Positions 1 to 64,000 of a DNA stretch of 64,000 bases are shown here, piece after piece. This DNA is from an uncultured Clostridia bacterium (GTDB taxonomy: Bacteria > Bacillota > Clostridia > UBA1381). How positions within the stretch are numbered: position 1 is the first letter of the stretch; each line of letters starts with the position of its first letter. Below the pieces are notes generated by a model, which had not been told where the DNA came from, ran no database searches, and worked only from the letters and a program-made list of their open reading frames with translations. The stretch spans positions 1 to 64,000 of the forward strand of contig CANQKM010000004.1 of NCBI GenBank assembly GCA_947624485.1, read 5' to 3'. Both the position numbers and the translations under genes were made by a program.

Positions 1-257
<257 letters not shown>

Positions 258-341
258 TTACCTCCTTTTTCTTGAAACAGCTCACGGTACAATACAATAC
301 ATTGTTTGATAAAATTATTGTATCATACCGCAAATTGTTTT

Positions 342-539
342 TCAAGATTTTTCGCCATTGTTCCAATCATATCGAATGATATTTTCTATTAAATGCTCCA
401 TTGTTGCTTTGTTTTCAAAATGCTCCTTCAGAATGATAATGTTATTCCCAATCTTGCGCCAGTAAGTATTTTTGTCGGAAGTGTACGGCAAATATTCAGC
501 GCCGATTAACTCCCCGCATACAGCAGAATTGGATTGCAT
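342..539 (-). CDS. Small transposon-associated protein (TnpW-like?) upstream of the recombinase
   Basis: 65-aa ORF with a strong SD (AAAGGAGG); the segment IGNNIIILKEHFENKATMEHLIENIIRYD resembles short TnpW-type proteins next to serine recombinases (from memory, unverified). Confidence 0.5.
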   Translation of the reverse strand: MQSNSAVCGELIGAEYLPYTSDKNTYWRKIGNNIIILKEHFENKATMEHLIENIIRYDWNNGEKS

Positions 540-965
540 TTGTGCTGCGCCTCCTTTTGGTTATTCAGAGGAACGTGTGTATTAAATACCCTCTACTATA
601 TGGAATGAAACAGGGGTTTTGAATGGGTATTTGATGAAAAAAAGTTGAAAGAATTTTTAATTTTCTACGTTTTCGACAGAAATACAAATGAAATGTTGAG
701 CAAAATACACAGGTAGATTATTCCAAAGAATCGGAAAATGATTGAGAAGAAATGCAAAAAATATTTACAATGGCTTATATTTGCGATAATTCCAACAATC
801 AATCTCATAAAACTGTGAATAATGTAAGTTACACATTCGTAGCAAGCAGTGCATTCGTACACACAAAACGCTCGAAAATGAAAAATCCCGCTTTACGCGA
901 GATTTTCATTTTTGCTTGTTGGGACTACCGCCCCAAACCCCAAGAACGGAGATTTCATCTCTGAG

Positions 966-1809
966 CTACGCCTCTAAAAGAGGCTTTTTAATCAATCTGC
1001 TTCTGCATAGCCTGTCGATTTCCTCCTTGTCTAAATCCTCGATCGGGACAACAAGGCGCGACACGTATTTTTCCTGCGAAAATTCTTTACCGGTATAACC
1101 GCTTACGATACCTATACCGCGTTTACTGCCCGTAGGTTTCAGACCGAGAGCGCGGATATTTTCATCAAACTCGGCATGCGCTTTGCTTACGGCTTGATAA
1201 TTCCCGTAGCACATCATGGAAAACGCCGTGCAGCTCGGATAAAACACGGTGCATTCATCGGCGCAGGACGGTTCGAGCGGCACACAGCAAATATAAGTAT
1301 TTCCTTTCTCCGACCAATCATTGTTATATATAACAAAAGCCGTTCCGATAAAAGCGGTCTGTAGCCCTTTTCCACAACCTCTCCGAAAAGATTATACATA
1401 TCGCGGTATTTTCGCCCCAGCTTGTGCCCTTAAATTCCTTTTGGTAGCAGACATATTCGGGCAGCTTTATAATGTCCAGTTGAAGGTGCTGTTTATCGTC
1501 CATTCTCAGCTTCATTTCCTCATACGCTCTTGTAAGGAGCGCAATACGGCTTTCGAGCGCGGCAAGAAGCTCGGGCGATTTGCCGTTCGACGCATAGTAC
1601 AAATACGCGTCGTCGTAAGTAAGTCCCATCTCCAAAAACATTTGAATATGCAAAATCTTTGTCACGTTATAAATATCGTAATAGCGGTACCCCGTATCTT
1701 CATCAACGCGCGCGGGTGACAAAAGACCTCTGCTCTCCATACGCAGAACAGTCGAACGCGAAACGCCGCAGCATTTGCACACCTGACCTACCGTAAACAA
1801 TTTTTTCAT
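966..1809 (-). pseudogene. MerR-family transcriptional regulator, disrupted by two frameshifts
   Basis: N-terminal MKKLFTVGQVCKCCGVSRSTVLRMESRGLLSPARVDEDTGYRYYD (MerR HTH). The homologous reading continues in a second frame (MYNLFGEVVEKGYRPLLS, about 1399) and then a third (AFVIYNNDWSEKGNTYICCVPLEPSCADECTVFYPSC..., about 1345 onwards). Confidence 0.8.
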
Positions 1810-1827
1810 AAAAATCACTCCAAACTA

Positions 1828-1858
1828 TTGACCTGTTCATGGGTGAACGTGCTATAAT
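1828..1858 (+). promoter_or_regulatory. MerR-type promoter: TTGACC - 19 bp - TATAAT with an inverted repeat GTTCA-TGGG-TGAAC in the spacer
   Basis: -35 at 1828-1833, 19-bp spacer 1834-1852, -10 at 1853-1858; perfect 5-bp-arm palindrome at 1835-1848; faces the gene at 1930. Confidence 0.7.
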
Positions 1859-1929
1859 TATAATGTATGTAAAGAAAAATGTCAATATATAGTATATTTA
1901 CAATAGAATTATAACCGGAGGAATAAACG

Positions 1930-4900
1930 ATGAAAAAACGAATTTTAAGCTTAACTGTTGTATTGTCAATGGTACTTGCCATGATACCGGCGTTTTCGCT
2001 GACCGCGTCGGCGGCGGAATTTGTCGGCTCGGGCGGTAACGGCACGGAGGATGAACCGTATCTTATTTCCAATCTTGACGACCTTGAAGCGTTCCGCGAT
2101 TATATTAACGCTGATGCTGACGGCGGCAGCGATGAGTATTTCAAGCTGACGGCGAATATAGATATGTCTGACAAGTACGGCTCGGGCGGTACATCGTGGA
2201 CGCCGATCGGAACGTTTTCAACAGGGTTTAACGGCGAATTTGACGGAGCCGGTCATACGGTAAAAGTATCGTTGTTATATACCGATAGTACCGTTAATTA
2301 TATAGGCTTATTTGGAACGGTGGGCAGCTACATCAGCAACGGCGACGGCGCGATAAGAAATCTCGGCGTATCGGGTTCAATAAACAGTACTGCCGCTGTA
2401 ACTGCTATCGGCGGCATCGTGGGACAGAACAGCGGTCATGGCAGAATAGAAAGCTGTTACAGCAGCGTAAATATCAACGGAAAGGGTTCGATCGGCGGTA
2501 TTGCGGGAACGAATGTATTGGGCTCGATAACAAACTGTTATAATACGGGTAATATTACAAACAGTTCGACAAGAAACGACGAAGGAACGGGCGGTATTGT
2601 CGGTTACAATTACGAAGCGATAATGAGCTGCTATAACACGGGAAAGATAACGCTTGCCGAAGGAGGTGCTGCTGCCGTCGGCGGAATTGCGGGAACGCAC
2701 GAACAAGGAATAATAGAGAACTGCTATTATCTTACAGGTACGGCGGAAAAGGGTATCAGCGGCACGGACGACGCTGCGGAAACGGTTGAGGAAAAGAATA
2801 CCGAAGACTTTAAGACGCTCGCGTCGGCACTGAACGACGGATGGGACGTGTGGGTAGATTCCTCTTTCCTCGGAAGACCTGTGTTCACCGCTTTTCCTGA
2901 GGGCGGCGACGGTAAGGAGGCTACTCCGTATACGATTCCCGACCTTGAGACGCTTGAAAAGGTGCGCGATTATATCAACGCCGGCAACGGCAGCGGCGAG
3001 TATTTTAAGCTGACGGATAATATTGATATGTCCGACAAGTACGGCGCGGACAAGGGCGAGGACGGCACATCATGGACACCGATCGGAGCGTATTTAAAGC
3101 CGTTTAACGGCATATTTGACGGCGGCGGCTTCACGATAAGCGGACTTTACATTAAATATGTAACGAGTGACTACACAGGCTACAAAGGTCTGTTCAGAGA
3201 AATAGACACAGAGGGAGAGGTTGAAAATCTAACCGTTTCGGGCAGTATCAGCGGCTATGAAACCGTGGGCGGCATCGCGGGATATAACGAAGGCGTTATC
3301 TCAAATTGCCACAATAAATGCACGGTCAACGGTACTCGCAGTAATGTAGGCGGCATCGTGGGACAAAACAGCAGCGGCAGCATTGAAAATTGCGATAACA
3401 CGGGAGCGGTAAGCGGCGCCGGATTTTTGGGCGGCATCGTGGGACAAAACGTCTTAACCAGCAGTATTGAAAATTGCCATAACACGGGCACGGTAAGCGG
3501 CAGCGGCAGTTATATTGGCGGCATTGTCGGAGATAACAATGGAACTTGCAGCATTAAAAACTGCTATAACACGGGAACGATAAGCGGCAAATATGTTGGC
3601 GGCATTGCGGGAACCAATTACGACGGCAATAGCATTGAAAATTGCTATAACACGGGTGAGGTAAGCGGCACGGGCGACTATGCCGGCGGCATTGCGGGAT
3701 ACCACACAGGCACCATTAAAAACTGCTATAACACGGGCACGGTAAGCGGAAATAACAGAGTAGGCGGCATTGCGGGAAACGACTACTCCGGCGGCACCTT
3801 TGAAAATTGCTATAACGCTGGAACGGTAAGCGGCAGCGGAGGATACATAGGCGGCATTGTGGGCTACCACGGCAGCAGCGGCAGCAGTATTGAAAATTGC
3901 TACTACCTCAATACCTGCGGCGCAGAAGGTCAGGGCACGGCAAAAACAGAGGATGCGTTTAATTCCGGCGAGGTGGCGTGGCTACTGCAAAACGGTCAGG
4001 ATACGCAAACGTGGGGACAGAAGCTCAGTGACGGCGCGGACGCATATCCCGTGCTTACGAGTGACACAAGTAAAAAGGTTCTGAAAGTTACGTTCGCAAC
4101 ACAAGATAACCCAAATTATGATGTTAAGTACACCAATCTGAATAAAACGGTAGCGCTGCCGGAAAATCCCTCAAAGACTAATTATACGTTTGAAAGATGG
4201 TCGCAAAGTAAGGACGCGGACGGTGAAAAGTTTGACACGAGTACGAGCGTTACCGAGGATATAACGGTGTACGCCGTCGGACACGACCATTTCGGCGGCG
4301 ACAGTGCGGACATTGCGCTTAGCGCGACTTACGGCTACGCGGATGCGATTACGGTCAATTTGGACGAGCATATGAAGTACGCGAACAGGAGTGTTGCGGC
4401 TGCGGGTAAATTTACGTATAATATAGAAAGTGATGTAAACAGTACGAGCGCGAGTATAGTAAGCGGCAATACTCTGAATATCCCAGTTGGACTTAACGCG
4501 GGCGATTATACGATTACGGTTACGGCTACGGAAAAAGAGCCGCAGTATTCGCTTATGAGCGTTGAGGATTTCGGTACGGATGATGTGACGCTCACGGTTA
4601 AAGTGAGCATCGCGAAAGCCGCGTCAAGCGTAGTGAGCGCGCCGACGGCAAAGAATTTGACGTATAACGGCACGGCGCAGGAGCTTGTGACGGCGGGTAC
4701 AGCTGAGGGCGGCGAAATACAGTACGCTACGGAGCAGGAGGGCGAATATTCGTCAACCATTCCGACGGGTACGGAAGCGAAGGACTACGAGGTTTGGTAC
4801 AAGGTACAGGGTGACAGTAACCATAACGACAGCAATCCGCAGAAGGTGGACGTGACGATTAAAAAAGCAGATTCCACGCTGGCGGTTAACGGCGGCGAGG

Positions 4901-7900
4901 TGACCTATGGCGATACGATTACCCTTACCGCCAACGTTACGCGCAGCGCGGCGAACGGTATACGTTTAGCGGCGGTAGATTTGGATAAAGTCGAGTTCTT
5001 TATTAATGAAAAATCCCTCGGTACGGCTGATGTAGAATATACAGACGGGGAGTTAAAAAGCATCGGCACCGCGACGCTTGAAATCACCGCAAACAAGGAT
5101 TTTGAAATCGGCGCGAACACTATCCGCGCGGTGTACGGCGGAAGCGTGAACTTAAACGGAAGTCAAAACAATTCAATCACCGTTACGATGAATAAGAAAA
5201 CGCTTACATACACGGCGGCAGCGACAAACAGGGCATATAACGGCGGCACGATCGTTGAAGTAACCCTTACGCCAACGAACTCCGGCGGCGATGATGTAAC
5301 ATTAACGGCAACGGGAACGATTGAAAGCGCGGACGCGGGTGACGACAAGGCAGTTACGATAACAGGCGTTACCGTAGGCGGCGACGACGCGGAATATTAT
5401 CAAGCGGCAGCTACTCCGATAGAAGCGGTTACGGTGAATATTGAAAAGGCTGATTCGACCGTTGTTGCTCCGACGGCAAAGACGGATTTGACGTATGACG
5501 GTACGGCGCAGGAGCTTCTTGCAACAGCAGGCTCGGCGACCGGCGGCGAATTGCAGTACAAGGTTGATGAGGGAACGTACTCGACAGCCGCGCCGAAAGC
5601 AACAACAGCCGGAGAGCATACCGTTTATTATAAAGTAGTTGAAAATGAAAATTATAACGGCATAGCAGAGGCAAGTATAAAGGTCACAATCGCGAAGGCA
5701 ACGCCGACATTCCCGACTGTTGAGGCGGTTGACGGCGGTACATATGAACCTAATAAGAAACTTAGCAGCGTACCCGTGCCGGGAGTAGACGGCGGTACGC
5801 TCGCGTGGAGTGACGGCGAAACGGCACTTAATGCAGGCGCAAACAGTGTGCAGGCGGTATTTACGCCCGATAACAGTGAGAATTACGAGCCTACAAGCAT
5901 TACCGATACGGTTACGGTAAACGTCGCAAAGGCAACGATTACCGGCGTGGGGGTTCAGGACGTAACGGCGCGGTTTGACGAAACGCAGCCGACAAAGCAG
6001 TACACGCTCGCCGCGCCGACAGGAACGATTGCGGGCGATACCGTAAGATATGCCGAGGGCGACTATAACGCGGAAACCGACGAAAGCGCGGATTGGCAGG
6101 AAACCTGCCCGAGTTACAGTAACGAGGGTACGGATAAGACGATTACGGTTAAAATAGAGAGAGCAAATTATAACACACTCTATCTCAAAGCTACTATAAA
6201 GATTACAAACGAGCCGGCGATTGATAATGTTGACGTAACGGCGAACGACGGTCTTGTTTACAACGGCGGCGCGCAGGAGCTTGTAACGGTAGAAGGCACA
6301 CAGAGTAGCGACATAGTTACATACTATGTAAACGACGACTTGACCGGCAGCACGGAAAAGGCGACGGGTACAAACGCGGGCAGCTACTCGGTTAAGGTGA
6401 CCGTTGAAAGAGAGAGGTATCATCACTTTGAAAAGACGGTCGCGGTTACAATCGCAAAGGCTAATTCGACCGCGGTTGTAACACCGAAGGATTTGACGTA
6501 TAACGGCGAAGAGCAGGAGCTTGTCAGCGGCAGCGCCGAGGGCGGCGAATTGCAGTACAGTCTTGATAACATCAGCTATTCTACCACTGTCCCGACAGGC
6601 ACGAATGCGAATACCTACACAGTTTGGTATAAGGTGGTCGGCGATGATAACCATACCGATTTGGCTCCGCAGTCGATACAAACGGAAATAAAGAAGGCAG
6701 ATTCCGTCACCGATGTTGATAGTGCAGAAGTAACGTATGGTGACAAATTGATACTGACAGCTTCAGTGTCAAGGAAACCGTTGTTGGGCGGCATAAGCTT
6801 AATGGCTCTGGCAGATAAAGTTGATTTTTATCTCGGCGAAACGCCGCTCGGTTCGGCAGACGTAAGCTATACCGATGAGATGAAAGACAGCGGTACGGCA
6901 ATTCTCGAAATCACTGCGGACAAGCGTTTTGAAATCGGTACGAATACAATTCGCGCCGAGTATGGCGGCAGTGTGAACTTAAACGGCAGCGAAAACAATT
7001 CGATCACCGTTACGCTAAATAAGAAAACGCTTACATACACGGCTGAAGCGACAAATAGGCAATATAACGGTGGCACGACTGTTGAAGTAACACTTGAGCC
7101 AACTAATGCCGAAAGCAGTGATACTGTAACATTAACGGCAACAGGAACGATTGACGACGCGAACGTGGGTGACGGCAAGAGCGTTACGATAACAGGCGTT
7201 ACCGTAGGCGGCGAGGACGCGGAATATTATCAAGCGGCAGCCACTCCGACAGGTGCGGTTACAGTGGATATCGCAAAGGCGAAAGGCAGAGCGAGTGTTA
7301 CAATGGCAGACTACACGTGCGGCGATGAAAGTGTAAACCCCGTTCCCTCGTCCGATACGAACGGAACGGAAAGCGTAACCTATTCATACGCGGCGAAGGG
7401 TACGGACGATTACAGCGAGGTCAAGCCTTTAACAGCCGGAGAATACACGGTCAGGGCGATATTCGAGGCAAGCGATAACTATACCGAGTTGACCGTGACC
7501 GACGACTTTACCGTATCGCATGAATATTCGGTCGATTGGAAAAACAATGAAAATAGTCATTGGCACGAATGTGTGTGCGGAGCGGAATCGGACGAAACGG
7601 CGCATGAGGCGGTGACTGACGCGGCGGTACCCGCGACCTGTACCGATACGGGCAAAACCGAGGGCAGCCACTGTGACGTGTGCGGCTATGTTATTACGGC
7701 GCAGACAGAGACGGACGCGCTCGGTCACAGCTACGGCTCATGGATGATCACAATAGACCCGACACAGACTGCGGCAGGTAAAGCAAAACGCGTATGCGCT
7801 TTGAACGGTGAACATCAGGAAACAACGGACGTTCCCGCCTTAAGCGACAGCTCATGGATAAAGGGCGGGCGCCAAGAGCCGACCGAAACCGAGGAAGGCT

Positions 7901-9594
7901 ATCAAAAGTACACATCGGACAAGTTCGGCGAGTTTACGGAAGTACTGCCGACGCTCAGTGCGCCGCCGACCTATGGAGTACGAGGCACGACCATTGACGG
8001 TGACGGCAGCCCAAAGGCGGGCGTGCATGTTGTATTAAAGCAGGGTAATACAATATTCGGCTCGCAGGACGGCGTTGTGTCCGACGAGGACGGCGAGTTT
8101 AAGTTTACCGGCGTGGGAGCGGGCGTATATAATATTGTAGCGGAGTTTACGACAGAGGACGCGACTGTTACGGTTACGGAAATGGTCGTGATTACGGACA
8201 GTGACGTGGATAATGTGGAGGTAAGGCTGCCCACAGCGAAGGCGGACAGTATACTTATTGTTGAGAATAATAACGATACTCCCGATGTTGTTGTCGGCGG
8301 TCTTGACAGTGTGGCGTCGGATGAGGCGTCGGATATTCCCGATACGAGCCACGTCACCGTTACAATGACTGTGGAAAATCAGCCTGCGAACAGTGAGAAC
8401 GCCGAGCAGCAGGGTATTGACGAGATTTGCGATAATGCGGCTATCAATTTCATAGATATTACGCTTGTTAAGCAAATAGATAACGGCGTGTCGGAGAATA
8501 TTAAGGAAACGAGAAAACAGCTTACAATCGTAATCCCGTTCGATACAAATAATAAAAACAACATAACCGTCTATCGTTACCACGGCGGCGAGGCGGAGGC
8601 TCTTGCAAATACAGCCGAGCAGGGCGACTACTTCACAGTCGGAAACGGATATGTAACAATTTACACAAGTAAGTTCTCGACTTATGCCATAGGCTACGAC
8701 GAAAATTCTTCATCTGCTTCGTCACACGGCGGCGGCAGTGGTTCCTCATCGTACACGGTTCAGTTTGAGGCGAACGGCGGCAGCAAGGTAACATCACAAA
8801 GAATTTCGCGTAACGGCGTTGTGAAAGAGCCGACCGCTCCGACAAAGGACGGTTATACGTTCACCGGCTGGTACACAGATAAGGATTTGACAGCCGAATA
8901 TGATTTTACGTCGAAGGTTACAAAGAGCTTTACCCTGTATGCGAAGTGGAATGAAGCGGAGCCGGACGACGAAACGGAAGCAACTCCCGCGCCTACGGGC
9001 GAGCCGACATACGAGACTGACCTGCCGGACGACGAGCTATACAATCCTTTTACGGACGTTACAAGCGATTTCTGGTTTTACGAGCCTGTGCTGCAAGCAT
9101 ACAGGGACGGTATCATGGAGGGTGTGACCGACACAACATTTGAACCGCTTACGGATATTACACGGGGAATGTTTGTGACTGTGTTGTATCGTATGGAAGA
9201 TGAGCCGGAAGCTGACGGCGGATATACGTTTACAGATGTGCCGAGCGATGCTTACTATGCCGACGCTGTGGCGTGGGCAAGCGCGAACGGAATTGTTAAA
9301 GGCTATTCCGATACCGAGTATGCGCCCGATGACGTCATAACGCGCGAGCAAGCCGCGGCGATAATGTTCAGATACGCAACGTACAAAGGAGAAGCTCCGA
9401 CGGGAGCGTGGGCGATACGGCTCGACTATCCCGACCTTGCCGAAATTTCCGATTGGGCGCTTGATGGCGTAATGTTCTGCACCATGAAGGATATTATGGT
9501 GGGACGCGTCAGCGGAGAGTTCGACCCGAAAGCGAATATTACCCGCGCCGAGGGCGCAGCCGTGTTTGAACGGTATTTGAATATGGCTAAGTAA
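1930..9594 (+). CDS. Very large secreted surface protein: signal peptide, GLUG repeats, MBG-like repeats, InlB B-repeat/Flg_new-type domains, three C-terminal SLH domains
   Basis: 2554 aa; N-terminal MKKRILSLTVVLSMVLAMIPAFSLTASAA; about 12 GGI(A/V)G..NCYNTG units; LTYNGTAQELV repeats; VQFEANGGSKV...GYTFTGWYTDKDLTAEYDF; C-terminal NPFTDVTSDFWFYEPV..., FTDVPSDAYYADAVAWASANGIVKGYSDTEYAPDDVITREQAAAIMFRY, ITRAEGAAVFERYL. Confidence 0.93.
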   Translation: MKKRILSLTVVLSMVLAMIPAFSLTASAAEFVGSGGNGTEDEPYLISNLDDLEAFRDYINADADGGSDEYFKLTANIDMSDKYGSGGTSWTPIGTFSTGFNGEFDGAGHTVKVSLLYTDSTVNYIGLFGTVGSYISNGDGAIRNLGVSGSINSTAAVTAIGGIVGQNSGHGRIESCYSSVNINGKGSIGGIAGTNVLGSITNCYNTGNITNSSTRNDEGTGGIVGYNYEAIMSCYNTGKITLAEGGAAAVGGIAGTHEQGIIENCYYLTGTAEKGISGTDDAAETVEEKNTEDFKTLASALNDGWDVWVDSSFLGRPVFTAFPEGGDGKEATPYTIPDLETLEKVRDYINAGNGSGEYFKLTDNIDMSDKYGADKGEDGTSWTPIGAYLKPFNGIFDGGGFTISGLYIKYVTSDYTGYKGLFREIDTEGEVENLTVSGSISGYETVGGIAGYNEGVISNCHNKCTVNGTRSNVGGIVGQNSSGSIENCDNTGAVSGAGFLGGIVGQNVLTSSIENCHNTGTVSGSGSYIGGIVGDNNGTCSIKNCYNTGTISGKYVGGIAGTNYDGNSIENCYNTGEVSGTGDYAGGIAGYHTGTIKNCYNTGTVSGNNRVGGIAGNDYSGGTFENCYNAGTVSGSGGYIGGIVGYHGSSGSSIENCYYLNTCGAEGQGTAKTEDAFNSGEVAWLLQNGQDTQTWGQKLSDGADAYPVLTSDTSKKVLKVTFATQDNPNYDVKYTNLNKTVALPENPSKTNYTFERWSQSKDADGEKFDTSTSVTEDITVYAVGHDHFGGDSADIALSATYGYADAITVNLDEHMKYANRSVAAAGKFTYNIESDVNSTSASIVSGNTLNIPVGLNAGDYTITVTATEKEPQYSLMSVEDFGTDDVTLTVKVSIAKAASSVVSAPTAKNLTYNGTAQELVTAGTAEGGEIQYATEQEGEYSSTIPTGTEAKDYEVWYKVQGDSNHNDSNPQKVDVTIKKADSTLAVNGGEVTYGDTITLTANVTRSAANGIRLAAVDLDKVEFFINEKSLGTADVEYTDGELKSIGTATLEITANKDFEIGANTIRAVYGGSVNLNGSQNNSITVTMNKKTLTYTAAATNRAYNGGTIVEVTLTPTNSGGDDVTLTATGTIESADAGDDKAVTITGVTVGGDDAEYYQAAATPIEAVTVNIEKADSTVVAPTAKTDLTYDGTAQELLATAGSATGGELQYKVDEGTYSTAAPKATTAGEHTVYYKVVENENYNGIAEASIKVTIAKATPTFPTVEAVDGGTYEPNKKLSSVPVPGVDGGTLAWSDGETALNAGANSVQAVFTPDNSENYEPTSITDTVTVNVAKATITGVGVQDVTARFDETQPTKQYTLAAPTGTIAGDTVRYAEGDYNAETDESADWQETCPSYSNEGTDKTITVKIERANYNTLYLKATIKITNEPAIDNVDVTANDGLVYNGGAQELVTVEGTQSSDIVTYYVNDDLTGSTEKATGTNAGSYSVKVTVERERYHHFEKTVAVTIAKANSTAVVTPKDLTYNGEEQELVSGSAEGGELQYSLDNISYSTTVPTGTNANTYTVWYKVVGDDNHTDLAPQSIQTEIKKADSVTDVDSAEVTYGDKLILTASVSRKPLLGGISLMALADKVDFYLGETPLGSADVSYTDEMKDSGTAILEITADKRFEIGTNTIRAEYGGSVNLNGSENNSITVTLNKKTLTYTAEATNRQYNGGTTVEVTLEPTNAESSDTVTLTATGTIDDANVGDGKSVTITGVTVGGEDAEYYQAAATPTGAVTVDIAKAKGRASVTMADYTCGDESVNPVPSSDTNGTESVTYSYAAKGTDDYSEVKPLTAGEYTVRAIFEASDNYTELTVTDDFTVSHEYSVDWKNNENSHWHECVCGAESDETAHEAVTDAAVPATCTDTGKTEGSHCDVCGYVITAQTETDALGHSYGSWMITIDPTQTAAGKAKRVCALNGEHQETTDVPALSDSSWIKGGRQEPTETEEGYQKYTSDKFGEFTEVLPTLSAPPTYGVRGTTIDGDGSPKAGVHVVLKQGNTIFGSQDGVVSDEDGEFKFTGVGAGVYNIVAEFTTEDATVTVTEMVVITDSDVDNVEVRLPTAKADSILIVENNNDTPDVVVGGLDSVASDEASDIPDTSHVTVTMTVENQPANSENAEQQGIDEICDNAAINFIDITLVKQIDNGVSENIKETRKQLTIVIPFDTNNKNNITVYRYHGGEAEALANTAEQGDYFTVGNGYVTIYTSKFSTYAIGYDENSSSASSHGGGSGSSSYTVQFEANGGSKVTSQRISRNGVVKEPTAPTKDGYTFTGWYTDKDLTAEYDFTSKVTKSFTLYAKWNEAEPDDETEATPAPTGEPTYETDLPDDELYNPFTDVTSDFWFYEPVLQAYRDGIMEGVTDTTFEPLTDITRGMFVTVLYRMEDEPEADGGYTFTDVPSDAYYADAVAWASANGIVKGYSDTEYAPDDVITREQAAAIMFRYATYKGEAPTGAWAIRLDYPDLAEISDWALDGVMFCTMKDIMVGRVSGEFDPKANITRAEGAAVFERYLNMAK
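2040..3960 (+). repeat. Duplicated N-terminal module: two (PYxIxxLxxLExxRDYIN...NIDMSDKYG..GTSWTPIG...GLUG-repeat) blocks
   Basis: Block 1 about 2040-2900 (4 GLUG units), block 2 about 2905-3960 (8 GLUG units); both start with the same RDYIN/FKLT.NIDMSDKYG/GTSWTPIG...FNG.FDG.G sequence. Confidence 0.85.
4620..7285 (+). repeat. Long internal duplication within the surface protein (about 830-bp units at about 4620-5455 and 6460-7285)
   Basis: Shared residues in order: LTYNG..QELV / VWYKV.GD.NH / EVTYGD / FEIG.NTIRA.YGGSVNLNGS.NNSITVT.NKKTLTYTA.ATNR.YNGGT.VEVTL.PTN / VTLTATGTI / VTITGVTVGG.DAEYYQAAATP. Confidence 0.85.
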
Positions 9595-9623
9595 GATTAA
9601 ATTCGGTCATATATGAATATATT

Positions 9624-9661
9624 AAAAGGCGCTATCCCCTTTTATGAGGATAGCGCCTTTT
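9624..9661 (+). terminator. Intrinsic terminator after the SLH surface protein
   Basis: AAAAGGCGCTATCC-CCTTTTATGA-GGATAGCGCCTTTT, perfect 14-bp stem. Confidence 0.8.
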
Positions 9662-9770
9662 ATGTCCGTCTCGGCTTTGTCAAATATGCTATAATTAAGC
9701 TGATATCTTGGTATCACTGCCGTATTTCTGCATTGAGCAAAAAATCAGTTAGAGATGTTAAAGTGATATA

Positions 9771-10492
9771 TTACGGTCACGCTCCGTATAAAAATGTAGA
9801 AACTTTTAAGCCGTTTTTTGAGGGTAGTAATGAAAGTATATTACCCTGTCGGATTTGCCCCAAAAGCATTAGGTTTTATGCGGTTTTCAGAACCTAAAAT
9901 TTCTACAATCATGCACTGTTGTGACATATTCCGCACCTCATACTTTACAATGCAGTGTATTTTGCGACTTTATCAACTTAGTATACAATTCACTGTCATT
10001 CTGCAGAACGGCGGTTTTGAACCCGATACATAGCTATGTAATTATTACAACAATCATTGCACACAAACTTGTGTCAATATTATTGTAATATTTTTGCCTA
10101 AATTTTCTAAGGAATATACAAAAATATTGTTGTATATGCAAAAAAATCGGAGCGCAGCCTTAAATTACGGTCACGCTCCTTACAAAAATGTCCGCATTTT
10201 TAACCCCATTTTCGGGGTATCGAATATAATTTCATTACCCTGTCGGTTTTCGGCTAAAAAAAACCTTGATTTTATGCGAATTTTTTGCTTAAAATGCGGA
10301 CTATGACGCTTATTTCTCTTATGTTCAGCGTCCTTTTTCAGTCGTGCTGTTTTTCGACATTTATCACAGTATTTCGTTCTGCGCTCTGTCAGAATATAAT
10401 TCTCACCACATATTGTACATTTTTCGTATTTGTCAGTTTCATCAGCCTTATGTACAATTCACTGTCATTCGGCAGAACGGCAGTTCTGAACC
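9771..10492. repeat. Two diverged copies of a non-coding/degenerate sequence (9771-10023 and 10165-10492)
   Basis: Both copies contain TTACGGTCACGCTCC..AAAAATGT, TTACCCTGTCGG, and ACAATTCACTGTCATTC.GCAGAACGGC.GTT.TGAACC in the same order. Confidence 0.65.
10180..10458 (-). pseudogene. Remnant of a small Cys4 zinc-ribbon protein gene
   Basis: Open reverse frame without a usable start codon: ...KYEKCTICGENYILTERRTKYCDKCRKTARLKKDAEHKRNKRH...KMRTFL*; CxxC-x14-CxxC. Confidence 0.5.
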
Positions 10493-11154
10493 ATCTGCAC
10501 AACAGCGAGTATGAAATTGTCTGTGGCCATATGCTGCTATCGTCATTGTCCTTGAAAACACAAGGTGTTTCGGGAGCTACTGTGAATTATCTTTTTTCAA
10601 AGCGTAGTCGATACCGTTTTCGGAGTACGAAAAAAGCGGCTGCTTTTAACAACCGCTTAAATCTATATTTGATTTTTTCTTTTGTAACTGGTTATGTAAC
10701 TGGTTATTATTTCTAAATTTGAGCGTCTTTCATTTGAACCTCCAGCATAATTTTATATAAATTTTATTTTATAAGTTTATCCCATTATACCACAAGCATT
10801 ATAGAAAGACAAGCCCTGAAGGATTACCTTTCCGTGAATAATCAAGTTATTTCGCCCAAACATCACTGTTTGCGGACTCAACGCCATATGCTTGTTCGCA
10901 TCTTTAATCACATCATAGAACGCCCAATAAGCACTGTCGTTCATATCCGTAAACGGATTGATTTTACTCATATTCGCTTTCCCACTTTTTATTTTTTGTC
11001 ATATCTGATTACCCCTTTCCAAATTTCCATATCAAAAAAGGAGCGTCAAACGCTCCCGATTTTCTTTGCCTTATGGTCGAAAAATCCGTCCATAAAAAAA
11101 TATCACGATAAGGTTTTTCGTGATATTTTGGCGTTTATATTTTGTTTTATAGAG

Positions 11155-11203
11155 GTTAATACTAAGCTTTGACTGTCTGAAACCCTTGATTTTAAGCCAT
11201 TTT
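11155..11203 (+). repeat. Direct repeat, left copy, flanking the AT-rich cassette
   Basis: GTTAATACTAAGCTTTGACTGTCTGAAACCCTTGATTTTAAGCCATTTT; 47/49 identical to 12706-12754. Confidence 0.9.
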
Positions 11204-11333
11204 CATCTAAAATCCATGGATTTATGTTTTTTACATCAAATTATTTATAATATTTCATAGTTTACACTTGTGTTGCTTACTGATCGAGAATTGTTATAAT
11301 AGTCTTGACAAAGTTAATTAAGACATTTTTCTA

Positions 11334-11951
11334 TTACAAATCCGTTTCCTTCATTTTCTTTATGATACTATCTCTATAATTTCCCGCATCACTATAAGAT
11401 TCAAACTCCTTAACATCATTATCATATACATCTATATCCCCTAAATGTCTTACGATTTCAGATGCTTCATCTCCATTATGTATCCAGAACAATATATCTG
11501 GCATACCATCTCTTTCATAGTTCCAGTCTTCTGGTGCAAAATTAGGATCAAATTTTGTTTTTGAAACCGGAATAAACCCGTAAAGGCTATACATTAAGGA
11601 CAATTTATCATCATTGTAGTTGTCTAATTTATTTCCTCCAAATTCTATAGCGGCGGGTAATAATGTAGATATAACATTATTCATAGCGCTATCACCTTTA
11701 AAAACAGAAATAATATTATTGTCTGTTGTGATTGCCACTCCTGCTTTTTTATCATTTGTAAGTAATAATTCCATACCCTCATATTCAGACTCATCGTGCA
11801 ATGTTACAAACGCCCCATAATCATTTTCTGATTTTGCTATTTTCAAAGCGTCGTGAAATTCTTTTGCTGTAGCAGTATTCAATTCATAATTTTTAATACC
11901 AATGCTAATATATGCTTTTTCCAGTTCCTTACTTATTGCATAATTGCCCAT
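11334..11951 (-). CDS. Hypothetical protein, possible toxin-like domain (NGG..LD.Y...L..LY..GF.PVS...F....AP.DWNYERDG.PDI.FW)
   Basis: 205-aa ORF in AT-rich DNA; AAIEFGGNKLDNYNDDKLSLMYSLYGFIPVSKTKFDPNFAPEDWNYERDGMPDILFWIHNGD resembles a domain I associate with phage structural/MuF-type proteins (recollection only). Confidence 0.6.
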   Translation of the reverse strand: MGNYAISKELEKAYISIGIKNYELNTATAKEFHDALKIAKSENDYGAFVTLHDESEYEGMELLLTNDKKAGVAITTDNNIISVFKGDSAMNNVISTLLPAAIEFGGNKLDNYNDDKLSLMYSLYGFIPVSKTKFDPNFAPEDWNYERDGMPDILFWIHNGDEASEIVRHLGDIDVYDNDVKEFESYSDAGNYRDSIIKKMKETDL

Positions 11952-12145
11952 GCTAAATCCTCCGGTTTTCTTTTGTTTATTATGGCATATTTAATTGCTC
12001 CCTCTTTTACAAGATTTAGTTGTGTGCTACTGGCACCGCACTTAATCATTTCATTAATTACTGCTATCTTATACGCCTCTATATCTGCCTTATTTATATT
12101 AGCCATGTCGGGTTTTGAAATTATGCTTAATAAATATTTATTCAT
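11933..12145 (-). CDS. Small hypothetical protein (70 aa) overlapping the start of the 205-aa gene
   Basis: Overlaps the downstream gene by 19 nt, consistent with translational coupling; no recognised domain. Confidence 0.55.
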   Translation of the reverse strand: MNKYLLSIISKPDMANINKADIEAYKIAVINEMIKCGASSTQLNLVKEGAIKYAIINKRKPEDLAWAIMQ

Positions 12146-12176
12146 AATACCACCTCTATTGATATAATATTAATTA

Positions 12177-12596
12177 TTATGACCAAATTACAGGAAGTAT
12201 TTCTGAAAAAGCATCATTAACTATGCGAACCATAGTCATTGTCAATTGGAGCAAACTTTCCGCCGCATTATCTTCACTGTATTGTGCATCTATTTGTGCC
12301 GATATTTCGCCCTTATTGTATATCGTAAACTTAATCCATCTATACTTATTATTAAGACTATTGCATAATTCCAACAATTGATTCCTTTTTGTTTCGTCAG
12401 CCTCAACTATAGAGAAAACTCGCATTGCCACATCTTTTTCTCCTATAATGACTAATATTCTATATGATTGCTTTTGAGGGCTTATCCAATCTATTGTTAA
12501 TATGTCATCATCGTTATCAGAATCGTTCCTAATTGTTGCATATTTTATTTTTAACTCATCTAATTTTTTTATATATTTTTCAGTCGCCTTTTTCAT
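12177..12596 (-). CDS. YbjN-domain (secretion-chaperone-like fold) protein
   Basis: 139 aa; ...LCNSLNNKYRWIKFTIYNKGEISAQIDAQYSEDNAAESLLQLTMTMVRIVNDAFSEIL has the YbjN pattern (LN..YRW.KF.I...G.I.AQID). Confidence 0.65.
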   Translation of the reverse strand: MKKATEKYIKKLDELKIKYATIRNDSDNDDDILTIDWISPQKQSYRILVIIGEKDVAMRVFSIVEADETKRNQLLELCNSLNNKYRWIKFTIYNKGEISAQIDAQYSEDNAAESLLQLTMTMVRIVNDAFSEILPVIWS

Positions 12597-12705
12597 TTGC
12601 TTGTCCTCTTTTCTATTATATTACAATTATATATTATCACAATATAGCATACGCTGTCAATTGTATTTTATAATGTTTTCATTTAAAAATATAATTAATT
12701 ATAAT

Positions 12706-12754
12706 GTTAATACTACGCTTTGACTGCCTGAAACCCTTGATTTTAAGCCATTTT
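12706..12754 (+). repeat. Direct repeat, right copy, flanking the AT-rich cassette
   Basis: GTTAATACTACGCTTTGACTGCCTGAAACCCTTGATTTTAAGCCATTTT; 2 mismatches relative to 11155-11203. Confidence 0.9.
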
Positions 12755-12785
12755 TGCCCAAATCCAATGTGACCTCTCGTACCAC

Positions 12786-12823
12786 GTCGGCGCGAACGTC
12801 GCAGCGTTCGCGCCGACTTTTTA
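12786..12823 (+). terminator. Strong hairpin, GTCGGCGCGAACG-TCGCAG-CGTTCGCGCCGAC followed by T-run
   Basis: Perfect 13-bp stem, then TTTTTATTT. Confidence 0.7.
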
Positions 12824-12836
12824 TTTACTATCATTA

Positions 12837-13106
12837 TCAAAACTCATAATGTGTCCGCATACTGACAATTTTTACTGTTTTATTTTCATCGTCAATTTGA
12901 TACACAAGCCTATGCTGTACATTTATTCGCCGCGAGAACGCGCCGCTTAAATCTCCTGTCAGCTTTTCGTACGGCGGCGGTGTCTTATACGGATTTTCAC
13001 AAAGTATATCGATAAGCTGCTGCACCTTTCCGTCCAAATGCGCGGCTTTCAGCTTCGGAATGGCTTTTAATGCGGATTTTGTGAAAAATATTTTATACAT
13101 TACCAC
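12837..13106 (-). CDS. yoeB: Txe/YoeB family toxin (mRNA interferase)
   Basis: MYKIFFTKSALKAIPKLKAAHLDGKVQQLIDILCENPYKTPPPYEKLTGDLSGAFSRRINVQHRLVYQIDDENKTVKIVSMRTHYEF; YEKL.G.L.G..SRRIN..HRLVY and terminal HYEF. Confidence 0.92.
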   Translation of the reverse strand: MVMYKIFFTKSALKAIPKLKAAHLDGKVQQLIDILCENPYKTPPPYEKLTGDLSGAFSRRINVQHRLVYQIDDENKTVKIVSMRTHYEF

Positions 13107-13348
13107 TCAACCGCGCTTTCTTCGACACAATCCTCAATCGGCGTTTTCATACCTTCTACAATCTCGTCCTTCACTTCCCGATTGCGTGACAGATACAAGG
13201 TTTCCATAAGTCCGTTATAGTCCGCCTCGCTGATAATAACGGCATTTCCCGCTTTCGTGTTGACGTTTATTACATCATTAAATTCAACCGCCTGATTGAT
13301 ATAGTCGAACAAGTTTTTTCTGAGATTGGTTATATTTATATTTGTCAT
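13100..13348 (-). CDS. yefM: Phd/YefM family antitoxin
   Basis: MTNINITNLRKNLFDYINQAVEFNDVINVNTKAGNAVIISEADYNGLMETLYL; start moved to the ATG behind GGAGG. Confidence 0.9.
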   Translation of the reverse strand: MTNINITNLRKNLFDYINQAVEFNDVINVNTKAGNAVIISEADYNGLMETLYLSRNREVKDEIVEGMKTPIEDCVEESAVEW

Positions 13349-13370
13349 GTCATTCACCTCCGACATTATT

Positions 13371-13394
13371 ATATGTACATAATAACGTACATAT
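13371..13394. promoter_or_regulatory. Candidate YefM operator (TATGTAC-N8-GTACATA inverted repeat)
   Basis: ATATGTACATAATAACGTACATATAA just upstream of the antitoxin; E. coli YefM is known to recognise TGTACA hexamers. Confidence 0.6.
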
Positions 13395-13415
13395 AACATT
13401 TTGTCAAGACCTCAT

Positions 13416-13967
13416 TCATATCTCCCTATACTGTTTTTGACCGATTTCGTAAAGGTCGCCGCCGCTGCAGTCGATAAGCACGACCGCCGGAAAATCCTCG
13501 ACTTCAAGGCGGCGTATGGCCTCCGTGCCGAGGTCGTCATACGCTACAACCTCCGCTTTCTTTATCGACTGCGCTATAAGCGCGCCAGCACCGCCTATCG
13601 CGCCGAGATACACGCAGGTGTTGCGCTTCATCGCGTCAACAACAGCCTCGCTCCTTGCGCCCTTGCCTATCATGCAGCCGAGTCCCTTGTCGAGAAGGAG
13701 CGGCGTGTACGCGTCCATTCTGCCAGCCGTTGTGGGACCGCACGAGCCTATCACCTCTCCCGGCTTCGCAGGGCAGGGACCGGCGTAATAAATCACGTTA
13801 TCGGTAAGGTCGATCGGAAACGGCTCGCCGTTTTCGTAATTTTTAACCATTCTTTCGTGCGCCGCGTCGCGTGCGGTGTATATCGTGCCGGTCAAAAGCA
13901 CGCTGTCACCGGCTTTAAGCTCCTTTATTTTATCCTTCGTAAGCGGCGTTGTGATTCTCTTTTCCAT
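13416..13967 (-). CDS. Fumarate hydratase class I beta subunit / tartrate dehydratase beta (Fe-S type)
   Basis: ITTPLTKDKIKELKAGDSVLLTGTIYTARDAAHERM...GPCPAKPGEVIGSCGPTTAGRMDAYTPLLLDKGLGCMIGKG. Confidence 0.92.
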   Translation of the reverse strand: MEKRITTPLTKDKIKELKAGDSVLLTGTIYTARDAAHERMVKNYENGEPFPIDLTDNVIYYAGPCPAKPGEVIGSCGPTTAGRMDAYTPLLLDKGLGCMIGKGARSEAVVDAMKRNTCVYLGAIGGAGALIAQSIKKAEVVAYDDLGTEAIRRLEVEDFPAVVLIDCSGGDLYEIGQKQYREI

Positions 13968-13971
13968 AGCG

Positions 13972-14988
13972 TTACTCCTCCTCAATAAAATCGGCAATAC
14001 TGTTTAATATGTACTCGGCTTTCATGTCCTCGAAATATCCGCGCGACCTTTCGCCGTTTATACCTGTAAGCACGGCGCAGAAGTCCGCGCCCATCGCGCG
14101 CGCCGCGAGTATGTCCGCGCCCGCGTCGCCGACTATAAGCGCGCGTTTTATCTTATCCTTATCGTACAGCCCTTCGACTATCCTTTTATCGTCGTAATCC
14201 ATGCCGTAAAGCGCCTTCAGGAACATATACGGGTGCGGCTTTGTGAGCGCGTTGTTGCCGAGCGCTTGTTCCGCCGCCTCAACGTGGTCGTAGCAGCACA
14301 GCCCGTCAGTGGCAAAATATTTAAGCGCGCCCCAATCGGAAAGAGGTCGGAGCATTTCTATACCCGGTCTGCCTGTTCCGGTGCAGACGCGCTTGCCCGA
14401 GCTTAAAAGGCGCAGAATTTCAAGCAGCGTACTCTTTGGTATTATCGGTTCTTCCTTTTCGATAAGTCCGCTTTTAAAGCCGTTTTGCGACGGTTTGCCG
14501 TTAAGAGCGTCGCCCAGAAACCACTCCTGGAACAGTCCGTGCATCTCACGCCACATTTTGCCGTTGCGCCTTAAATCCTCCGCACTTTCGCCCGTGACGG
14601 CGGCGCACCTTTCCGCGAGAGTGTCATATGCGTCTATGATGTTGTCGGGAAGCTTTTTCGCGTATTCGAGCGCGGCGGTGAAAATATCGTTGTCCTCGCC
14701 GCCCGCAAGCCGCGCGCACAGCACGGTAACGTAACCCAAATCCCAGTTTGAGTTTACGCCCTTAGCTTTCAGCAGACCTATAAGCTTATCGCCGCAGAAA
14801 ACGCGTTCGCGTATTTTGTCCGCGCGGCGCATATACATTTCCGTATCGACATCCGCGCCGGCGCACATACTCATGTATTCCGCGGCCGTGAGAGCCGCGC
14901 TTGTCCAGTAGTTTTCCTCGCTTGTGATAACGCCGTCCATATCAAATATAACGGTGTCGTATTTGCTTAAAAATGATTTCAGCTTCAT
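13972..14988 (-). CDS. HAD-superfamily hydrolase
   Basis: DTVIFDMDGVITSEENYW motif I; VCTGTGRPG; KPHPYMFLKAL; ALIVGDAGADILAARAMGADF motif IV. Confidence 0.88.
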   Translation of the reverse strand: MKLKSFLSKYDTVIFDMDGVITSEENYWTSAALTAAEYMSMCAGADVDTEMYMRRADKIRERVFCGDKLIGLLKAKGVNSNWDLGYVTVLCARLAGGEDNDIFTAALEYAKKLPDNIIDAYDTLAERCAAVTGESAEDLRRNGKMWREMHGLFQEWFLGDALNGKPSQNGFKSGLIEKEEPIIPKSTLLEILRLLSSGKRVCTGTGRPGIEMLRPLSDWGALKYFATDGLCCYDHVEAAEQALGNNALTKPHPYMFLKALYGMDYDDKRIVEGLYDKDKIKRALIVGDAGADILAARAMGADFCAVLTGINGERSRGYFEDMKAEYILNSIADFIEEE

Positions 14989-15019
14989 CGTATCGTTCCT
15001 TATGCTTTGTTTCATGTAC

Positions 15020-15049
15020 AGTATACCATTTTTATACGCCTGCTGTCAA
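15020..15049 (-). promoter_or_regulatory. Sigma-A-type promoter for the HAD-fumB operon (TTGACA-18-TATACT)
   Basis: Reverse strand TTGACA GCAGGCGTATAAAAATGG TATACT upstream of 14988. Confidence 0.7.
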
Positions 15050-15062
15050 TCATGGCACGCAT

Positions 15063-15217
15063 AAAAAAGAGATACCCATTCAGACCTCCGTAAAATGCTT
15101 AAAGCAAATCCGAACATTGATAGGGTATCTCTTTAAGGGGGTAGAGTTGCTTTTCCAAGTTATGGTGGTTCAAAGACCACAGGCAGAAATGCCGGACTTG
15201 CGAAAAACAACTCTATA
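15063..15217 (-). ncRNA. Candidate stand-alone structured small RNA, about 155 nt, family not identified
   Basis: Reverse-strand promoter TTGACA-17-TATACT (15251-15223), then ATAGAGTTGTTTTTCGCAAGTCCGGCATTTCTGCCTGTGGTCTTTGAACCACCATAACTTGGAAAAGCAACTCTA (AGAGTTG/CAACTCT and CAAGT/ACTTG stems, GTGGT..ACCAC hairpin, GGCA..TGCC hairpin), then AAGAGATACCC...GGGTATCTCTT-TTTT terminator hairpin. No convincing ORF. Confidence 0.7.
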
Positions 15218-15222
15218 AGCGC

Positions 15223-15251
15223 AGTATAACAAATCACGAGGGAAATGTCAA
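15223..15251 (-). promoter_or_regulatory. Consensus promoter driving the candidate ncRNA
   Basis: Reverse strand TTGACA TTTCCCTCGTGATTTGT TATACT, 17-bp spacer. Confidence 0.75.
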
Positions 15252-15257
15252 TACGGG

Positions 15258-16727
15258 TTAATGCAGTTTTACGGTCAGCGCGTTATCATAGTCAAGTTTT
15301 ATGTCCTTGGGATATGTGACGGTAAGTGAGCTTATCGATTGTTTAATTTCTTCATTGCTCACGTTTTCGTCGGGAACAATGTAATATCCCGTTTCGTCGT
15401 ATCCTCCGAATATGAGCCGCGCGGTGTAAGAATTTGTGTCGTAATGCACTCTGTCGCTGCGGTCTGACATCGGAGTAATACCGCCCGGAGCAGCCTCGGC
15501 GCCGCTTTCATCGCGCAGACCGAATTTAATTCCGCACGGCACAAATCCGTCCTTGTAATAGTCAATGCTTACCACGCCGCCGTCCGCGCGCACATCAGTC
15601 ACGACTATGCTTCCCAATCCGTCGGGCAGTTCATATCGTATCGGATAATCTCCGATTTTGTGCGATATTTCGCCCGTTTCCACGCCGTCAGACAATATCG
15701 GTACAATTTTGATTTCCTCGGTGTTCGTATCGGCTTTCAGAAATTCGTATGAATTTTCCTCACCGATAACGTCTGTGTCAAGAATGTCGAGCGATACGCC
15801 GTTTTCGTCAAACAATGCGACCTTCTCCGCGATATTGCCGCCGCCCGTTGTTACAAGCTGATTGCCGAACGGCGACAGCACGATTTTCTCTATTGACGCG
15901 TCCGTATCGGGAATATTTATGTTAGTCTTCGCCGTAACGGTCGCTTCCTTGGCGGCTTTCCTGTCTATATCCGTGGCAACGTACCATATTCTTGACTTTT
16001 CCTCGTCCGTCAAACCGCGGCTCTGAAGCTCCGTCAGGTCTATCGGATTTTCGCTGTCATGCCTGTCGGCGAGAACCTCAACCTTAATCGTATCGGGCAG
16101 GTCGGACGCGGATATATTGTACTTGTACACCGTTTTGAACGTGTACCTGTCGGCGAAATATCCCTGTGTGCTGCTGTGGTTGCCGGCAACACTTACATCG
16201 TGCTGTCCGTTTATTCTGACCTCAACCCACATCTTCTCATACGCCTTTGCGTAGGCGTTGTGACCTATCGGCTCACTGCCCTCGTAAAACTGTTCGTCGG
16301 ACGTAAGCGTGCAGAACACGTGAAGATAGTTATCGTCGGCAGCCGCATTATCAAGCGTCAGCGTTATTCCGTCCTTTGTGACGCTTTCCCCTATTTGCGC
16401 GCTGTATTTTGCCAGTTCTTCCGTATCGGTTATTTCGTTTACTCTGTCGTTTTGGAAATAGCTTATGATACTGCCGATAGCCTCACGTCCCGCCGGCGAC
16501 GCGGCAAATGCCGCCGCGGTGCATATTACCGCCGCGCACGCCGCTATAAGCGAGGCTTTAAGTATTTTGTGCCGCATATACCTCTTCCTTTCCGAAGGGG
16601 CGGCGGTTATGGACGCTGTCACTCTGCGCGTAATATTGTCCGCGCTTATTTTAAGGTCGGTGTCGGGAATGCCCGTTTCCGATATAAGCTCTTTAAGTCT
16701 TTTATTCATTTCCGTACCCCCTCTCAA
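15258..16727 (-). CDS. DUF4179-type membrane/anti-sigma-like protein encoded after an ECF sigma factor
   Basis: N-terminal cytosolic segment, TM helix (ILKASLIAACAAVICTAAAFAASPAGREAIGSIISYF), large extracytoplasmic domain with IGESVTKDGITLTLDNAAADDNYLHVFCTL. Confidence 0.75.
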   Translation of the reverse strand: MRGGTEMNKRLKELISETGIPDTDLKISADNITRRVTASITAAPSERKRYMRHKILKASLIAACAAVICTAAAFAASPAGREAIGSIISYFQNDRVNEITDTEELAKYSAQIGESVTKDGITLTLDNAAADDNYLHVFCTLTSDEQFYEGSEPIGHNAYAKAYEKMWVEVRINGQHDVSVAGNHSSTQGYFADRYTFKTVYKYNISASDLPDTIKVEVLADRHDSENPIDLTELQSRGLTDEEKSRIWYVATDIDRKAAKEATVTAKTNINIPDTDASIEKIVLSPFGNQLVTTGGGNIAEKVALFDENGVSLDILDTDVIGEENSYEFLKADTNTEEIKIVPILSDGVETGEISHKIGDYPIRYELPDGLGSIVVTDVRADGGVVSIDYYKDGFVPCGIKFGLRDESGAEAAPGGITPMSDRSDRVHYDTNSYTARLIFGGYDETGYYIVPDENVSNEEIKQSISSLTVTYPKDIKLDYDNALTVKLH

Positions 16728-17271
16728 TCAAATATTCCTTTATCTTTTTACGTCCTCTTGAAAGTCTGGACTTGACGGTCGAAGAATTAAGCCCTGTCAT
16801 ATTGGCAATATCGGTTATTTTTTCCTCGTAATAGTAGTACCGGAGGAATATTTCGCTGTCGGGTTCTCCGAGATTTTTTATAATACCCGTGAGGATTTCG
16901 CGCTTTTCTCGTTCAAGCGCGGCGTCCTGCGGCGTTTTGTAATCGGAAATTATGCTCTCGTTTATATCCTCGTGTATGCGCAGTGTGCGGAGCTTATTCT
17001 TCGCCGCGTTGCGCGCCGCTGCCGCAAGGTACGCTCTTAAACTTCCCTTGCCGCCGTCAAGTCCCGACGCATTCCTCCAAAGCGACAGAAATACATCGCT
17101 TACGACTTCCTCTATATCCTCGCGCGCCATAACCGCTCCGATAACGCCGTAAACAACGACCGTAACGTACGGCGTATAAAGCTCAATCACTTTTTCAAGG
17201 CTCGTGTGGCTATGGCGGCGCAGTCCCGATATGAGCTTTTCTTCTTTTGTCAATGTATTCACTCCCTTCAA
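16702..17271 (-). CDS. RNA polymerase sigma factor, ECF subfamily
   Basis: IELYTPYVTVVVYGVIG...EDIEEVVSDVFLSLWRNA (region 2), EPDSEIFLRYYYYEEKITDIANMTGLNSSTVKSRLSRGRKKIKEYL (region 4). Confidence 0.93.
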   Translation of the reverse strand: MKGVNTLTKEEKLISGLRRHSHTSLEKVIELYTPYVTVVVYGVIGAVMAREDIEEVVSDVFLSLWRNASGLDGGKGSLRAYLAAAARNAAKNKLRTLRIHEDINESIISDYKTPQDAALEREKREILTGIIKNLGEPDSEIFLRYYYYEEKITDIANMTGLNSSTVKSRLSRGRKKIKEYLIERGYGNE

Positions 17272-17361
17272 TCGAACAAAACAACGTTGTTTCCGTAATT
17301 ATATACACATAAAAACCGTATTCGGTTGCACATAAACTGAAATTTTTATATTGGTACAGTA

Positions 17362-17394
17362 AAAGAGCGTACCGTTTCGGTACGCTCTTTTTTG
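17362..17394 (-). terminator. Terminator of the rpsP-khpA operon
   Basis: AAAAGAGCGTACCG-TTT-CGGTACGCTCTTTT. Confidence 0.8.
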
Positions 17395-17396
17395 AT

Positions 17397-17627
17397 TTAC
17401 ACGATATCGACGGAAACCTTTTTATTTTCGTTGCTTGCCGCCGCTTTGACAACGGTGCGGATCGCCTTTGCAATTCGTCCCTGCTTGCCTATGACCTTGC
17501 CCATATCGCCCGACGCGACGCGTAGCTCGAGTGTAATCGTGCCGTCCTCATGCTCGATTTCGGTCACGTTTACCTCGTCGGGTGTATCGACAAGCGCTCT
17601 CGCAATCGTTTCCAATACTTCTTTCAT
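17397..17627 (-). CDS. khpA: KH-domain RNA-binding protein KhpA (YlqC)
   Basis: VASGDMGKVIGKQGRIAKAIRTVVKAAA (KH GxxG motif); located after rpsP. Confidence 0.92.
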   Translation of the reverse strand: MKEVLETIARALVDTPDEVNVTEIEHEDGTITLELRVASGDMGKVIGKQGRIAKAIRTVVKAAASNENKKVSVDIV

Positions 17628-17643
17628 TTGCCTAACCTCCGTA

Positions 17644-17889
17644 TCAGTCGATAATGTTAGACTTCTTCAAAAGAGCCTTAACAGTATCCGTAGGCTGAGC
17701 GCCATTCGCTATCCACTTCTTTACAGCCTCACCGTCTATTTTGATTTCGGCGGGATCGGTAAGCGGATTGTATGTGCCGACTTCCTCAATAAATCTGCCG
17801 TTTCTGGGGTATCTTGAATCCGCGACTACAACTCTGTAAAACGGAGTCTTCTTCGCGCCCATTCTTCTGAGTCTTATTTTAACTGCCAT
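17644..17889 (-). CDS. rpsP: 30S ribosomal protein S16
   Basis: [43 protein letters not shown]. Confidence 0.97.
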
Positions 17890-18002
17890 TACCTTTTTCA
17901 CCTCCCGTTTTTTGTGTGGTTCATATAAAGTATATGATATACCTTATTAACGTTGTTTTACGGGCGGCCGATGACCGCCCCTACGTGTGTGTGTTGTTTT
18001 GC

Positions 18003-18021
18003 GGGCGAACACGGTTCGCCC
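18003..18021. repeat. Short palindromic REP-like repeat GGGCGAACACGGTTCGCCC
   Basis: Same palindrome family as 30304-30322 and 48728-48746; adjacent CTACG. Confidence 0.7.
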
Positions 18022-18026
18022 CTACG

Positions 18027-19367
18027 TCAGCGCATTTTTCTTAAACGTTTTAGCATCTTGCTCTGTCTGCCGCCCGAAAGCTGCTTCATCATTTTCTGCA
18101 TCTCGCCGAACTGCTTCAAAAGCTGGTTTACGTCCTGCACTCTCGTGCCGCTGCCCTTCGATATTCTGACCTTGCGGCTCGCGCCGATAATACCGGGCTT
18201 GCGGCGTTCCTCCTCGGTCATGGACTGGATTATCGCTTCTATTCTCACAAGACGTTTCGCGTTTTCCTCGGTATCAACCTGATCGAGCATTTTCTTGTCC
18301 ATGCCCGGCAGCATTCCGAGTATCTGTGAAAACGAACCCATTTTCTTTATCTGACGAAGCTGCTGCAAAAAGTCGTTTAAGTCAAACTGCTGCTTTCTTA
18401 TCTTCGCCTCAAGCTCCGCCGCCTGCTTTTCGTCTATCGCTTCCTGCGCCTTGTCTATAAGTGTCAGCACGTCGCCCATGCCGAGTATTCTCGACGCCAT
18501 GCGCTCCGGGTGGAACTGCTCGAGATCCGACAGCTTCTCGCCCACCGACGCGAATTTTATCGGCTTGCCCGTAACCTGCTTTACCGACAGCGCCGCGCCG
18601 CCGCGCGTGTCGCCGTCGAGCTTTGAAAGTATTACGCCGGTTATGTCAAGCTGCTCGTTAAACGACTTCGCGACATTTACGGCGTCCTGACCTGTCATTG
18701 CGTCGACAACGAGCAGTATTTCGGTCGGCGTTACCTCTTTTTTGATTTTGGCAAGCTCGTCCATAAGCTCGTCGTCTATGTGGAGCCGTCCCGCCGTATC
18801 GAGAATTATCGGATCGTTGCCGTGCTTTACCGCGTGTGCAACCGCTTCCTTGGCGATTTTAACGGGGTTTACGTCCGTACCCATCTGGAATACGGGTTGA
18901 TTTATCTGTTTGCCGAGCACTTCAAGCTGCTTTACGGCTGCCGGTCGATACACGTCGCACGCGACCATAAGCGGCCGTCTGCCCTGCTTTGAAAGGTTCA
19001 GCGCGAGCTTTGCTGTGGCTGTTGTTTTACCCGCGCCCTGCAAGCCGCACATCATTATTACCGTCGGCGGCTTCTGCGCAAATTCAAGTCTTGCCGCCTC
19101 GCCGCCTATCATTGCGGTAAGCTCGTCGTTTACTATTTTTACAAGCTGCTGCGCCGGAGTGAGCGACTCCATTATTTCCGCGCCGAGAGCCTTCTCGGAT
19201 ACGGAGTTTACAAATTCCTTGACGACCTTGAAGTTTACGTCGGCTTCAAGGAGAGCAAACTTTATTTCGCGCATAGCGTCCTTTATGTCTTTTTCGTTCA
19301 GCTTTCCTTTACCGCGCAGCTTTTTGAATACGCCCTGCAGCTTGTCGCCCAAACTTTCAAATGCCAT
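18027..19367 (-). CDS. ffh: Signal recognition particle protein Ffh
   Basis: GLQGAGKTTATAKLA, DTAGRLHIDDELMDEL, methionine-rich M domain. Confidence 0.97.
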   Translation of the reverse strand: MAFESLGDKLQGVFKKLRGKGKLNEKDIKDAMREIKFALLEADVNFKVVKEFVNSVSEKALGAEIMESLTPAQQLVKIVNDELTAMIGGEAARLEFAQKPPTVIMMCGLQGAGKTTATAKLALNLSKQGRRPLMVACDVYRPAAVKQLEVLGKQINQPVFQMGTDVNPVKIAKEAVAHAVKHGNDPIILDTAGRLHIDDELMDELAKIKKEVTPTEILLVVDAMTGQDAVNVAKSFNEQLDITGVILSKLDGDTRGGAALSVKQVTGKPIKFASVGEKLSDLEQFHPERMASRILGMGDVLTLIDKAQEAIDEKQAAELEAKIRKQQFDLNDFLQQLRQIKKMGSFSQILGMLPGMDKKMLDQVDTEENAKRLVRIEAIIQSMTEEERRKPGIIGASRKVRISKGSGTRVQDVNQLLKQFGEMQKMMKQLSGGRQSKMLKRLRKMR

Positions 19368-19383
19368 CTCGGATTTCCTTTCG

Positions 19384-19716
19384 TCAAATTTCGGTCTTTA
19401 TGTCGTTAAGTAACCGCTTTACCGTATCAGCGCCCTCAAAATCGGCGCTTTTCATAATCGTTTCGATTTCCGTTATTTTTTTGCTTATGCTGCGGAAACG
19501 GCTCACCACACCGAGCTTTTCCTCGTATTCATCGAGGTGCTTTTCGCCCTGCTTTATCGAGGCGAGTACGCCCTGACGGCTTATCCCGATTTCCTCCGCT
19601 ATTTCCGCGAGAGAAAAGTCCTCGTTGTAGTACAAGTCTATCGCGCCGCGCTGCTTGTCGGTCAAAAGCTGTCCGTACGCATCGAGCAGCACAGTCACGT
19701 TCAAATCCTTTGCCAT
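19384..19716 (-). CDS. ylxM: YlxM-family DNA-binding (HTH) protein
   Basis: LLDAYGQLLTDKQRGAIDLYYNEDFSLAEIAEEIGISRQGVLASIKQGEKHL; directly upstream of ffh. Confidence 0.9.
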   Translation of the reverse strand: MAKDLNVTVLLDAYGQLLTDKQRGAIDLYYNEDFSLAEIAEEIGISRQGVLASIKQGEKHLDEYEEKLGVVSRFRSISKKITEIETIMKSADFEGADTVKRLLNDIKTEI

Positions 19717-19791
19717 AGCGGTTACCTCGTCTGTAAAGTATTTTTATTTTACAGCATACCGCGCGTTTTGTCAATACTATTTTTGTTAAAA

Positions 19792-20397
19792 TTATTCATT
19801 GTCGGCGTTTATGTTTTGTGCAATCTGACACAACTCGTCATAATCAACAAGGCGGTTGAGCATATCGAGAAGCATACTCGCCGATATTTTCATGGGTATG
19901 CCGAGCGTTTTCGCAAGAGCGCGGCGCTTGTCCGCGCTGCCCTCGCCGCCCGACAGACCGAGAAAATACATATCCGCCTTCGTTATTTTTCTGCCGCGCA
20001 CGGCTTGTCCGCTCTCGCCGTCAATCTCACAGCCCGCCTTTTTGAGCGCGTCCAAAATAACGCTGTCGTCCATGCCCTCAACGCCCAAAAGTCCCTCCCT
20101 GCCCGGTTCTCTCTTGCGCTTTTCCTTGCCGCGCACGTCGGGAATGTAAGCGTGCTTCACCGTTTCGGGCGGGAGGGACTGCTTTATGTAATTCCGTATC
20201 TTAAAGCCCGCGCTGTCGCTGTCCGTAAGAATGACAACGCCCGTCTCGCGCGCCATTTTCGCAATCGTTGCAACCGTTTCGGGCGACGAGAACACGCTGA
20301 AGCCGTTTACCGCGATTATAACCGCGTCAATAAAGCGCGACAGCTTTATTTTGTCGTATACTCCCTCGACGATTATCGTTTCTTTTACATGGTACAT
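19792..20397 (-). CDS. TOPRIM-domain protein, ribonuclease M5-like (DUF4093)
   Basis: KETIIVEGVYDKIKLSRF (TOPRIM E motif) and VVILTDSDSAGFKIRNYI (DxD motif). Confidence 0.8.
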   Translation of the reverse strand: MYHVKETIIVEGVYDKIKLSRFIDAVIIAVNGFSVFSSPETVATIAKMARETGVVILTDSDSAGFKIRNYIKQSLPPETVKHAYIPDVRGKEKRKREPGREGLLGVEGMDDSVILDALKKAGCEIDGESGQAVRGRKITKADMYFLGLSGGEGSADKRRALAKTLGIPMKISASMLLDMLNRLVDYDELCQIAQNINADNE

Positions 20398-20427
20398 CTG
20401 CTTTTCCCCGTATATTTTTTTCTTATC

Positions 20428-20751
20428 TTATATCTTCTGCTTTGCCCTGTCAAGACCTTCGAGTATATATTTTTCCGTAAAGCGCTTCAAATCCTTCGGC
20501 TCGACCATTTCACGCGCGGCGCGGCTTACAAAATCGCGCACGTCGCCGTAACGGTAGAATACGTTGTTCATCTGCTGTGACTCTATCGTTTTTCCGCCGC
20601 CGTCGTATACCGTTGTTTTTACTATCCTCACTCCGTAGCGTTTAAGGTCGCAGTACATGGCGGATATGCTTTCGGTTATTATGTAATAGTCCGTGTACGT
20701 GTCCGACTTTTTGTCCGGCACAACGCTTTCGTACAGAATTTCGGTGTCCAT
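20428..20751 (-). CDS. Conserved hypothetical protein (DUF6514-like)
   Basis: TDYYIITESISAMYCDLKRYGVRIVKTTVYDGGGKTIESQQMNNVFYRYGDVRDFVSRAAREMVEP. Confidence 0.6.
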   Translation of the reverse strand: MDTEILYESVVPDKKSDTYTDYYIITESISAMYCDLKRYGVRIVKTTVYDGGGKTIESQQMNNVFYRYGDVRDFVSRAAREMVEPKDLKRFTEKYILEGLDRAKQKI

Positions 20752-20948
20752 TTTTATGACCTCCATGTGATTTATTCCGTTTTGACCGCCAAATATTATA
20801 TGCGGTAATCATTACATTTATGACCGTAATTTTCCGTCGGCTTTTTTCGGCATTTTTTTCACTTGACTATTTCACCGCAAAACAGTATAATATACTTGTA
20901 TAATTATGTGTAAAATTATCCTTTTTGTATACTTGGGAGGACATATAT

Positions 20949-23900
20949 ATGAGTAAGTTACATATGGGTATCGACGTCGGTTCTACGACGGTTAAGCTTG
21001 TTGTGCTTGACGACGGAAACAAGGTTTTGTTCGCCGAATACAGGCGGCACTACTCCGATACAAAGGAAACAGTCCGCGCTCTTTTCGAGGAAGTAAAGCC
21101 TGTTGTCGGCGATAATGAGTTTACCGTTACGATAACGGGTTCGGGCGGCCTTTTGTTCTCGAAAATGCTCGGCCTGCCGTTCGTTCAGGAGGTTATTGCC
21201 AATAAAGAGGCGATTAAGACATTTTTGCCCGAAACGGACGTTGTTATAGAGCTGGGCGGTGAGGACGCGAAAATCCTCTACCTTTCCGGCGGTCTCGAAC
21301 AGCGTATGAACGGCACGTGTGCTGGCGGTACGGGTTCGTTTATAGACCAGATGTCCATTCTACTAAAGACGGACGCGGACGGTCTTAACTCGCTCGCCGA
21401 AAAGCATAAGATAATATATCCCATAGCGGCGCGGTGCGGCGTTTTCGCGAAGTCGGACGTGCAGCCGCTTCTTAACGAGGGCGCGGCAAAGGAGGACGTT
21501 GCGGCTTCCATTCTTCAGGCGGTCGTAACGCAGACGATAAGCGGTCTGGCGCAGGGACGTCCGATACGCGGCAACATCGTATTTCTGGGCGGGCCTCTGC
21601 ACTTTTTGCCGCAGCTTCGCAGACAGTTTGAGGAAACGCTTAAGGATAACGCGAAGTCGTTTACAACGCCCGACAATGCGCAGCTGTTTGTCGCGATTGG
21701 CGCGGCGCTGTCGCATGAGGACGACACGGCTGTTAAAATCGACGATATTATTGAAAACCTTAACCATGCGCACAGCGTTGACACGGAAATTACGCGTATG
21801 CGCGTGCTGTTCATGGACGAGGACGAGAAAAAGGAGTTTTTCGACCGCCACAACAAGGATGTTGCGAAGCGCGCCGATATTTCGACGGCTAAAGGCCCCG
21901 TATTCCTCGGTCTTGACGTAGGCTCGACGACGATAAAGGCATCTGTTATAAACGACAATTACGATATTCTCTACTCCTACTACGGCAAAAACGAGGGCAG
22001 TCCGATAACGAGGGGCATCGATATTCTGCGCGAGCTGTACTCAAAGCTCCCGAAGGACGCGTACATAGCGAACGCCTGCACGACCGGCTACGGCGAGCTT
22101 CTGTTAAAGACGGCGTTCCGTATCGAGGAGGGCGAGATTGAGACTATCGCCCACTACAAAGCCGCGAACCACTTCTCTCCCGGCGTAAATTTCATCATAG
22201 ACATCGGCGGTCAGGATATGAAGTGCATGAAGATAAAGGACGGCGTTATCGACTCTATAATGCTCAACGAGGCTTGCTCGTCCGGCTGCGGCTCGTTTAT
22301 TCAGACGTTTGCGGAGTCGCTCGGACTCGATACCGTTTCGTTCGCCGAGGAAGCGTTAAAGGCGGAAAGTCCTGTCGATCTCGGTACGCGCTGCACTGTA
22401 TTTATGAATTCGCGCGTTAAGCAGGCGCAGAAGGAGGGCGCGACCGTCGGCGACATAAGCGCGGGACTGTCGTATTCCGTTGTCAGAAACGCGCTATACA
22501 AGGTTATAAAGCTGCGCGATCCGGAGCAGATGGGTAAAAATATCGTCGTGCAGGGCGGCACGTTCAACAACAACGCCATTCTGCGCTGCTTCGAGCTTTT
22601 GACGCGCAAAAAGGTTGTGCGTCCCGATATCGCCGGCATTATGGGCGCGTTCGGTTCGGCTATCATTGCGAAGGAACGCTGGCAGGGCGGCGAAAGTGAT
22701 ATACTGCGCCGCGATGAGCTTGACACCTTTGAGTTCGACACAAGCCTTACGCGCTGCCAAAAGTGCAACAACCACTGTCAGCTTACGATCACGAAGTTCG
22801 CCGACGGTGGTCAGTTTGTGTCCGGCAACAGGTGCGAGCGCGGCGCCGGACTTGAAAAGCCGAAAAAGCAGATGCCAAACCTTTTTGACTACAAGTACAA
22901 GAGAGCGTTCCGCTACAAACCGCTCAAAGAGGACGAGGCTCCCAACGGCGTTATCGGTATTCCGCGCGTGCTTAACGTGTATGAAAACTATCCGCTGTGG
23001 TTCACGTTCTTTACGGAGCTTGGCTTCTCGGTAAAAATTTCAGGCAGAAGCTCGCACGAGATTTACGAAAAGGGTATCGACTCGATACCGTCCGAAAGCG
23101 CGTGCTATCCCGCGAAGATCGTACACGGTCACATACAGGATTTGATAGACAAGGGCGTAAAGACGATATTCTACCCGTGCATACCATACGAGCAGATAGA
23201 GTATTCCGACGCGGGCAACCACTTCAACTGCCCGATGGTAACGTCTTACCCGGAGGTTATATACAACAACATGGACGCTGTGCGCGCGGCGGATATGAAA
23301 TATATTTATCCGTTCGTAAACCTCGCGGATAAGCCGTCCGTTAAGCGTCAGCTTATGAAGGCGTTAAAGGATTACGGATTTACGAAAGCGCAGATCGACG
23401 CGGCGGCGGATAAGGCGTTTGAGGAGCTTCAGAATTACAAGAACGACGTTCGTAAAAAGGGTGAGGAAACGCTCGCGTGGCTTGAGGAGCATGACGAGCG
23501 CGGAATAGTCCTCGCCGGCAGACCGTACCACATAGATCCCGAAATCAACCACGGCATACCCGATATGATTACGTCGCTCGGCTTCGCGGTGCTTACGGAG
23601 GACAGTGTGGCTCACCTCGGTCACTTAAAGCGCGATATACGCGTTGTAGATCAGTGGGCGTACCACACGCGCCTTTACGAGTCGGCGGCGCAGGTTATAA
23701 AAAATCCGCGCCTGGAGCTAATACAGCTTAACTCGTTCGGCTGCGGTCTTGACGCGGTTACGACCGATCAGGTTCAGGAGATCATACAGTCTCATGAAAA
23801 GATTTACACGACGCTCAAAATCGACGAGGTGTCCAACCTCGGTACGGCGAGAATAAGAGTGCGCTCGCTTAAAGCGGCGGTCAAGGAGCGTGACGCGAGC

Positions 23901-25253
23901 GATTTCGTGCCTCATAAGATCGAGGACTACACGATCAACCGCGTGAAATTCACGAAGGAGGAACGCGAGAAGCATACGATCATATTCCCGCAGATGTCCC
24001 CCACCCACTTCGGGCTGTTCGAGGCGGTGCTGCGCGCGAACGGCTACAAGGCTGTCGTGCTTGAACACGCGACCGCGGAGGACGTTGAGGCGGGACTTAG
24101 GAGCGTAAACAACGACGCGTGCTATCCGTCAATTATGGTAACGGGACAGCTTGTAAACGCGTTCCAGAGCGGCAAGTGTGATCCCGACAACACGTCTGTT
24201 ATGATCACGCAGACCGGCGGCGGCTGCCGCGCGACGAATTACATAGCGTTCCTGCGCAAGGCGCTCAAAGAAGCGGGCTACCCGAACGTTCCCGTTATTT
24301 CGCTTAACGTGTCAGGTCTTGAGGGTAATCCCGGTTTCTCTATCACGCCGAAGCTCGTTGACGGTCTTTTAAAAGCGTGTACGTGGGGCGATTTGCTGCT
24401 CGCGGTAACGCTGAGGATACGCCCGTACGAGGTTCATAAGGGCGAGACAAACGCCGTCGCGGAAAAGTGGCAGAAGCGTCTTTATAACGATTTGAGAAAC
24501 AAGAACCATAAAAATCTTAAACTTAAAAAGGTTATCAATGAGATCATAGCCGATTTTGACGCTATAGAGATTGACGACACAGTCAAAAAGCCGCGCGTCG
24601 GCGTTGTCGGTGAGATACTCGTAAAGTTCCACCCCGACGCGAACAACAATATCATCGACGTTATCGAGGAAGAGGGCGGCGAGGCTGTAATGCCCGGTCT
24701 TGCGGACTTTATGCTGTACTGCCTCTACAACAACAACTTTAAGCGCGACAACCTCGGCTCGAAGTCGTCCACAGCCGCGCTCTGCAACCTCGCAATATGG
24801 GGTATCGAGAGCTACCGCAAGCATGTTGTAAAGGTTATGGAGGGCAATCCGAAATTCCGCTCGCGCTCGCCGAAGCATATCGCGGATATTGCCGAGGGCG
24901 CGAAGCAGGTACTGCAGCTCGGTCACTGCACCGGCGAGGGCTGGTTCCTTACGGGCGAGATGATTGAGCTTATAAACAGCGGCGTGCCAAATATCGCGTG
25001 CGTTCAGCCGTTCGCGTGTCTGCCCAACCACGTTACCGGCAAGGGCATGATCAAGGAACTGCGCCGTCAGTTCCCGCAGGCGAATATCGTCGCGGTCGAC
25101 TACGATCCCGGCGCAAGCGAGGTCAACCAGCTTAACCGTATAAAGCTGATGATGGCTGTCGCGTTCGAGAATATGAAAAAGGACGTCGAATTTGACGCGG
25201 TTACCGCCGCGCCGAAGAAAAAAGAAACCTCAAAAGAAAAAGCAAACGCATAA
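20949..25253 (+). CDS. 2-hydroxyacyl-CoA dehydratase activase-like protein: two BcrAD/BadFG ATPase domains fused to DUF2229/dehydratase-like C-terminal domains
   Basis: [16 protein letters not shown] and [15 protein letters not shown] ATPase motifs; [15 protein letters not shown] and [13 protein letters not shown] cysteine loops; C-terminal [20 protein letters not shown]. Confidence 0.9.
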
Positions 25254-25260
25254 CACAAAT

Positions 25261-25290
25261 ACCCGACGCCTTACGCGTCGGGTATTTTTA
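25261..25290 (+). terminator. Intrinsic terminator (ACCCGACGC-CTTAC-GCGTCGGGT-ATTTTT)
   Basis: Perfect 9-bp stem with T-run. Confidence 0.75.
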
Positions 25291-25297
25291 TGTTTTG

Positions 25298-25594
25298 TCA
25301 GCCTATCATATTGAGCGCGTCTTTAAGCCACCACTCGCCTATGTCGAGCGCCATGTAGAGGTTTTCTCTCTCGCCCTTTCTGTATATCTGACCTTTTCCG
25401 AACTCGCCGGTGTTGTCCATGACCTGAACCTTTACCTTCGTTGTTTCCTTCGCGCCCTTGCGGTCTTTACTTTCCACAATATCGAGCGCGAGAATACACT
25501 TATCCTCAAGATTTCCGTAATATATTCTGTCGCCGCATCTTATAAGCGGCTTTCCTTTGTACATCAACAGCTTTTTCTTTTTTGCCGCAGCCAT
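25298..25594 (-). CDS. Conserved hypothetical protein
   Basis: 98-aa ORF, MAAAKKKKLLMYKGKPLIRCGDRIYYGNLEDKCILALDIVESKDRKG. Confidence 0.65.
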   Translation of the reverse strand: MAAAKKKKLLMYKGKPLIRCGDRIYYGNLEDKCILALDIVESKDRKGAKETTKVKVQVMDNTGEFGKGQIYRKGERENLYMALDIGEWWLKDALNMIG

Positions 25595-25666
25595 TTATGC
25601 TCCTCCCTTCTTTAATTTCCTATATTGGATATATTGTATCATATATTTTTTTAAAAATCAAGATTT

Positions 25667-26407
25667 TTAATTTTCTTCGCCGGCGTCCTTTATGTAACCC
25701 GACAGTTTTTCCATGGTGCGTATGGGAGCGTCCTTGGCGTTGCCCCACTCCATATCCTTGTTGCGGTAGTCGAATTTGAGGGTGAAGCGGTGTATGTCCT
25801 CCTGTATGCGGTCAAACTCACTGCCCGCCTTGCGAACCATCGTGCCGAGAAATTCGTTCGCGCGTGAGCCGATCGACTTCGGAGCCGTGTCGGTAAGCAA
25901 AAGCATGTGCTTTATACACAAGCCCTTTGACTTGTCGAATTTCTGTCTGAACGCGTCGTCGTTCGCCCACATATACAGAAGCACATCCGCGTAACGCTCC
26001 ATAGTGGAGTTTATTTTCTCGCATACGACGCAGCCGCTGTAAATATTTTGCAGGCAGTCCTTAAGCTCCTTCGCGAAGCCGTCCTTTTTACCGAACAGTC
26101 CGCTCTTTGCGCCGTCCTTCGGCGCTTTCTTTATTACCTTGCCGAGTTCTTTGCGCACTTCCTCCGTGTGCGTGTCAAGCACAAGCGCGAGCGGAAGCTT
26201 GTTCGGCATCTCAAAGAATTTGCCGAAATGTCGGTTACAGTAACCCGTCTTGTCGGAGTAACCCCTAAAATCCTCCTCCATCATCGCCGCGCCGAGGTTG
26301 TATTCGAGAGCTTCCCTTTCGAGATTGCTTTCCAAAAGGCACATCGGACACTCGCAGTCCTTGTCATACGCCTCGTTTACCGGTATTGTGTATATCTTCT
26401 CCTTCAT
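25667..26407 (-). CDS. DUF6062-like protein with CxxC motifs
   Basis: YDKDCECPMCLLESNLEREALEYNLGAAMMEEDFRGYSDKTGYCNRHFGKFFEMPNKLPLALVLDTH. Confidence 0.75.
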   Translation of the reverse strand: MKEKIYTIPVNEAYDKDCECPMCLLESNLEREALEYNLGAAMMEEDFRGYSDKTGYCNRHFGKFFEMPNKLPLALVLDTHTEEVRKELGKVIKKAPKDGAKSGLFGKKDGFAKELKDCLQNIYSGCVVCEKINSTMERYADVLLYMWANDDAFRQKFDKSKGLCIKHMLLLTDTAPKSIGSRANEFLGTMVRKAGSEFDRIQEDIHRFTLKFDYRNKDMEWGNAKDAPIRTMEKLSGYIKDAGEEN

Positions 26408-26964
26408 TCCTCATCGTCCTCCTTGTCGGCTTCCTTAAACGCGCTTAAAACATCGCCGTATATTTTGTCGGGATGTGCTTTGAAATATTTCGCCAGCTTT
26501 TCCGCCTCGTCGCGCGAACCCGCATACATATACAGGCGCATCATTTCGGTTTTGTCGTCGTCGCGCAGAATACACTCAAAGCCGTACTCGTCGTTCCTCA
26601 CCGGCATTATACCGCTCTGTACGGCGTTTTTGCGGCGTTCCTCGATATAAAGCTGCTTTATCGACTCGTCTATCGGCTCACGGATATATACGGGTACGCT
26701 TGTCCTGAAATACTTTATGGCATTCGCGCCCTTTTCGGTGATGCCGTATCTGCATATATTTTTACCCTCCATATAGGAGTATACATGTCCTGTTTCTTCG
26801 AGATTTACGAGAGATATTTGAAAATCGGGAAAGCTGACGTTGCAGTTGTCCATCACGAGGGTTATAAGGTCGCTGTATTCGGGATCCTTGTCGGTATTGT
26901 TAAGCGTATACAATATTATGAATTGTATAATCTCCGGATCGGTTATCTCCCTTGTGTATAGCAT
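26404..26964 (-). CDS. DUF4364 family protein (winged-helix-like)
   Basis: EITDPEIIQFIILYTLNNTDKDPEYSDLITLVMDNCNVSFPDFQISLVNLEETGHVY. Confidence 0.8.
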   Translation of the reverse strand: MLYTREITDPEIIQFIILYTLNNTDKDPEYSDLITLVMDNCNVSFPDFQISLVNLEETGHVYSYMEGKNICRYGITEKGANAIKYFRTSVPVYIREPIDESIKQLYIEERRKNAVQSGIMPVRNDEYGFECILRDDDKTEMMRLYMYAGSRDEAEKLAKYFKAHPDKIYGDVLSAFKEADKEDDEE

Positions 26965-27013
26965 TTTCTTCACCTCGTATCCATTGTAGCATATTTTACC
27001 CAAATTTTACAAA

Positions 27014-28804
27014 TTATTTCTGCATATCGATCGTGATGATATTCATTTTATATATATAGCTGTAAGTGATTTTTTTCGCAATCTTTTGAGCCATATGTAC
27101 GCCTATTTTTGAAAAGTCGTCGGGCTTGTACTCAAAGTCAAGCGGATTGTAGCGCTTCGCGGTGTTGCGTATTGTTATCCGAAACTTATCGCTGTCCGAA
27201 AACAGCTTTATGTCCATAAGCTCGCGGTCCTCGTTTATTTTCTCGTTCGTGATTTGAGAATGTGCGATAAAGTCAGCCGCAAGCTCCTCCATGCACAAGG
27301 CGCTCATATACGCCGTGCGCGGCGCGGTGCCGTTGTTTTCCAAAAACTGCTGTATTTCCTCCGATAAGCCGCTTATGTCCGTATTGCTGTAGTGTATGCT
27401 TATATCCTTCATTGGCACGTTGTCGCGTATGCTTTTGTCCAGAAACAGCAGATCGTCAACCGACGGCTTCAGTTTGCGCTTGTAAAGGAGAAAGAGTAAT
27501 CCCGCTATTATAAGGAACATCATCTCGCAGCCGCCGTATGCCAGCCACATACCCTTGTATCCGAGCATCGGAACAAGTATAAGCATCATCAGCGGCAGGA
27601 TAACGGAATCCGACGTCGCGGAAAACGCTATTGACAGCAGCGGCTTGTCGATAGCCTCGTAAAAGCCCGCCATTATATACACCGCAAGCGCAATCGGCGT
27701 GAACACCGATGCGATATATACTCCCGCGCGGATAATTCCATCCATTCCCTCGGTTCCGCTGCCGTTCGTGTAGATATTTATTATCGGTGTGAGCAGAAGA
27801 AGAATAACCGCAATCCATATTATTGAAAAAACGTATGTGATTTTCAAGCCTTCCGCAAGCGTTTTCTTTACGCCGTTTTTATCTCTCGCGCCCGCAAATA
27901 TGCCTATCATCGGACACATAGCCGCGCGCATTCCGTCGGACGCGGTCAGTATAAGTCCCCCTATGCTGCTTATTACCGAATAAACGGCAAGTCCTACCGT
28001 GCCGAGCGACAAGGATATTATATTATTTATAACGCTGCCCGCAACTCCGGCGGCAAGGTTGTCCGCCGATGTGGGAAAACCGTATTTAAGCAGGCTTACC
28101 GCGTCGGACGTCTTAAAGCCGCCGTGCCGTATCAGTATCGGCAGCTTACGCAGCTTCATCAGCAAAAAGCAGCACAGCATACTAATAAAGGTAGCCACCC
28201 ACGAGCCTATGGCAAGCGCGGCAATTCCCAAAGCAGTATATTTGGCAAGCAGCGCCGACAGCAGGAAGTTTATAATAAACTCGACGACCGTCAGGACAAG
28301 AACGTCGGTTTGGTACCCGTATACGCTCAGAACCGACATCAGCACCAGCTTAATTCCGAGGAACAGCAGATACGGAGCGATATATCTCAGATAACTCGCG
28401 GCGATTACCGCCACCGCAGCCTCATTTGCACCGCATATACGTACAATGCCGTGAGCGAATATTTCCGAAACAATCAGAAAAATCGTGCACATCACGGTTG
28501 TTGTTATCAAGCCGAGCATATATATTCTGTCCGCCTTGCGCTTGTCGCCCGCGCCTATCGTCACGCTCATGCTCATCTCAACGCCCGCCGCAACCGCGTT
28601 CATCAGCGCGGCGGCTATTATTGTCACCGGTACCGTTACTCCTATCGCCGCTATATATTCCGCCGTAAAGAAATATCCCGCGAGCATTGCGTCAATCATA
28701 TTAAGGAAGTTGACCGCGAGTATTCTGAAAAAGCACGACGGAAACATTCCTATAACGGAACGCCTTATAAGTCTGTTACTGCCGTATGTTCTTTTATCTG
28801 TCAT
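27014..28804 (-). CDS. MATE-family transporter with a fused C-terminal HATPase_c-like (anti-sigma kinase-type) domain
   Basis: 12-TM MATE body (FFRILAVNFLNMIDAMLAGYFFTAEYIAAIGVTVPV...); about 150-residue soluble C-terminus: SALCMEELAADFIAH...FRITIRNTAKRYNPLDF...IGVHMAQKIAKKITYSYIYKMNIITI. Confidence 0.8.
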   Translation of the reverse strand: MTDKRTYGSNRLIRRSVIGMFPSCFFRILAVNFLNMIDAMLAGYFFTAEYIAAIGVTVPVTIIAAALMNAVAAGVEMSMSVTIGAGDKRKADRIYMLGLITTTVMCTIFLIVSEIFAHGIVRICGANEAAVAVIAASYLRYIAPYLLFLGIKLVLMSVLSVYGYQTDVLVLTVVEFIINFLLSALLAKYTALGIAALAIGSWVATFISMLCCFLLMKLRKLPILIRHGGFKTSDAVSLLKYGFPTSADNLAAGVAGSVINNIISLSLGTVGLAVYSVISSIGGLILTASDGMRAAMCPMIGIFAGARDKNGVKKTLAEGLKITYVFSIIWIAVILLLLTPIINIYTNGSGTEGMDGIIRAGVYIASVFTPIALAVYIMAGFYEAIDKPLLSIAFSATSDSVILPLMMLILVPMLGYKGMWLAYGGCEMMFLIIAGLLFLLYKRKLKPSVDDLLFLDKSIRDNVPMKDISIHYSNTDISGLSEEIQQFLENNGTAPRTAYMSALCMEELAADFIAHSQITNEKINEDRELMDIKLFSDSDKFRITIRNTAKRYNPLDFEYKPDDFSKIGVHMAQKIAKKITYSYIYKMNIITIDMQK

Positions 28805-28952
28805 TTTATTGCCCCTTACCGTTTTTTATAATATTTCATCTGAGCCGACGGTCGGTCGGGAATTTCCTTGATAATTGCGGAATCCACAAACAAGTATAAC
28901 ATAAATATCTCCGTATTACAATCCATTTTGCGCCGTTTATGTAAAAAATATG

Positions 28953-29669
28953 TCATTGTTCGGACGCCGGGCGGTTCTCGCCGGTAGCGTAATTTATGAC
29001 GACGTTCGGCTGGACGTTGTAGCAGTACACGTTAAAGCAGACACTGCCGCCGTCCTCGACCGAGTACGCCTCCATAATAACGCCGCTCGCGAGAAGGTTA
29101 TCGCCGTTAAACACGGGCGTGACGCGGTACATGACGTGGTTGCCCGTCTTTCTGATATAGCCCGCGACCTGATTTTCGTACGGAAGCATACCTTCTATGT
29201 TCATGTAAGCCGTTCCCGTTATAAGGTTGCGCTCGTTCGCGTTTTCGCCCGAGAGCTGGTAGCCTATGACGTGGCAGCGGTGGTAAATATAGTCGCCGTC
29301 TATGAAGCCGTATTTCCTGTTTTGCCAGCCTGTGGGCTTTACGGACGATATGTCGCCGCGCTCCTCCTTAGGCATTGTGTCACGCGACAGACACGCGCTC
29401 GCCGCGCCGCAGCGTCCGAGGTCGTCAAGCTCGCTGTATTTTTCAAAGCTTTGCGTCGTTTGTTTTTCCTCGTCGGTAAAGGCCGGTATATTGTCGTTGA
29501 GTATAACGCTCGCCGCGCCGCTGTAGGGCGGTATGCCGTCAATGGTGTAGCTTTCCTTAAAGCCGCTTTTGTGCGCGTATTCCGCCGCCGCGGCGGCGAC
29601 AATAAGAATTATAAGCGTCAGCAGCGCCGCCGCGGCTTTGCCTGTCCGTCTTGTTCTTCTTCTGCCCAC
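28953..29669 (-). CDS. Secreted/membrane-anchored DNA/RNA non-specific endonuclease
   Basis: N-terminal TM; GDISSVKPTGWQNRKYGFIDGDYIYHRCHVIGYQLSGENANERNLITGTAYMNIEGMLPYENQVAGYI (His-Me finger nuclease pattern). Confidence 0.88.
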   Translation of the reverse strand: MGRRRTRRTGKAAAALLTLIILIVAAAAAEYAHKSGFKESYTIDGIPPYSGAASVILNDNIPAFTDEEKQTTQSFEKYSELDDLGRCGAASACLSRDTMPKEERGDISSVKPTGWQNRKYGFIDGDYIYHRCHVIGYQLSGENANERNLITGTAYMNIEGMLPYENQVAGYIRKTGNHVMYRVTPVFNGDNLLASGVIMEAYSVEDGGSVCFNVYCYNVQPNVVINYATGENRPASEQ

Positions 29670-29790
29670 AATGCATCTCTCCTTGTACCGTTATCTTCAC
29701 ACTATTATACATTATCAGCCGCGTATTATCAAGACCGATTATCCGGATAAAAGATAAGACAGGATTTGAAAATCCTGTCTGTATTCTTTA

Positions 29791-30105
29791 TCAGTCGAGG
29801 TGGAAAAGAAGATCGAGGTCGGTCGAAACGGGGCTGTTGTCGGGGTTCGTTTCCATTATGTCAGCCATGAAGTCCCACCATTTGCGGTTTATCGCGGTGT
29901 CCGCACCCTTCGCCCAAAGCTCCTCATCCTCTATCTCGATGTAACCGAAAAGCGTGAGCGTTTCCTTGTCGAGGTAGATTGAGTAGTTTTTGCCGCCGTG
30001 TTCGTGGATCATGTCCTTCATTTCCTGCCACAGCTCGTTGTGACGCTTCTCGTACTCCGCTTCCTGTCCCGGGTACAGCTTCATCTTAAATCCCTTGTGT
30101 ATCAT
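29791..30105 (-). CDS. rhaM: L-rhamnose mutarotase
   Basis: KMKLYPGQEAEYEKRHNELWQEMKDMIHEHGGKNYSIYLDKETLTLFGYIEIEDEELWAKGADTAINRKWWDFMADIM. Confidence 0.9.
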   Translation of the reverse strand: MIHKGFKMKLYPGQEAEYEKRHNELWQEMKDMIHEHGGKNYSIYLDKETLTLFGYIEIEDEELWAKGADTAINRKWWDFMADIMETNPDNSPVSTDLDLLFHLD

Positions 30106-30178
30106 GTGTATTCCTCCTTAAATTTTATTATTATTTTTATTATGGTTTGTGGGGCGTATTTATAGCGGACGGCGCACA

Positions 30179-30300
30179 ACGTGAGCCTCTCCTTGAGGAG
30201 AGGTGGCATCGCGAAGCGATGACGGAGAGGTGGCAACGAATTTTTAAAACCACCTCTCAGTCGCCTTCGGCGACAGCTCCCCTCAAGGGGAGCCTCACGT
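30179..30300. mobile_element. MITE-like palindromic element
   Basis: ACGTGAGCCTCTCCTTGAGGAGAG ... CTCCCCTCAAGGGGAGCCTCACGT terminal inverted repeats, internal GTCGCCTTCGGCGAC; related element at 48753-48862. Confidence 0.7.
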
Positions 30301-30303
30301 AGG

Positions 30304-30322
30304 GGGCGAACCGCGTTCGCCC
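30304..30322. repeat. Short palindromic repeat GGGCGAACCGCGTTCGCCC
   Basis: Same family as 18003-18021 and 48728-48746. Confidence 0.65.
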
Positions 30323-30431
30323 GCCGCGATATATTGGTAACGGGCTGTCGAGGGCGCCAGCCCCTACGACGCACATTTTTTAAATTACAGGTGTAGGAGA
30401 CGGCGCCCTCGACGTCCCGCACAGCTATGTT

Positions 30432-31802
30432 TTACCCCAATTTCTTATGTGCCTCAATCGCGATTGCGCATTCAAGGCGTTTTTTCTGAAATTCGCAGCC
30501 GAGTTCGTAAGGCTTATTTATATCGCCGTTAAAGTTATACGCGTTGGCGGAGCAGCCGCCGCTGCAATAGAATTTGGCGAAGCAGTCCTTACATTTTTCC
30601 TTTGTATACACGTTTGAGCGTTCAAACTCGGAGCGTATGTCCTCGTTAAGCGTTCCGTCGTACACGTTTCCCATTTTATAGTCCTCGTTGCCGACAAACT
30701 GGTGGCACGGGTAAATGTCGCCCGACGGCGCGACCGCAAGGTACTCGTGTCCCGCTCCGCAGCCCGACAGGCGCTTTATCGCGCACGGTCCCTGGTCGAG
30801 GTCGACCATGAAGTGGAAGAAGTTAAAGCCTCTTCCCTCGTCGTAGCGCTTTACATATTCCTCACAAAGCTTGTCGTACTCGGCGCATATTTTTTTCACA
30901 TGCTCGGGCTTTAGCGCGTAATCCTCGTCGTACGGCGCGACAACAGGCTCGACGCTCGTCTGTTTGAAGCCGAGGTCGGCAAGGTGCAGAACATCCTTCG
31001 CGAAATCGAGGTTGTAAGCCGTGAACGTGCCGCGGACGTAGTAGTTATCCTGATTGCGGCTCTCGGCAAGCTTCCGGAATTTCGGCACTATCGCGTCATA
31101 CGAGCCGCTGCCGTCAACGCGGCGGCGTACGCGGTCGTTCGTTTCCTTCGTGCCGTCTATCGAAAGCACGACGTTCGACATGTTCTCGTTTATGTACTTC
31201 ATCATGTCGTCGTTTAAGAGTATGCCGTTTGTCGTGATTGTGAAGCGGAAATTTTTGCCGTGCTTTTCACCCTGTTCGCGGGCGTAGTCGGTAATTTCCT
31301 TTACAGCCTCAAAATTCATTGTCGGCTCGCCGCCGAAGTAGTCGATCTCTATGTTGCGGCGGCTTCCGCTGTTCGCGATTACGAAATCGATCGCCTTTTT
31401 GCCCGTTTCCGCGCTCATAAGGCTTCTGCCGCCGTGAAATTCGCCCGTGTCGGCGAAGCAGTATTTACAGCGCAGATTGCAGTCGTGCGCTATGTGCAGG
31501 CAAAGAGCTTTGACGATCGAGCCTTTATTCCAGTTTTTCGCGAATTTCTCGTACGTGTCCTCGCTGAATAACTGTCCCGCCCTGTAAAGCGAGCAGATTT
31601 CCGCGTAGCACTCGTCTATTTCCTCGTCGGAATACTTGTCCCCCATCGCCTGCTTCACGTATTCGGGACATGCGTTCTCTGGCGTGAACGGCTCGAATAT
31701 GCAGTCGAGCATATCATACATCACGTCGTCCGCTATATGTACCGCGCCGGAATAAACATCCATAACTATATTCATTCCGAGCTGCTTAAACTTATGTATC
31801 AC
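30432..31802 (-). CDS. scfB: Radical SAM SCIFF peptide maturase (thioether cross-link forming)
   Basis: LHIAHDCNLRCKYCFADTGEFHG (CxxxCxxC); C-terminal SPASM cysteines CHQF..., CKDCFAKFYCSGGC; SCIFF precursor gene adjacent. Confidence 0.95.
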   Translation of the reverse strand: MIHKFKQLGMNIVMDVYSGAVHIADDVMYDMLDCIFEPFTPENACPEYVKQAMGDKYSDEEIDECYAEICSLYRAGQLFSEDTYEKFAKNWNKGSIVKALCLHIAHDCNLRCKYCFADTGEFHGGRSLMSAETGKKAIDFVIANSGSRRNIEIDYFGGEPTMNFEAVKEITDYAREQGEKHGKNFRFTITTNGILLNDDMMKYINENMSNVVLSIDGTKETNDRVRRRVDGSGSYDAIVPKFRKLAESRNQDNYYVRGTFTAYNLDFAKDVLHLADLGFKQTSVEPVVAPYDEDYALKPEHVKKICAEYDKLCEEYVKRYDEGRGFNFFHFMVDLDQGPCAIKRLSGCGAGHEYLAVAPSGDIYPCHQFVGNEDYKMGNVYDGTLNEDIRSEFERSNVYTKEKCKDCFAKFYCSGGCSANAYNFNGDINKPYELGCEFQKKRLECAIAIEAHKKLG

Positions 31803-31900
31803 CTGTAAAAAACTCCTTTGTCGTTCACGAAACGCGTGAACCGATTTTACGCGCCGTTAAACAGAAAATCACCGACCGCGCAGCCGATGATTTTGTTTGT

Positions 31901-32047
31901 TCAGTTCTGTGCGTTCTCGCACTTCTGATTTGCAACCGTGCAGGACGTCTTGCAAGCCGACTGACATGAAGTCTGGCACTCGCCGCATCCGCCGTGCACC
32001 GCGCTTGACTTAAGATTCGCGCTGTTTAATGTTGTAACGTGCTTCAT
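31901..32047 (-). CDS. scfA: SCIFF (six cysteines in forty-five residues) ranthipeptide precursor
   Basis: MKHVTTLNSANLKSSAVHGGCGECQTSCQSACKTSCTVANQKCENAQN. Confidence 0.95.
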   Translation of the reverse strand: MKHVTTLNSANLKSSAVHGGCGECQTSCQSACKTSCTVANQKCENAQN

Positions 32048-32130
32048 TGAAATATCCTCCGTGTCTGTTTTATTTCCATACACCGTTATTTTACCATATT
32101 ATGATAAAAAAGTCAATAGTACGATAAATT

Positions 32131-32490
32131 TTACTTGTTGCCTATTATACAGCCCAGCATAGCCGCGCCGAATATTCCCGCCGTTACCGCCGCTGTGTGC
32201 GCGGTAAAGCATATGCCGCCGTTCAGAACCATCGCGAGCGCGAGAAGCGCACACGCGTATATCAGCGCGGCGAGCAGCACGTGCAAAAGACGCTTGCAGT
32301 CGGCGGCGCGGGCTATTATTACCGCCCCCAGAAGCATACCGAGTATTACCGCCGCGTAAGAGCCGATGTTAACAACGCTCGGACTTATGCCGGTAAGATG
32401 CTCCAAAAGCGACAGGATAAACAAGACCGCTACGGAGAACAATATCGACGCCGCCGCGCCCTTTACGACTGTTTTTATATTCACGGACAT
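32131..32490 (-). CDS. TIGR04086-type membrane protein
   Basis: 119-aa, four TM; located between scfA and yajC as in many clostridia. Confidence 0.75.
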   Translation of the reverse strand: MSVNIKTVVKGAAASILFSVAVLFILSLLEHLTGISPSVVNIGSYAAVILGMLLGAVIIARAADCKRLLHVLLAALIYACALLALAMVLNGGICFTAHTAAVTAGIFGAAMLGCIIGNK

Positions 32491-32556
32491 AAAAAAACCT
32501 CCTTAATATATCTCGATACAAATATATTAAGGAGATTTCCTTTATATTCCCTTAAA

Positions 32557-32970
32557 TCAGTCCTTCGCGGGATTTACCGTTCTTATGGAGTCGCGCTCCA
32601 TTTTGATAACGCTCTTCTCGTCCTGCGTGCCGATGTTGCCTGTCTCAACCCAGACAAACTCGTCCTTTATTTTGCTGACCTTGCCGCATATGCCGCCTAT
32701 CGTAACGACCTTGTCGCCGACCTTCATGGCGTTAAGCATAGCCTTTGCTTCCTTTTCGCGCTTTCTCTGCGGTCTTATCATCATAAAGTAAAGAAGCACG
32801 ATAATAAGCACGAACGGCAGAAAGCTCATAATCATTCCCATTACGGTGTTGCCCTGCTGTTGCTGCTGCGCTGCCGGAGCCTGCTGTTCCGTGGTAGCCG
32901 CGGTGTTCTGCTGCGCCGCCGTATCGGCTGTTTCGCCTTCCGCAAATACAACTGTTTCCAAGATATTCAT
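32557..32970 (-). CDS. yajC: Preprotein translocase subunit YajC
   Basis: MIMSFLPFVLIIVLLYFMMIRPQRKREKEAKAMLNAMKVGDKVVTIGGICGKVSKIKDEFVWVET. Confidence 0.94.
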   Translation of the reverse strand: MNILETVVFAEGETADTAAQQNTAATTEQQAPAAQQQQQGNTVMGMIMSFLPFVLIIVLLYFMMIRPQRKREKEAKAMLNAMKVGDKVVTIGGICGKVSKIKDEFVWVETGNIGTQDEKSVIKMERDSIRTVNPAKD

Positions 32971-33046
32971 GTTTTACTCTCCTTCAAGTTTATTTCTTTT
33001 GTATTGTACCATGTATTTCCCGATATTGCAAGTATTTTATAAAATT

Positions 33047-33670
33047 TTATGTAAGAGAGCGAATGTGGCGCGCCATTTCGACAAGCTCTTCGCCTTCGGC
33101 TATAAGCGAGCCGTGTTCCGCGGCAAATACGTACTTCAGCGGATTGTACGACACGCTTTCGGCAAATTCTTTTATAAGATCTATGTATTTTGCATGCTTC
33201 TCCGCATTCTTCATCGCGAGGCAAAAGGCTTTGTCCAGCCTGTAAAAAGCGCCGTCAAAAAGAATTTCGTCGGTAAGACGCGCAAGCGACATGCACGCGC
33301 TGTCGAAGTCGGGAAAGTAAAATACCGCGTTTCTCGCCGCCGCCTTATCGGGCGACTTTAGCCTTGCCGTAACCTTGACGTTTCTCTTAAATTCCTCGAT
33401 CGCAAGTCTTGTCTGCGCCGCGCCCATTTTGCTTACAATGAGCGTTATGCCGTCCTTAAACGGCGTAGCCTCGACGACAACCTGTCCGTTATAAGGATTA
33501 AAGCCCGTTTCGTCGCGTATCATTTCCATTATATTGAAAAGAAGGCTGTGAAGCTCCTTGCAGTTCGGTCCGAGAGCGTTGATGTCAATATTGTAATCCG
33601 ACAAATCCGTCGGTGAAAGAGTCACCATTATTCTGTCCTTGTTAATTTTTTCTATTTTCAAAACATTCAC
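33047..33670 (-). CDS. mecA: MecA-family adaptor protein
   Basis: MNVLKIEKINKDRIMVTLSPTDLSDYNIDI...LLFNIMEMIRDETGFNPYNGQVVVEATPFKDGITLIVSK. Confidence 0.85.
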   Translation of the reverse strand: MNVLKIEKINKDRIMVTLSPTDLSDYNIDINALGPNCKELHSLLFNIMEMIRDETGFNPYNGQVVVEATPFKDGITLIVSKMGAAQTRLAIEEFKRNVKVTARLKSPDKAAARNAVFYFPDFDSACMSLARLTDEILFDGAFYRLDKAFCLAMKNAEKHAKYIDLIKEFAESVSYNPLKYVFAAEHGSLIAEGEELVEMARHIRSLT

Positions 33671-33826
33671 CTGCCCTTGATGATTATATTCTATTATACT
33701 ATATAAATCGCGTTTTGGGAATACATTTTTCGATTTTTGTCAAATAAAATTTTTGCCATACGGGTATATTTAAGGAAATTCGGTCAAGAATACTATATAT
33801 CAAACGATGCATTGGAGGAACATATT

Positions 33827-34600
33827 ATGCAGAATAACGAAGAAAAGAAGAAAAACAAAAAGCTTCCGGCGTTTTATATAGCTCTGTGCTGCTGCGTTCT
33901 GATGATAGGCGTAGCCGGCTTTATAACCGAAAAGCATACCGAGGACAGCGGCGCAGAAACGGTTACGGTTGGCGAGCTTCCGTCCGAGGAAAGCGATACC
34001 GCGCCTGTATTTTCGGGAGAGCTTCCCGAGGACGTGAGTTTGTCGCTTGCCGAGATAACGCCTCAGCCCGAACCGACAGCCGAGCCTGCAGCGGAAGAAA
34101 CGGCAGCCGAGGAAACGGATGCTCCGACAGATGAGGTTATGGATTACGCCGTTGACAACCCCGACGTTACGGGCGAATCGATTATGGTAACGAACGACCT
34201 CCCCGCGTTTATTATGCCGGTAAACGGCGAAATTCTCGAGCCGTACACCGACGTTCTCGCCTACAATCACGCGCTTGACGACTGGAGAGCGCACGGCGGT
34301 GTGGATATTGCCGCCGAAAAGGGCTGCTCCGTCGCGTCGGTCGCGTCGGGCGAGGTCGAAAGAGTGTACGACAACGCTATGGGCGCGTGCGTCGAAATAT
34401 CGCACCCGGCGGGATTTGTGACGCGTTACATGGGGCTTGAAGCCGCCGAAAACCTCACCGAAGGCAAGGAAGTACAGTCCGGCGAGGTAATAGGCACGGT
34501 CGGCGACTGCGCCGCCGAAAACGTCGAGCAGCCGCATCTCCATTTTGAAATGGAAAAGGACGGCGTTCCCGTAAATCCAACCGATTTCCTTCCTCACTAA
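33827..34600 (+). CDS. M23 (LytM) family metallopeptidase, SpoIIQ-like
   Basis: N-terminal TM; YNHALDDWRAHGGVDIAAEKG...SGEVERVYDNAMGACVEISH...QPHLHFEM. Confidence 0.85.
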   Translation: MQNNEEKKKNKKLPAFYIALCCCVLMIGVAGFITEKHTEDSGAETVTVGELPSEESDTAPVFSGELPEDVSLSLAEITPQPEPTAEPAAEETAAEETDAPTDEVMDYAVDNPDVTGESIMVTNDLPAFIMPVNGEILEPYTDVLAYNHALDDWRAHGGVDIAAEKGCSVASVASGEVERVYDNAMGACVEISHPAGFVTRYMGLEAAENLTEGKEVQSGEVIGTVGDCAAENVEQPHLHFEMEKDGVPVNPTDFLPH

Positions 34601-34613
34601 AGCAAATATACAC

Positions 34614-34650
34614 CATGCCCCCTCGCTCGGAGGGGGCATGTATTTTTTAC
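34614..34650. terminator. Terminator hairpin CATGCCCCCTC-GCTCG-GAGGGGGCATG
   Basis: Perfect 11-bp stem, followed on + strand by TATTTTTT; lies between convergent genes. Confidence 0.7.
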
Positions 34651-36578
34651 GCGTTCTGTTTTGTGTAGTTGAGCAGTCCGCCGGCGTAAAGCATTTCCTT
34701 CTGTCTTTCGGAAAAGTCCGCGTTAAGCTCAAAATCGAAGCCCTTTGTAACATCCGTTGCCTTTATCACGTTTCCCGCCGCGATCTGCTTTCCTATATTT
34801 TCAATCTTTATTTCGTCCGTCTGGTCTATCCTGTCGTAGTCCGCCTCGTTTATGAACGTCAGCGGCACGATACCCGCGTTTATGAGGTTTGCCATATGTA
34901 TTCTCGCGAACGACTTCGTGATTACCGCTTTTACGCCGAGGTACAAGGGCGCTAACGCCGCGTGTTCTCTCGATGAGCCCTGTCCGTAGTTCGAGCCGCC
35001 GATTATAACGCTCTTGCCCATTTCAAGAGCGCGGTCATGGAATTTCTCGTCGCATACCGCGAAGCAGTATTCCGAAATCTTCGGAATATTCGAGCGGAGC
35101 GGTAAAATCTTCGCGCCCGCAGGCATGATGTGGTCGGTGGTGATATTGTCGCCGACCTTAAGGCTTACCTTCGCGTCGATAGTTTCAGCCAAAGGCTCCG
35201 ATACAGGGAACGGCTTGATGTTGGGGCCGCGCAGTACCTCAACGCTGTCCATTTCCTCTGCCGGAACGGGCGGTACTATCATATTGTCGTTTACCGTGAA
35301 TTTCTCGGGTAGCGTTATATCGGCAGCCTTGCCGAGTGTGCGCGGATCGGTGAACACGCCGGTAAGAGCCGATATTGCCGCAGTTTCGGGCGATACGAGG
35401 TAAATTTGTCCGTCCTTTGTGCCGCTTCTGCCCTCGAAATTTCTGTTGAAGGTTCTGAGCGATATACCCTTAGAGTTCGGCGACTGTCCCATACCTATGC
35501 ACGGACCGCACGCGCTTTCGAGTATTCTCGCGCCCGCGTCTATCATTATCGCCAGCGCGCCGTTATTCGCAAGCATATTAAGCACCTGCTTTGAGCCGGG
35601 CGCAATTGCGAGCGACACATCGGGGTGAACGGTCTTGCCCTTTAATATGTACGCAACCTTCATCATATCGAGAAGCGACGAGTTTGTGCATGAGCCGATA
35701 CATACCTGGTCTATCTTCTGTCCCGCAAGCTCCTCTATGCTCTTTACGTTGTCAGGCGAGTGAGGACACGCCGCGAGCGGAACGAGTTCGGAAAGATTTA
35801 TCTCAACCGTTTCGTCGTAAACCGCGTCAGCGTCGGGCTTTAATTCAGTCCAGACTTCCTCTCTGCCCTGCGCCTTCAAAAACTCGCGCGTAACCTCGTC
35901 CGACGGGAATATCGAGGTGGTCGCGCCAAGCTCCGCGCCCATGTTCGTTATCGTCGCGCGCTCCGGTACGGAAAGTGTCTTAACGCCCTCGCCCGTGTAT
36001 TCTATAACTTTGCCCACGCCGCCCTTTACGGACAGGCGCTTCAAAACCTCGAGTATAACGTCCTTCGCGGCAACCCACGGCTGCAGCTTACCCGTAAGAT
36101 TTACCTTCACGACCTTCGGGCAGGTTATGTAGTATGTGCCGCCGCCCATTGCAACCGCCACGTCCATGCCGCCCGCGCCTATGGCAATCATGCCGATACC
36201 GCCGCCTGTCGGGGTGTGGCTGTCCGAACCTATGAGCGTCTTTCCGGGTATGCCGAAGCGCTCCAGATGAACCTGGTGGCATATTCCGTTGCCGGGACGC
36301 GAGAAATATATTCCGTGCTTTTTCGCGACGCTTCCGATAAAGCGGTGGTCGTCCGCGTTCTCAAAGCCGCTCTGGAGCGTGTTGTGGTCTATGTACGCCA
36401 CGCTTCTTTCCGTCTTTACTCTCGGCACGCCCATAGCCTCAAATTCGAGATACGCCATTGTGCCTGTGGCGTCCTGCGTGAGCGTCTGGTCGATTTTAAT
36501 ACCGATTTCCGTACCCTTTACCATTTCGCCCTCAACAAGATGCGCCGAAAGGATTTTTTCTGTCAGTGTCATTCCCAT
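34647..36578 (-). CDS. acnA: Aconitate hydratase
   Basis: QDATGTMAYLEFEAMGV, GSDSHTPTGGGIGMIAIGAGGMDVAVAMGG, IGSCTNSSLLDM, SACGPCIGMGQSPNSKGISLRTFNRNFEGRSG. Confidence 0.92.
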   Translation of the reverse strand: MGMTLTEKILSAHLVEGEMVKGTEIGIKIDQTLTQDATGTMAYLEFEAMGVPRVKTERSVAYIDHNTLQSGFENADDHRFIGSVAKKHGIYFSRPGNGICHQVHLERFGIPGKTLIGSDSHTPTGGGIGMIAIGAGGMDVAVAMGGGTYYITCPKVVKVNLTGKLQPWVAAKDVILEVLKRLSVKGGVGKVIEYTGEGVKTLSVPERATITNMGAELGATTSIFPSDEVTREFLKAQGREEVWTELKPDADAVYDETVEINLSELVPLAACPHSPDNVKSIEELAGQKIDQVCIGSCTNSSLLDMMKVAYILKGKTVHPDVSLAIAPGSKQVLNMLANNGALAIMIDAGARILESACGPCIGMGQSPNSKGISLRTFNRNFEGRSGTKDGQIYLVSPETAAISALTGVFTDPRTLGKAADITLPEKFTVNDNMIVPPVPAEEMDSVEVLRGPNIKPFPVSEPLAETIDAKVSLKVGDNITTDHIMPAGAKILPLRSNIPKISEYCFAVCDEKFHDRALEMGKSVIIGGSNYGQGSSREHAALAPLYLGVKAVITKSFARIHMANLINAGIVPLTFINEADYDRIDQTDEIKIENIGKQIAAGNVIKATDVTKGFDFELNADFSERQKEMLYAGGLLNYTKQNA

Positions 36579-36765
36579 AGTAATTCCTCCCATATTTTTA
36601 TACAGTTCTGCGTATATTTTAATACATACGTGCGCCCTTTGTCAAGTGTAACGGCGGCGTAAAAAAGCGTTAATGAATAATTTATATTATATTTTGGATT
36701 TATTACTTGCAAAATCGCCGTTTCGGGCTTATAATACACATAACGGACAAACGAGGAGAAATTTT

Positions 36766-38463
36766 ATGGAAAACGTAAAAAAAGAGAAAACAAAATCGTT
36801 TATGAGCAACGTCACGGTTATTCTCGTGTCGCAGATAATCGTCAAGCTGTTCGGAATGATTTACAGGATAGTTATAACGAACGTGCCGGGCTTCGGAGAC
36901 GAGGCTCTGGGACTTTACAACGTCGGATTTCAGATTTACACGGTGCTTCTTGCAATATCGTCCGTCGGCATACCGAACGCCATATCGAAAATGGTGTCTG
37001 AAAGAGCCGCTATAGACGACTACAAGGGCGCGGAAAAGATATTTAAGACGGCTATGGCGCTGTTCACCGCGATAGGTCTCGCGACGACAGCCGTCCTGTT
37101 CTTCGGCGCGGACATATTCGCGGAAAAACTCATAAAAATGCCCGGCTCGCAGCACGTCATGCGCGCTCTCGCGCCGTCGCTGCTGTTCGTGTGCGTGTCG
37201 TCCGTAATACGCGGCTACTTCACCGGTCTTAAGGATATGCGCGCGACGAGCAATTCGCAGGTACTCGAACAGATACTCAAATGCTCGCTTACGATTATAT
37301 TCGTGTACATCGCGGCCGGTATGGCTGCGTCGGCCGAAATGATGGCGACGTGGGCAAACTTCGCGACGTCGGTCGCAACGGTTCTGAGCTTCCTTTACCT
37401 CATGCTGTTCTACCACAACAGAAAAAAATCGCTCAGCCGTAAGGCCGAGCAAAGCACGGGCGAAACGCTCAAGGAGAGCGGCGGCAGACTGATGAAGGCT
37501 ATACTGCTTTTGAGCATACCCATTTCGCTCGGCTCTATCATCACCGCGATAAACCGCGTAATAGACACCGCGACGGTGAGCCGCGGCATACAGATAGCGT
37601 TCGCCGAGGTTATACCGGCACACGGAAACACAGCGGCTATCGTTTCGCCCGACGCGGACGCGCTCGTTGAAGCGGTAAGGCGGCTGTCGGGACTTCTGGC
37701 AAAGAGCGATATTCTCTACAATATGCCGCTCGCGGTGAATTTCGCGTTCGCGACGGTGCTTGTGCCGTACGTCGCAAGCGCGATGAAGCTCAAAAACTAC
37801 GCGGAAGCAGCCGAAAAGGTGAACTATTCGCTGCTCGTGTCGATACTTATAATACTGCCGTGCGCGATAGGTCTTATTGTGCTTGCCGAGCCGGTGTACA
37901 AAATCATTTACTTTAACGCGTCCGAGGGCTACGAGCTTTTGCAGCTTGTGTCGGTGTCGCTCATATTCGCGGCTCTGGCGCAGACAATGACCGGCTCGCT
38001 CCAGGGTATCGGCAAGGTGTTTGTTCCGGCAATAAGTCTGCTGTTCGGCTGCATAGCGAAAATAATACTCAACATACTGCTCATAAGAATACCGTCCGTA
38101 AACATCTACGGCGCGGCTGTAAGCTCCATTGCGTGTCAGTTCATTTCGTGCGCGATATGCTTTATGGTGCTGAGGAAACACTGCAGGCTTAAAATACAGC
38201 CCGTAAAGTATATCGTAAAGCCGCTCATAGCCGGAGTTGTTATGGGCGCGGCGGCACTTGGAACGTACAAGCTCGTCACGCTTGTGACAGGCGCAGGCTT
38301 TGTTGCAAATCTCATCGCAACGGTTCTGGCTATCGGCGTGGCGGTCGTTGTGTACTTCGCGCTCGTGTTCGCGCTCAAAGTCATGTCTCCCGACGAGGTC
38401 AAGCAACTCCCAGCCGGTGATAAGATTTACAAGCTGCTCGTTAAGACGAGATTGTATAAATAA
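36766..38463 (+). CDS. MOP-superfamily polysaccharide/lipid II flippase (SpoVB/MurJ-like)
   Basis: FMSNVTVILVSQIIVKLFGMIYRIVITNVPGFGDEALGLYNVGFQIYTVLLAISSVGIPNAISKMVSE; about 14 TM. Confidence 0.88.
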   Translation: MENVKKEKTKSFMSNVTVILVSQIIVKLFGMIYRIVITNVPGFGDEALGLYNVGFQIYTVLLAISSVGIPNAISKMVSERAAIDDYKGAEKIFKTAMALFTAIGLATTAVLFFGADIFAEKLIKMPGSQHVMRALAPSLLFVCVSSVIRGYFTGLKDMRATSNSQVLEQILKCSLTIIFVYIAAGMAASAEMMATWANFATSVATVLSFLYLMLFYHNRKKSLSRKAEQSTGETLKESGGRLMKAILLLSIPISLGSIITAINRVIDTATVSRGIQIAFAEVIPAHGNTAAIVSPDADALVEAVRRLSGLLAKSDILYNMPLAVNFAFATVLVPYVASAMKLKNYAEAAEKVNYSLLVSILIILPCAIGLIVLAEPVYKIIYFNASEGYELLQLVSVSLIFAALAQTMTGSLQGIGKVFVPAISLLFGCIAKIILNILLIRIPSVNIYGAAVSSIACQFISCAICFMVLRKHCRLKIQPVKYIVKPLIAGVVMGAAALGTYKLVTLVTGAGFVANLIATVLAIGVAVVVYFALVFALKVMSPDEVKQLPAGDKIYKLLVKTRLYK

Positions 38464-38473
38464 AACAGGCATC

Positions 38474-38504
38474 AAAAAAACGTACCATGAGGTACGTTTT
38501 TTTT
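38474..38504. terminator. Hairpin AAAACGTACC-ATGA-GGTACGTTTTTTTT between convergent genes
   Basis: 10-bp stem with T-run on the + strand. Confidence 0.75.
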
Positions 38505-38508
38505 CATA

Positions 38509-40074
38509 TTACTGCGGCATATCCACTTCGCGGAGGGTGAGGATAATGCCTTCGGCGATGCCCTGAGCGGCTTTTTGCTGGTACTCGTCGGTAGTCATAA
38601 GATATACCTCCTCGGGGTTTGAGATAAATCCGACCTCGGCAAGCACCGCCGGCATGTTGCAGCGTCTTGTTACGGCATGTTCAGCCGTCTTTACGCCGCG
38701 GTTTACGGACTGCATATACTGAAGCATTCTTTCAAGCACGTTTTCCGCAAACGCTTCGCTCGTCACGCCGTAGCCGTAGTCGTTATTTTCCTCGGCGTAA
38801 TATACCTCCGTGCCTTGCGCCTCGCTCGCTTCGGCTGAATTGATATGTATGCTTATGAACAGCGCGGCGTTTTCCGCGTTCGCCTGCTCCGGTCTTTCCG
38901 TCAGCGACGGAAGCGTGTCGCCCTCGCGCGTCAGAGAAACATTATAGCCCGCATTTTCGAGTATGGCTTGCACGCGCTTTGTTATCTGAAGCGTAAGCTC
39001 CTTCTCGTACACAGGCTCGCCGTCAAGCTCGCCGACCGCGCCGCTGTCGCTGCCGCCGTGTCCCGCGTCAAGCACGATAAGCATATCCTCCGAGGAACGC
39101 GGCGTGTAATTTGTGTTCTGCGTCACCGTAGCCTTGATCTCCTTTTTTATGTCCTCCGCCGCGGCTTCCTGCTTCGGAGCGGTTATCACGGTGTTGATTT
39201 CAAGCGTGTTGTCGGACGTCTGCGTCACGGTATACGTTTTGAGATTATTCATGTCAAGCACTATACGCGCTCGCTCATCGTTGTCGCCCACTCTTACCGC
39301 GCTCACTCCAGCCGCGCCGACTGTGATGTTCTCGTCAACGCCGTAAATTTTCGCGTACGGAATATCCACTACCAGTCTTGTTGGAGACTGGAGAACGAAA
39401 TCGTCGTAATTTTCTATCACGCCGTCGGTCGTAACCGTTACGCAAGCCGTTTCCGCGCCCGTGATGTCGTACGAAACATCGGTCACATAAAGCTCCGGCT
39501 CGGGCGTAGGCTCGGGAGTGGGTTCGGGTTCGGCGTATTCCTGCACCGGCGTTTCATCAACGAGCGTGTAGCCGTCCGACTCGATGAGTATCGCACCGTC
39601 ATCGCCGTCAAATTCAACGTCGAGACCTATGCTTTCGCTTATGAAACGAACGGGTACCATCGTCTTTGTCTCGCCGCCGACCTTTGATATGAGCTTCGGC
39701 ACAACGTTATCGGGTATCTTTGTCTTAGCGCCGTTTATGTACGCGACGTTGTCGTTTATTCTGAGCTTTACATCGGTGTTGTCGCCCTTGACCTCCACCG
39801 TCTGCGTCTCGTTTATGTAGTCTACCTCAGCGCCGACCTCCTCGAATATCTCTCTTACCGGCACAAGCGCTCTGTCGTTAAAAATAATCGGCGAAAGAGG
39901 CGGATCTATAAGCTGATTGTTTACCACGAGCGAATAAAATTCGCCGTTGTACTCGTGCATACCTCCGTCGTATTCAAGCATCACGCCGTCCGCGTCCGCG
40001 CAAACGGCGCCGCACAGCATTACCGCCAGCGCGGCAATTACGGTAATTACAGCCTTTCTCATTTTTAACATCAT
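38509..40074 (-). CDS. N-acetylmuramoyl-L-alanine amidase with copper-amine-oxidase-like stalk domain and AMIN domain
   Basis: Signal peptide; NDRALVPVREIFEEVGAEVDY; MLIVLDAGHGGSDSGAVG...LFISIHINSA...VLAEVGFISNPEE. Confidence 0.93.
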   Translation of the reverse strand: MMLKMRKAVITVIAALAVMLCGAVCADADGVMLEYDGGMHEYNGEFYSLVVNNQLIDPPLSPIIFNDRALVPVREIFEEVGAEVDYINETQTVEVKGDNTDVKLRINDNVAYINGAKTKIPDNVVPKLISKVGGETKTMVPVRFISESIGLDVEFDGDDGAILIESDGYTLVDETPVQEYAEPEPTPEPTPEPELYVTDVSYDITGAETACVTVTTDGVIENYDDFVLQSPTRLVVDIPYAKIYGVDENITVGAAGVSAVRVGDNDERARIVLDMNNLKTYTVTQTSDNTLEINTVITAPKQEAAAEDIKKEIKATVTQNTNYTPRSSEDMLIVLDAGHGGSDSGAVGELDGEPVYEKELTLQITKRVQAILENAGYNVSLTREGDTLPSLTERPEQANAENAALFISIHINSAEASEAQGTEVYYAEENNDYGYGVTSEAFAENVLERMLQYMQSVNRGVKTAEHAVTRRCNMPAVLAEVGFISNPEEVYLMTTDEYQQKAAQGIAEGIILTLREVDMPQ

Positions 40075-40105
40075 CTCCCATACATTTGTTTATCCTATAC
40101 ATAAT

Positions 40106-41113
40106 TTATTCCGCGAACGGAATGTCGAAATGCTCGTAAGCGGCTTTTGTGGCAACTCTGCCGCGCGGCGTGCGCGCTATAAACCCGAGCTGGAGAAGGT
40201 ACGGCTCGTACACGTCCTCGATCGTGCCGGGTTCCTCCCCTATCGTCGCCGCGAGCGTGTCAAGTCCCACAGGTCCGCCGCCGAAATTCTCTATCATGGT
40301 TTTGAGCATGCGGCTGTCGATCGCGTCAAGTCCAAGCTCGTCCACCTCCATGCTTTTAAGCGCTTCGGCTGCCACCGCGTAGGTTATAACTCCGTCATGT
40401 TTAACCTGCGCGAAATCTCTTACGCGCTTTAGGAAGCGGTTCGCGATTCTCGGCGTACCGCGCGAGCGTGACGCTATTTCAGCCGCGCCCTCCTCGTCTA
40501 TGTCTATTTCGAGAAGTCCTGCGCTGCGTGTGACGATCTCCTTCAAATCCTCCACGCTGTAAAGCTCAAGACGGCTTATTACGCCGAAACGGTCGCGCAG
40601 CGGCGCTGACAGAAGTCCCGCACGCGTCGTCGCGCCTATCAGCGTGAATTTCTCTATCGGAAGGTGCAGCGTTCTTGCCGCAAGACCTTTGCCCGTTATT
40701 ATGTCAAGCGTGTAGTCCTCCATTGCGGGGTACAGTATTTCCTCGACCGTCCTCGACATGCGGTGTATCTCGTCGATGAACAGTATATCGTGAGCCGAAA
40801 GGCTCGTGAGTATCGCCGCAAGGTCGCCCGCGCGCTCAATCGCAGGACCTGACGTTATCCTTATATTTACGCCCATCTCGTTGGCGATAATGCCGGCAAG
40901 CGTCGTTTTGCCAAGTCCCGGCGGCCCGTACAAAAGCACGTGGTCAAGCGGTTCGTGGCGGTCGAGCGCAGCCTTTATGTACACGTCGAGATTGCTCTTT
41001 ACCTTGTCCTGACCGATGTACTCGCCGAGCGTTTTCGGGCGCAGTCCGTATTCTATTTCCGCGTCCTCGCCGGTAAATCCGCCGGTGACAAATCTCTCAT
41101 CTTCCTCAAACAA
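40106..41113 (-). CDS. ruvB: Holliday junction helicase RuvB
   Basis: [49 protein letters not shown]. Confidence 0.97.
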
Positions 41114-41138
41114 AGGCGTTACCTCCGATTTTAATTAG

Positions 41139-41729
41139 TTAAAACAGCTTCGTAAGCGCGTACTTTACAAGCGCCTCGACGCTCATGGAATTGTCCGCAC
41201 CCTTAAGAGCGGCTGTCGCCTCCTGCATGCTGTAGCCGAGCGACACGAGAGCGGCTGCCGCTTCGCTTCTGTTGTCTCCCGATACGGCAGGCGCAGTATC
41301 GTCGTCAAGCGGCAGGTTCAAAGCTTCACCCTTAATCTTATCGCTCAGCTCATGAATTATCCGCTGCGCCATTTTCGGCCCTATACCCTGCGCGCGCGTT
41401 ATCATCTTAACGTCGCCCGTCACGATTGCGGCGGCTATTTCCGAAGAATCTCCGACCGAGAGAACGGCAAGTGCCGCCTTCGGTCCCACGCCCGACACCG
41501 ACGTGAGAAGCAGAAACATATTCTTTTCTTCCGTCGACGTGAAGCCGTAAAGCTCCATAATATCCTCGCGCACGTGCAAACACGTGTACATTTTAACCGC
41601 CGAGCCGATACTTCCCGCGTGCTGTACGCTTGTCAGCGACGTGTAAATCATATATCCGACGCCGCCCACGTCTATAACAACATAATTCTCGCTCTTATGC
41701 GCGAGCGTTCCTTTTATATAGTAATACAT
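41139..41729 (-). CDS. ruvA: Holliday junction protein RuvA
   Basis: MYYYIKGTLAHKSENYVVIDVGGVGYMIYTS...LLTSVSGVGPKAALAVLS. Confidence 0.95.
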   Translation of the reverse strand: MYYYIKGTLAHKSENYVVIDVGGVGYMIYTSLTSVQHAGSIGSAVKMYTCLHVREDIMELYGFTSTEEKNMFLLLTSVSGVGPKAALAVLSVGDSSEIAAAIVTGDVKMITRAQGIGPKMAQRIIHELSDKIKGEALNLPLDDDTAPAVSGDNRSEAAAALVSLGYSMQEATAALKGADNSMSVEALVKYALTKLF

Positions 41730-41972
41730 AAAATTCCTTCCGAAAGATTTATTGACAGTGTAATAATACAACATTATTACAATTATGTCAACCCCGTAAT
41801 TATTAAGAAATTGTTACAGATTGTAATATTTTGAAATAAAATTATAATTTTTGACAAAATTCGTCATGCATTTTGCACAATGAATTAAAATAAATAAACG
41901 TTTTATATGGTAATAATAAATAAAATTTGTATATTTCAGTCATATTTCTAAAATGTTAAGAAATTATTAAAC

Positions 41973-42003
41973 GCACCGCTATATATAGACATTCAAGCGG
42001 TGC
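41973..42003 (-). terminator. Hairpin downstream of ruvC (GCACCGCT...AGCGGTGC)
   Basis: 8-bp stem in an AT-rich intergenic region. Confidence 0.5.
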
Positions 42004-42020
42004 GCCGTCAATATATGGTT

Positions 42021-42524
42021 TTACTTAATTTTGTTCACTCCGAGCGCTATGCCGAGCTTCGAGGTCATCGTGTGCGTTAGCGCAATCGCCAAAGCGTCCG
42101 CCGCGTCGTCGGGCTTGGGTACCGCGTTGAGGTGAAGGAGCATTTTTACCATCGTCTGTATCTGCTTTTTGTCGGCGCGTCCGTAGCCCGCGATCGACTG
42201 CTTCACCTGCAGCGGCGTGTACTCGTATATCGGCACATTTCGGCTCGTCACCGACACGAGCAGCACTCCCCTTGCCTGTGCAACGTTTATCGCCGTTTTC
42301 TGGTTGGTGTTGAAGAAAAGCTCCTCGATCGCGACCGCGTCGGGCTTGTACTCGTCTATAAGCCTGCCCGTTTCACGGAAAATGATATTGAGCCGCTCCG
42401 TCGTGTTCATGCCGGCGGGCGTTGTCACGGCGCAGTGGTGTATGTAGCGCGTCCTTCCCTTTTCGTATTCTATTATGCCTATGCCGACTATCGCGTAGCC
42501 GGGATCTATACCCATTACTATCAT
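42021..42524 (-). CDS. ruvC: Crossover junction endodeoxyribonuclease RuvC
   Basis: MIVMGIDPGYAIVGIGIIEYEKGR...VAIEELFFNTNQKTAINVAQARGVLL. Confidence 0.97.
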   Translation of the reverse strand: MIVMGIDPGYAIVGIGIIEYEKGRTRYIHHCAVTTPAGMNTTERLNIIFRETGRLIDEYKPDAVAIEELFFNTNQKTAINVAQARGVLLVSVTSRNVPIYEYTPLQVKQSIAGYGRADKKQIQTMVKMLLHLNAVPKPDDAADALAIALTHTMTSKLGIALGVNKIK

Positions 42525-42621
42525 TATTTACCTCTTTTTCAAATTACCTATTGAATATTGACAAAAATCGTTGTATAATGTACCTTGTATAAATATATAT
42601 TATTTTAGGAGGAATGTCAAC

Positions 42622-43839
42622 ATGGCAAAAGAAAAAGTTGTTCTCGCCTATTCGGGCGGTCTGGACACGTCAATTATAGTAAGGTGGCTCATCGAGAATT
42701 ACGGCTACGACGTAATCTGCGTATGCGGCGACGTAGGTCAGGGCAAGGAAACGGACGGTCTCGAGGAAAGAGCAAAGCGTGCGGGCGCGTCAAAGTGCTA
42801 CATCGCGGATTTAAGAGACGATTACGTAAAGGATTATATATTCCCCACGCTTAAGGCGGGCGCGGTGTACGAGGGCAAGTACCTTCTCGGCACATCGCAC
42901 GCGAGACCTATCATTGCGAAGAAGCTCGTTGAGATAGCCCACAAGGAGGGCGCGACGGCTATTTGCCACGGCGCGACCGGCAAGGGCAACGACCAGGTTC
43001 GTTTCGAGCTTACGATTAAGGCGCTCGATCCGTCGATCAAAATAATCGCTCCGTGGAGAATCTGGGACATCAAGTCGCGTGAGGACGCTGTTGACTACGC
43101 GGAGGCGCACGGTATAGAAGTTCCCGTTACGAAAAAGGATTTGTACTCGCGTGACCGCAACATCTGGCACATCAGTCACGAGGGCATGGATCTTGAAGAT
43201 CCCGCGAACGAGCCGCAGCTTGACAGCCTGTTAAAGCTCGGCGTATCGCCCGAAAAAGCTCCCGACGAGCCGGAATATGTTACGATAGGCTTTGAAAAGG
43301 GCGAGCCGGTGTCGGTCGACGGCAAAAAGATGAAGCCGCGCGAGCTTGTTGAAAAGCTCAACGCTCTCGGCGGTAAGCACGGCGTAGGTATTGCGGATAT
43401 AGTCGAGGACAGACTTGTCGGCATGAAGTCGAGAGGCGTGTACGAGACGCCGGGCGGTACAATTCTTTACGCCGCTTTGCAGGAGCTTGAATACCTCTGT
43501 CTTGACCGCGACACGCAGTCGTTCAAGCGTCAGTCGGCGATTAAGTTCTCCGAGCTTGTGTACGACGGCAAGTGGTTCACGCCGCTGCGCGAGTCGATGT
43601 CGGCTATGTTCGACAAGATGGACGAGACGGTTACGGGCGAGGTTCGCGTAAAGCTCTACAAGGGCAGCGTTACGCCCGCGGGTTCAAAGTCGCCGTACTC
43701 GCTCTACAACGAGGATATCGCATCGTTCGGCGACAGCCACGAGCTTTACAGCCACAAGGACAGCGAGGGCTTTATAAACCTGTTCGGTCTGCCGCTTAAG
43801 GTTCGCGCCATGATGAAGAAAAAGAACGGATTGAAGTAA
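42622..43839 (+). CDS. argG: Argininosuccinate synthase
   Basis: [49 protein letters not shown]. Confidence 0.97.
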
Positions 43840-43849
43840 AATTGTACTT

Positions 43850-43884
43850 AAAAGGCAGTGATTATTTAAAATCACTGCCTTTTT
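43850..43884. terminator. Hairpin AAAGGCAGTGATT-ATTTAA-AATCACTGCCTTTTTT
   Basis: Perfect 13-bp stem followed by T-run after argG. Confidence 0.8.
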
Positions 43885-43902
43885 TATTCACATTCCGTGT
43901 AT

Positions 43903-44824
43903 TTAATTTATATTTATTGTTTTTGCCTCACATAACGGATTTATCATTACCAAGTTGCCCCATAAAAATATTTTCACCGTGTCGGCGTTCACGTATTCCA
44001 ATGTCACATTTACGGATGCATCTCCCGGTTTTACGTCGGTAATTTCGGTCTTTTTCAGCGCTCCTTCACTGTATAGAGCAGTAATAATACAGCACGGAGA
44101 CTGCACGTTATTCAAAGGAACGTTAATTGTATACTTGTTGCCGGAATGGTCTATGCTTGGAGTATCAGCAATTTCAGGTTTTCCTTCCGAGTGTCCCAAG
44201 AAGTGAATGTTGGCATTTTTAAGAGCGCTGTTGTCACCTTCCCCTTCGTCTGTGCCGTCGCTTATATCAATTTCATTCCATTCATCTTGTGTTCCTCGAT
44301 AGTATACATCGGTAAGACTTGTGCACCATTCAAAGGCGACTCTGTCCACGGTCGTAACACTGTTTGGTATTGTTACTGTATTCAAAGAGGAACAATAACT
44401 GAACGTATACTCTTTGATCGTTTGCACGCCGTCAGGTATAACCATGCTTTTCAAATTTGAGCACGAGGAAAATGCACTGTGTCCAATTTCGGTGACGGTA
44501 TCCGGAAGATATATATTGCGCAATTCCCTGCAGCCGCAAAAAGCACCGGCGGCTATTTTATCAACTCCGTCGCGGACAACATAATTTTCGCCCTTTTTCC
44601 CCGCCGTCTTCATACAGCCAAGGAACTTTGTTAAACCAATCATAATTGATCATTCTGCCCGTCCCCTTGAATGTCAGTGTTCCGTCGCTGTCAAGCGTCC
44701 ATGTTACGTTACTTCCATCCGCGCCGCATTCACCTTCCGCAACGACAGACGCTGCTCCCGCGCATGGCATAAATGTGCAAAATATGCATACAATTAAAAA
44801 TAAACCGACAATTTTTCTTTTCAT
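43903..44824 (-). pseudogene. BspA-like leucine-rich repeat (LRR_5) secreted protein with a single frameshift
   Basis: Signal peptide and start in ORF 44561-44824 (MKRKIVGLFLIVCIFCTFMPCAGA...MINYDWFNKVPWLYEDGG); continues in another frame as ...GKKGENYVVRDGVDKIAAGAFCGCRELRNIYLPDTVTEIGHSAFSSCSNLKSM; the shift falls at GGGGAAAAAGGG (44591-44602). Confidence 0.75.
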
Positions 44825-44861
44825 ATTTTATTCCTCACTTTTGTTCATTTATGTTGCTATT

Positions 44862-44881
44862 TTACACTATATTAGGTGTAA
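44862..44881. promoter_or_regulatory. Candidate operator TTACAC-N8-GTGTAA between divergent LRR and HTH genes
   Basis: TTACACTATATTAGGTGTAA inverted repeat. Confidence 0.45.
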
Positions 44882-44938
44882 TGTCAATACATTGATGAGT
44901 TGTATATTATAATTTTTAAAAGGAGGAATGTTAATTTT

Positions 44939-45148
44939 ATGAAATCATATAACGAAATCATACGAGAATTGCGTGAGGACAATGATTTGACGCAATCAAC
45001 GATTGCCGATTATCTGAAAACAACTCAACAAGTGTATTCACGTTATGAACAGGGAATAAATGAAATGCCGATACGTCATTTGGTAGCTCTGTGCAAATTT
45101 TACCACGTTTCCGCAGATTATATACTGGGATTATCGGACAAAAGGTGA
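44939..45148 (+). CDS. XRE-family HTH regulator
   Basis: MKSYNEIIRELREDNDLTQSTIADYLKTTQQVYSRYEQGINEMPIRHLVALCKFYHVSADYILGLSDKR. Confidence 0.92.
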   Translation: MKSYNEIIRELREDNDLTQSTIADYLKTTQQVYSRYEQGINEMPIRHLVALCKFYHVSADYILGLSDKR

Positions 45149-45150
45149 AG

Positions 45151-45183
45151 ATCCCCGACGCACTTCCGTCGGGGATTTTTTCA
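45151..45183 (+). terminator. Terminator ATCCCCGACG-CACTTC-CGTCGGGGATTTTTT
   Basis: Perfect stem after the HTH gene. Confidence 0.8.
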
Positions 45184-45384
45184 TTAAAAAATAATCAGAG
45201 TTATACTTTTCAGTGCGGACAACGTATTGATACAATTCGCTCCGGAGGTCATTATCACAAGCAAGATTTTCATTAGCAATTTACCAATTTTTCAAATTTT
45301 TCACCGCATACGTGAAACAAAATATTTACAACAGCGCGGTTTTATTGTATAATATCGGTTAGAACCGAACAAAGGAGAATTGCA

Positions 45385-46764
45385 ATGGCTAAATTATGGG
45401 GCGGACGCTTTCAGAAAAGCACCGACAAAAAGGTTGACGATTTCAACTCGTCCATACGTTTTGACAAGCGTATGTATAAGCAGGATATAAAAGGCTCGAT
45501 TGCGCACGCGCGTATGCTCGGACGGCAGGGCATCATTCCGCAGGAGGACGCGGATAAGATCATCGCGGAGCTTAAAAATATTTTATCTGATATAGAAGCG
45601 GGCAAAATCGAATTTCTTATAGACGCCGAGGATATTCATATGAACATCGAAAAGATCCTCACAGACCGCATAGGCGACGCGGGCAAGCGTTTGCACACGG
45701 GACGCAGCCGCAACGACCAGGTCGCGCTCGATATACGTATGTATCTTATGGACGAAACGGAAATAGTCGAGGAAATGCTCGTCCACGCGCTCAATGTATT
45801 CGTTGATTTGGCTTCGGAGCATACCGAAACGATCATGCCCGGCTACACGCATCTGCAGAAAGCGCAGCCTATCACATTCGCTCATCACTTAATGGCATAT
45901 TTTGAGATGTTCAAGCGCGATTTGTCACGCCTGAAGGATTGCCGCAGGCGCATGAACGTTATGCCGTTAGGCTCGGGAGCGCTCGCGGGAACAACTTATC
46001 CGCTCGACCGCGAATCGGTTGCGGCGGAGCTTGGCTTTGACGGAGTTACGATGAACTCGCTCGACGGAGTTTCAGACCGCGATTTTGTTATAGAGCTTGC
46101 GAGCTGTCTTTCTATCATAATGATGCATATGAGCCGCTTCTCGGAGGAGCTTATTCTATGGTCGAGCCACGAGTTTTCGTTTGTTGAGATGGACGACGCG
46201 TTCTCAACCGGCTCGTCAATAATGCCGCAGAAGAAAAATCCCGACGTTGCGGAGCTTATACGCGGCAAAACGGGGCGCGTGTACGGTCATCTTATGGGAC
46301 TTTTAACGACTATGAAGGGAATACCTCTCGCGTACAACAAGGATATGCAGGAGGACAAAGAGCCGATTTTTGACGCGCTCGACACGGTTAAGCTGTGTCT
46401 GCCCGTGTTCTGTGATATGATTTCAACTATGACCGTCAAAAAAGACAATATGCTAAAAGGCGCAAAGGGCGGCTTTACGAACGCCACAGACGCGGCTGAC
46501 TATCTCGTTAAAAAGGGACTTCCCTTCCGCGAGGCTCACGCGGTAATAGGCAGAATGGTGTTCTATGCGATTGAGCATAATAAGTCGCTTGACGAACTAA
46601 CAATGGACGAATTTAAGGAGTTTTCGGATATAATCGGAAGCGACATATACGACGCGATAAGTATGGAAACGTGCGTAAACGACCGTAAGCTTATCGGCGG
46701 TCCGGCTAAGGAGACCGTCGAGAAGGCAATCAATAAGGCACGGGAGTTTTTGGAAAATAGGTAA
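45385..46764 (+). CDS. argH: Argininosuccinate lyase
   Basis: [57 protein letters not shown]. Confidence 0.97.
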
Positions 46765-46765
46765 G

Positions 46766-46792
46766 AAAAAAACGGGCAATGCCCGTTTTTTT
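46766..46792. terminator. Hairpin AAAAAACGGGC-AAT-GCCCGTTTTTTT between convergent genes
   Basis: Bidirectional stem with flanking A/T runs. Confidence 0.75.
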
Positions 46793-46793
46793 G

Positions 46794-48698
46794 TTATAAT
46801 ACATTTGTAATTGCGTCCATGAGCGGCGCGTTGTTAGCGTCCCAGAGCATTATTTTGTAATGTTCCGCGTCGGGAATGTCGGCGGTAATTGTGATTGTAT
46901 CGCCCTCGACCGCGCCCTTTTCGCCGAACGTCACGTTCGTGAGCCGCCCGTCCGCGTCGTACTCGGCGATGTACAGCCTTACACCGTTAAGCTCCTCCGC
47001 GCGCTCTATGTCGGTTACCGTAACGGGGATTTTTATTTTGTTCTCTTCCGTGTCCTTCTCCGGCTCAACTGGCTGCACTTCGAGGGGCTTACCCAAAAAA
47101 TGAATATTCGCATTGAGCAGATTGTCATTATAATCACCTATCTCAATCAGCTTCCATTCCTGTTCTGTGCCGGAATAGTATATATCTGTCAAATTATCAC
47201 AGCCATAAAACGCACCATAGTCTATGCTTGTAACACTGTTAGGAATGGTTATGTTTGTTAGACTCCCACATCTGTAAAATGTCAAAGAAGAAATTCTTGT
47301 CATGCGGTCGGGCAGCTTTACATTTGTCAGACCTGTGCAGAAGGAAAATGCACTTTCGTCTATGTTTGTCATACTGTCAGGTATTGTTACGCTCTTTAAA
47401 CCAGTACAGCTGAAAAATGCATGCTCGCCGATACTTGTCACGCCGTTAGGGATGCTGATTCCCGTCAGGCTCACACAATCATAAAACGCATAGTCGTCTA
47501 TGATTGTCACACTGTCAGGCAGCTTTACGCTTGTAAGGTTCTCGCAGTTGTAGAATGCACTATTCGCGATAACTCTTGTTTCGTCTTTTATACTGTATGA
47601 GCCGCTTAATGTATTATGTGCACATATAAGATAATCACCTATATACAAAACATCATTTTCCCAATTATCAGAGTTATTATAGTATCCTGTGCCTAAAAAT
47701 GCACTGGCGCCAACACTTGTAACACTGTCGGGGATAGTCACACTTGTCAGACTTGAGCAGAACCAAAACGCACCACCGCTTATGTTTGTGACACTATCGG
47801 GAATATTTACATTTGTCAAGCTTGCGCAGCCAAAAAAGGCACTATAGCCAATGCTGGTAACGCCGTTCGGGATGTCTACGCTTGTTAATCCGATGCAACC
47901 GGAAAACGCCTCATCGCATATGCTTGTCAATCCGTCGGGCAACTTTACGCTGGTTAGGTTCTCGCAGTAGTCGAAAGCAGCATTGCCAATGCTCATAACG
48001 CCGTTTGGAATAATATATTCGGGCTGCAATACATCTTTGGCATAAGCCAATATGGTCTTTTTGTCTTTGGTAAGCAAAACTCCGTCTATATCGCAATAGT
48101 TTTGATTATTTGGGCTGACATTTATATTTAAACTGCCGCACTGGAAAAACGCACTCACGACAATATCGGTCACACTACCGGGAATATTGACGCTCGTCAG
48201 CTTTCTGCAACCGGCAAATGCCCTATCGCCGATGCTTGTCACGCCATCCGGCAATTTTATGCTTGTTAGGCTTTCACAGTTGGAAAACACCTCATTGCCG
48301 ATACTTGTAACGCCGTTTGGGATGTGTATGCTTTGCAGATTCATGCAGTAAAAAAATGCACCATTACCGATGCTTGTAACACTGTCGGGGATATTTATGC
48401 TTGTTAGGTCAAAACAGTTGTAAAACGCAGCATCGCCGATGCTTGTTACACTGTTGGGAATGGTTATGCTTGTTAGGTCATAACAGTGGGAAAATGCATT
48501 ATATTCGATGCTTGTCACCTTCACCCCGTCAATTTCTTCGGGAATAACAAGCTCGCCTTCGGCATCTTCGTTACAATCCTTAATCGTTCCAGTTTCAGCA
48601 TCAAACCACAAATCGTCCACGCTTGCGGCGTTGGCGATAATCGGCACGCACAGGAGCATTGTCAATGCGGCTAAGGCAATCAAAATTCGTTTTTTCAT
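46794..48698 (-). CDS. BspA-like LRR_5 secreted surface protein
   Basis: Signal peptide MKKRILIALAALTMLLCVPIIANAA; many tandem units of about 23 aa, (L)TSITIPNSVTSIGDAAFYNC. Confidence 0.93.
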   Translation of the reverse strand: MKKRILIALAALTMLLCVPIIANAASVDDLWFDAETGTIKDCNEDAEGELVIPEEIDGVKVTSIEYNAFSHCYDLTSITIPNSVTSIGDAAFYNCFDLTSINIPDSVTSIGNGAFFYCMNLQSIHIPNGVTSIGNEVFSNCESLTSIKLPDGVTSIGDRAFAGCRKLTSVNIPGSVTDIVVSAFFQCGSLNINVSPNNQNYCDIDGVLLTKDKKTILAYAKDVLQPEYIIPNGVMSIGNAAFDYCENLTSVKLPDGLTSICDEAFSGCIGLTSVDIPNGVTSIGYSAFFGCASLTNVNIPDSVTNISGGAFWFCSSLTSVTIPDSVTSVGASAFLGTGYYNNSDNWENDVLYIGDYLICAHNTLSGSYSIKDETRVIANSAFYNCENLTSVKLPDSVTIIDDYAFYDCVSLTGISIPNGVTSIGEHAFFSCTGLKSVTIPDSMTNIDESAFSFCTGLTNVKLPDRMTRISSLTFYRCGSLTNITIPNSVTSIDYGAFYGCDNLTDIYYSGTEQEWKLIEIGDYNDNLLNANIHFLGKPLEVQPVEPEKDTEENKIKIPVTVTDIERAEELNGVRLYIAEYDADGRLTNVTFGEKGAVEGDTITITADIPDAEHYKIMLWDANNAPLMDAITNVL

Positions 48699-48727
48699 TT
48701 TTTCTACCTCCGTAAAGTAAATTTTAT

Positions 48728-48746
48728 GGGCGAACACAGTTCGCCC
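48728..48746. repeat. Short palindromic repeat GGGCGAACACAGTTCGCCC
   Basis: Same family as 18003-18021 and 30304-30322. Confidence 0.7.
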
Positions 48747-48752
48747 ATACGT

Positions 48753-48862
48753 AAGGCTCCCCTACTAGGGGAGCTGTCACACGTAGTGTGACTGAGGGGT
48801 TTCATTTACGTTCCAAACCCCTCCGTCGGCTTCGCCGACACCTCCCCTAATAGGGGAGGCTT
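48753..48862. mobile_element. MITE-like palindromic element
   Basis: AAGGCTCCCCTACTAGGGGAG ... CTCCCCTAATAGGGGAGGCTT inverted ends, internal GTCGGCTTCGCCGAC; relative of 30179-30300. Confidence 0.7.
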
Positions 48863-49236
48863 GCAAATATTCCCCCCCCGCAATAAAAAAATGCGCGGCA
48901 CATATCTGTACCACGCATAAAACGCGGCTCAGATAGATGTTACCACACATTTACTGTCAAATATGAAATACTGCTTCAAGGTACTACATAAAGGGCATAT
49001 TCATATATAAAGCCTGCGTTTTTAACAACACACAGCCCAATATAAATAATACCCAAATTAGAATATTCCCATGAGGAATATCCTAAAAAATTATATTAAA
49101 AAAGCAGTATCATAAATAATAAATATTTATGACAGTAAATTGTGGTACATTTATTATACCATATTTCCGCGTATTTGCAATACAAATTTCAAAAAACACA
49201 TAAAAAGGGACGTATTTTGTAATACGTCCCCTTATT

Positions 49237-49500
49237 TCACACCCCGAGCATATCCTTATGCCGTCCTATATCCAACAGCAGAATAATAACGTCGCCTTCA
49301 TATTTCCACAATATGCGTATATCCATATTGACGCTCATTTCAAACACGCCGCGCAAGCCCTGTATTTTTTTGGTCCGCAGGGACGGATAGAACGGATTTT
49401 CCGTGAGAAGTCTGAGCTTTCTCGCAACCATGACCTGCTCGGCGCGGGATAGCTTCTTTAAGTCCTTCTCAAACTCTTTTGTATATTTCAGTTTATACAT
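49237..49500 (-). CDS. RelE/ParE-superfamily toxin
   Basis: MYKLKYTKEFEKDLKKLSRAEQVMVARKLRLLTENPFYPSLRTKKIQGLRGVFEMSVNMDIRILWKYEGDVIILLLDIGRHKDML. Confidence 0.87.
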   Translation of the reverse strand: MYKLKYTKEFEKDLKKLSRAEQVMVARKLRLLTENPFYPSLRTKKIQGLRGVFEMSVNMDIRILWKYEGDVIILLLDIGRHKDMLGV

Positions 49501-49501
49501 T

Positions 49502-49759
49502 TCAAATATCTATCCCCATATCGGCAAACATATCCTCGACGCTTTCAAACGCGGTCTGTTTTGCCGTTTCCTCCTCCGCGTCCTTAACAAGCTTCGCGAC
49601 CTTGGCTATTTTGTCCTTCGGATATATCACGACGGGACACATAAATATACCGCCGTCCTTTTCGGTAATGTCGAACTTATCACCCTCTGCGATACCGAGC
49701 TTTTTTACGATTTCCGCCGGTATCGTTACCTGTGACCGTCCTCTTATTTCCGCCAGCAT
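49502..49759 (-). CDS. AbrB/MazE-type antitoxin (SpoVT-AbrB fold)
   Basis: MLAEIRGRSQVTIPAEIVKKLGIAEGDKFDITEKDGGIFMCPV; ends 1 nt before the toxin gene. Confidence 0.88.
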   Translation of the reverse strand: MLAEIRGRSQVTIPAEIVKKLGIAEGDKFDITEKDGGIFMCPVVIYPKDKIAKVAKLVKDAEEETAKQTAFESVEDMFADMGIDI

Positions 49760-49845
49760 TTTTATCACTCACTTTCCGAAAATCAGAATTTCTTATATGT
49801 ATTATATCGCATATACCGAAAAAAATCAAGCGGTTTTTATGATTT

Positions 49846-50271
49846 TTAATGCTTTATTTTCATAATCAAATAGCTTATAAGGTATATAACCACCAAGCTG
49901 CAGACGGTGAACGCCACGATTCTCGCCTCGGATTCCATGCCGGTGCAAATCATCACGATAATTGCCACCGCCGCCGCCATAATATATATCGCGAACGCGA
50001 GGGAGCGTGATTTATGCATGAGCATGACATTACGCTCGTCGGTTTCGGCTGTTTCGCGCTTTTGGAGCTTTTCGGGATCGCGTACCACGATAATGTTCCT
50101 CACCGCCATTATCGCTCCGCACACCGCCATAGCTATGCCCATTGCCGATATTGTGTCGTTGGGATTTGCGCCGAATGTTCCCACAACCCACATAACGGCG
50201 CCGATTACGACGTACAGCAGCATAAGTCCTATTCTTGTCATTGTTTTGCTCTTGAATTTCATTTTACTCAT
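49846..50271 (-). CDS. Four-TM membrane protein linked to an XRE regulator
   Basis: IGLMLLYVVIGAVMWVVGTFG...AMGIAMAVCGAIMAVRNIIVVRDPEKLQKRETAETDERN; overlaps the upstream HTH gene. Confidence 0.75.
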   Translation of the reverse strand: MSKMKFKSKTMTRIGLMLLYVVIGAVMWVVGTFGANPNDTISAMGIAMAVCGAIMAVRNIIVVRDPEKLQKRETAETDERNVMLMHKSRSLAFAIYIMAAAVAIIVMICTGMESEARIVAFTVCSLVVIYLISYLIMKIKH

Positions 50272-50464
50272 CCTCCTCAAATATAAATATGTCCTCGATT
50301 TTTACGCCGAAAAATTTGGCGATTTTGTGCGCGAGCTGCAGCGACGCGCTGTAACGTCCGTTTTCGAGCGATATTATCGTCTGGCGCGTCACGCCGACCG
50401 CCTTCGCAAGCTCGTCCTGCGTTATTCCGCTGCGCTTTCTCGCTTCTCTTACCTCTGCAATCAC
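50264..50464 (-). CDS. XRE-family HTH regulator (GTG start)
   Basis: VIAEVREARKRSGITQDELAKAVGVTRQTIISLENGRYSASLQLAHKIAKFFGVKIEDIFIFEEDE. Confidence 0.93.
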   Translation of the reverse strand: MIAEVREARKRSGITQDELAKAVGVTRQTIISLENGRYSASLQLAHKIAKFFGVKIEDIFIFEEDE

Positions 50465-50485
50465 TCTATCAGCTCCTTTGTGAAA

Positions 50486-50552
50486 TTGTAAAATATACTT
50501 TACATTTATAATATAGCACACACGAAATAAAATGTCAAGTGTATTTTACATT
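50486..50552 (-). promoter_or_regulatory. Promoter (TTGACA-17-TATATT) flanked by two TGTAAA-N6-TTTACA-like operators
   Basis: Reverse strand TGTAAAATACACTTGACA...TATATT...TGTAAAGTATATTTTACA. Confidence 0.65.
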
Positions 50553-50633
50553 TTTATTTTAAAAATATTATTTCCTTGCCACGCGGCTCAAAATGTGGTA
50601 AAATCACAGTACAAACCACGGGAGGAAACTGTA

Positions 50634-51827
50634 ATGTTAAACTATGAACGTCTGTCAAAGGAGTTGCAGAACAGAATAAACGAGGAAATATTCGGCGGCA
50701 GGGGCTTTGATGATCCGGCGGTGCGGCGCGAGAACCGCGAACACGACAAGGCTACGCTCTGGCGCGGCGCTTACGTGCGCGACGCTGAAAAAATAATGCA
50801 CAGCCCGTACTACAACCGCTACGCCGACAAGACGCAGGTGTTTTCCTTCTACAAAAACGACGACATCTCGCACCGCGCTCTGCACGTGCAGCTTGTGTCG
50901 CGTGTCGCGCGCAACATCGGCGTGCTGCTGGGGCTTAACACCGACCTTATAGAGGCGATCGCGCTCGGTCACGACATCGGTCACACGCCGTTCGGTCACG
51001 CGGGCGAGCGGTTCTTAAGCGACCTGTACCACGCCCACACAGGCAGATATTTTAACCACAACGTCCACAGCGTGCGCGTGCTTGACAGGATTTTCCGGCT
51101 GAATATAAGCCTTCAGACGCTCGACGGCATACTGTGCCACAACGGCGAGTTTGAGTGCAGGGAGTATGTTCCCCGCCCGCTCGGCGGCTTTGAGGAATTT
51201 GACGCTATGGTAGAGGAGTGCTACTGCGACAAATCGGCGGTCGGCAGGCTCGTGCCGTCAACGCTCGAGGGGTGTGTCGTGCGTGTGTCGGATATGATCG
51301 CGTACATCGGCAAGGACAGGCAGGACGCTATCAAGGCGGGACTTATAAGCAGCGAGGATATATTTGAGGAAAACCAAATCGGCAGATATAACGCGACAAT
51401 CATAAACAACCTTATCGTCAACATCGTCGAAAACAGCTACGGCAAGCCGTATATACGCCTTGACGACGCGCATTTTGCGGCTTTGAAGGAGAGCAAGCGC
51501 AATAATAACGAGATTATTTACCAAAACAGCAAAATTGCCGGCACGTACGATAAAAAAATCCAACCGATGTTTGAGCGCGTTTACGAGACGCTTCTCAAGG
51601 ATTTAAGCAGCGGCCGCCGCGAGTCGCCCGTGTTCAGGCATCATATCGACTTCGTAAACGACGCGAACCGCTTTAACGGCTGGGATTACACGGCGCACAG
51701 CGCGAATGACGATATTGTCGTCGACTACATCGCGAGCATGACGGACGACTACTTTATCGACCTCTACGAGTACCTTTTCGGTGAAAAAGCGCCCGTCAGG
51801 TATATCTCGTACTTCGATAATGTATAA
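50634..51827 (+). CDS. dGTP triphosphohydrolase-like HD-domain protein
   Basis: RALHVQLVSRVARNIGVLLGLNTDLIEAIALGHDIGHTPFGHAGERFLSDLYH. Confidence 0.9.
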   Translation: MLNYERLSKELQNRINEEIFGGRGFDDPAVRRENREHDKATLWRGAYVRDAEKIMHSPYYNRYADKTQVFSFYKNDDISHRALHVQLVSRVARNIGVLLGLNTDLIEAIALGHDIGHTPFGHAGERFLSDLYHAHTGRYFNHNVHSVRVLDRIFRLNISLQTLDGILCHNGEFECREYVPRPLGGFEEFDAMVEECYCDKSAVGRLVPSTLEGCVVRVSDMIAYIGKDRQDAIKAGLISSEDIFEENQIGRYNATIINNLIVNIVENSYGKPYIRLDDAHFAALKESKRNNNEIIYQNSKIAGTYDKKIQPMFERVYETLLKDLSSGRRESPVFRHHIDFVNDANRFNGWDYTAHSANDDIVVDYIASMTDDYFIDLYEYLFGEKAPVRYISYFDNV

Positions 51828-51871
51828 AAAACAGGTTTTTTAAAAAAATTCAAATTTTTTTGAAATAAGTA

Positions 51872-51900
51872 TTGAAATTCCGGAACGAATGGTGTATAAT
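51872..51900 (+). promoter_or_regulatory. Promoter TTGAAA-17-TATAAT in front of a candidate sRNA
   Basis: TTGAAA TTCCGGAACGAATGGTG TATAAT. Confidence 0.6.
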
Positions 51901-51906
51901 AAGGGT

Positions 51907-51985
51907 AACATTGTTTGAGTACAATGTTACGTTCATATACAACAAAGCCACCGATGATCGCACGTCGGTGGCTTTGTTGCGTTTT
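51907..51985 (+). ncRNA. Candidate small RNA of about 80 nt (hairpin plus intrinsic terminator)
   Basis: TAACATTGT-TTGAGT-ACAATGTTA hairpin (51906-51929), then ACAAAGCCACCGA-N10-TCGGTGGCTTTGT (51942-51977), directly downstream of a consensus promoter; no ORF. Confidence 0.5.
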
Positions 51986-52057
51986 GACATTGCCGGAAGC
52001 AACCTTTGATACTCTGCAGCAAAAAAAATACCCTTGAAAAATCAAGGGTATTTTAAA

Positions 52058-52756
52058 TTACTTTTGTCCTCCTGCGTCCTTAGCCTTCTCGGTGTCAAGT
52101 TCCGACTGAAGCAGTTTTAAATCTGTGTTGTCGGGATACTTTTGCAGCGCGGCATCAATAAGTATTTGCGCTTTGTCGTATTCCTTGTTCCATTTGATTG
52201 CGCTTTCAATGTCGGATATTGTAGCTTCAAGCTCCGCTTCGTCAGCGTCCGTTTCTTTTACGTCAATGATTTTTGCGGTATATCCCGCAACCGTTTCATC
52301 GGGAACATTGTGGTAATACTTCTCGTCCAACTCCCATATAAGATTTTCATCAAAACGCGTATCCTCGCCCGCCTTCAGCGCGTTATCCGGCGTAATAATT
52401 TTTTCTCCTATACGCGCTCCGGTTTCATCACAGATTTCAAACGTAACGCTGACATAGCTTTTCTCGATATCACCGCCGTTTTTGTAAATCCTACCCGTAA
52501 TATCAACATAGCCGTCGTCATTGATAAACTCCACCTCGTCCACGCCTATCGGAACGGAATCGGCGTCTATGTTATCGTATTTGCCCTTATTTGTTTTCTT
52601 CGCCGGCTTTTCGGTCGCCGAATTTTCGGCTTGTCCGGACTGTTGGGTTTGTTCTTCACCCTCCCCCGCCGGCGCGCTGTTATTTGCCGAGCATCCGGCT
52701 ATCAGCGACGCGCTTAAAACAGATAAAAGGATCGCTGCTGAGATTTTCTTTTTCAT
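52058..52756 (-). CDS. Lipoprotein with FxLYD-like domain
   Basis: Lipobox LIAGC; VDEVEFINDDGYVDITGRIYKNGGDIEKSYVSVTFEICDETGARIGEKI. Confidence 0.8.
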   Translation of the reverse strand: MKKKISAAILLSVLSASLIAGCSANNSAPAGEGEEQTQQSGQAENSATEKPAKKTNKGKYDNIDADSVPIGVDEVEFINDDGYVDITGRIYKNGGDIEKSYVSVTFEICDETGARIGEKIITPDNALKAGEDTRFDENLIWELDEKYYHNVPDETVAGYTAKIIDVKETDADEAELEATISDIESAIKWNKEYDKAQILIDAALQKYPDNTDLKLLQSELDTEKAKDAGGQK

Positions 52757-52846
52757 AGGTATGTACCTCCTTAAAATAATTTTTACATACCTATAATATC
52801 AAAGCAGACGGACACGTGTATGTCCGTCTGAAAATTTTTATTAAAT

Positions 52847-53809
52847 TTATTTGTAGCTTTCGGCAATTCTTTCGGCGCACCCGCGTATCTCGTCCGCCAA
52901 CTCCCGAGGCTCAAGCACCTTTACCCAGTCGCCCTGCGACAAAAGCCACATTCTTATGCCGTCACCGTACACCTGTGCTTCGATTATGTTCACACCGTTT
53001 CTGACGTCGATCAGCTTTGCCGTCGGTAAACGGTCAAGCACCGCCTGCACCGACGGGCCCGTAAACTCGAACAGTATGCGTCTGTTTTTGCCCGGGAACA
53101 TAAATTGATTGAGTCTCCGAAGCTCACCCTCGTTAAACTGCGGACGGCTCATCACGGCGTCGCGGTGTTCCGCGACCTCTTTTATGCGGTCAATGCGGTA
53201 AAACCGTTCGGTCATGCCGTTTTCCGTTTCGTGGAACGCGATAAGGTAAAAATAATACTCGCTGAACATTATCGAAACAGGCACTATACGGCGCGTAATT
53301 TCCGAGCGATCCATTTTGTAATAGATTATTGTGATTTCCTTTTTCAGTTCAATCGCGCGTGAAATCTGCCACAGCCTATCCGTTACGTGCGGCACGTCGG
53401 AGCCGACCGCGCTGTAATAATACATTTCGCGGCTGAGCATATTATTAAGCATTTTCCTGTCCTCCGGCGCGGAAAAGCACTTGATTTTATTGACTATCGA
53501 AAGCATGTCTCCCCTGTTTAACGCGCGGCTCGCAATCAGGATCTTTACAAGCGCCAGCAGTTCGCGGTCGGACAGAAATTCCTCCATTTTAAGGAAGTAC
53601 GCCTTTCGGCGATAGGAGTACTGCAGTTCCGCGTAACCGAGCATGTCGCGGTTCTCCACCAAAAACGTTTTCAAATCTCTTATGTCCCGCGCTATGGTTT
53701 TGGTCGATACGCCGTACTCGTCCGATATGCGCCGCACGGATAAATCCTCGCCCCGTACGGCGCGGAAAAATATGGCGAGCGTCCGTTCAAGCTTGTCGGA
53801 ATTATTCAT
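52847..53809 (-). CDS. WYL-domain transcriptional regulator
   Basis: ISDEYGVSTKTIARDIRDLKTFL (HTH); VSIMFSEYYFYLIAFHETENGMTERFYRIDRIKEV (WYL region). Confidence 0.9.
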   Translation of the reverse strand: MNNSDKLERTLAIFFRAVRGEDLSVRRISDEYGVSTKTIARDIRDLKTFLVENRDMLGYAELQYSYRRKAYFLKMEEFLSDRELLALVKILIASRALNRGDMLSIVNKIKCFSAPEDRKMLNNMLSREMYYYSAVGSDVPHVTDRLWQISRAIELKKEITIIYYKMDRSEITRRIVPVSIMFSEYYFYLIAFHETENGMTERFYRIDRIKEVAEHRDAVMSRPQFNEGELRRLNQFMFPGKNRRILFEFTGPSVQAVLDRLPTAKLIDVRNGVNIIEAQVYGDGIRMWLLSQGDWVKVLEPRELADEIRGCAERIAESYK

Positions 53810-54005
53810 AGTTCATCACCCTTTATTCCTTTATTATAATTTTATACGCTGTTACATGCCGTGTCAATATGTTTATTTTATCAAATCCGGCGGACGGGCG
53901 TATGTCCCGACAATTTTTTTATTTTGGCGTATATATCTTTGCAAATTAAAAGAACGTATCGCAAAGATACGTCCTTTTAATATCACGCCCTGCAGAGCGG
54001 TTTTA

Positions 54006-55802
54006 TTACTTTGAAAGATTTGCCTCAAGCTTGTCAAGCTCTTCCGCCATTTCCTTCGGAAGTCTGTCGCCGAACTGAGCGAAGTACTGCTTGATACCCG
54101 TGTCGGGATCCTCAACGTCCTTGAGCCATTCAGCCTTGTCAACCGTAAGGAGCGCCTTAACGTCGTCAACGGTCATGTCGAGGTCGGTGATGTCGATGTC
54201 CTCGGGCTTGGGCAGGTAGCCTATCGGCGAGTCGACCGCGTCAACCTTGCCCGCGCAGCGGTTGAGTATCCAGAGAAGCACGCGCATATTGTCGCCGAAG
54301 CCGGGCCACATAAAGTTGCCGTCGTCGTCCTTTCTGAACCAGTTAACGTGGAAAATCTTCGGAGCTTTGTCGCCGAGCTTCTTGCCCATTTCGATCCAGT
54401 GTCCCCAGTAATCAGCCATGTTGTAGCCCACGAATGGCTTCATAGCCATAGGATCGCGGCGTACTACGCCTACAGCGCCCGCAGCCGCTGCTGTCGTCTC
54501 AGAAGCCATTGTAGCGCCCACGAATGTACCGTGCTGCCAGTCTCTCGACTGGTATACCAGCGGAGCGCACTTTGCGCGTCTGCCGCCGAATATGATAGCG
54601 TCAACGGGTACGCCCTGCGGATTCTCAAACTCTGACGAAATGCACGGGCAGTTTACCGCAGGAGCGGTAAATCTTGAGTTCGGGTGAGCAAGGTTATTGC
54701 CTTCCGCGATGTACTCGGGACCGTTTACCTTCGCGCCCTTCCACTCTGTCGCGTTTACCGGCGGGTTCTTGTCAAGACCTTCCCACCAAACCGTCATGTC
54801 GTCGTTGTTTATCGCAACGTTTGTGAATATCGTATTCTTCTTTGTCGATTCGAGCGCGTTGAAGTTTGTCTTAACGCTCGTACCGGGCGCTACGCCGAAG
54901 AAGCCGGATTCGGGGTTGATCGCGTAAAGTCTGCCGTCGGGGCCTATGTTGAGCCATGAAATGTCGTCGCCGACTGTCCATACCTTATAGCCCTGCTTCT
55001 TCAGATATTCGGGCGGTATGAGCATCGCGAGGTTCGTCTTTCCGCAAGCCGACGGGAACGCCGCGCAGATGTACTTAACCTCGCCCTGCGGATTTTCAAG
55101 ACCGAGGATAAGCATATGCTCAGCCATCCAGCCCTGGTTCTTGCCGAGGTACGACGCTATACGGAGCGCGAAGCACTTCTTGCCGAGAAGCACGTTGCCG
55201 CCGTAAGCGGAGTTGATCGACCATATCGTGTTGTCCTGCGGGAACTGCACGATATATCTGTCGTCGGGGTTTACGTCCTTCTTCGCGTGCAGGCACTTTA
55301 TAAATTCAGCATCGGGATCATTGCCGAGCCGGTCGAGTACCTTCTGTCCGACTCTCGTCATGATTGCCATGTTGAGTACGACGTAAATACTGTCGGTAAG
55401 CTCGATACCTATCTTCGAGAACGGCGAACCTACGGGGCCCATCGAGTACGGGATCACGTACATCGTTCTGCCCTTCATCGAGCCGGTGTAGAGCGCCTTT
55501 AATTTAGCGTACATCTCGTCGGGAGCCATCCAGTTGTTTATGGGACCCGCTTCCTCCTCGGTCGGCGTGCAGATAAACGTTCTGTCCTCTACTCTCGCAA
55601 CGTCGTTCGGAGCTGTTCTGTGGTAGAGACAGCCGGGGAGCTTCTCCTCGTTCAGCTTAATCATTTCGCCCGTTGCAACGGCTTCCTCTCTCAACGCGTC
55701 GAGCTGTTCCTCGCTGCCGTCAATCCAGACAATCTCGTCCGGCTGACACATGGCAGCCATTTCGTCAAGCCATGCAAGGACTGTTTTGTTTTCAGTCATG
55801 TT
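54006..55802 (-). CDS. pckG: Phosphoenolpyruvate carboxykinase (GTP)
   Basis: AAFPSACGKTNLAMLIPP kinase-1a motif; GDDISWLN; FVGATMASETTAAAAGAVGVVRRDPMAMKPFVGYNMADYWGHW. Confidence 0.96.
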   Translation of the reverse strand, partial: NMTENKTVLAWLDEMAAMCQPDEIVWIDGSEEQLDALREEAVATGEMIKLNEEKLPGCLYHRTAPNDVARVEDRTFICTPTEEEAGPINNWMAPDEMYAKLKALYTGSMKGRTMYVIPYSMGPVGSPFSKIGIELTDSIYVVLNMAIMTRVGQKVLDRLGNDPDAEFIKCLHAKKDVNPDDRYIVQFPQDNTIWSINSAYGGNVLLGKKCFALRIASYLGKNQGWMAEHMLILGLENPQGEVKYICAAFPSACGKTNLAMLIPPEYLKKQGYKVWTVGDDISWLNIGPDGRLYAINPESGFFGVAPGTSVKTNFNALESTKKNTIFTNVAINNDDMTVWWEGLDKNPPVNATEWKGAKVNGPEYIAEGNNLAHPNSRFTAPAVNCPCISSEFENPQGVPVDAIIFGGRRAKCAPLVYQSRDWQHGTFVGATMASETTAAAAGAVGVVRRDPMAMKPFVGYNMADYWGHWIEMGKKLGDKAPKIFHVNWFRKDDDGNFMWPGFGDNMRVLLWILNRCAGKVDAVDSPIGYLPKPEDIDITDLDMTVDDVKALLTVDKAEWLKDVEDPDTGIKQYFAQFGDRLPKEMAEELDKLEANLSK

Positions 55803-55988
55803 CTGTTCCTCCATTATAATAAATTTTTTTATTGCTGTTTATCGCAGTTACATTTATTATACCACATTTTACATACAATTTCAAAACATTTCGCCCTCAA
55901 AAAGTATTATTGTGAAAAATACTTAGTTAAGGGCGAAATATAGTGGTAAAAAATGTATACTTTTACATGTAACACTCTAAATATTGTG

Positions 55989-57299
55989 TCAGGGATCGAG
56001 GTGGTGAAGATCTCTCGGGAACAGGCTCGCCTGTCTTATGTTGTCAAGACCGAGCAGCTTCATCACGAGCCGCTCCAGACCGATGCCCAGTCCGCCGTGC
56101 GGAGGCATGCCGTAGCGGTGAATGTCGAGGTACGCGCCAAGCTCCTCCGGCTCGACCTTGTAACGCCTGAGCTTCTCCACCTGTTCGTCGTAGTCATGTA
56201 TTCTCTGTCCGCCCGTCGTTATTTCAAGTCCGCGGAACAGAAGGTCAAAGCTTTCCGCAAGCTTCGGATCGTCCTTTGAGTCCATCGCATAGAACGGACG
56301 CTTAAGTCCGGGGAATTTTTCTACGAATATAAACTCGCTGCCGTGATTTTTCTTCGCCCACTCGCACAGCTTTACCTCGTCGGTCGGGTCGAGGTCGAAC
56401 TGCGCACGCTCCTTGCCGAGTATATCAAGCGCTTCAAAGAACGTCACCGACGGTATTTCCTTTACCTCCGGCAGCGCCGCGCCGAGCATTTCAAGCTCGT
56501 GAGAGTAGTTTTCGGCGAGATATTTTACAACGTGGCGCAGCATAGCCGTTTCCATAGCCATTACGTCATGCATATCGTCTATGAACGCCATTTCAAAGTC
56601 AAGACCTATATACTCGTTCAAATGGCGCGTTGAGTTGTGCTTTTCCGCGCGGTACACCGGCGCAATCTCAAACACGCGGTCGAAAAACGCCACGCACGTC
56701 TGCTTGTAAAACTGAGGACTTTGCGCGAGGTACGCGTTCTGTCCGAAGTATTTAAGCTTGAATATGTTCGCGCCGCCCTCCGCGCCGGCAGCGACGATCT
56801 TCGGCGTGTGGATTTCGGTAAAGCCCTCGCCGAGCATAAACTCACGGAATCCCGACACTACGCCCTCCGCGACCTTAAACACCGCCCTCTGCTCCGGGTG
56901 GCGCAGCGCGACGCTCCTGTGTTCCATACTCGTCTCTATCGAGCAGCCGAGCCGCTTAGACGATACGTGGAGCGGATATTCCTCCTTCGGCTTTGACAGT
57001 ATATCAAACGATGAAAGCGTTATTTCATAGCCGTAATTCGCGCGCGGCTCTTTCTTTACGATACCGGTGACCGTTACGTACGCGCCTTCGGTAAGCGCGT
57101 CAAAATCGCCTTTGCACTCGCCGGGCGTGTACACCGATTGAAGCACGTACCGTCCCGTGCGCAGAATTATAAACGAGAAGCCGCCCATGTTGCGTATTTT
57201 ATGCACGCAAGCCGAAAAGGTTATCTCCCCTCCCTCGCTTTTTTCGAGGGCGGCAAGCGTTATTTCGCTTTTAAGCTGTATGCCGTCTATTTTCTCCAT
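55989..57299 (-). CDS. aspS: Archaeal-type (probably non-discriminating) aspartyl-tRNA synthetase
   Basis: LRHPEQRAVFKVAEGVVSGFREFMLGEGFTEIHTPKIVAAGAEGGANIFKLKYFGQNAYLAQSPQFYKQ...GLGIGLERLVMKLLGLDNIRQASLFPRD; next to gatCAB. Confidence 0.88.
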   Translation of the reverse strand: MEKIDGIQLKSEITLAALEKSEGGEITFSACVHKIRNMGGFSFIILRTGRYVLQSVYTPGECKGDFDALTEGAYVTVTGIVKKEPRANYGYEITLSSFDILSKPKEEYPLHVSSKRLGCSIETSMEHRSVALRHPEQRAVFKVAEGVVSGFREFMLGEGFTEIHTPKIVAAGAEGGANIFKLKYFGQNAYLAQSPQFYKQTCVAFFDRVFEIAPVYRAEKHNSTRHLNEYIGLDFEMAFIDDMHDVMAMETAMLRHVVKYLAENYSHELEMLGAALPEVKEIPSVTFFEALDILGKERAQFDLDPTDEVKLCEWAKKNHGSEFIFVEKFPGLKRPFYAMDSKDDPKLAESFDLLFRGLEITTGGQRIHDYDEQVEKLRRYKVEPEELGAYLDIHRYGMPPHGGLGIGLERLVMKLLGLDNIRQASLFPRDLHHLDP

Positions 57300-57316
57300 T
57301 TTACTTTCCTCCGAAT

Positions 57317-58735
57317 TTACTTCAATTTCTCCGTCAGCGCGTCCTTCGCAAGCTTCGGGTTCGCGCCCTTGCCGAGCGCGCGTATCACCTGTCCCATAAG
57401 GAAGCCGAATACCTTTTCATTGCCGTTTTTGTAGCTCTCCACGCTGTCGGCGTTTTCGGCAAGCACCTTGTCGATAGCCGCGTCAAGCTCGGACGTGTCG
57501 CTGCTCATTATAAAGCCGCGCTTTTTCGCTATTTCCTCGGGTTTGCCGCCCTCGGCGAACATTATAGAAACAATTTCCTTCGCGGCGTTCTTTGAAATAA
57601 CTCCGTCCGACGCCATTTTAACCGTATTTGCCAAATCCTCCGGCGTAAATTTCAAATCCTCCATGCCCGTTTCCGACTCGTTCAGATTGCGGTTAAGCTC
57701 AACAAGCATAAGGTTTGAAATCTGCTTGTAGTCGGGGTTTATCGCAACCGCCGCGTCGTAAAAGTCGGAAAACGCCTTGTCCGCGATTATAAGTCCGGCG
57801 TCCTCTGCCGGCAGCTTGTAAACCTCGGTGTAACGCTTGAACCGCTCCTGCGGCATTTCGGGCATTTCGTTCCGTATTTCGTTCATCTCCCCGTCCGTAA
57901 GCTGCACAGGAGGAATGTCGGGTTCGGGGAAATAGCGGTAGTCGTGCGCTTCCTCCTTCGAGCGGAGCGCCTTTGTGTCGCCGTGGTTGTCGTTGTAACG
58001 GCGAGTTTCCTGTACCACTTCGCCGCCGGCGTCGAGTATCTCCGACTGACGCTGTATCTCGTACTCTATCGCACGTCCTATCGCCTTTAACGAGTTCAGA
58101 TTTTTAAGCTCCGCACGCGTGCCGAATTTGTCGCTGCCCTCGGGCATAATCGAAATGTTTACGTCAACGCGCATCGAACCCTGTTCCATACGTGCGTCGC
58201 ACACGCCGGCGTACTTAAGCCTTAACGCGACCTGCTCCACAAAGTCCTGCACCTCTTCGACCGTGCGGAAATCGGGTTCGGTCACTATCTCGATAAGCGG
58301 CACGCCGCAGCGGTTGTAGTCAGCCATCGACACGCCCTCGTAATCGTCATGCACGAGCTTACCGGCGTCCTCCTCGATGTGTATGCGGTTTATGCGTATA
58401 TCCCTGCCGCCCGTGACGGTAACGTGTCCGTCGGTACATATAGGCGAGTCGAACTGCGTGATCTGGTACGCCTTCGGAAGGTCGGGGTAAAAGTAATTTT
58501 TTCTGTCAAACGCGCTGTAACCGTGTACGTTGCAGCCCAAGGCATAGCCCGCCTTCGCGGCGAGACGCACCGCGCCGCGGTTGAGCAGAGGCAGAGTGCC
58601 GGGCATACCGCTGCAGCGCGGACACACCCTCGTATTTTCACTGCCGCCGAATTCGTTTTGGCAGGTGCAGAATACCTTTGAATTTGTGAGAAGCTCACAG
58701 TGTATTTCAAGTCCCACAACAGGCACGTATCTCAT
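57317..58735 (-). CDS. gatB: Asp-tRNA(Asn)/Glu-tRNA(Gln) amidotransferase subunit B
   Basis: VVGLEIHCELLTNSKVFCTCQNEFGGSENTRVCPRCSGMPGTLPLLN. Confidence 0.97.
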   Translation of the reverse strand: MRYVPVVGLEIHCELLTNSKVFCTCQNEFGGSENTRVCPRCSGMPGTLPLLNRGAVRLAAKAGYALGCNVHGYSAFDRKNYFYPDLPKAYQITQFDSPICTDGHVTVTGGRDIRINRIHIEEDAGKLVHDDYEGVSMADYNRCGVPLIEIVTEPDFRTVEEVQDFVEQVALRLKYAGVCDARMEQGSMRVDVNISIMPEGSDKFGTRAELKNLNSLKAIGRAIEYEIQRQSEILDAGGEVVQETRRYNDNHGDTKALRSKEEAHDYRYFPEPDIPPVQLTDGEMNEIRNEMPEMPQERFKRYTEVYKLPAEDAGLIIADKAFSDFYDAAVAINPDYKQISNLMLVELNRNLNESETGMEDLKFTPEDLANTVKMASDGVISKNAAKEIVSIMFAEGGKPEEIAKKRGFIMSSDTSELDAAIDKVLAENADSVESYKNGNEKVFGFLMGQVIRALGKGANPKLAKDALTEKLK

Positions 58736-60168
58736 AATACCGCCTCCTTCCGCTCAAAATCCTTTTCAAAACGGTCGCAGACCGATATGATCGTCTTTTC
58801 ATCAAACGCGCGTCCGATAAGGCTCATACCTATCGGCATACCGTTTTTGTCGTAGCCGCACGTCGTCGAAATCGCGGGCAAACCGGCTATGTTCACGGTG
58901 ACGGTGTATATGTCCGCGAGGTACATCTTTACGGGATCGTTCTCCTGCTCGCCTATTTTGTACGCCGTTGTCGGCGCGGTCGGCGTTAGGATAACATCGC
59001 ACTTCTCAAATATATCGGCGTATTCCCTGCGTATCTGCGTGCGGATGCGAGTCGCGTTTTTGTAGTACGCGTCGTAGTAGCCGGAGCAGAGCGCGTAGTT
59101 GCCAAGCATTATGCGCCGCTTTACCTCATTTCCGAAGCCTTCGCGTCGCGAATTTTTGATGAGGTCGCTGTAATCCTCGCCGAGCCCCGAACGGTAGCCG
59201 TACTTTATGCCGTCGAAACGCGAGAGGTTGCTTGCCGCCTCCGCCGACGATATGAGGTAATACGCCGATACCGCGTATTCGAGTGACGGAAGCGACACGT
59301 CCGTTATTTCGCAGCCGAGCGATTTGTAATAGTCAACAGCTTTTAACACAGCCGTCTTTACCTCGTCGTCTATGCCGTCGGCGAAAAACTCCTTCGGTAC
59401 GCCTATCCTTATATCCGACACGTCCGCGCCGACCTTTTCGGTGTAGCCGCCCTTGGCAAGCTTTGAGGACGTCGCGTCGTTTTCGTCAAAGCCGTAAATG
59501 CCGTTTAAGATGTATCCCGTGTCCTCCGCGCTTTTCGCGACAACGCCTATCTGATCGAGCGACGACGCGAACGCTATAAGTCCCCACCTCGATACCGCGC
59601 CGTAGGTGGGTTTAAGTCCCGTAACTCCGCAGAACGCGGCGGGCTGTCTTACCGAGCCGCCCGTGTCCGAGCCGAGAGCCGCGGCGCAAAGTCCCGCGGC
59701 AACGCTTGCCGCCGCGCCGCCCGACGAGCCGCCCGTTACGCGCGACGTGTCGTACGGGTTTTTAACGCCGCCGAAGTACGACGTCTGCGACGAGCCGCCC
59801 ATCGCGAACTCGTCCATATTCGTCTTACCGAGTATTACCGCGCCCGCGTTTTTGAGCTTCGTTACAGCAGTCGCGTCGTACGGCGGAACGAAGTCCTCGA
59901 GCATACGCGACGCGCACGTCGTTTTAACGCCGTTGGTGCATATATTATCCTTCACGGAAACGGGCAATCCCGTAAACGCTCCGCCTCTGCCTTCGTCGAT
60001 CGCCTCTTGGGCGCGCTTCGCGTCCTCTATGGCGTTTTCGGCGCAGACGGTGATATAGCTGTTTATTTTGCCGTCCGTTTCCTCTATCTTCTTTAAATAT
60101 TCCTTCGTAAGCTCAACCGCGCCTATCTCTTTTCGGTCGAGTTTTTTCCTGATATCCGCGAGTGACAT
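58732..60168 (-). CDS. gatA: Asp-tRNA(Asn)/Glu-tRNA(Gln) amidotransferase subunit A
   Basis: GLPVSVKDNICTNGVKTTCASRMLEDF; GGSSGGAAASVAAGLCAAALGSDTGGSVRQPAAFCGVTGLKPTYG. Confidence 0.97.
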   Translation of the reverse strand: MSLADIRKKLDRKEIGAVELTKEYLKKIEETDGKINSYITVCAENAIEDAKRAQEAIDEGRGGAFTGLPVSVKDNICTNGVKTTCASRMLEDFVPPYDATAVTKLKNAGAVILGKTNMDEFAMGGSSQTSYFGGVKNPYDTSRVTGGSSGGAAASVAAGLCAAALGSDTGGSVRQPAAFCGVTGLKPTYGAVSRWGLIAFASSLDQIGVVAKSAEDTGYILNGIYGFDENDATSSKLAKGGYTEKVGADVSDIRIGVPKEFFADGIDDEVKTAVLKAVDYYKSLGCEITDVSLPSLEYAVSAYYLISSAEAASNLSRFDGIKYGYRSGLGEDYSDLIKNSRREGFGNEVKRRIMLGNYALCSGYYDAYYKNATRIRTQIRREYADIFEKCDVILTPTAPTTAYKIGEQENDPVKMYLADIYTVTVNIAGLPAISTTCGYDKNGMPIGMSLIGRAFDEKTIISVCDRFEKDFERKEAVL

Positions 60169-60200
60169 ATACCTTACCCCTTCCAATTATTTTACGGCGG

Positions 60201-60479
60201 TTACACAACCTTCGGCACAACGAAGCTGTTATTCTTCACATTCTTCGCATTCGAGGTGATCTTCTCCGTCGGGTACGAATCCTTATACTCGTCGGCGCGC
60301 AGATCGTTATACCCTACCGCGTCGAGCGCGTAAGCCTTTTTGGACGAGTCGAACCCGCATACCTTGTCCATGAGCGCGATTATGCTTTCCATATCCTTCG
60401 TCATTGCCGCGCACTCATCGTCGGTGAACTCGATTTTGCTAAGCTCCGCCAAATGGCGCGTAAGCTCCTCGTTTACCAT
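60201..60479 (-). CDS. gatC: Asp-tRNA(Asn)/Glu-tRNA(Gln) amidotransferase subunit C
   Basis: MVNEELTRHLAELSKIEFTDDECAAMTKDMESIIALMDKV. Confidence 0.93.
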   Translation of the reverse strand: MVNEELTRHLAELSKIEFTDDECAAMTKDMESIIALMDKVCGFDSSKKAYALDAVGYNDLRADEYKDSYPTEKITSNAKNVKNNSFVVPKVV

Positions 60480-60625
60480 ATTCCTCAACTCCCTGAAACA
60501 AAAAGGCGTTATATGACAGTCCTCCCTGTCATACAACGCCATTGTCGTATAATTTACTATACTATAGCACAAATTTCTTCGGTTTGCAAGAGTGAATTTA
60601 AAAATTTTGCCGTTTTCTTCTTAAA

Positions 60626-62416
60626 TTACTCGCTTTCGTCCTCTTCCTCCGAATCTTCCTCCAATTCTTCCTCCAAGCTTTGCATCGCTTGCTTGTGCGG
60701 CATATACGTGCTTGAATTAAGCGTGTCGGTCGAAATAAGACTGCCGTTTTCGTACACGTAGCGCGTCGAGTAAACGACGGTATTTTCGCCCTGCGTCGTC
60801 GCGTTGTTTGAAATCGTGATCTTCCGCGCCGGTTCCCACGCCGTGCCGATTATGCTTATTACAACGCTCGAACCGCTCGTGTACGCGGAAATCTTAATCG
60901 GGTAATCGCTCGTGTTCCTGAATCGGAAGTCAACGCCGCCGTCGGCAACGGTCGCGTCCTGACCGAGCGGTATGTAACCGACGGTCATCATGTGGTTGAG
61001 ACGCTCGACTATGCCCATATCGGCGTACAGCACCGCGCTGTAAAGCGTGCTCGATACCTGACACGTGCCGCCGCCGATACCGTCCACGCTTTCGCCGTTA
61101 ATGTACTCCTTCGCGGTATAGAAGCCGTTTTCCACGGTGCGGTGTCCCACTGTGTCGTTAAAGGAAAACACCTCGCCCGGCGCCACCACCGTTCCGCTTA
61201 TAAGCGACGCGGCGCGCGCTATGTTCTGACAGCGGTTCCACGTCGAACCGCCGTAAGACGTGGAATACGTCGAAAGCGTGTTCGCGAACAGCTTGTCGTT
61301 CAGCGTTTGGGACGAAATGTCGGGGTATGAAATATTATAAGGAATGTTTACGGGTTCGCAGCCCTCGTAAATATTCGCGAGCAGCGGCGTAACCGCTTCC
61401 TTATCTATATACCGTCCCGTTGCGTCCTCGGTTATCGAGACGGAATTTCCGTCTATTACATATTCCGCGTTTACCGGATCCTTGTATATCATCGCGTCGA
61501 TACGCTCTATCGTCATCGTTTCCGGAGGCGATGTGTCAAAGTCAACGTGAATGTCCTTGAAGCGTTCGCCTTGGAGAGCGTTTACAACCTGCTCGTAAGC
61601 CTTCGCGTGGTCGCCGTTGTAGCCCGTTTGACCGGAGAAAACCGTCGCGGTCTGTTCCTCGTTAAATTCTATGTAGTGTTCCTTCCTCTCGCCCTTCATT
61701 AAATTGCCGCACTCGTCAAGCTTCGCGCCGAGCATTGCCTCGTCGGTCTGCGGTACCGGCACGATCTCGTGCGGCTTGAACAGCAGCCGCGCGGCAAGCC
61801 ACGATTTTACGAATATATTCTCGTTCTTGCAGTAATCGACCGCCTTTTGAGCCGTGTCCTCCGGCAGAGCCGCAAGTCCTATATCAGCGCCGGTCATTGT
61901 AAATTCCGTTTCGCCGTCGGTAAGCGTGATGTCGGTATCGTCGAAAAGGCTGGACGCGTTTATCGCATTAAGCGTTTCGTCGTACGTCATACCGCCGACG
62001 TAAACGCCTTCTATGTAAACGTTTTTCATCACGCGTCCGTCTTTTACCGTCGAGAGCGCGTAACCGAAAAAGCACAGCGCCGCAAAAACGACTGCCGATA
62101 CGCCGATAATAATCGGTTTTAATATCTTCTTTCCCGATTTGCGCCTCATTTCTTCCTCGCTTTCGTCCGACGCGCTTTCATACTCCGCTTCCTCGTCCCC
62201 GGCTTCCGTATCCGTGTCGTCCTCATCGTACGTATCATACGCATTATCTGTATCATCCGTGAAGTCGCTGTCGCTCCAGCCGAAATCGTCCTCGGCTTCG
62301 TCCGCCGTTTCCGTGCCGGTGTGTTCCTCCGCGACCTCAAACGTCACGGGACGCGGAACGCTTGTGTTATCCGCCTCCGACACTTCTTCTACCGCCCCGT
62401 TTTCATTATCCGCCAT
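60626..62416 (-). CDS. VanW-family protein with peptidoglycan-binding-like domain
   Basis: TM segment, then YNISYPDISSQTLNDKLFANTLSTYSTSYGGSTWNRCQNIARAASLISGTVVAPGEVFSFNDTVGHRTVENGFYTAKEYINGESVDGIGGGTCQVSSTLYSAVLYADMGIVERLNH. Confidence 0.92.
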   Translation of the reverse strand: MADNENGAVEEVSEADNTSVPRPVTFEVAEEHTGTETADEAEDDFGWSDSDFTDDTDNAYDTYDEDDTDTEAGDEEAEYESASDESEEEMRRKSGKKILKPIIIGVSAVVFAALCFFGYALSTVKDGRVMKNVYIEGVYVGGMTYDETLNAINASSLFDDTDITLTDGETEFTMTGADIGLAALPEDTAQKAVDYCKNENIFVKSWLAARLLFKPHEIVPVPQTDEAMLGAKLDECGNLMKGERKEHYIEFNEEQTATVFSGQTGYNGDHAKAYEQVVNALQGERFKDIHVDFDTSPPETMTIERIDAMIYKDPVNAEYVIDGNSVSITEDATGRYIDKEAVTPLLANIYEGCEPVNIPYNISYPDISSQTLNDKLFANTLSTYSTSYGGSTWNRCQNIARAASLISGTVVAPGEVFSFNDTVGHRTVENGFYTAKEYINGESVDGIGGGTCQVSSTLYSAVLYADMGIVERLNHMMTVGYIPLGQDATVADGGVDFRFRNTSDYPIKISAYTSGSSVVISIIGTAWEPARKITISNNATTQGENTVVYSTRYVYENGSLISTDTLNSSTYMPHKQAMQSLEEELEEDSEEEDESE

Positions 62417-62437
62417 AATTTAATCCCTTCCAATCCG

Positions 62438-62959
62438 TCAATCATAAAACCTGCCAAACTCGTCAAGATAATCCGAGTACATCTTCATAAAAGCTCTGAA
62501 TCCTGCGTTTTTCATAAGCAGCGTAAACGCCCGTCGTATGTTGCGCACAAACACGCCGTCAAAATCCTCCAAAAGCATAGCCTTCGCCATCGGGCATATA
62601 CCCTTGCCGCGAGGATCTACTGTAATTTCCATGCCGCCGTCCTTTGAAAGATAGGGCGTCAGCGGAAAAATCCTGCACGCGAGCGGTCGTTGAAACCTGT
62701 CGCACGTCCCGCCGCACACAGCGAGCGAAACGGTATGCTTTTTCCCCTCAAACTCGTATTGAAGCTGCGTTTTCTCAACTCTTATTCCGTCGGGATTTAA
62801 GAGCTTGAAAACCTCCTCCTCGCCCGGAAACAGGAGCATGCCGCTGTCGTCTCCCTTACAGCACGCCTTGCCGCACAGTCTGCCGCAGTCGGCGCGCACG
62901 GGCGTTACATAGTCAAAAAGTCTGTATATCTGCAAGTATACGTAAGCGGCGTTCATCAT
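62438..62959 (-). CDS. YkgJ-like cysteine-cluster protein
   Basis: DCGRLCGKACCKGDDSGMLLFPGEEEV...CGGTCDRFQRPLACRIFPLTPYL. Confidence 0.8.
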   Translation of the reverse strand: MMNAAYVYLQIYRLFDYVTPVRADCGRLCGKACCKGDDSGMLLFPGEEEVFKLLNPDGIRVEKTQLQYEFEGKKHTVSLAVCGGTCDRFQRPLACRIFPLTPYLSKDGGMEITVDPRGKGICPMAKAMLLEDFDGVFVRNIRRAFTLLMKNAGFRAFMKMYSDYLDEFGRFYD

Positions 62960-63090
62960 ATTCGCTACCTTACCTTTCCGTTTACATAATTCATATAAAT
63001 TTTATCACAGTTTTTTCTCCAAAACAATACTTATGCGGAGAATTTTGCGTTTTGTAACATTATTTTAATGTAAACGAGAAACCGCCGTAT

Positions 63091-63120
63091 TTGACAGATT
63101 AGCTTATATGGTGGTATAAT
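63091..63120 (+). promoter_or_regulatory. Promoter TTGACA-18-TATAAT for the gyrB/parE-like gene
   Basis: TTGACA GATTAGCTTATATGGTGG TATAAT. Confidence 0.7.
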
Positions 63121-63166
63121 TATAATAGAACTTCTATATCTTGATTTTGGAAAGGAAATTACGTAA

Positions 63167-64000
63167 ATGGCAAAAAAGAAACAGGAATACGGCAACGACT
63201 CCATAACGAGCTTAAAAGGCGCGGACAGGGTTAGAAAACGTCCGGCTGTTATATTCGGCTCGGACGGCTTGGAGGGCTGCGAACATTCTTTTTTTGAAAT
63301 ACTGTCAAACTCGATCGACGAGGCGCGCGAGGGCTACGGCAATCTTATCGAGGTCACACGTTTCGCGGACGGCTCGATAGAGGTGCGCGACCACGGACGC
63401 GGCATACCGCTCGACTACAACGAAGCCGAGGGACGCTACAACTGGGAGCTTGTGTACTGCGAGCTTTACGCAGGCGGCAAGTACGACAACAATAAGGGCG
63501 GCATGTACAGCTACAGCCTCGGTCTTAACGGTCTGGGCGCGTGCGCGACGCAGTATTCGAGCGAGTATATGGACGTTACGGTCGTGCGCGACAAGACGGT
63601 TTACACGCTGCATTTTGAAAAGGGTGAGAATGTCGGCGGTCTTACGAAGCGTGACACAAGGAGCGTGCAGACCGGTACGACGCAGCGGTGGAAGCCCGAC
63701 AAGGACGTTTTCACCGAGACCGATATACCTGCCGAATACTACAGGGACACGCTCAACAAGCAGGCTATGGTAAACGCCGGTATCAGGTTCGTGTTCTACA
63801 ACGAGACCGAAGACGGCATGGAAATGACCGAATATTTCTACGAGAACGGTATTGTGGACTATCTTAAGGAAACGGTCGGCGACACGGGCTTTACGACGGT
63901 CGAAACTTGGGAAACGGAGCGCGAGGGACGCGACAGAGCCGATAAAGAGGACTACAGGATGAAGATGCAGGTCGCGTTCTGCTTTTCAAATAAAGTTAAT
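63167..64000 (+). CDS. Type IIA DNA topoisomerase B subunit (GyrB/ParE-like), N-terminal part; runs off the right edge
   Basis: From ATG 63167: MAKKKQEYGNDSITSLKGADRVRKRPAVIFGSDGLEGCEHSFFEILSNSIDEAREGYGNLIEVTRFADGSIEVRDHGRGIPLDYNEAEGRYNWELVYCELYAGGKYDNNKGGMYSYSLGLNGLGACATQYSS (GHKL motifs). Not in the ORF track because it is incomplete. Confidence 0.92.
   Translation, partial: MAKKKQEYGNDSITSLKGADRVRKRPAVIFGSDGLEGCEHSFFEILSNSIDEAREGYGNLIEVTRFADGSIEVRDHGRGIPLDYNEAEGRYNWELVYCELYAGGKYDNNKGGMYSYSLGLNGLGACATQYSSEYMDVTVVRDKTVYTLHFEKGENVGGLTKRDTRSVQTGTTQRWKPDKDVFTETDIPAEYYRDTLNKQAMVNAGIRFVFYNETEDGMEMTEYFYENGIVDYLKETVGDTGFTTVETWETEREGRDRADKEDYRMKMQVAFCFSNKVN

Follow-up and report, generated by a model that had tools for sequence, protein, structure and literature searches.

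On its minus strand, between the genes of a DUF4179 protein and a HAD-superfamily hydrolase, the window (the whole stretch of DNA analysed, 64 kb in length) holds a real small RNA (sRNA) gene of no known family; this conclusion, together with the link of the gene to a family of hairpin RNAs, is well supported. Promoter, structure, covariation, homology, modularity and patchy presence were all observed, and no Rfam family matched. The best explanation, to which we assign a probability of about one half, is that of a stand-alone gene made of two modules, an orphan of an antisense hairpin-RNA family that would act like RNA-OUT, CopA or RNAI. Sequence comparisons suggest that this is a little-known, lineage-restricted family of exchangeable RNA modules, present in related gut bacteria.

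The sRNA promoter is of the sigma-70 type and occupies positions 15223..15251 of the minus strand, with 11 of 12 consensus matches. The original prediction had read TTGACA-17-TATACT on the reverse strand, and this is what was found: the -35 box TTGACA (15251-15246) begins 7 nt past the DUF4179 stop codon and is followed by a 17-nt spacer and a TG-extended -10 (TGTTATACT) ending at 15223. Promoters of the same type were seen again at other loci. With its start placed ~7 nt past the -10 and its end at a T-run, an RNA of ~154 nt (15063..15216, minus strand) is probably transcribed. The neighbouring genes, on the same strand, provide context only: the DUF4179 gene (15258..16727) lies upstream and is preceded by a gene which, from a reading of its open frame, we take to encode an ECF-type sigma factor, and the HAD gene (13972..15015) lies downstream. 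A promoter scan confirmed that the HAD gene has a separate promoter (TTGACA-18-TATACT, 15020..15049, minus strand), located after the sRNA T-run, and the sRNA is therefore not simply a leader, as had been argued. When the 36 promoter-like sites of the window were compared for the longest helix following them, counted as contiguous bp enclosing 45–95 nt, the sRNA site alone exceeded 10 bp, reaching 14 bp; two others reached 10 bp.

The minimum free energy of the ~154-nt RNA was −61.2 kcal/mol, compared with −32.2 (s.d. 3.9) for shuffled sequences (z = −7.5), and none of 200 shuffles folded as well. Together with the near-consensus promoter and the T-run, this upholds the proposal of a stand-alone structured RNA having its own promoter and terminator. 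The RNA folds into two hairpins, H1 and H2. H1 (15142..15215, minus strand) is a branched hairpin with a 14-bp basal stem, including one G-U, in which 15215-15202 pair with 15155-15142. The AGAGTTG/CAACTCT and CAAGT/ACTTG pairings originally described for it are both present, but the basal stem is twice as long as the 7 bp then listed. The basal stem encloses the CAAGT/ACTTG helix (15200-15196 with 15160-15156) and two small hairpins, namely the predicted GGCA/TGCC tetraloop hairpin (GGCA-TTTC-TGCC, 15193-15182) and GTGGT-CTTTGA-ACCAC (15180-15165), which makes H1 a three-way junction. A C-rich linker, CCCCCTT (15135..15141, minus strand), joins H1 to H2 (15063..15134, minus strand), an imperfect hairpin with conserved internal loops that doubles as an intrinsic terminator; within it AAAGAGATACCC (15134-15123) pairs with GGGTATCTCTTT (15077-15066), and its 3' end is the T-run at 15068-15063. 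This is the succession of C-rich linker, long imperfect second hairpin and T-run that had been anticipated.

Compensatory changes, which the original prediction had named as a check, were looked for in homologues and found in both hairpins. Across five H1 sequences 94.7% of cells pair and 7 pairs are changed on both sides, as compared with at most 54% of cells and at most 2 doubly changed pairs in controls with slid partners. For H2, with five distinct sequences, the figures are 97.1% and 5 pairs, against at most 50% and at most 1 in the controls. All these sequences are from metagenome-assembled genomes; few as they are, they give a consistent signal that both hairpins are conserved as structures. 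The H1 loop CUUUGA is conserved, and the loop plus flank GGTCTTTGAACCAC is identical in the window and in G034 while the stems drift, as expected if loops are retained for pairing. The strand opposite to H2 reads DTHSDLRKMLKANPNIDRVSL, and a search for a protein with this motif found none. A match to 20 of 21 nt of H2 lies elsewhere in the genome of the window, at G000:C18:22125-22145 (L003), where it covers the KANPNID codons of a terminase-like ORF of 589 aa and is in register with the opposite-strand frame of H2; it is probably due to chance.

Rfam cmscan of the region gave no match, either at gathering or at relaxed thresholds up to E ≤ 5, in agreement with the initial failure to assign the RNA to a known family. 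In a scan of near relatives only tRNAs scored above the Rfam cut-off; the window itself contains neither a tRNA nor a tmRNA. The sRNA resembles 6S RNA in being stand-alone, rod-like and about 150–200 nt long. It differs in that its ends are unpaired, it has no single central bubble and no covariance model matches it. The fold consists of two separate hairpins devoid of a closing end-to-end stem, and a 6S-like fold is excluded because the 5' and 3' ends do not pair, the same ground on which it had been set aside before.

The distribution of both hairpins is patchy. H1 is found at the same locus in the window's genome (G000), G011 and G008, and at other loci in G034 and G005; weak H1 matches in G020 and G041 proved unrelated. 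Of 95 genomes sampled from the order, six contain H2. A H2 covariance model run on a 392-genome sample of the class gave strong matches in G000 and G024 alone, short matches in G088 and G293 being set aside, and a H2 pattern scan of 85,462 species genomes added no genomes beyond chance matches, the matches outside the bacterial family being of this kind. Viral contigs and phage and plasmid collections contained no relative of the sRNA or of the polyvalent domains described below; viral matches to the promoter pattern were ordinary promoters with no hairpins. Separately, the genome of the window has a shortened and decayed H2-like hairpin with a T-run at G000:C4:225912-225973 (L002), flanked on one side by a carbon-starvation-protein-like gene and on the other by a convergent gene.

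Within this distribution the parts of the gene occur in different combinations. H2 follows H1 in the window, G011 and G008; in G010, at the window's locus, it stands behind a different promoter and an unrelated 5' hairpin; in G006 it follows a GGAGT-type hairpin and in G024 it follows a promoter directly. G005 has both flanking genes at the window's locus and lacks the element. As judged from these loci, H1 and H2 are independent modules that have been exchanged as units, with promoter, hairpin and terminator modules swapped at one chromosomal site. The GGAGT-type first hairpin of G006:C24 has relatives antisense in the polyvalent-gene linkers of G037 and G014, and two of its stem pairs covary (CAGTGGAGT/ACTCCGCTG, TAGCGGAGT/ACTCCGCTA, TAACGGAGT/ACTCCGTTA). 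In G011 (C6, L010) the window's locus carries, between the DUF4179 and HAD genes, a ~0.9-kb array of five tandem promoter-hairpin units; in three of these the internal loop is a symmetric CUA/GAA and the promoter is of a second type (TTGACAAGC...GATACAGTATA).

Two more promoter-hairpin units were identified in the window's own genome, such genome-wide counts resting on pattern searches. One (G000:C4:111752-111781; L117, L138), a branched hairpin with a 14-bp stem, forms the 5' leader of an adenine-deaminase-like gene and is conserved in G005:C32 and G010:C117; in the three species the strand opposite to it has stayed open as a frame resembling a linker (TEDVDAERLGQTPIPHKENHATSSVDTSITNSEKNVNTV). 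The other (G000:C1:203076; L118) is a stand-alone promoter, hairpin and T-run with related units at G011:C2:13917 (L135) and G008:C4:107360 (L140). The inner stems of these three units differ with compensation, and the G011 and G008 copies also have common flanks. Leader, stand-alone and nested copies indicate that the units exist both as chromosomal genes and within genes of mobile-element type.

The nested relatives reside in genes for polyvalent proteins, which are known from phages and conjugative elements and are effectors deployed on invasion (PMC5512222). The open frames that hold the promoter-H1 relatives of G034:C265 and G005:C5 in antisense orientation are 2155 and 2204 codons long, respectively, and the relatives occupy the linker just past an LPD3-like domain; one copy of this domain scored above the Pfam cut-off and two were weaker. 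Proteins of this set also match ART-PolyVal and PBECR3, and one antisense hairpin follows a PBECR3 RNase-like domain; polyvalent genes with LPD3, PBECR and ART-PolyVal domains are the hosts of the sRNA relatives. At least eight further promoter-hairpin units are antisense in polyvalent-gene linkers. The linker hairpins differ in sequence and have in common the promoter, the spacing and a closing stem, and several units end in T-runs (seen in the window, L127/L128, L139, L131 and L135). Across genomes, domains of one type are accompanied by hairpins of one type (G005 and G034; G037 and G014). A search with PF18760 across the class found no consistent antisense hairpin in the linkers beside ART-PolyVal domains elsewhere. 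In the main text of the paper on polyvalent proteins the terms 'antisense', 'noncoding RNA' and 'small RNA' are absent (PMC5512222). As a separate observation, a promoter, hairpin and T-run at G006:C25:25233 (L131 / L223) lie beside a polyvalent-gene fragment (NENVKHSVDTNAESED), which suggests that a polyvalent gene decayed around this unit.

Five polyvalent ORFs contain 13 antisense and 6 sense promoters (at least 5 + 5 matches), and exact TTGACA occurs 9 times antisense and never in sense. A strong hairpin stands behind 10 of the 13 antisense promoters, 3 having none, and 4 of these 10 promoters had not been used in finding the ORFs. For 16 of 18 hairpins the fold of the promoter strand is more stable than that of the opposite strand, and G-U pairs number 52 versus 17, which points to an RNA on that strand more than to a DNA palindrome or to structure in the mRNA. 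These strand and promoter counts are partly biased, since the borders of the 18 hairpins had been set on the promoter strand and the promoter pattern had itself led to several of the ORFs. A linker motif that recurs includes the codons E-N-V-K, near-identical between modules; the -35 box is antisense to these codons, and the valine codon is GTC in every ENVK linker examined; as the copies may share ancestry, this constancy is not an independent test.

RNA-OUT is a stable stem-loop. Like the nested units, RNA-OUT of IS10 is short (69 nt), has its own promoter and is encoded opposite a mobile-element gene (PMC5006887). By analogy, this anatomy of RNA-OUT and CopA (short, self-promoted, antisense and structured) appears to match the nested units best. 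The units differ from RNA-OUT, CopA and RNAI in lying inside the coding region at domain borders, several per gene, instead of covering a ribosome-binding site. The window copy differs further: it is short, built of stem-loops and intrinsically terminated, as are cis-antisense RNAs, but it stands alone in the chromosome, intergenic rather than opposite a gene as its relatives in polyvalent ORFs are, and it has a second hairpin; its pairing is a prediction. An antisense RNA of Neisseria pilE also has its promoter within a variable, modular gene (PMC4402397); it is long and covers the whole gene, as opposed to the short, self-terminated nested hairpins.

In the preferred explanation, the first module, promoter plus H1, would be an orphan chromosomal member of a lineage-specific group of self-promoted hairpin RNAs whose other members lie antisense in linkers of giant prophage or conjugative-element polyvalent genes, typically just past an LPD3-like domain. 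The second module, H2, would be a conserved terminator hairpin, used also with other 5' hairpins or alone. Hairpin units may be shuffled between the chromosome and mobile-element genes, and the chromosomal copy could represent a domesticated, trans-acting version whose loops pair with the mRNA of incoming elements carrying the matching linker. This RNA-OUT/CopA-type mechanism is proposed by analogy and uncertain. No target was identified for the sRNA, as a search of its own genome (91% complete) for a gene with the matching LPD3-like domain gave none, and this weighs against antisense and immunity readings alike. A 17-nt match, with one mismatch, between the third stem of H1 and a chromosomal metabolic gene was not accepted as a target. 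Stem changes in the window copy lower its complementarity to the coding relatives, so that a structural or protein-binding role fits as well as pairing. If transcribed, the units would constitute an undescribed sRNA gene family that uses the same DNA twice, as a protein linker on one strand and as a folded RNA complete with promoter and terminator on the other, and would provide a testable link between large modular phage or conjugative effectors and host-kept small RNAs.

The nesting itself allows a tentative and unlikely generalization to a new class of nested genes, according to which polyvalent genes of prophages and conjugative elements would harbour, antisense in the linkers between domains, self-promoted structured RNAs matched to the adjoining effector domain, acting as RNA antitoxins or as domain-specific antisense regulators, while chromosomes would collect orphan copies and arrays as RNA-based immunity. 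The rival reading, in which linker hairpins are RNA antitoxins against the adjacent domain and the chromosomal copies and arrays (window, G011) confer immunity to incoming polyvalent effectors, is judged unlikely. Type III RNA antitoxins have a different layout, consisting of sense-strand repeats upstream of the toxin. The hairpins do adjoin LPD3-like domains on their C-terminal side, and one lies past the PBECR3 RNase-like domain; domain and hairpin types recur together, and the tandem array of G011 recalls orphan immunity loci. The pairing of domain and hairpin is weak evidence for an antitoxin, however, because adjoining DNA is inherited together anyway. The structural model obtained for the LPD3-like domain was of low quality (mean pLDDT 58), so that a fold search on it was uninformative and an RNase fold could not have been revealed. 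Deployment of polyvalent proteins on invasion would suit an antitoxin, yet LPD3 has no known activity (PMC5512222).

The occurrence of the hairpins in frame as well as between genes is also what a selfish palindromic element would produce, of the Rickettsia palindromic element or MITE kind, with promoter and RNA fold as by-products. Such palindromes are known in frame in proteins and between genes in Rickettsia and as QMITE1 and QMITE2 of Coxiella; sRNAs are produced from QMITEs, and there are sigma-70 promoters in QMITE1 (PMC3733652, PMC5896051). The relatives in polyvalent ORFs are in frame, the locus of G005 is empty, and one insertion was seen, an extra 93-nt palindrome in L221 ahead of the hairpin that L219 has alone. 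Against this, the units are not copies of one repeat family but many unrelated hairpins with a common promoter and layout, confined to polyvalent-gene linkers and a few chromosomal loci. A MITE would be present in many similar copies, whereas copies per genome are few: the window's own genome has one H1 and a few promoter relatives with unrelated hairpins. Neither terminal repeats nor a target duplication were seen, and compensatory changes, with G-U pairs on a single strand, preserve the structure. This origin is considered quite improbable.

An ordinary double terminator, or a leader belonging to the HAD gene or to the DUF4179 operon, in either case lacking an RNA function, would account for the intergenic position and for the T-run that ends H2. 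It is very unlikely, since a near-consensus promoter stands directly ahead of H1, the HAD gene is promoted separately, both hairpins covary and H2 occurs at unrelated loci with its own promoter. A riboswitch or HAD leader would share a transcript with the gene and be kept beside it; G005 keeps the HAD gene without the element, and H2 occurs at other loci without a HAD gene. Least probable of all is a recombination aid, in which effector modules would be swapped more readily thanks to the hairpin and the antisense transcription at their borders, the chromosomal copy being a by-product, for which the position of the hairpins at domain borders of modular genes, the near-identical promoter codons (ENVK) and the influence of antisense RNA on Neisseria pilin variation (PMC4402397) speak, but which leaves the stand-alone copies with terminators and the G011 array unexplained.

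Two other sites of the window gave observations of their own. On the minus strand at 345-240, a promoter precedes a 10-bp helix with 74 nt enclosed, which covers the start region of a serine-recombinase-like gene and is possibly a leader structure. At 51872-51980, in the gap that separates a dGTPase-like gene from a convergent gene, a promoter-like TTGAAA-17-TATAAT precedes two strong hairpins, of which one has a stem of 17 bp; this could be a terminator or another small RNA.
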